From a virus: DNA of 20,165 nucleotides. Below the pieces are notes generated by a model that did not search any database, was not told the DNA's origin, and was given only the letters and a program-made list of their open reading frames with translations. The stretch is from the IMG/VR virus record IMGVR_UViG_3300045425_000070, positions 1 through 20,165 of that record. One strand, written 5' to 3'. Positions 1 through 20,165 of this stretch are shown in pieces. The stretch's first letter is position 1, and each line of letters starts with the position of its first letter. The position numbers and the translations under genes were made by a program.

Positions 1-370
1 ATCTGCTTCTATTGGTCTAGGATGGGACGGAGCAACTCACAGAGAGCTTGCAGTTGATACATCTGGACAGCTGAAAACGGTTGCACAGACATCATCTGGG
101 ACTGTTTCTGTAAGCAAGGTAACAGTTTCAACTGCAGCCATTAGAGCAACTGTGGCAGGAACTGCTCCAAATGCAGCTAGAAAAAGGTTAATTATTTCTC
201 CATTAAAAACAAATACAGGAGCCATTTTTTTAGGTTCTTCATCGGTAACAACAGCAACTGGTATTGAAATAATAGGTCCAGATAGGCTAGAGTTCTTGCT
301 AGATGCTTCAGATTATTATTTAATTTCAGACACTGCTGGTCAAGAAGTTCGTGTTATGGAGGTTGTATAA
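1..370 (+). CDS. C-terminal part of a phage virion beta-sandwich protein (5'-truncated)
   Basis: The reading frame is open from base 2 to a TAA at 368-370, so this is the end of a gene that starts left of the window. The visible 122 residues begin with a Gly/Trp-rich stretch (GLGWDG) followed by AVDTSGQLKTV, a style common in phage virion decoration or head-fibre proteins. They end with a compact all-beta module (residues RKRLIIS to VRVMEVV) that resembles a small domain found at the C-terminus of many phage structural proteins. It is a virion component by position: the next gene starts on its stop codon (TAATG), at the head of a run of tail genes. A GGAGG at 358-362, inside this gene, serves the next start. 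The exact role (head fibre, decoration or tail) cannot be decided from this fragment. The coding assignment is firm, the function is not. Confidence 0.75.
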   Translation, partial: SASIGLGWDGATHRELAVDTSGQLKTVAQTSSGTVSVSKVTVSTAAIRATVAGTAPNAARKRLIISPLKTNTGAIFLGSSSVTTATGIEIIGPDRLEFLLDASDYYLISDTAGQEVRVMEVV

Positions 371-2127
371 TGAGAAAATTAATAGCGACATTTTTACTTC
401 TTAGTTTTAATTCATATGCTCTCCCTCCGGTTGCGGTAAACGGAGAGCAGCAAACAAATGCTTATGTTCAAAATATAAAGACACCAAACTCTCAAACAAC
501 TTCGTTGGGTGGTATTGATACTAGGATTGAGTCAGGAAATACTAACCTTTTAGTGAACCCAAGTTTTGAACATTCTATAGTAACGACTGGATGGACTATT
601 ACAAACGCTACTGGTTCAGCAAACCTTACTGACATGGTTGAAGGGAAAAAGGATTTATCCTTGGCTCTTACGGCTGCAATGACAGTAACTCAAGACTCTA
701 CAGTTAACGCTGCAAACTTGGTAGGACTACAAGGTGTAGCTTCTATTAAGATTAAAACATCAGACGTAACAGGATTAAAAGTATGCGTTAGAAATGCTGG
801 AGTAACCTCTACAACCTTATGTGTGGACGTTATAGCTGATGGAACATGGAAGCATGTTATAATCCCTTTTATTATGACAGCTACTTCTAATGGAATAGCT
901 ATTACGTCTACTGGGATAACTGGAACGGTTAAGATTGATGATGCCTTTGTTGGTACATCGGATCCTTTTCAAAACGTAAACGGTGAATCTGTTTTTTCTG
1001 CAAAAGTGTCAAATGCTGGCGTTGTTTCTGATGAATCAGGCGATTTTGTAAATGGAAATTGTGTTGTTTCAGGAACATCCATTTTTACTTGTACATTTAG
1101 TACTTCATTCTTTACAGTTGCACCTAACTGCACGGCACTTATTACGGACTCAAATGCTAGGGTCATTTGGTCTACAACTCAATCGTCCACTCAAGTGGTA
1201 ATTAACACTGCATTTTCTACTACCGGTGCCTTAAGTGCCCAGGCGTTTTCGCTTATGTGCCAAAAACAAGGCAAGGATATACCTCTTGCATCAAGAATCT
1301 ATTCTCAATCAAGCCGAGACTATGATTGGACGGCTTATACTCCTACGTTTGGCGCTGGTTTTGGTTCAGTTGCAGCTCCAAACTGCTTCCATCAAAGAAG
1401 AGGTCACAATCTAGAGGTTAAATGTTTTCCAACATCTGGAACGACAACAGCTGCTATTGGATCAATTACTCTTCCAACTGGATTAACAATAGATTCAGAT
1501 ATAATTAAAGCAACAAACACAACAGCGGCGGCTGGTCAGCATGTTGGGGAATATCAAGCAGCTGCAGGAGCTGGAAATAACTCATGGATTGTAACAGCAC
1601 TTGGAACAAGTACTTCTGCAGTTTATGTAGCAGGTACTTTTGCAGGTTCTTCAAGTTTGATTCCAAGCGCAAATATTGGTGGGATACTTGGTAACTCTAC
1701 ATTATTTTCTGTTAAATTTACCGTTCCTATTTCGGGCTGGTTTGATTATGGTGTTATTGTTGGTTCATTTGCAGGTGTTCCATCTGTTCCTGGTGGTTCT
1801 GGTTCAATTGATACTTTTAGTGCAAGCTATGGTGCCACTGCAACAACAGCTTGTACGGCACCAAGTACGGCGTGTGCTTATCTTAATCAAATAGGTACTG
1901 TTGTTACAAATATCACCCGTGGAGCCAGTGCAGGTATCTATACAATGAATCTTGGTAAAACATATGCTAAGTTAAAGTGCACAGCCACAGTGGCAAACGG
2001 AACATCATCCCGACAAGCAAGAGACATGAGATGCGACAGTTGTTCGTCTTTAGTATTTAACACACAAGATTCTGCCTCAACAGCAGCTGATACTCAGGGA
2101 ACACTTATTTGCCAAGGAACATACTAA
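370..2127 (+). CDS. Secreted, cysteine-rich protein with N-terminal carbohydrate-binding-like jelly roll
   Basis: 585 residues. The N-terminus is a convincing Sec signal peptide: MRK, a hydrophobic core (LIATFLLLSF) and a likely cleavage after SYA (residue 17). Residues about 58-198 look like a CBM_4_9-type jelly roll, starting NLLVNPSFE and closing with the strand VKIDDAFVG. The rest is Thr/Ser/Gly/Ala-rich beta sequence typical of phage fibres. The mature protein has 14 cysteines, many in closely spaced pairs (139/151, 231/241, 339/352 and a cluster near the C-terminus), which suits disulfides formed outside the cytoplasm. The gene starts in a TAATG overlap with a GGAGG site and ends in another TAATG overlap, so it is part of the structural operon. 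Possible roles, all inferred, are a receptor- or glycan-binding fibre exported before assembly, or a protein that coats or modifies the host envelope. No enzyme motif was seen. Confidence 0.8.
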   Translation: MRKLIATFLLLSFNSYALPPVAVNGEQQTNAYVQNIKTPNSQTTSLGGIDTRIESGNTNLLVNPSFEHSIVTTGWTITNATGSANLTDMVEGKKDLSLALTAAMTVTQDSTVNAANLVGLQGVASIKIKTSDVTGLKVCVRNAGVTSTTLCVDVIADGTWKHVIIPFIMTATSNGIAITSTGITGTVKIDDAFVGTSDPFQNVNGESVFSAKVSNAGVVSDESGDFVNGNCVVSGTSIFTCTFSTSFFTVAPNCTALITDSNARVIWSTTQSSTQVVINTAFSTTGALSAQAFSLMCQKQGKDIPLASRIYSQSSRDYDWTAYTPTFGAGFGSVAAPNCFHQRRGHNLEVKCFPTSGTTTAAIGSITLPTGLTIDSDIIKATNTTAAAGQHVGEYQAAAGAGNNSWIVTALGTSTSAVYVAGTFAGSSSLIPSANIGGILGNSTLFSVKFTVPISGWFDYGVIVGSFAGVPSVPGGSGSIDTFSASYGATATTACTAPSTACAYLNQIGTVVTNITRGASAGIYTMNLGKTYAKLKCTATVANGTSSRQARDMRCDSCSSLVFNTQDSASTAADTQGTLICQGTY

Positions 2128-2528
2128 TGAAACTTTTAGATTTAGCAACTATCTTTAGAACTTTAAACCTATACAGTCACCATGGTCATAATTTGACATG
2201 TGGTGAGACATTCTTTCAAGATCATGATTTTTTAAAAGGAGTCTATGAGTTAGCTGACGGTTTTTACGATGATATTATTGAACGTCACATAGGAACAGTT
2301 GATGACAAGGTAGATTTGTGCGAAATAATTAAAGATTCTTATGAATTAATAGAGAAAATGTCAAGTGATTATTTAGGAACTACTTTAATTTTATTAGAAG
2401 AATCAGCAAAAGCAATTGATGAAATGTGTAAAGGTGGTAAACTTAGTTCTGGAACAGAAAACCTTATTCAGGGTCAAGCTGACCAAATAGAAGTTTTTAT
2501 CTATAAACTCAAGAGAAGGTTGAAATAA
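2127..2528 (+). CDS. Dps/ferritin-like protein
   Basis: 133 residues starting at the ATG that overlaps the preceding stop (TAATG). A TTG 18 bases upstream is also in frame but has no support. The sequence is helical. His21, His33, Asp48 and Glu52 reproduce the spacing of the Dps ferroxidase ligands (His31, His43, Asp58, Glu62 in Listeria Dps numbering), within the pattern FFQDHDFL...YDDIIER. The usual fifth ligand (Asp47) is replaced by Lys37. Dps proteins are about 150-170 residues, so this is a short form. Similar ferritin-like genes occur in structural operons of other phages. Known Dps proteins bind and oxidise iron and protect DNA; whether this one stores iron, binds DNA or is packaged in the virion is unknown. 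Fold assignment fairly confident, function open. Confidence 0.72.
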   Translation: MKLLDLATIFRTLNLYSHHGHNLTCGETFFQDHDFLKGVYELADGFYDDIIERHIGTVDDKVDLCEIIKDSYELIEKMSSDYLGTTLILLEESAKAIDEMCKGGKLSSGTENLIQGQADQIEVFIYKLKRRLK

Positions 2529-2711
2529 ATGAAAAAGGTTACAGCAGAATTGATCTTATCAGCTATAGCCGCTCCCTTTGTTATTTGGTTTTTTTCATTT
2601 GTCTTCTCTACATATAAAACAGAAGCAGACGTTCAAAACCAACAAGCAGATATACAAGAGATCAAGTCTGATGTAAAATTTATTAGAAATTATCTATTGG
2701 AGAAGAAATAA
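2529..2711 (+). CDS. Small membrane protein with coiled coil (holin-like candidate)
   Basis: 60 residues. One strong membrane segment at about residues 8-28 (ILSAIAAPFVIWFFSFVF), then a charged heptad-like helix at 33-57 (ADVQNQQADIQEIKSDVKFI). The ATG directly follows the TAA of the previous gene, and its own stop overlaps the next ATG (TAATG), so it is co-translated within the structural operon. Single-pass proteins of this shape include holins, i-spanins and XhlA-like proteins, but nothing specific identifies this one. It lies far from the other lysis candidates at 11.9-12.4 kb, so a role in virion assembly or as a membrane anchor is equally possible. A real gene by context; function unassigned. 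Confidence 0.65.
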   Translation: MKKVTAELILSAIAAPFVIWFFSFVFSTYKTEADVQNQQADIQEIKSDVKFIRNYLLEKK

Positions 2712-3190
2712 TGGGATTAAGAAACGGATATGGTTCAGCCTCTCTTTTTAAAGGCTTAAACCCAGACGCTACAGACCAAGCATATACATTAGTAATTCCT
2801 GAATCTGGAGCTGGACTAGACGCTGGTTCAAATCCTTTTTCTGGATTAGCTGCTCCAGCTGAAAAAGGAGAAAATCCTTATTCAGTTGCAGGAAGAGGCG
2901 CAGCTCAGGCTATGAACGCTGGAGGATCATTTGGTCAAACAGCAACTTCTGCTGGTCTTTCTCTTGGTCTTGGCTCTTTAGGGGCTGCCCAAGGTACCGC
3001 TCTAGCAGCTGCTGGTCCTGCTGGGCTTGCATTAATGGGTGGTGGTCTTCTTTTATCGGCAGCTGAATCAAGAAGTAAAAGTGAAGCTGATTATGAAAGA
3101 AGAAAGATAGAAGAAGAAGAAAAAAGAAAGGCGAATGTTCAAAATGCTTTAAATCAAGCTCTAGGAGCCACTAGACAATTGGGTGTATAA
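2711..3190 (+). CDS. Gly/Ala-rich putative internal virion (DNA ejection) protein
   Basis: 159 residues. The centre (about 81-118) is a long Gly/Ala/Leu-rich hydrophobic stretch of the kind expected to insert in membranes. It is followed by a highly charged helix (about 120-145, SEADYERRKIEEEEKRK). The N-terminal 60 residues are Gly/Pro/Ser-rich and probably flexible. Small proteins of this composition next to the adaptor and nozzle genes of podoviruses are often ejection proteins that leave the virion with the DNA; that role is inferred from composition and position only. The gene is coupled on both sides by TAATG overlaps, with a GGAG just upstream of its start. Confidence 0.6.
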   Translation: MGLRNGYGSASLFKGLNPDATDQAYTLVIPESGAGLDAGSNPFSGLAAPAEKGENPYSVAGRGAAQAMNAGGSFGQTATSAGLSLGLGSLGAAQGTALAAAGPAGLALMGGGLLLSAAESRSKSEADYERRKIEEEEKRKANVQNALNQALGATRQLGV

Positions 3191-4053
3191 TGAGAAGATT
3201 AGAGCTATTAATAAATGAAGCTAGATTGTCTACAAATACAACTGACATAGCTTCAGTTTCTACATCATTGTGCCAAGCCTATATGAATAGAATTGGCTCA
3301 TACATGGAAGATTTGTTATTTTTAGCAAATAGTGAAAACGATTTATTTATATCAGATTTCTTGTTTGACTTAGTTCCTGGTCAGGATGAGTATAGTTTAC
3401 CATCTAATATTTACGCTAAGTCATCAATAGATAACCTAGCAGTATCATTTTTAAACGGATTGTCTAATACATTTCTTCCTTTGAAAAAGATATCAAGAAA
3501 ACAACAAGGGTTTACTTTTGGATATTTTATTCGTGAAGATAAGATAGTTTTAAGTCCAAGACCAACATCACCATTAAGAATGAGAATGGCTTATGTTAGA
3601 AAACTTCCAACAGTTGCAATCAGAACTGGGCAAGTTGCAAGCACACTTGGACTTACTGTAACCCTTTCAAGCTATCAGGCTGGGTCTTTAGATTCATCTG
3701 ATTTCTTTTGTGTTGTTGATAAAAACGGAATTATAAAACAAGCTGGACTTGAAATGCAATCAGTTACAGCCCTTGGCGTAATAACAACAAATAGTATTGC
3801 TGGAATAACTGTCGGGGACTATGTAGTCTCTGGAAAATATGCAACATCTCACTCTCAATTACCAGATGAGTGTGAAAAATATTTAATTATAGCTTTAGAA
3901 AGAATGATTCAATATAGACAGTCATCATCTGATATCAGAATTTCACAATTATTTTCAGAAGAAGAATTGGTTACAATTAAAGAAGTTTTTGCAGATAACT
4001 CTTACGACGATGCTAAGCCGCCTGTTACAGAGTTTCAGGAGTGGCTACCATAA
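3190..4053 (+). CDS. Head-tail adaptor / tail tubular protein A-like (gp11-like)
   Basis: 287 residues. The N-terminal half has the pattern of podovirus adaptor proteins that join the portal to the tail nozzle: helical start (residues 1-60), then VPGQDEYSLPSN (about 62-73), PLKKISR (about 97-103), and a strand pair GYFIREDKIVLSPRP...LRMRMAYVRKLP (about 111-140). The C-terminal half includes a small beta-rich segment (about 146-217) and a final helical part containing CEKYLIIALERMI. It lies immediately before the nozzle gene, the order seen in T7-like phages (gp11 then gp12). The start overlaps the previous stop (TAATG) with GGGTG upstream. The role as adaptor is inferred from family resemblance and gene order. 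Confidence 0.8.
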   Translation: MRRLELLINEARLSTNTTDIASVSTSLCQAYMNRIGSYMEDLLFLANSENDLFISDFLFDLVPGQDEYSLPSNIYAKSSIDNLAVSFLNGLSNTFLPLKKISRKQQGFTFGYFIREDKIVLSPRPTSPLRMRMAYVRKLPTVAIRTGQVASTLGLTVTLSSYQAGSLDSSDFFCVVDKNGIIKQAGLEMQSVTALGVITTNSIAGITVGDYVVSGKYATSHSQLPDECEKYLIIALERMIQYRQSSSDIRISQLFSEEELVTIKEVFADNSYDDAKPPVTEFQEWLP

Positions 4054-6723
4054 ATGAGTACAATTAAAGTATTTTCACTTGGTGGGATTGATAAAAAATC
4101 AAATGATTTAACAAGAGCAACTGATAAAGCGTCTGACATGGTAAACATGGAGTACGACACTCAGTCTACTCTTAAAAAACGCAATGGCTTTACTGAACAA
4201 ATAGTAGATGCTGGGTCGGCTGCTAACTTTGATGATATCTTTTATTACAATTCTAAGGATGAGATTATTGGTGTAAACACTGGCGATAGTTCTATAAAAG
4301 TATTAAGAAGAAGTGGATCTGACTTTATAACAAAAACGATACCTACTCCCTCAGGAATACCTGTTTGGTCAGTAAATCCTTCTATTTCATATTGCGAAAA
4401 TCAAAACAACTTATATTTTACTAATACTGACTACTCTACATATGTAATGAAATACGATGGAGATAGTCTAATTAGAGCTGGCTTGCCTACTCCTAGAATA
4501 TCAGACTCAACAACAAAAATAGATAAATATCCTACATGGGCAGGATCAGCGGGACCTTCATTTTCAAGGGTTTTTTATTCATACAAGGATTTAAACGGAA
4601 ATATTATGTATTCTCCGTATGTTCAATATGCATATGGAACGTCTTTAACAGATATAACTTTAAATTCTTTTAAAGAAGATCCAAACTGTAATGAAAATGG
4701 CTTTTTTTCAAAGTTTTGCTTTGTTCCATCATCAAATTCAATTGGAGGATCAACTTTTACTGCATCTGATGCAACTATTTCTTTGTATGAGCCAGGGATA
4801 AGCTCCATTGAAATATTGCAAGCAAATATAACGTCTGGTTTTGGTTTCTCTACCTTAACATCAGGAGATATTTTGTCTTGGGGTGCAACAACAGCAACTG
4901 TAGACTCTTCATTTCCAAGCTATGTTGCAGGTGTTTATGTTGGAGATATTTATATTTTAACTAGTTTATATACAGCTGGTCCAACTGGACCTATTACTGG
5001 GAGTAAGGCTGCTGCTTTATCCGCAGCAAACAAAACATTAGTAGTCACTAGGCACAATTATGTAGCTGGTGATAAATTTTTAATGGATACAGAAAATAAG
5101 TTTCTTTCTATTGATTCAACAGGGCTAAGTTCTTTAATATTAGATGTTGAATCAGTTACAAATGATGTTACAACAGCAAGTTTTACTGCAGTTAGGTCTG
5201 GAAATATTTTAACAGTTTTAACAATAGCATCTGGAGCAATTGCAATTGGTTCAAAAATAAATGGAACAGGAGTTACTGCCGATACTTATGTTGTTTCTTT
5301 TTTAACTGGTTCTGGTGGGCTTGGAACTTATACAGTTACAACTTCTCAGTCTCTTTCTAGCAGGGCAATGACACAAACGACAAGTTCAATTACATTTACA
5401 GCTGATTCTTTTAAATCAAGATCAATATCTCTTCTTTCTGCCCTTCTTGCTTATCCTATAGAATATCCATTAGACATAAGGTGCAAGGTTTTAATTGCTT
5501 TCTCTAGTAATGAAACTGATAATTATACTTTAAGTGCCTATGTATTAGACAATTCGTCAATAACAAACACAATAAATGCAGCTGTTCAACAACAAGTTTT
5601 TTATGGATACGGAAGACCAAGCACACCAACGCCGCTTGCAGATCTTTACGATTCTGATTATCAGAAATTAATGCCACCAATTTGTAAATACATAACATCG
5701 TATGGAAATCAAATTATATACTGCTCAATAAAGTCGTATTTTTCTGGATATGCCAATATAAACACTTTTCCAAATCAAAGAATAGATTTTGCAAATACTT
5801 CTCTAATTATATACTCAGATACATCTGTTGGTGATAGCCCTGAAGGTTTCTCTGGCTTTAATCTTATAAAAGTAGGTGAAACTTGGGATGGTGACATTAC
5901 TGGAGCAAGAAGATGTAATGATGCTTTAATTATATTTAAAAACAGAGGTATTTTTTCTATAGATGGTGATCTTGTTGATAGTCAATTTTCATTGAGAAAA
6001 ATAAATAGCAATTTCTCGGGATGTACTTCTCATAAGTCTATTATGGATGCAGATGAAGGTACTTACTTTCAATCTCATAATGGTCTTTATTTTACAAATG
6101 GTATAAATGCATCAAAAATCTCATATGAAATTGACTCTTTATTTTTATCAGGCACATACCTTAATACAAGATCAGTAAGGCTTAAAAAGAAACAAAAATC
6201 ATTGTTTTACGTCCCAGATATACTTTCTGGAACATACAAAATAGTAATAATTGATTATTATTATAATCAAATTTATATGTGGAATTCAGCCACTCTTCCG
6301 GCTTCTGGAATTATAGAGGATAAAGATGGAAATGTTTATTTCTGTGACGGAGCAAAACTGTTTAAATTTAACGATAGCTATACTGATAATGGTACAGCTA
6401 TTTCATGTTTATACAGTACAACATGGCACCATGCTGGAGAGCCATCTCTTAATAAGAAATGGCTATCGCTAAGAACGTTTGGATTAACTAGTGACGCCTT
6501 TACAGCAACTATTACAACGGAAGGTGATTGGCAAACTGGTACATATTTAACAACAAATTCATCTGTTTATGGGGCAACAACTCAAACTGACTTTAAAATG
6601 CTGGATATGCAAACTAAAAAAGCACTAAGAATTAACTTTAGTAATTCAACAAACAATGAGAATATGATACTCACTGGTTATGAATTAACTTACGAGATGT
6701 TTAATGTCGTTGATAAAAACTAA
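4054..6723 (+). CDS. Tail nozzle / tail tubular protein B-like (gp12-like)
   Basis: 889 residues, the largest protein in the window. The N-terminus (about 6-32, FSLGGIDKKSNDLTR...DMVNME, then a Lys/Arg-Asn-Gly-Phe turn) is the usual opening of podovirus nozzle/stabilisation proteins that form the distal tail tube. The body is beta-rich and punctuated by aromatic strands as in the nozzle beta-propeller (for example VWSVNPSISYCENQNNLYF and GNQIIYCSIKSYFSGY). Around residues 376-446 there is a separate Gly/Thr/Ser-rich domain (GSKINGTGV...TGSGGLGTYTVTTSQ), a mobile beta module seen in many unrelated phage structural proteins. The ATG directly follows the adaptor stop, with AGGAG in the upstream gene. 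The 3' end overlaps the next gene by 20 bases. Confidence 0.85.
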   Translation: MSTIKVFSLGGIDKKSNDLTRATDKASDMVNMEYDTQSTLKKRNGFTEQIVDAGSAANFDDIFYYNSKDEIIGVNTGDSSIKVLRRSGSDFITKTIPTPSGIPVWSVNPSISYCENQNNLYFTNTDYSTYVMKYDGDSLIRAGLPTPRISDSTTKIDKYPTWAGSAGPSFSRVFYSYKDLNGNIMYSPYVQYAYGTSLTDITLNSFKEDPNCNENGFFSKFCFVPSSNSIGGSTFTASDATISLYEPGISSIEILQANITSGFGFSTLTSGDILSWGATTATVDSSFPSYVAGVYVGDIYILTSLYTAGPTGPITGSKAAALSAANKTLVVTRHNYVAGDKFLMDTENKFLSIDSTGLSSLILDVESVTNDVTTASFTAVRSGNILTVLTIASGAIAIGSKINGTGVTADTYVVSFLTGSGGLGTYTVTTSQSLSSRAMTQTTSSITFTADSFKSRSISLLSALLAYPIEYPLDIRCKVLIAFSSNETDNYTLSAYVLDNSSITNTINAAVQQQVFYGYGRPSTPTPLADLYDSDYQKLMPPICKYITSYGNQIIYCSIKSYFSGYANINTFPNQRIDFANTSLIIYSDTSVGDSPEGFSGFNLIKVGETWDGDITGARRCNDALIIFKNRGIFSIDGDLVDSQFSLRKINSNFSGCTSHKSIMDADEGTYFQSHNGLYFTNGINASKISYEIDSLFLSGTYLNTRSVRLKKKQKSLFYVPDILSGTYKIVIIDYYYNQIYMWNSATLPASGIIEDKDGNVYFCDGAKLFKFNDSYTDNGTAISCLYSTTWHHAGEPSLNKKWLSLRTFGLTSDAFTATITTEGDWQTGTYLTTNSSVYGATTQTDFKMLDMQTKKALRINFSNSTNNENMILTGYELTYEMFNVVDKN

Positions 6724-7147
6724 CTTTGAATTGCCAAGAGGAAGTGACCCTGTAAAACAAGCTCAAAGATTGAGTCAGGACTTATCTAATAATTTTAAGA
6801 TTGTATTAAAAGAAATAAGCGCTTTAAAAAACAATTCTGCCTCTTCTGTTTCAAAACCATATGGTTTAAGTGGGACTGAATTTTCTAGTTCATTTAGTGT
6901 TACTGTTCCATCTGCAGCTGGCACAAGATTCCAAGTATTTACTCTCACGCATGACTTTGGGTCACTGCCAAGTGGTTTTTTGATCACAGATCTAACTTCT
7001 TCAAATTCATCTGTATTAACATCTCCAATTATTACTAGAGACTCATGGACAACAACACAAATTACAATTAGAATAGCTATATCAACGTTAGATTTTGCTA
7101 CATCTAGAACGCAAACCGGAACATTTAAAATATTAGTACTGAGGTAA
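6704..7147 (+). CDS. Small tail-associated protein, helical N-terminus and beta C-terminus
   Basis: 147 residues, starting inside the last codons of the nozzle gene. Residues about 13-45 form a charged/amphipathic helix (PVKQAQRLSQDLSNNFKIVLKEISAL), likely coiled coil. Residues 55-147 are a Ser/Thr-rich beta region that could be a small sandwich (strands such as FQVFTLTHDFG and TGTFKILVLR). Helix-plus-beta-tip proteins of this size directly after the nozzle gene fit a trimeric tail or fibre component, but I do not recognise the family. It is transcribed with and probably translationally linked to the nozzle gene. An antisense open frame over the same bases is a shadow. Confidence 0.6.
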   Translation: MSLIKTNFELPRGSDPVKQAQRLSQDLSNNFKIVLKEISALKNNSASSVSKPYGLSGTEFSSSFSVTVPSAAGTRFQVFTLTHDFGSLPSGFLITDLTSSNSSVLTSPIITRDSWTTTQITIRIAISTLDFATSRTQTGTFKILVLR

Positions 7148-7151
7148 AAAT

Positions 7152-8078
7152 ATGCCAACATCAACAATCCCAGCAAAACCAGTAATAGGACAGCCAAATG
7201 GACATGGTGGACTTAATACCATATATGACATTTACGATTGGGAAAAGAATTTTGGAGGCATAATATCAAATGAAGGTCCTGATAATGATATTTTTCAGAT
7301 TAGTGGGACTCCTGAAGCGCAAGCAGGTGGTAAAGAAGGTCTTGATTTTGCTAGACGTCTTTATGGTCAAGGTCTTGGAGATATAGGTAGAGACGCAGCT
7401 GATTACAGTAAAAAAGTTAAAGAAAGATTAGATACAGACTCATCTAAGGCTGATTTGTATAGACAAGGCGCTAATAGAAGAATTGCTCAAAGTGCAAACA
7501 GGTTAGGAATGGCTGGTGCTAGTATGGGTGAAGCTCAAGAGCAAGCTTATAGACGATCTAATGCTGAAGCAGCCGCAATGAATCAAGAATATAAAGATAA
7601 AGCATTAGCTCTTTATGGTCGTAACATATCAGCAAAACAACAAGGCTTGGCTGGTCAATATATGGCTGGAAAAGGAATTGGAAACGCATCAACTAAGGTA
7701 AATGTTCCTGAACCTGACTCTGGGTGTTTCTTGTGTATAATTGCAACAAATATGTTTTTAAACAGAGAAATAAATAAAAATGCATTGTTGGACATATTTA
7801 GATTTGGAAGGTCTTTTAATAGGGAAACATTTATAGGTTACATATTAATTGCCAACATATTAATAAAAATAAAAAACGGAATTTTTATAAAAAAAGTTAT
7901 GGTTCCTGCTTTTATAAGTTATTCTAATAATAAACCAAACATGGTTGCAAACCTTACAATCTTTTTAAGTAAAATTGTTGGTAAAATATATAGCAAAACT
8001 AATTTTACTTATCACTTAAGAGTTGTGGATAAATATAGAAAAAATCATGAGATAATGAAAAGGAAAATAAAATGCTAG
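7152..8078 (+). CDS. Internal virion-type protein with Cys-containing C-terminal module
   Basis: 308 residues in two unlike parts. Residues 60-178 are Ala/Gln/Arg-rich helices (GANRRIAQSANRLGMAG, EAQEQAYRRSNAEAAAM, AGQYMAGKGIG) of the type found in podovirus internal core proteins such as T7 gp14-like ejection proteins. A linker with PEPDSG leads at residue 191 into a module starting GCFLC (Cys192, Cys195). That module continues with a helical hydrophobic/basic region (DIFRFGRSFNRETFIGYILIANILIKI, VMVPAFISYS) and ends in a basic tail. I have seen modules opening with a CF(I/L) motif and a Gly-Tyr helix at the C-terminus of other phage virion proteins, but cannot name the family. The DNA for this part (about 7730-8078) is noticeably richer in A/T than the first part. 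The stop overlaps the next start by 7 bases. Confidence 0.65.
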   Translation: MPTSTIPAKPVIGQPNGHGGLNTIYDIYDWEKNFGGIISNEGPDNDIFQISGTPEAQAGGKEGLDFARRLYGQGLGDIGRDAADYSKKVKERLDTDSSKADLYRQGANRRIAQSANRLGMAGASMGEAQEQAYRRSNAEAAAMNQEYKDKALALYGRNISAKQQGLAGQYMAGKGIGNASTKVNVPEPDSGCFLCIIATNMFLNREINKNALLDIFRFGRSFNRETFIGYILIANILIKIKNGIFIKKVMVPAFISYSNNKPNMVANLTIFLSKIVGKIYSKTNFTYHLRVVDKYRKNHEIMKRKIKC

Positions 8079-8377
8079 ATAAATTAAAAAAGAAGAAATT
8101 ACTAGAATCGCTTAAAGAATCTGGATCTAGAGATCCAGCACAGGAACATGACAAAACTTTAAATGATCTTGCTCCTGTACGTTACGGTAAAAAAGAAAAA
8201 GAAGAAGAAAATGAGCTTGGACCTGGTTATAGCAGAAAAGAGGTAGATAAAGATTATTATAAAGAAGACATTACTCTTTCAGGTGATCAGCTTGGTAAAA
8301 TTTCTACAAGAAACCTAAGCGAAGAAGAAGCAGATGAATATGAAGAAGAACTTAAGAAAAAGAAGAAATATGAGTAA
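8072..8377 (+). CDS. Small highly charged protein of unknown function
   Basis: 101 residues, Lys- and Glu-rich throughout. It opens with LDKLKKKKLLESLKES and ends in alternating acidic and basic runs (EEEADEYEEELKKKKKY). No domain is recognisable; the composition suggests a disordered or helical scaffold-like protein. The start sits 7 bases before the end of the preceding gene and is preceded by AAGGAAAA, a usable ribosome binding site. A perfect inverted repeat lies inside it at 8121-8138. Position among virion genes suggests a structural or assembly role, but this is inference only. Confidence 0.55.
   Translation: MLDKLKKKKLLESLKESGSRDPAQEHDKTLNDLAPVRYGKKEKEEENELGPGYSRKEVDKDYYKEDITLSGDQLGKISTRNLSEEEADEYEEELKKKKKYE
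8121..8138. repeat. 8-bp perfect inverted repeat (2-base centre)
   Basis: CTGGATCT, two bases AG, then AGATCCAG. The arms are perfect complements, so the RNA could form a tight hairpin only with a larger loop, or the DNA could be a dyad site. It lies within the small charged-protein gene, encodes an ordinary Glu-Ser-Gly-Ser-Arg-Asp stretch and is not followed by a T-run, so it is not a classic terminator. Confidence 0.5.
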
Positions 8378-8441
8378 GTTGGCTGAATTATATGCGACAA
8401 TGACTCCTGAAAATGAATCTTTTAAAAAATCTATACCCTGA
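8370..8441 (+). CDS. Possible 23-residue micro-protein
   Basis: An ATG at 8370 overlaps the stop of the charged-protein gene (ATGAGTAA) and opens a frame of 23 codons (MSKLAELYATMTPENESFKK...) ending in TGA at 8439. The overlap matches the style of other junctions in this operon, and the frame fills most of the only gap in the region (8378-8455). Only a weak purine stretch lies upstream. It could be a real short peptide, a coupling leader for the next gene, or chance. Confidence 0.25.
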   Translation: MSKLAELYATMTPENESFKKSIP

Positions 8442-8455
8442 ACTGGAAGTTTAAC

Positions 8456-9709
8456 ATGGCAACAATGAAAAGAAAACCAGCACAAGTGGACCCATCAGAT
8501 GAACAAGTGGATCTATCAGATGCTTTACAGTATGATGATATTGCTGCTTCTGATGAAGCTTTAGGAGCCAGTGGAAACGATCAAGTAAGCCTTGAAGAAC
8601 TTTCGATTGAAGCACAAAAACCACCAAAACCACCAGTTGAAGGACTTGATGAGAAATCAATCTCGCAAATAACTAGAGCATTTACTGGTGCTAGTCCTGC
8701 GCTTATGGGGCTGCTTTTTGGTGGAAGCCCATCAACAGTTGAGAGAGAATTAAAAGAAACTAAAGATTATTATAAGGCTGGGGTTCCTACTAAAACAGTA
8801 TTAACAAAAGGACCAACCGGAGAGCCTATTTATACTGATATTAGGGATTCAATTGGTCAAGAAGCTTATGAAAGACCATATGCAGAATCCTCCACTGGAA
8901 ATGGCAAGTGGCTTACCGGAAAAGCGTGGGTAAAAGATGAAAATGGTGTTGAGCAATTAACCGACATTTTAACAAATAACGCCAGCAATGTTGTTATTAA
9001 CGCCATTACTAAAGAGCCAATTACATCAGCTAGGTCATACATTACTCCAAAAACATATTTAACAGAAGATATTCGTGGACAGAAAAATGTTGGTGTAATC
9101 GACCCATCCCTTCGTGGAAAAGCCATGATAAACAAGGAGCCATTGGAAGGTGGTATTGGTGGCTATTATAATGTTAAAACTAAAGGGCAAGCACTAACAA
9201 TTGAAAAAGGATTTGAAGAAGGGCAAAAGCAGTCTCAAGCACTTGCTACTAGCTTAGTTGATATTAAATCAGCAAAAGATGTTTTAAAGACATCCAGAGA
9301 CCCAAGAGAGGTTGCACAAGCTATTTATGGAATGGTTAGATCATTAGAAACAAAAGGTGTGTTAACTGATCAAGACTTTTCAATCATAACAGGGTCAAAT
9401 TTGGAGCCATATCTTAATGAGTTGCAATACAAAATAGAAACCAAAGCTTTTGGAAATGTGGAGTCTCTGAGGAATTCATATTTAAAATTAGCAGACGCAA
9501 TAGAGAAAAAAACCGCAAACAAACTTGGTGCATTGTCTAAAACATATGCTCCAAGTACTAAGCAAGCACAAGAAGGTTTTAAAAGCGTTACACCTGTTGT
9601 AAATAAAGCACAAATTCATCCCGAATCAGATGCGGCTTTAAAATGGGCAAAGTCAAATCCTAAGGATCCAAGATCTAAAAAAATACTTGAAGCACTCGGG
9701 GCAAGATAA
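8456..9709 (+). CDS. Putative internal virion / ejection protein
   Basis: 417 residues. The first 65 residues are acidic and Pro/Gln-rich, probably disordered (DPSDEQVDLSDALQYDD). A short hydrophobic segment follows (about 78-90, ASPALMGLLFGGSP). The middle is mixed. The C-terminal half is helical (EEGQKQSQALATSLVDIKSAKDVL and SLRNSYLKLADAIEKKT), and the extreme C-terminus reads HPESDAALKWAKSNPKDPRSKKI, a tail I associate with phage internal virion proteins. It has a GGAAG site 7-11 bases before the ATG and ends in a TAATG overlap with the next large gene. No enzyme signature was seen. The ejection-protein role is inferred from position after the tail genes and from composition. Confidence 0.6.
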   Translation: MATMKRKPAQVDPSDEQVDLSDALQYDDIAASDEALGASGNDQVSLEELSIEAQKPPKPPVEGLDEKSISQITRAFTGASPALMGLLFGGSPSTVERELKETKDYYKAGVPTKTVLTKGPTGEPIYTDIRDSIGQEAYERPYAESSTGNGKWLTGKAWVKDENGVEQLTDILTNNASNVVINAITKEPITSARSYITPKTYLTEDIRGQKNVGVIDPSLRGKAMINKEPLEGGIGGYYNVKTKGQALTIEKGFEEGQKQSQALATSLVDIKSAKDVLKTSRDPREVAQAIYGMVRSLETKGVLTDQDFSIITGSNLEPYLNELQYKIETKAFGNVESLRNSYLKLADAIEKKTANKLGALSKTYAPSTKQAQEGFKSVTPVVNKAQIHPESDAALKWAKSNPKDPRSKKILEALGAR

Positions 9710-11682
9710 TGAAAAAAAAGTTTAATCCAGATAAGTTTTTATCAGAATATGAATCATTTAATCCAGACAAGTTTTTAAAAGAAACAAATGAAACGGAAAT
9801 TGAGCTTCCAGAAGATGAAAGCCAAAACTCTCGTTTTGGTGAAATGTCTGAAGAGAATCCCTTAATAAAGGGGGCGTATGCAATTGGAGAAGCGTTAACT
9901 CCTGCAGATAAACCAAGATCAGCAATACTTGGACCAGTAATCCAAGCATTAACTCTTGGTAGCCCTATAGAGACTATAAAAAAAGAATATACATCTATTG
10001 AGCCAGATGTTGGATCTTCTTTTATGGGTAGAGCTAGAGAGATAGTACAAACTCCATTAATGGACCCATATCAAAAAGATGTCGCTGAGGGTGAAAAGAT
10101 AAAAGCTGCTGCCAAAATGTGGCTTGAGCAAAAATTCCCAAAAGCGTACAAAGTAGCATCTGAAATGCTTCCATCAGATGCTGCAATGATGCCATTAGAT
10201 ATTTTGTCTTCACAAAAAATTCCGAGTATTCCTGTTGGCAAGTTAACAAGCAAGATATCTGGAAAGCTAGAAGATATGGCTGCTTTAAACAGAGAAAAAG
10301 CTTTAATCAATGAGGTTAACCTTACTGGATCAAAAGCTGCTAAAGACATTGATAAATTAAAAACTCAAAAAATAACAAATACAATTCAAAGATATGGTTT
10401 AGATGATAAATTATCTAATCCTGTAGAGCTTAAAAACGCTATTTCTGGTGAAACAAGATTAGGTTTTGATGCTCTTGGGAATGAAGTACAGAAAAAGATA
10501 AGTCCAGGTATATTAGATCAACTTGGAGATGAATTAAGAGCAGGAAGTGAATTCTTAACAGAAAAACTTGGAAAAGTTGATATAAAAGAAATTGCTGACA
10601 AGGCTGCTAATAAGTTAATTGAAAAATTTTCAAATACATCTTCTGGTGTAAAATTTAATTCAGTTGATGCTGAAAAATTAAAACAAGAAATTTATGATAT
10701 CTTAAAGGTTGGTCAAGGTGAAAACTATAGACCATTTGATTCTTTAATAGATTCAAAAAGAAGTTCTGCTAAATATTATTTTGATTTAAAAAATGATTCT
10801 GCAACTCCAACCGTTGCTGGTCCTTCATTGACAAATACCCATAAAGCTATATGGGATGAAATTGATAATTTTATAAATGAAAAAGCATTAAACGATCCAG
10901 ACCTAAAAGGATTTGCTAATCAAAATTCAGATATATCTGATTTGTTAAGTGCTGAGGAGATGCTTGTTGGATCTAGACAAAGACAACTTATGGCTCCAGG
11001 AATGGTTGATATTGCAGCAGGTGCTGGTTTAGGATATGGGCTAGGAAATCTTTTAGGGAAACCTGAATATGGTGCTTTTATAGGTGGTGGTATTGGAGCA
11101 ATGAGAGGAGCTGCAACTGGAGTTAGAGAAACTATTCCAGGTCGGTTAGCAGGGCTTCAACAGTCTTTGGCAAATAAGGTATCTCCAGTAACTAATATTC
11201 CTGTAGCAGGAGCAATCCCTGCTGTATCAACTGGGTTAAGTAGAGACCAAGGTCGAACACCTCAATCGGTGGTTCCGCCAGATATGCTACAAGCACATTT
11301 TTTATCAAAAGGTTTAATTGAAAATTTAGCTGATTATGAAATACCTAGATCGGCAAATGAAATTTTAGATAATAAAAGATTGGTTTTGGCTAAGGTGGCT
11401 CAAGCCACAAATGATCCTAATACTGTTAATATGCTTGAGGATGCTCTTAATAAACATCCTAATAAGCTTTCAAAATTATTGCCTTTGCTTATTGCTAATC
11501 CAGCCACATCTGGTCTTTTTAGAATTAATAAATATGCTTCATGGGTTGATGGTAAAATATTAGATCCTATGGAAGTTCAAAAGGCTTACAAAGAAGTTAA
11601 CGATAGACAAATAAGCAATACTGAGAAGATAATGTTACAGGATGGATTAAATAAGGATGGTTCTTTTCCTGAGTCATTTTAA
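9709..11682 (+). CDS. Large putative internal virion / DNA-ejection protein
   Basis: 657 residues. The N-terminus carries two copies of FNPDKFL (residues 5-11 and 17-23), then an acidic stretch and an Ala/Pro-rich region. Long helical segments dominate the middle (for example KSKISG...KALINEVN, GDELRAGSEFLTEKLG). Residues about 428-471 are a Gly/Ala-rich hydrophobic stretch (VDIAAGAGLGYGLGNLL, AFIGGGIGAMRGAATG) that could insert in a membrane, as in podovirus ejection proteins that form a channel. The C-terminus (about 530-640) is helical with Asn/Asp-Pro motifs. It is coupled to the preceding gene by TAATG and is the last large protein of the late operon. No lytic transglycosylase or peptidase motif was found. 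Confidence 0.65.
   Translation: MKKKFNPDKFLSEYESFNPDKFLKETNETEIELPEDESQNSRFGEMSEENPLIKGAYAIGEALTPADKPRSAILGPVIQALTLGSPIETIKKEYTSIEPDVGSSFMGRAREIVQTPLMDPYQKDVAEGEKIKAAAKMWLEQKFPKAYKVASEMLPSDAAMMPLDILSSQKIPSIPVGKLTSKISGKLEDMAALNREKALINEVNLTGSKAAKDIDKLKTQKITNTIQRYGLDDKLSNPVELKNAISGETRLGFDALGNEVQKKISPGILDQLGDELRAGSEFLTEKLGKVDIKEIADKAANKLIEKFSNTSSGVKFNSVDAEKLKQEIYDILKVGQGENYRPFDSLIDSKRSSAKYYFDLKNDSATPTVAGPSLTNTHKAIWDEIDNFINEKALNDPDLKGFANQNSDISDLLSAEEMLVGSRQRQLMAPGMVDIAAGAGLGYGLGNLLGKPEYGAFIGGGIGAMRGAATGVRETIPGRLAGLQQSLANKVSPVTNIPVAGAIPAVSTGLSRDQGRTPQSVVPPDMLQAHFLSKGLIENLADYEIPRSANEILDNKRLVLAKVAQATNDPNTVNMLEDALNKHPNKLSKLLPLLIANPATSGLFRINKYASWVDGKILDPMEVQKAYKEVNDRQISNTEKIMLQDGLNKDGSFPESF
9721..9777 (+). 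repeat. Two tandem 21-base repeats coding FNPDKFL
   Basis: The bases at 9721-9741 recur at 9757-9777 with one difference (GAT to GAC, both Asp), a 36-base (12-codon) period. The difference is synonymous, so the motif itself appears to be kept. FDPD/FNPD-type motifs at the N-terminus of internal virion proteins are something I have seen in other phages. Confidence 0.7.
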
Positions 11683-11693
11683 AAGGAGTTAAT

Positions 11694-11903
11694 ATGGATA
11701 TTAAAGAAGTACTATTGGATTGTATCGACCTGGAGAAATTAGCAGCTAAATTAATCGAGCTTGGATTAGAGCCTGCTTTGAAGAAAGTTGTAGCTGACTC
11801 ATCTAACTTAGTTGATGATGCTATTCTTGCAATGGTTTTCCCACCTTTAAAATTAGAACTTCATAAGTTTATTGCTGCTGAAGTTGCAAAGTTAAAGGCT
11901 TAA
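11694..11903 (+). CDS. Small helical protein of unknown function
   Basis: 69 residues with one of the better ribosome binding sites of the plus strand (AAAAGGAG, 6 bases before the ATG). It is amphipathic and probably all-helical (DLEKLAAKLIELGLEPALKKV, LKLELHKFIAAEVAKL), with no membrane segment and no known motif. It lies between the ejection-protein gene and the spanin-like pair, with 11 bases upstream and 3 downstream, so it probably belongs to the late operon and may act in lysis timing or virion assembly. This is inference from position. Confidence 0.6.
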   Translation: MDIKEVLLDCIDLEKLAAKLIELGLEPALKKVVADSSNLVDDAILAMVFPPLKLELHKFIAAEVAKLKA

Positions 11904-11906
11904 TAC

Positions 11907-12095
11907 ATGCTACAAAAAATCATATCAGGCTTACTTAACTGGTTTCTTTTATCAGTTATTTTGCCTGGTATGGCTTTCATATGGGATGTAATAAAGCTAA
12001 GAAAAGAAAATAAAGAACTAAAGAAAAATATAGAGGATTTAAAGAGTGCAAAATCTAAAAAAGATATTGATACTGCTATTGATAATCTCCCTTAG
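11907..12095 (+). CDS. Small membrane protein with coiled coil (i-spanin/Rz-like candidate)
   Basis: 62 residues: an N-terminal membrane segment at about 8-28 (GLLNWFLLSVILPGMAFIW), then a Lys/Glu-rich coiled coil (RKENKELKKNIEDLKSAKSKK) to the end. The lipoprotein gene begins 49 bases before its stop in another frame, the arrangement of Rz/Rz1-type spanin genes. It is much shorter than typical i-spanins (about 100-150 residues), and the basic residues right after the membrane segment could also favour a cytoplasmic C-terminus, as in a holin. It shares architecture with the small membrane protein at 2529-2711. Spanin subunit or holin are the two best readings. Confidence 0.55.
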   Translation: MLQKIISGLLNWFLLSVILPGMAFIWDVIKLRKENKELKKNIEDLKSAKSKKDIDTAIDNLP

Positions 12096-12369
12096 TTCTT
12101 GTAAAGGCGACTTTCCATCTATCAAGCCTCAGGTACGCTGTGTAAGTGTGCTAATGAGCGAAGAGATAATCAATGGGATCCCACATTATTCTGGTTATTG
12201 CAGATGTCACTTGTATGAGTGGAGTTCAGCAAGAATAGGAAGAATAGGTGAGTCTGTCGATTATGACCTTCTTAAGTGTAATAAGCTCATAGGCTTTGAA
12301 CCTGATACATATGTCAATGTTTGGACATGGTGGGAAAGTATTAGGCTTTGGCTAAATAGACAAAAATAA
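12046..12369 (+). CDS. Outer-membrane-type lipoprotein, possible o-spanin (Rz1-like)
   Basis: 107 residues from a GTG start at 12046, chosen because a GAGG lies about 9 bases upstream and because it yields a complete lipoprotein signal: two Lys, a hydrophobic run ILILLLII and the lipobox LSSC with Cys19. Lys follows the Cys, so no Asp at +2 retains it in the inner membrane. The mature part has four further cysteines (VRCVS, GYCRCH, LLKCN), suggesting disulfides, and ends in an aromatic helix (VWTWWESIRLWL). It overlaps the upstream coiled-coil gene by 50 bases in a different frame. Rz1 proteins are normally short and Pro-rich, which this is not, so it would be a divergent o-spanin or another late envelope lipoprotein. 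The lipoprotein call is firm, the spanin role inferred. Confidence 0.65.
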   Translation: MQNLKKILILLLIISLSSCKGDFPSIKPQVRCVSVLMSEEIINGIPHYSGYCRCHLYEWSSARIGRIGESVDYDLLKCNKLIGFEPDTYVNVWTWWESIRLWLNRQK

Positions 12370-12372
12370 AAA

Positions 12373-12399
12373 ACATAAAATTAAATTATGTACTATACT
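12373..12399 (+). promoter_or_regulatory. Candidate promoter with 6-bp inverted repeat
   Basis: The 64-base gap before the phosphoesterase gene holds TATACT at 12394-12399, a good -10, without a recognisable TTGACA at the right distance. Just upstream, ACATAA (12373-12378) and TTATGT (12386-12391) form an inverted repeat that could be an activator or repressor site, or chance in AT-rich DNA. A start site near 12406 would leave a leader of about 28 bases with AAGGAAG before the ATG. Weak evidence. Confidence 0.3.
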
Positions 12400-12433
12400 T
12401 AATCATATCCACTCTTATCAAGGAAGATAACCG

Positions 12434-13138
12434 ATGGCTGATTACAGTACAATTCTTGTAATCTCTGATACTCAAGCGCCGTTTCACCACCCAGACACGA
12501 TCCCATTTTTATCCGAAATTAAGAAACAATTTAAACCAACTTTCGTATTACACATTGGGGATCTTGGAGATTTCCATAGCCTCAATTTCCATGGTGTAAA
12601 TCCCAACCTGCCATCCGCTCACGAAGAGCTAGTCCAACTTAGGGGCTTTGTTAAGAATTTGGCAAAGCTCTTTCCTTGTATGACAATAGTAGATAGTAAT
12701 CACGATGCTTTACCTAAACGTAAAGCTCACTCAGTAGGAATACCGGATGCTATGCTTAAGGATGAGCGTGGAATATTGCAAGCTCCTTTAACATGGAAGT
12801 TTTTAACGGAGCTTGTTTTAAAATTACCTAACGGAATACGCTGTAAATTTAAACATAATTATGGCTCCAACTTATTACTAGATTCTATCAAGCAAGGAAT
12901 GTCTGTTGTATGCGGACATCTACATAGCAAGTCATCTATTCAATGGTGGCAGAATGACAGTGGAATGAACTTCGCCGTACAAACTGGGTGCCTTATTAAC
13001 GATCTTCATCCTGCTTTTAACTATAATAAGAATCAGTCAATGCGACCTGTTTTAAGTGCTACTGTTATTAGGGGTGGAGTACCTATTAACATTCCTATGT
13101 ATGTCAATAAAAAAAATGAATGGATGGGGTTTATATGA
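12434..13138 (+). CDS. Calcineurin-like metallophosphoesterase
   Basis: 234 residues with the metal-binding signature of the family in order: ISDTQAPFHH (Asp12), HIGDLGD (Gly42-Asp43 and Asp46), SNHD (Asn89-His90-Asp91), a central His141 region, and CGHLHS (His162, His164). Two positions depart from the textbook motifs: Gln14 replaces the His of DxH, and Ser88 replaces the Gly of GNHD. The fold hydrolyses phosphomono- or diesters with two metal ions; phage members are often of unknown substrate. It follows a small intergenic region with a candidate promoter and has AAGGAAG upstream of its ATG. It ends in an ATGA overlap with the metallopeptidase-like gene, so the two are probably co-translated. 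It lies apart from the replication genes on the other strand. Confidence 0.85.
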   Translation: MADYSTILVISDTQAPFHHPDTIPFLSEIKKQFKPTFVLHIGDLGDFHSLNFHGVNPNLPSAHEELVQLRGFVKNLAKLFPCMTIVDSNHDALPKRKAHSVGIPDAMLKDERGILQAPLTWKFLTELVLKLPNGIRCKFKHNYGSNLLLDSIKQGMSVVCGHLHSKSSIQWWQNDSGMNFAVQTGCLINDLHPAFNYNKNQSMRPVLSATVIRGGVPINIPMYVNKKNEWMGFI

Positions 13139-13431
13139 AAGTTCCTAAGGTTTTAAATATATTTGGTGCTAAGATAAAACTAGTTATATGTGAGATTGGA
13201 TTTGGCATTGCTGGACAGTATGAGCCAGCTAAGAAATTAATAACAATAAGCCCTAACCACGAGACAGATAATGAGTTTATACATAGCGTACTACACGAGT
13301 GCGGGCACGCACTGTTCTATAGAGTATCCATTAATCAAGCTGTCTCATATGAGACGCATGAATTCATCGTTAATAATTATGCGACTATGTTGCTTGAGAA
13401 CTTCGACGTTAAATTAAAAGTAAAAAAATGA
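13135..13431 (+). CDS. Short HExxH zinc metallopeptidase-like protein
   Basis: 98 residues from the ATG at 13135, which overlaps the preceding TGA (ATGA) and follows GGATGGGG at about 8 bases. An in-frame ATG at 13120 would lie inside that binding site and is less likely. The zinc motif is HECGH (His54, Glu55, His58), followed about 18 residues later by ETHEFIVNNYA, where Glu76 could be the third ligand. Phage genes of this kind, with LHE(I/C)GHAL followed by a (E)xIVxNxA helix, are fairly common and of unknown substrate. The N-terminal part (KVPKVLNIFGAKIKL, YEPAKKLITISP) resembles the small beta lead-in of such minigluzincins. Its partner gene is the phosphoesterase; the next gene starts in another ATGA overlap. 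Confidence 0.75.
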   Translation: MKVPKVLNIFGAKIKLVICEIGFGIAGQYEPAKKLITISPNHETDNEFIHSVLHECGHALFYRVSINQAVSYETHEFIVNNYATMLLENFDVKLKVKK

Positions 13432-13667
13432 TATGGCTTCTATATTTACTAATTTCAAATTCCAACTGCACTGAAGTTTATGTATGCAGTTGGAGTAATG
13501 AGAAATACAGTTGTGATTTGATATCTAGTCCTGACGTAGAAATAGTTCCCTTTCAGCCTTACGTCGATTTAGAAGACCCCTTGACGTTACCTTCATACCA
13601 AAAAGGTTACGATACTTACAATAAAGAAGAAGTGAGTCAGCCATCCCTTTCTGATCTTTGGCTATAA
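13428..13667 (+). CDS. Small putative secreted protein overlapping the endolysin gene antisense
   Basis: 79 residues. The ATG overlaps the previous stop (ATGA), and the N-terminus has a short hydrophobic run (WLLYLLIS) that could be a signal or anchor sequence. Cys14, Cys20 and Cys29 follow in NCTEVYVCSW...YSCDL, which would suit an exported protein. From 13525 onward the gene is antisense to the last 47 codons of the endolysin, an unusually long convergent overlap (143 bases). The first 32 codons are free of that constraint and look the most protein-like. It may be real in full, or a truncated remnant whose stop now lies by chance inside the endolysin gene. No family recognised. Confidence 0.42.
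   Translation: MIWLLYLLISNSNCTEVYVCSWSNEKYSCDLISSPDVEIVPFQPYVDLEDPLTLPSYQKGYDTYNKEEVSQPSLSDLWL
13461..13494. repeat. Perfect inverted repeat at the convergence point, possible terminator for the minus operon
   Basis: CCAACTGCA (13462-13470) and TGCAGTTGG (13485-13493) are perfect complements separated by 14 bases; T13461 and A13494 extend the stem to 10. It lies 31 bases past the endolysin stop on the minus strand. Reading leftward it is followed by AATTTGAAATT, which is only partly T-rich, so termination would be weak or factor-assisted. It also lies within the small secreted-protein gene and encodes its first two Cys codons. Confidence 0.5.
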
Positions 13668-13998
13668 GTGCTGATCCAAATGACCTGTCAGATTTAAGTA
13701 CTCCAGCACCAGTATTATAAATAAAGCTTGATACGGCATCAAATTGATTCTGAGTAAAAGATACATTGTATTTAGCAATTACCCTATCTAGCTCACCACA
13801 CTTCTCAATAACTTCAAATCTAAGCCAGTTATTAGCCTGTTCCTGGGTGCAAACATCACCCTTCTTTACCTTTTCACCGTTAGGGTATTTAATTGTCCCA
13901 TAACCGATTGTCCATAGTTTAGCTTGGCACTGGTAAGCTTTCAGAAACAATCCCTCAAAAGACTCTATTAACTTTAATCCATTATCAGATATTTTCAC
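13525..13998 (-). CDS. Endolysin, GH24 phage lysozyme
   Basis: 157 residues, a normal size for a single-domain GH24 muramidase that cleaves the MurNAc-GlcNAc bond of peptidoglycan. The catalytic signature is ESFEG (Glu15) with Cys24 and Thr30 in the E-x8-(D/C)-x5-T spacing of T4-type lysozymes, followed by IGYGT. The Asp position is occupied by Cys, a variant I know from other phage lysozymes (AY-x-CPAG type). The second half has the family helices (TQNQFDAVSSFIYNTG, GLLNRRKAERELF). There is no signal or SAR segment, so release would need a holin. The GTG start is supported by GAGGTG 4 bases upstream, directly after the TAA of the zinc-finger gene. It is the last gene of the minus-strand replication operon, separate from the spanin-like pair. 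Confidence 0.92.
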   Translation of the reverse strand: MKISDNGLKLIESFEGLFLKAYQCQAKLWTIGYGTIKYPNGEKVKKGDVCTQEQANNWLRFEVIEKCGELDRVIAKYNVSFTQNQFDAVSSFIYNTGAGVLKSDRSFGSALIAKDQKGMADSLLLYCKYRNLFGMKVTSRGLLNRRKAERELFLRQD

Positions 13999-14250
13999 TT
14001 AGCACCTCACATATAAAGTAGTGTCACATTCATAATGACAGTCAGTAGTTTTATTACAAAATTCACATCGCCTATTTCCAGTAGAGATAAATTTTCTATC
14101 ACACATAAGGCATTTTCTTTTTACCTCTGGATCCTTCTTATTCTCTCTATGACCTATATACTTATAAGTCGTATTCCTTATGTAAAAATGTCTTTTACAT
14201 AATCCTATCTTAACAACCTCTTGATCACACCCTGTCTTTTTACAAATCAT
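13999..14250 (-). CDS. Small cysteine-rich zinc-finger-like protein
   Basis: 83 residues with 11 cysteines. The N-terminal part has C-x4-C-x9-C-x2-H (Cys3, Cys8, Cys18, His21), a plausible zinc site. The middle has CLMCDRKFISTGNRRCEFC, a CxxC-x12-CxxC treble-clef/ribbon pattern of a type recurrent in small phage proteins. A further four Cys/His follow (TDCHYECDTT...RC). The ATG overlaps the TGA of the exonuclease gene (ATGA), and its stop abuts the endolysin start. Likely roles are nucleic-acid or protein binding in replication or transcription; nothing more specific can be seen. Confidence 0.7.
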   Translation of the reverse strand: MICKKTGCDQEVVKIGLCKRHFYIRNTTYKYIGHRENKKDPEVKRKCLMCDRKFISTGNRRCEFCNKTTDCHYECDTTLYVRC

Positions 14251-14972
14251 ATATCTTCCACCGTTATGTCATATATCTCAGAAAGGATAAACTGCATGGC
14301 ATTGCTGTCTTTTGTAGCCTTACAGTTAATATATATATCTCCTTCTGGATTTATAGTTAAATAATCCATTGCCATATATTTTCTTCTCTTCTCAATATAG
14401 CTTAGCTCTTTACTTGGAACAGCGTCCTTAACCTTTAATTTCTTTAGCTCTTCATATAGCTTTACTGTAGCCTCTATATCAGGAAGCGCACTATGAGCAT
14501 TATTAAGTTCTATGTCGAAATAATTACATAGCTTCTTAAGGGAAAATCCTTCTGGTTTATTTCTTTTATTTTTAAATAAAGCCTTAGCCATTTCCATAGT
14601 ACAAATATGCTTAACTCTAAACCTAGTAACAAATGCACCATAGTTAGCAGTTCTACAAAATAGCTGATAAATTTTTTCTTTATCAAACTTTGCATTATGA
14701 GCAACTATTGTAAACACCTTCTCATGACTGTCAATCCAATCAATGAATCCATCAACAGTGCTCTTGATCGGATAATCGTTAAGCTTTCTAACGTCTATAC
14801 CGTTAACCTCAAAAGCCTTGGGATCCATTGTGGCATTTATGTGAGGGGCTACATAAGACTGATAGTGAGGTAAATATTCGCCGTCTACATAAGGGATAGC
14901 AGCAATCTCTACAACTGCTGCATTATCTCCAAAGCCGCTCGTCTCTACGTCAATGAATAGAAAACTAGACAT
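14247..14972 (-). CDS. DEDDh 3'-5' exonuclease (DnaQ-like)
   Basis: 241 residues. Motif Exo I is FIDVETSG (Asp8, Glu10), Exo II is AHNAKFD (Asp97), and Exo III is NAHSALPDIEAT (His160, Asp165), making it a DEDDh enzyme of the DnaQ fold with the domain ending near residue 180. The last 60 residues are an extension without a recognised fold. The reaction is stepwise release of nucleotides from DNA or RNA 3' ends, using two metal ions. No DNA polymerase lies in the window, so it may proofread for a polymerase encoded elsewhere or act in repair and recombination with the nearby Cas4-like nuclease. It starts 8 bases before the end of the upstream small gene and overlaps the zinc-finger gene by ATGA. 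Confidence 0.9.
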   Translation of the reverse strand: MSSFLFIDVETSGFGDNAAVVEIAAIPYVDGEYLPHYQSYVAPHINATMDPKAFEVNGIDVRKLNDYPIKSTVDGFIDWIDSHEKVFTIVAHNAKFDKEKIYQLFCRTANYGAFVTRFRVKHICTMEMAKALFKNKRNKPEGFSLKKLCNYFDIELNNAHSALPDIEATVKLYEELKKLKVKDAVPSKELSYIEKRRKYMAMDYLTINPEGDIYINCKATKDSNAMQFILSEIYDITVEDI

Positions 14973-15147
14973 CTAACCAACTCGACGAAGATACCCCATT
15001 TAATCTATCAATCTTAGCCGCAAGTAACTCCCATACTGGTATTAACTCCATTAGGGATTCATTGCTCATTGGAAACTTTCCTTCTACTTGCATTTCAAAT
15101 GATAGCTTCATTAAACCAAATAACAGTGAGGCTTCTCGTTTACTCAT
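14965..15147 (-). CDS. Small conserved-looking phage protein of unknown function
   Basis: 60 residues from the ATG at 15147, which overlaps the stop of the nuclease gene by 8 bases and has GGTGG about 9 bases upstream. A TTG at 15261 is in frame but would add 38 low-complexity residues lying antiphase over the nuclease C-terminus, so I reject it. The protein is helical (SKREASLLFGLMKLSFEMQ, ESLMELIPVWELLAAKID) with a Ser-rich tail. It sits between two nucleases and ends 8 bases into the exonuclease gene. No domain recognised; a helper or inhibitor role is possible but unsupported. Confidence 0.6.
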   Translation of the reverse strand: MSKREASLLFGLMKLSFEMQVEGKFPMSNESLMELIPVWELLAAKIDRLNGVSSSSWLDV

Positions 15148-15817
15148 CTGCAGGTCCACCGATAATGTCTTCCCAACAATCGGTTCTGTAGTCGCAGAGC
15201 TTACAGTTGAAGTTGGACTTGTGTCCGTACTTTCTACCAGGTCTTTCTTTTTCTTTGCCAATTTCTAATCCTCTGTTAATAGCCCAATTGTGTTCAATTG
15301 GATCATAGTTAATATATTCAACATGTATGTCGCAATCATTCTTACTGATACCCATAAATAAACATTTACTAAGCTCTAGTTCACCCATGTATATCTGGAC
15401 TTGAGTATAGTACTTAGGATCAGATTCTTTTACTCCTGCTTTTTTAAAAGTATCAAATCTTTTTTGGTTAAATGTTTTAAACTCAATTAGAGCAGGTCCA
15501 TCAGGAAGCTCTATTACCCCATCTATGTGACCTGCTATAATATCTTTTGTAAATCCAAATTGCTCATTATTTTCGTCGTGTGTGTGAAGGACCAGCCCTG
15601 CGCTTCTAATGTATTTAATCATTACCTCTTCAAGGTTATGACCTAAATGAAATATTCTATGAACTCTAGGATTTTGAACTTGCTTTGGATGTTTATAGGA
15701 ATACCAAAGCTTTGCATCACATGGTTCGCCAAGACCAGATGCACCTAGGTATGAACGTGGGGTTTGTTCCCCCACGTCTTTCATAATAGCTTTATCAATT
15801 AGATCTACAATATCCAT
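15140..15817 (-). CDS. Cas4-like PD-(D/E)XK nuclease with probable Fe-S cluster
   Basis: 225 residues. An N-terminal SGLGEPCDAKLWY carries Cys33. The nuclease core follows with GHIDG (Asp99), ALIEFKT (Glu112, Lys114) and QVQIYMGEL (Gln139 motif). The C-terminus has CKLCDYRTDC (Cys205, Cys208, Cys214). One distant Cys plus Cxx-C-x5-C is the iron-sulfur arrangement of Cas4/AddB-type exonucleases. Such enzymes resect DNA ends. Set beside the ssDNA-binding protein and Sak4-like ATPase, it probably supplies 3' single strands for annealing or recombination. It overlaps the ssDNA-binding gene by TAATG. No CRISPR array or cas genes are present, so this is a phage recombination nuclease rather than an adaptation protein. 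Confidence 0.88.
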   Translation of the reverse strand: MDIVDLIDKAIMKDVGEQTPRSYLGASGLGEPCDAKLWYSYKHPKQVQNPRVHRIFHLGHNLEEVMIKYIRSAGLVLHTHDENNEQFGFTKDIIAGHIDGVIELPDGPALIEFKTFNQKRFDTFKKAGVKESDPKYYTQVQIYMGELELSKCLFMGISKNDCDIHVEYINYDPIEHNWAINRGLEIGKEKERPGRKYGHKSNFNCKLCDYRTDCWEDIIGGPADE

Positions 15818-16266
15818 TACTTTTTATCCCATGGATTTTTTCTCTTCTCAGCTGTAGGAGCTGTAGCTTTTACTGGTACACTAGCAGCTTCTGCAAGTCT
15901 CCAAGGTCCTTTAGTTTGATAATATACTTTATCATTATAAGGGCGTTGCTCAAGATTTACAGTGAATAACTTGTTAGTCTTGATTGATTGAATTGAGATG
16001 TCGTCTTGTACGCCAAGTAGAGATGCAATCTGACTGATCTGTTCTCTTGCAATTCTTTGAGCTACTTCACTTGCGTTCTCTACGTTCCAAGATAAGAAGA
16101 ATGTTCTGTTGGTAGCTGGGATTTTCATCTTAGCTGACCACTGTACGCCACCTGATTGTGTTGGCTTCTCTTCTAATTCTGCAAATTGCACTTGATATTC
16201 ACCTGGTGCAATTGGTGCAAATTCTGTTGTTTGTTCTGATACTACTGGCTTAAATGAAAATGACAT
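15817..16266 (-). CDS. DUF669-like ssDNA-binding protein
   Basis: 149 residues from the ATG at 16266, 6 bases after a GGAG. The upstream TTG at 16278 would overlap that site and is rejected. The core pattern PGEYQVQFAELEEKPTQSGG (about 21-40), then a strand with RTFFLSWNVEN and a helix EVAQRIAREQISQIASLLG, matches the DUF669 family of phage proteins, thought to be OB-type single-strand DNA-binding proteins. The tail is Ala/Pro/Lys-rich and ends NPWDKK, a flexible end of the sort SSBs use to contact partners, though not the acidic tip of bacterial SSB. It lies between the Sak4-like ATPase and the Cas4-like nuclease, which supports a recombination/replication role. Confidence 0.8.
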   Translation of the reverse strand: MSFSFKPVVSEQTTEFAPIAPGEYQVQFAELEEKPTQSGGVQWSAKMKIPATNRTFFLSWNVENASEVAQRIAREQISQIASLLGVQDDISIQSIKTNKLFTVNLEQRPYNDKVYYQTKGPWRLAEAASVPVKATAPTAEKRKNPWDKK

Positions 16267-16267
16267 A

Positions 16268-16948
16268 TTATTCTCCAAGGATTTTGGCGATTAGTTCGCC
16301 TATGTTTGCTTCTTCGTAACTATCTAATTTACCCGATCTATCTTTAGCTAATCTTGACTCTGAGTTATCAGTAATGAATTTTCTAACTGATTCTCCCTTG
16401 TCATCTTTAAAGTTCTTCATGTGAATACAGATATCAAACCATGCCTTTAAGTCAGCTTTAATTGCAGAACCTGGGATATTGAACTCTTCTATTAGCTCAA
16501 CGCCATTCTTAGCTAGATCATCTAGACATGTGAAGACTACTGAATATTCTGTTAGGTCTCTAAATGACTTGATGATCTTAGTAGACATCTCGTTATATGT
16601 TCCATACATCTTTAAAGTCATCTTAGGATCAGCATACTTAGGATCTTCTTTAAGCTCAGTAAGAACGATTTCTAAGATCTCAGTCAATGAATCAATAAAG
16701 ATATAATCAAAGTCAGCCTTAGACTTTGCAAGGTAGCTGTAGACCTCTAGTAGGTCCTCTGTTGATTTAATTTCCTTAACAGCATAGTTTGTACCTTGTA
16801 GGCATAGCAACCCAGCCTCAGCTGAAATGATCAGCGTACGATCTTCTGGTAGGTAACGACATTGTGATGTCTTACCAACTCCTGACTGTCCTGTTAAGAG
16901 TATTGCTACTCGACTTGATGATACGTCTTTTGTGCTTTTAAATTTCAT
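16268..16948 (-). CDS. Sak4-like RecA-family ATPase (single-strand annealing/recombinase)
   Basis: 226 residues from the ATG at 16948, which overlaps the upstream TGA (ATGA) and has GGAG 6 bases before it; the ATG at 16960 lies just upstream of that site and is less likely. Walker A is GQSGVGKT (Lys26, Thr27) and Walker B is DYIFIDSLTE (Asp86). Further conserved elements are TLIISAEAGLL, the YNEMSTKIIKSFRDL helix and VVFTCLDDLAKNG. Size and motifs fit the phage AAA_24/Sak4 group, short RecA/RadA-like ATPases that promote strand annealing together with a cognate SSB. The next gene is a DUF669-like SSB, the typical partner. Assignment to the P-loop family is certain, to Sak4 likely. Confidence 0.85.
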   Translation of the reverse strand: MKFKSTKDVSSSRVAILLTGQSGVGKTSQCRYLPEDRTLIISAEAGLLCLQGTNYAVKEIKSTEDLLEVYSYLAKSKADFDYIFIDSLTEILEIVLTELKEDPKYADPKMTLKMYGTYNEMSTKIIKSFRDLTEYSVVFTCLDDLAKNGVELIEEFNIPGSAIKADLKAWFDICIHMKNFKDDKGESVRKFITDNSESRLAKDRSGKLDSYEEANIGELIAKILGE

Positions 16949-17199
16949 TTGATTCTCCATATTTTTTCATACTTATATTCGCCCATCTTGACTTTTCCAG
17001 TCCATTCTAAATTTTCCATTTTTGAAGGTATTTTATTAATATGAACAAAAAATCTCCAACCAAGTTTTCTTAACATATGATCGGGAGTTTTATCCCAGAT
17101 ATTATTTATAACATCGTTAATAGAAGCCTCACCACCCATCTCTTTTATCTCTAGACTTATCTTAGCCTCTCGGTAAGCATTGAACTCATCTTTAGTCAT
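16945..17199 (-). CDS. Small basic protein, possible winged-helix fold
   Basis: 84 residues. Helical start (MTKDEFNAYREAKISLEIKEMGG), then GEASINDVINNIW...LRKLGWRFFVHINKI and a beta-like ending (WTGKVKMGEYKYEKIWRI), an order reminiscent of a small winged helix, though I recognise no family. The ATG overlaps the stop of the upstream gene by 8 bases and has GGTGG 6 bases before it; the stop overlaps the ATPase start. It probably binds DNA or modulates a neighbouring recombination protein. Confidence 0.6.
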   Translation of the reverse strand: MTKDEFNAYREAKISLEIKEMGGEASINDVINNIWDKTPDHMLRKLGWRFFVHINKIPSKMENLEWTGKVKMGEYKYEKIWRIK

Positions 17200-17542
17200 T
17201 TCGTACCACCTTAAAACTTGGTTTATTAGGACTAATTGTTATTGCTTCGTCTACATAACTTCTTTGGCTTACTACTAAATTCTTATACTGAGACTTATCA
17301 TATTCATATTTTAATCTAAACAGTTCCGGTCTATCAGCTGCAAGCTTCTGATCAACCTTAACACTATCAACATGATTAATAGTTACCTTGTACTCTCCAG
17401 CTTCAAATGTCTTTCCACCCTTAGGATTAAGATTGCCAGCAGCTTCCGCTTCCAACCAGATCTCAGCCTCAATCGCATGTAGCTTCTCAGTCAAATGCTT
17501 AATACCTTCTTTTAAATCTAACCACGCACCATACTTGTTCAT
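17192..17542 (-). CDS. First gene of the replication operon; conserved-looking phage protein
   Basis: 116 residues. The N-terminal 30 residues form a helix (LKEGIKHLTEKLHAIEAEIWLEAE). The rest is a small beta/alpha region with GGKTFEAGEYKVTINH, DQKLAADRPELFRLKYEYDKS and ISPNKPSFKVVR. I recognise the pattern as one found next to phage recombination genes, but cannot name its function; GKT here is not in a P-loop context. It has the clearest ribosome binding site on the minus strand (AAGGAG) and directly follows a near-consensus promoter, so it should be the first and probably most highly expressed gene of this unit. Confidence 0.7.
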   Translation of the reverse strand: MNKYGAWLDLKEGIKHLTEKLHAIEAEIWLEAEAAGNLNPKGGKTFEAGEYKVTINHVDSVKVDQKLAADRPELFRLKYEYDKSQYKNLVVSQRSYVDEAITISPNKPSFKVVRND

Positions 17543-17564
17543 ATTTTTCTCCTTTTGTTTTTAT

Positions 17565-17593
17565 ATATTATGTGCTAACGTTTTATCTGTCAA
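17565..17593 (-). promoter_or_regulatory. Strong sigma-70-type promoter for the minus-strand operon
   Basis: Read on the minus strand: TTGACA (17593-17588), a 17-base spacer, then TAATAT (17570-17565). The -35 is perfect, the spacing optimal and the -10 close to consensus. A start near 17558 leaves a very short leader of about 16 bases with AAGGAG before the ATG at 17542. It should be recognised by the host RNA polymerase early in infection. Confidence 0.8.
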
Positions 17594-17596
17594 CAA
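17572..17596. promoter_or_regulatory. Possible operator: imperfect dyad across the promoter
   Basis: GTGCTAAC (17572-17579) and GTCAACAA (17589-17596) form an imperfect inverted repeat (5 of 8 positions) with 9 bases between, overlapping the -35 and most of the spacer. A divergent HTH regulator gene begins 20 bases away, so this is the natural place for its binding site. The symmetry is modest and could be chance. Confidence 0.3.
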
Positions 17597-17615
17597 TTTA
17601 TTCTAGGAATTTTTT

Positions 17616-17825
17616 ATGTCTATTGCTGAGTACTTACAAGAAACTGGTTTAACTTTAAGAGTCCTTGGTGAAATGTGTAATGTTCACTACTCTACAATTT
17701 ACAGGTTATCACTACCATCAAAACATAAATCTTCTAGAAACAAAATATCTCTTGATATCGCTCAAAAGATAGTTAGCGGAACAGATGGACATGTCACTTT
17801 GAAGGACTTACTTGAAAAGAAGTAG
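17616..17825 (+). CDS. Cro/CI-like helix-turn-helix regulator
   Basis: 69 residues. The pattern YLQETGLTLRVLGEMCNVHYSTIYRLSL is a lambda-type HTH: helix 2 at TLRVLGEMC, turn NVH, recognition helix YSTIYRLS. It is followed by the supporting helix SLDIAQKIVSGTDGHVTLKDLL, so the whole protein is one DNA-binding domain, as in Cro. AGGA lies 7 bases before the ATG. It is transcribed away from the operon that starts at 17542 and shares its 73-base control region, so it probably regulates that promoter. Its 3' end overlaps the helicase 3' end by 32 bases, tail to tail. No integrase or larger CI-type repressor is in the window, so this need not mean lysogeny. Confidence 0.8.
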   Translation: MSIAEYLQETGLTLRVLGEMCNVHYSTIYRLSLPSKHKSSRNKISLDIAQKIVSGTDGHVTLKDLLEKK

Positions 17826-19206
17826 GTACTACTGTTATCTTATCCATCATATGAAAAACCTCTGAGTATTTCTTTTTTAACTGAATAAAAACCCAATTAA
17901 CATGTAGCTTTTTAGTTTTCCTTACCCATTCTAATTTATAATAATCAGCTCTCATCATTTTAAATAAATGATCTTGTCTATCCTCTTCACTCTCAAAATA
18001 TTCAATCAACTTACCATCAGAAGATTTTACTTCTCTTAGCTTCTTAGGCTTCTCCCACCCACACTCTGGACATTGAGTATGTTCTTCTGGATCAAATATA
18101 TAAAAACATTCCTCGCAAGTACAAACTCTCTGATCCATTACTCTTGGTTTCTTTTTACTAGGCTTCTCCAGTGAAATATCTCTTATACGATATGGAGTCC
18201 CATGCCTAAATACGTTGCCAGCATTATCAAGAATAATGCAATTATGTTTATCAGGACTAGAGCGCAGTCCTCGTCCGACAGCTTGAAGGTACCAAGTGAG
18301 AGACCATGTAGGTCTAGCAAGTATAATACAACTGACAACAGGGCAATCCCACCCCACACTAAAGATATCAACATTACATATAATTTTAACTTTTCCACTA
18401 ATAAGATCAATCTTCGCTTCCTTGCGTTCCTTATCGGTTGAATTTGCATCACAATGGATAGCTGGTATACCAACATCGTTAAATGCTTGCTTCAATTGTA
18501 GCGAATGTTCAACGGAAACTGCAAAGCAAATCGTAGGTCTATCTTGTCCATAACTAATATAGTCTTGAATAACATTACCAACTACAGCAGAACTTGTGAC
18601 AACAGATTCTAGTTGCTTCTTCTCAAAATCTCCTGCCTTAATCTTTACTGCTGATACATCTATAATATGTGGACAGTATATTTTCTCTGGTACTAAATGC
18701 CCTTGGTCTCTTAACTCATAGCCTTCTACCGGATGTACATAAGAATGGTAACTAGACATATCGTTGAATGGTGTACCAGTCATTCCTACAATAAAAGCAT
18801 TAGGATATATACTAAATATTTCACTGTAATCCTTGTGGGCTTCGTCTAAAAAGATAAGAGGTTCTTTATCAGTGAATGGGTAATTCTTTCTGCTTTTTAA
18901 CGTGTCAACTGAGCAAACTTGGATCAGCTTTTTTTGATCATATCTCCAATGTCCTGCCATGTTTATTGAGTGAGCAATACTGTATTTATCTAGAGTTTCA
19001 CTTGCGTTCTTTACAAGTTCACGCCCTCTTACGATAAAAATAACTGGATAATCATATTCAACAGCTCTGTTGATTAGCCAAGTTGCTATGGTTGTTTTCC
19101 CTGCGCCCATGATTGCCCATAGGATAACATTTCTATTACCCTTTCTAAACTCATCATCGAGTTGAGCTATTGCAAGCTCTTGATAATTTCTAAGCTTTAC
19201 TTGCAT
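17794..19206 (-). CDS. SF2 DEAD/DEAH-family DNA helicase with C-terminal zinc ribbon
   Basis: 470 residues. Motifs in order: LRNYQ (Q motif, 5-9), MGAGKTT (motif I, Lys37), LDEAH (motif II, 121-124), GMTGTP (motif III, 143-145), a motif V region SVGWDCP, and QAVGRGLRS (motif VI, arginines 312 and 315). After the two RecA-like domains a zinc ribbon follows: Cys364-x2-Cys367 and Cys379-x2-Cys382 (CEECFYIF...CPECGW). The type resembles phage UvsW/RecG-like or RAD25-like helicases that remodel forks and recombination intermediates. It starts 17 bases inside the upstream replication gene and so is expressed with it rather than from the promoter at 17.58 kb. Confidence 0.92.
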   Translation of the reverse strand: MQVKLRNYQELAIAQLDDEFRKGNRNVILWAIMGAGKTTIATWLINRAVEYDYPVIFIVRGRELVKNASETLDKYSIAHSINMAGHWRYDQKKLIQVCSVDTLKSRKNYPFTDKEPLIFLDEAHKDYSEIFSIYPNAFIVGMTGTPFNDMSSYHSYVHPVEGYELRDQGHLVPEKIYCPHIIDVSAVKIKAGDFEKKQLESVVTSSAVVGNVIQDYISYGQDRPTICFAVSVEHSLQLKQAFNDVGIPAIHCDANSTDKERKEAKIDLISGKVKIICNVDIFSVGWDCPVVSCIILARPTWSLTWYLQAVGRGLRSSPDKHNCIILDNAGNVFRHGTPYRIRDISLEKPSKKKPRVMDQRVCTCEECFYIFDPEEHTQCPECGWEKPKKLREVKSSDGKLIEYFESEEDRQDHLFKMMRADYYKLEWVRKTKKLHVNWVFIQLKKKYSEVFHMMDKITVVPTSFQVSPSK

Positions 19207-20165
19207 AACTTCTCATCATTGGATTTATTTTTACAATCTTAGAGTTAGCTTTCATTTCAATAAGAGAAATATAACCATGATTCTCAAGGATCTTTAAATA
19301 TCTAGTAAACTGATCCATACTCCTAAAGATACCACGGCACTCAAATTGCCATTTAGAAGCTGTCTCCCCATCAATCAACATCCCTGTTTCAATTCTTTCA
19401 ATAATTCTAGTTATTGCATTATAATCATCGTCATTCTTACCAACATTGAATTGATGTATTATACTGTTTCCTTCATACTCAAGCCATATCATGGCATACT
19501 TTATAGCATCAATACCAATATCAATACATCTTCCGTTCGATAAAAACCATTCTGCAAGTAAAGCGTATTTACACAACCTACCTTGATGTTTAGCCAGGAA
19601 AGATCCTACTGGTTTACCGAAATATCTATCTGCTTTTAACTCCAGAACTCTTAAACATTCATCATAAAACTTCAAAGCATTATCGTTTATATGGATTTCC
19701 CTAGGGTGCAATAAGTGACCATGCTCAAATAAATCATATTCTTTCTTAAAGTCCATAACGTTGAAGTCGCCAATACGATCAAGTGTAGGTCGCCCCATAT
19801 TTATAAATATATATCTCTGCCAAAATCCATCATTCTCACACATGCGTGGATTGTGAATATCATCTACTTTTACCTTGAAAACATCAGGTTGAAGTGTACT
19901 TAATACTGAGGCATAACACTGCTCTATATGATCAGTACCTCTTGAAAGTGTTGATGATGTATAAGAACTATCACCATTGAGAGCTTCCATCATATAAGTT
20001 CTAAACTCTTCATTACCTTTCTTTTGCATAATAGATAAATAGGTTTGAAACTCATCGGCTTTAAAAAATAAACCGTTCTTATGATTGTCAGAATGATCTT
20101 TAATAATCTTTTGAACAGTAGCTGAGTGATAAAGCCATACTGTTGGTTTTATGACCTTACATAGT
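19190..20165 (-). CDS. DUF3987-like replication protein, C-terminal part (5' end outside window)
   Basis: Read leftward, the frame is open from the right edge (first full codon at 20164) to the stop at 19190, giving at least 324 residues. The ATG at 20029 is internal, because sequence upstream (KPTVWLYHSATVQKI, FFKADEFQTYL) continues the same protein without a stop. The order KADEF...YLSIMQKKGNEEFRTYMMEALNG, then a Thr/Ser-Arg segment, then ASVLSTLQPDVF resembles the DUF3987 family, phage and plasmid proteins with a RecA/helicase-like domain associated with primase functions. The P-loop, if present, lies outside the window. The C-terminal third (FTRYLKILENHGYISLIEM) looks like a winged helix. 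It overlaps the helicase gene by 17 bases. Confidence 0.7.
   Translation of the reverse strand, partial: LCKVIKPTVWLYHSATVQKIIKDHSDNHKNGLFFKADEFQTYLSIMQKKGNEEFRTYMMEALNGDSSYTSSTLSRGTDHIEQCYASVLSTLQPDVFKVKVDDIHNPRMCENDGFWQRYIFINMGRPTLDRIGDFNVMDFKKEYDLFEHGHLLHPREIHINDNALKFYDECLRVLELKADRYFGKPVGSFLAKHQGRLCKYALLAEWFLSNGRCIDIGIDAIKYAMIWLEYEGNSIIHQFNVGKNDDDYNAITRIIERIETGMLIDGETASKWQFECRGIFRSMDQFTRYLKILENHGYISLIEMKANSKIVKINPMMRSYASKA

Follow-up and report, generated by a model that had tools for sequence, protein, structure and literature searches.

A gene at a phage tail-fibre position encodes a predicted sugar-binding, fibre-like protein with a Sec-type export signal and paired cysteines

The window is the whole stretch of DNA analysed here, 20,165 bases of an IMG/VR virus record. 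At a tail-fibre position it carries a gene whose product is predicted to be a sugar-binding, fibre-like protein, with cysteines in pairs behind a bacterial export signal. Comparison of related sequences gives good support for export, leader cleavage and disulfide bonding of this protein, and about forty diverse phages have fibre-type proteins that retain a Sec leader and in which cysteine pairs covary. The reading that we prefer as a whole, in which an exported, disulfide-bonded fibre joins virions at lysis, stands in our judgement at an even chance. If these proteins are virion fibres, phage assembly gains a periplasmic, post-lysis step, and their disulfide-stabilised receptor-binding domains are a source of robust binders. 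Otherwise, they are secreted look-alikes of fibres by which phages mask receptors. Gene finders that require phage structural proteins to lack a leader would overlook such fibres.

The gene, its leader and its neighbours

The fibre gene (Table 1) is placed in a structural operon, with gene X on one side and tail genes on the other, and its ATG overlaps the stop codon of gene X. Because the next in-frame methionine comes only at residue 89, no nearby start would skip the leader alone. The 585-residue protein was without a match in Pfam at E 1, in PHROGs, among PDB sequences and in an IMG/VR peptide scan, and neither the whole protein nor its B module matched public phages by tblastn.

Table 1. 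Features of the fibre-like gene and its upstream border (positions in the window)
Feature	Position	Strand	Basis
3' end of upstream gene X, tail/virion-type protein, no cysteine here	2..370	+	comparison with relatives
Ribosome-binding site GGAGG, 7 nt 5' of ATG	358..362	+	sequence
Gene of predicted exported fibre-like protein, 585 aa	370..2127	+	ORF call, ATG start; homologues by module searches
Sec signal peptide, residues 1-17, predicted cleavage after Ala17	370..420	+	own heuristic; retention in relatives; model
Post-cleavage segment LPPVAVNGEQQ..., residues 18-55	421..534	+	comparison with relatives
CBM-like jelly roll (N module), residues 56-200; candidate disulfide C139-C151	535..969	+	structure match, profiles
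A module, residues 201-315; candidate disulfides C231-C241, C254-C297	970..1314	+	profiles, cysteine columns
B module, residues 317-467; candidate disulfide C339-C352	1318..1770	+	profiles, cysteine columns
C-terminal module (C module), residues 463-585, all-beta, cysteines 495, 502, 537, 555, 558, 581	1756..2124	+	model and structure match

The protein begins with MRKLIATFLLLSFNSYA, followed after the predicted cleavage by LPPVAVNGEQ. Our own heuristic, which looks for n, h and c regions and small residues at -3 and -1, finds the complete layout expected of a Sec leader cut by signal peptidase I and kept in homologues: an n-region with Lys/Arg, a hydrophobic core and Ser-Tyr-Ala before Leu at residues 15-18. 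Residues 2-13 are modelled as a helix by AlphaFold2. The rule thus places the mature N-terminus at residue 18, where the preliminary description had put it, and many relatives have the motif A/G/N/S-L-P-P-T-S/T-S-K/R at mature position 1-2. That description had also proposed that the protein is exported and that homologues be compared for retention of the signal; by the same heuristic, the full leader pattern is kept in 39 distinct proteins, the window's included, 31 of them full length (near-identical copies removed), and the sole complete relative without it is L015. On this basis we infer Sec export of the fibre-like protein itself. A lipoprotein of the Llp type was considered and rejected, as the lipobox cysteine at +1 is absent: residue 18 is a leucine and no cysteine precedes residue 139.

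The ubiquity of the leader is not a selection effect, because the relatives were gathered through modules that lie far from it: IMG/VR scans used an alignment of the C-terminal module, then the A module and then the N module. As a control for the leader rule, we applied it to 280 ORFs from the window and related loci, each 120 aa or longer, and 20 passed; 16 belong to the fibre family, three are other predicted exported ORFs of L020 and L040 (two of them tail-fibre-like) and one is unrelated. The two fibre-like ORFs, L020:2492-5179 (895 aa) and L040:6104-7909 (601 aa), each encode, immediately upstream of the exported fibre, a second leader-bearing protein that contains no cysteine, and L020:9523-9921 is a third leader-bearing ORF.

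The first relatives were reached from the nozzle protein, which led to L002, and from the helicase, which led to L003-L005; searches of these whole records yielded syntenic leader-bearing homologues in two, G003 (524 aa) and G004 (251 aa). Members of the family come from phages of two kinds, podovirus-like ones with capsid, SU10-type adaptor and nozzle genes and siphovirus-like ones with genes for a tape measure and a distal tail protein, and the fibre-type gene lies in the structural region of every relative with enough context to judge. As for hosts, the terminase of the L015 genome matches T7-like phages of many hosts and indicates no single one. In the window, a membrane-anchored coiled-coil ORF (11907-12095) is overlapped by a cysteine-rich lipobox ORF (12046-12369; ...LSSC/KGD), lipobox ORFs similar to the latter are present in relatives, and the two look like an overlapping inner and outer spanin pair, which points to a diderm host with a periplasm.

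Upstream, the C-terminal domain of gene X is 61% identical to that of the podovirus-like L014 and 56-59% identical to those of the siphovirus-like L019 and L022. Outside this domain the X genes of the window, L014, L019 and L022 differ, making gene X a mosaic, and all four loci have a common leader style and the start/stop overlap between X and fibre. Because the domain is conserved among otherwise differing X genes, the 3' end of X and the fibre gene seemingly move as a cassette. Fibre modules behave in this way, and the arrangement would permit contact between X and the fibre without proving it; the linkage could be plainly physical. Putative homing endonucleases, free-standing and GIY-YIG- or HNH/NUMOD-like by eye, border the fibre gene at L013:16829-17386, L019:6366-6869, L020:6366-6893 and L044:8641-9144, and might drive the mobility of the cassette.

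Further neighbours deserve mention in their own right. Right behind the fibre gene, with an ATG that overlaps its stop, the window encodes a small Dps/ferritin-like protein (2127-2528); a three-sequence profile matches structures of Dps and neutrophil-activating protein (best E 4.5e-4), and in L014 and L050 a homologue is encoded a short way downstream of the fibre. In the nozzle protein (4054-6723), residues of about 366-442 match tail-fibre PHROGs and by eye form a seeming insertion relative to the nozzle proteins of L002 and G004. The internal-virion-like protein at 7152-8078 has a hydrophobic C-terminal extension of about 115 residues, and comparable though diverged extensions occur in L002, L003 and L005.

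Tail-fibre modules and paired cysteines in the mature protein

The kinship of the mature protein with tail fibres is evident from the one complete relative that does not carry the leader. L015, a protein of 1322 aa, comes from a T7-like genome, in which its gene is flanked by that of an internal virion protein and by packaging genes. It starts with PF03906, the domain that anchors T7 tail fibres to the virion (E 2.7e-22), and matches many tail-fibre PHROGs. Residues 395-1322 of L015 align collinearly with L016, which has a leader, over residues 60-979 of the latter (62% protein identity; DNA identity of at least 75% over several blocks), and L016 itself matches the tail-fibre family phrog_16641 (E 2e-22). 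Judged from these sequences, leader plus linker and virion anchor are exchanged for one another in this pair. Module profiles detect all four modules (N, A, B, C) in L015 as well as in the window protein, which therefore shares its modules with a protein bearing a recognised virion anchor; in the window protein, searches of Pfam and PHROGs recognised no N-terminal domain for virion attachment, and a Sec-type leader stands there instead. Since the same rod of modules is found behind an anchor in L015 and behind an export leader in the others, the modules are tail-fibre material, and the comparison identifies the mature protein as predicted tail-fibre or tailspike material.

The full-length AlphaFold2 model has a mean pLDDT of 60 and is weak outside the N and C modules. 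Within it, residues 51-198 resemble carbohydrate-binding modules of families CBM4/16/22/61 (VIA Z about 10.5-13.5 over about 130 residues), in line with the glycan-binding-like jelly roll claimed earlier, and also domains of CBM-like fold in two tailspikes, CBA120 TSP4 and Klebsiella K2-2. At the sequence level, two family members match CBM_4_9 below threshold (best E 0.0012), and the window protein gives no CBM_4_9 match above the family cut-off in Pfam. Modelled alone, the C module (pLDDT 72) appears to adopt the fold of a receptor-binding C-terminal domain: its best match is to the C-terminus of the phiAB6 tailspike (Z 9.2, rmsd 2.3, 88 residues), the next unrelated structure scores Z 7.1, and weaker matches include AP22 gp53, the Pam1 tailspike and R-pyocin fibres. 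Foldseek alone gave no significant match for this module.

All 14 cysteines lie in the mature part. A recount of the preliminary figures for the gene (cysteine number, percentage and mature start) found each of them correct, with the cysteine content of about 2.4% becoming 2.39%, the nozzle protein's about 1.1% becoming 1.12%, and every other virion-type ORF of the operon at 1.2% or below (0 to 1.1% among the neighbours of the gene). We compared the cysteine columns across the family through the N, A, B and C module profiles. Cysteines 231 and 241 are both present in 20 of 25 A-module copies, both absent in five and never found singly (P 1.9e-5); 339 and 352 occur together in 5 of 15 B-module copies and are jointly missing from the other ten (P 3.3e-4); and for 139 and 151, ten copies hold both, one holds a single cysteine and four hold neither (P 0.0037). 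The cysteine pairs 139/151, 231/241 and 339/352 named in the preliminary description are thus gained and lost as pairs, as far as sequence comparison can tell. The same holds for 555 and 558, both present in 14 of 16 C modules and jointly lost in two (P 0.0083). Cysteines 254 and 297 are invariant in 25/25 A modules, and 495, 502, 537 and 581 in 16/16 C modules. Together with the three pairs named before, 254/297, 555/558 and the four invariant C-module cysteines are enough to account for all 14, should each be bonded. In the DSSP string of the model, 231/241 and 339/352 stand in direct cross-strand hairpin register, and 139/151 are compatible with such a register, though residues 143-151 are mostly loop. 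None of the three outcomes that would have spoken against the preliminary description has occurred: a leader is predicted, homologues keep it, and cysteine spacing, judged indirectly from this register, does not contradict the pairing.

A second line of evidence comes from parity. Without the leader, the cysteines add up to an even number in 27 of the 31 complete proteins, at a nominal P of 1.7e-5 that is in truth weaker because the proteins are related, and whole precursors are even in 21 of 31; in all six complete proteins with one leader cysteine the mature count is even. Odd mature counts occur only in L048, L049, L075 and L087, which have a common N-terminal type (PCPxMT...GxCVYN) and in which one cysteine may be free or engaged in an intermolecular bond. 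L015 retains the same cysteines despite having no leader, and cysteines alone are therefore no proof of a periplasmic life. The notion that cysteines simply follow export is weakened by the same protein, and by the second exported fibre of L020 and L040, which has none.

Joining the virion or masking the receptor

The parity and leader data also bear on the view that the hydrophobic N-terminus is an uncleaved peptide for virion insertion or trimerisation, on a protein assembled in the cytoplasm like other fibres. Some tail proteins do attach through short N-terminal peptides, and in L015 a virion anchor is swapped in at the same place. Yet all relatives with a readable N-terminus other than L015 show the full n/h/c pattern with Ala-x-Ala-like sites, such leaders are nearly absent among the other large ORFs of the same phages, and cysteine counts become mostly even only once the leader is removed, including those of all six proteins with a leader cysteine; we regard this view as improbable.

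Of the two functions offered in the preliminary description, a fibre that joins the virion late or a coat on the host envelope or released particles, the evidence leans towards the first. We propose a receptor-binding protein of the fibre or tailspike type, composed of phage modules that can be exchanged and headed by a Sec leader and a short conserved segment in place of the virion anchor. It would be produced late, together with the structural genes, exported through Sec and cut after Ala17. Folding in the oxidising periplasm would then form seven disulfides, namely 139-151, 231-241, 254-297, 339-352, 555-558 and two more among 495, 502, 537 and 581. Once holin, endolysin and spanin open the cell, finished fibres could encounter virions and attach, most likely by the new N-terminus left by signal peptidase and possibly to the gene-X protein, and the attached fibres would recognise glycans on the next host. 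Leader, module identity, paired cysteines and tail-fibre kinship have the support of sequence and comparison, whereas we infer which disulfides form, that attachment follows lysis and what the fibre attaches to. Four observations make us favour virion joining: in each of ten related records only one protein per genome has the A module; G004 and G005 show no large fibre-like ORF other than this one; the C-terminus is of the tailspike type; and between L015 and L016 a virion anchor in one protein takes the place of the leader in the other. Against virion joining counts that we know of no tailed phage with fibres assembling from the periplasm. The wider proposal, that widespread tailed phages of diderm hosts secrete fibres which are oxidised in the periplasm and attached at lysis, with the N-terminus made by signal peptidase as docking tag and a swap of leader and anchor relative to the cytoplasmic T7-type fibre, we put forward tentatively, at slightly below even.

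The strongest competitor would have the protein exported and disulfide-bonded, and never on the virion: a soluble or envelope-held binding part would mask receptors. This we consider possible, if on the doubtful side, and the same holds for its supposed uses, blocking superinfection by phages of the same glycan or keeping released virions off debris. Export would deliver the protein to the location of the receptors, and its modules are those of the real tail fibre of L015, so that a mask would bind the same receptors as such competitors. Separate leader-less fibre candidates exist in G003 (918 aa, L010:15286-18042) and G013 (755 aa), and the exported protein therefore need not be the adsorption fibre of these phages. 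There is also a published precedent in P1312 ORF22, a phage protein with a signal peptide and a CBM4_9 domain that was proposed to prevent superinfection (PMC4569894). However, given only one A-module protein per related genome, a mask that matches the phage's own virion fibre must be unrelated to that fibre in sequence. The lack of another visible large fibre in G004 and G005 and the retained tailspike-like C-terminal domain speak against masking as well, and the protein has neither a lipobox nor a membrane anchor to hold it in the envelope.

That the phage instead places a host-benefiting adhesin on the cell surface, as a lysogenic-conversion or morphological factor, would suit a protein predicted from sequence to be exported, modular and glycan-binding-like, but is very improbable for a gene inside a structural operon, and C-module and Dit-like tail-protein queries found no relative in 84,980 bacterial and archaeal genomes (short-peptide-pattern scans, which could miss some), which argues against stable prophages.

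Comparison with known systems

Tailed-phage fibres are taught as cytoplasmic products that are built inside the cell. At least one study reads a lack of signal peptides as a point in favour of phage origin (PMC6199706). Tail-fibre modules, CBM folds and Sec leaders are individually known; what appears to be new is that a Sec leader is conserved in the tail-fibre-type proteins of many phages, for which a limited search of the open-licence literature returned no direct precedent.

With CBM4/16/22/61 the window protein has the jelly-roll fold of residues 51-198 in common, in contrast to the missing Pfam match. Its N module (Z 11-13) and C module (Z 9 to phiAB6) are alike in fold to parts of tailspikes and fibres such as phiAB6, CBA120 TSP4, the Klebsiella K2-2 tailspike and Kp7 gp52, from which it differs by an export leader and up to seven candidate disulfides, and no beta-helix depolymerase domain was found in it.

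Llp-type lipoproteins are phage-encoded, exported superinfection-exclusion proteins. Like these and P1312 ORF22, which likewise combines a signal peptide with a CBM (PMC4569894), the window protein is phage-encoded and predicted to be exported; unlike them, it shows no lipobox and no enzyme domain was found, and it consists of tail-fibre modules with a tailspike-like end. Also close are the T7-type fibres (gp17-like, PF03906), represented by L015. Across about 930 residues, L015 agrees with L016 in the order of the N, A, B and C modules, at the identity given above. The window protein shares all four modules with these fibres, and carries a Sec leader and an LPPTSSK-like segment in place of the virion anchor.
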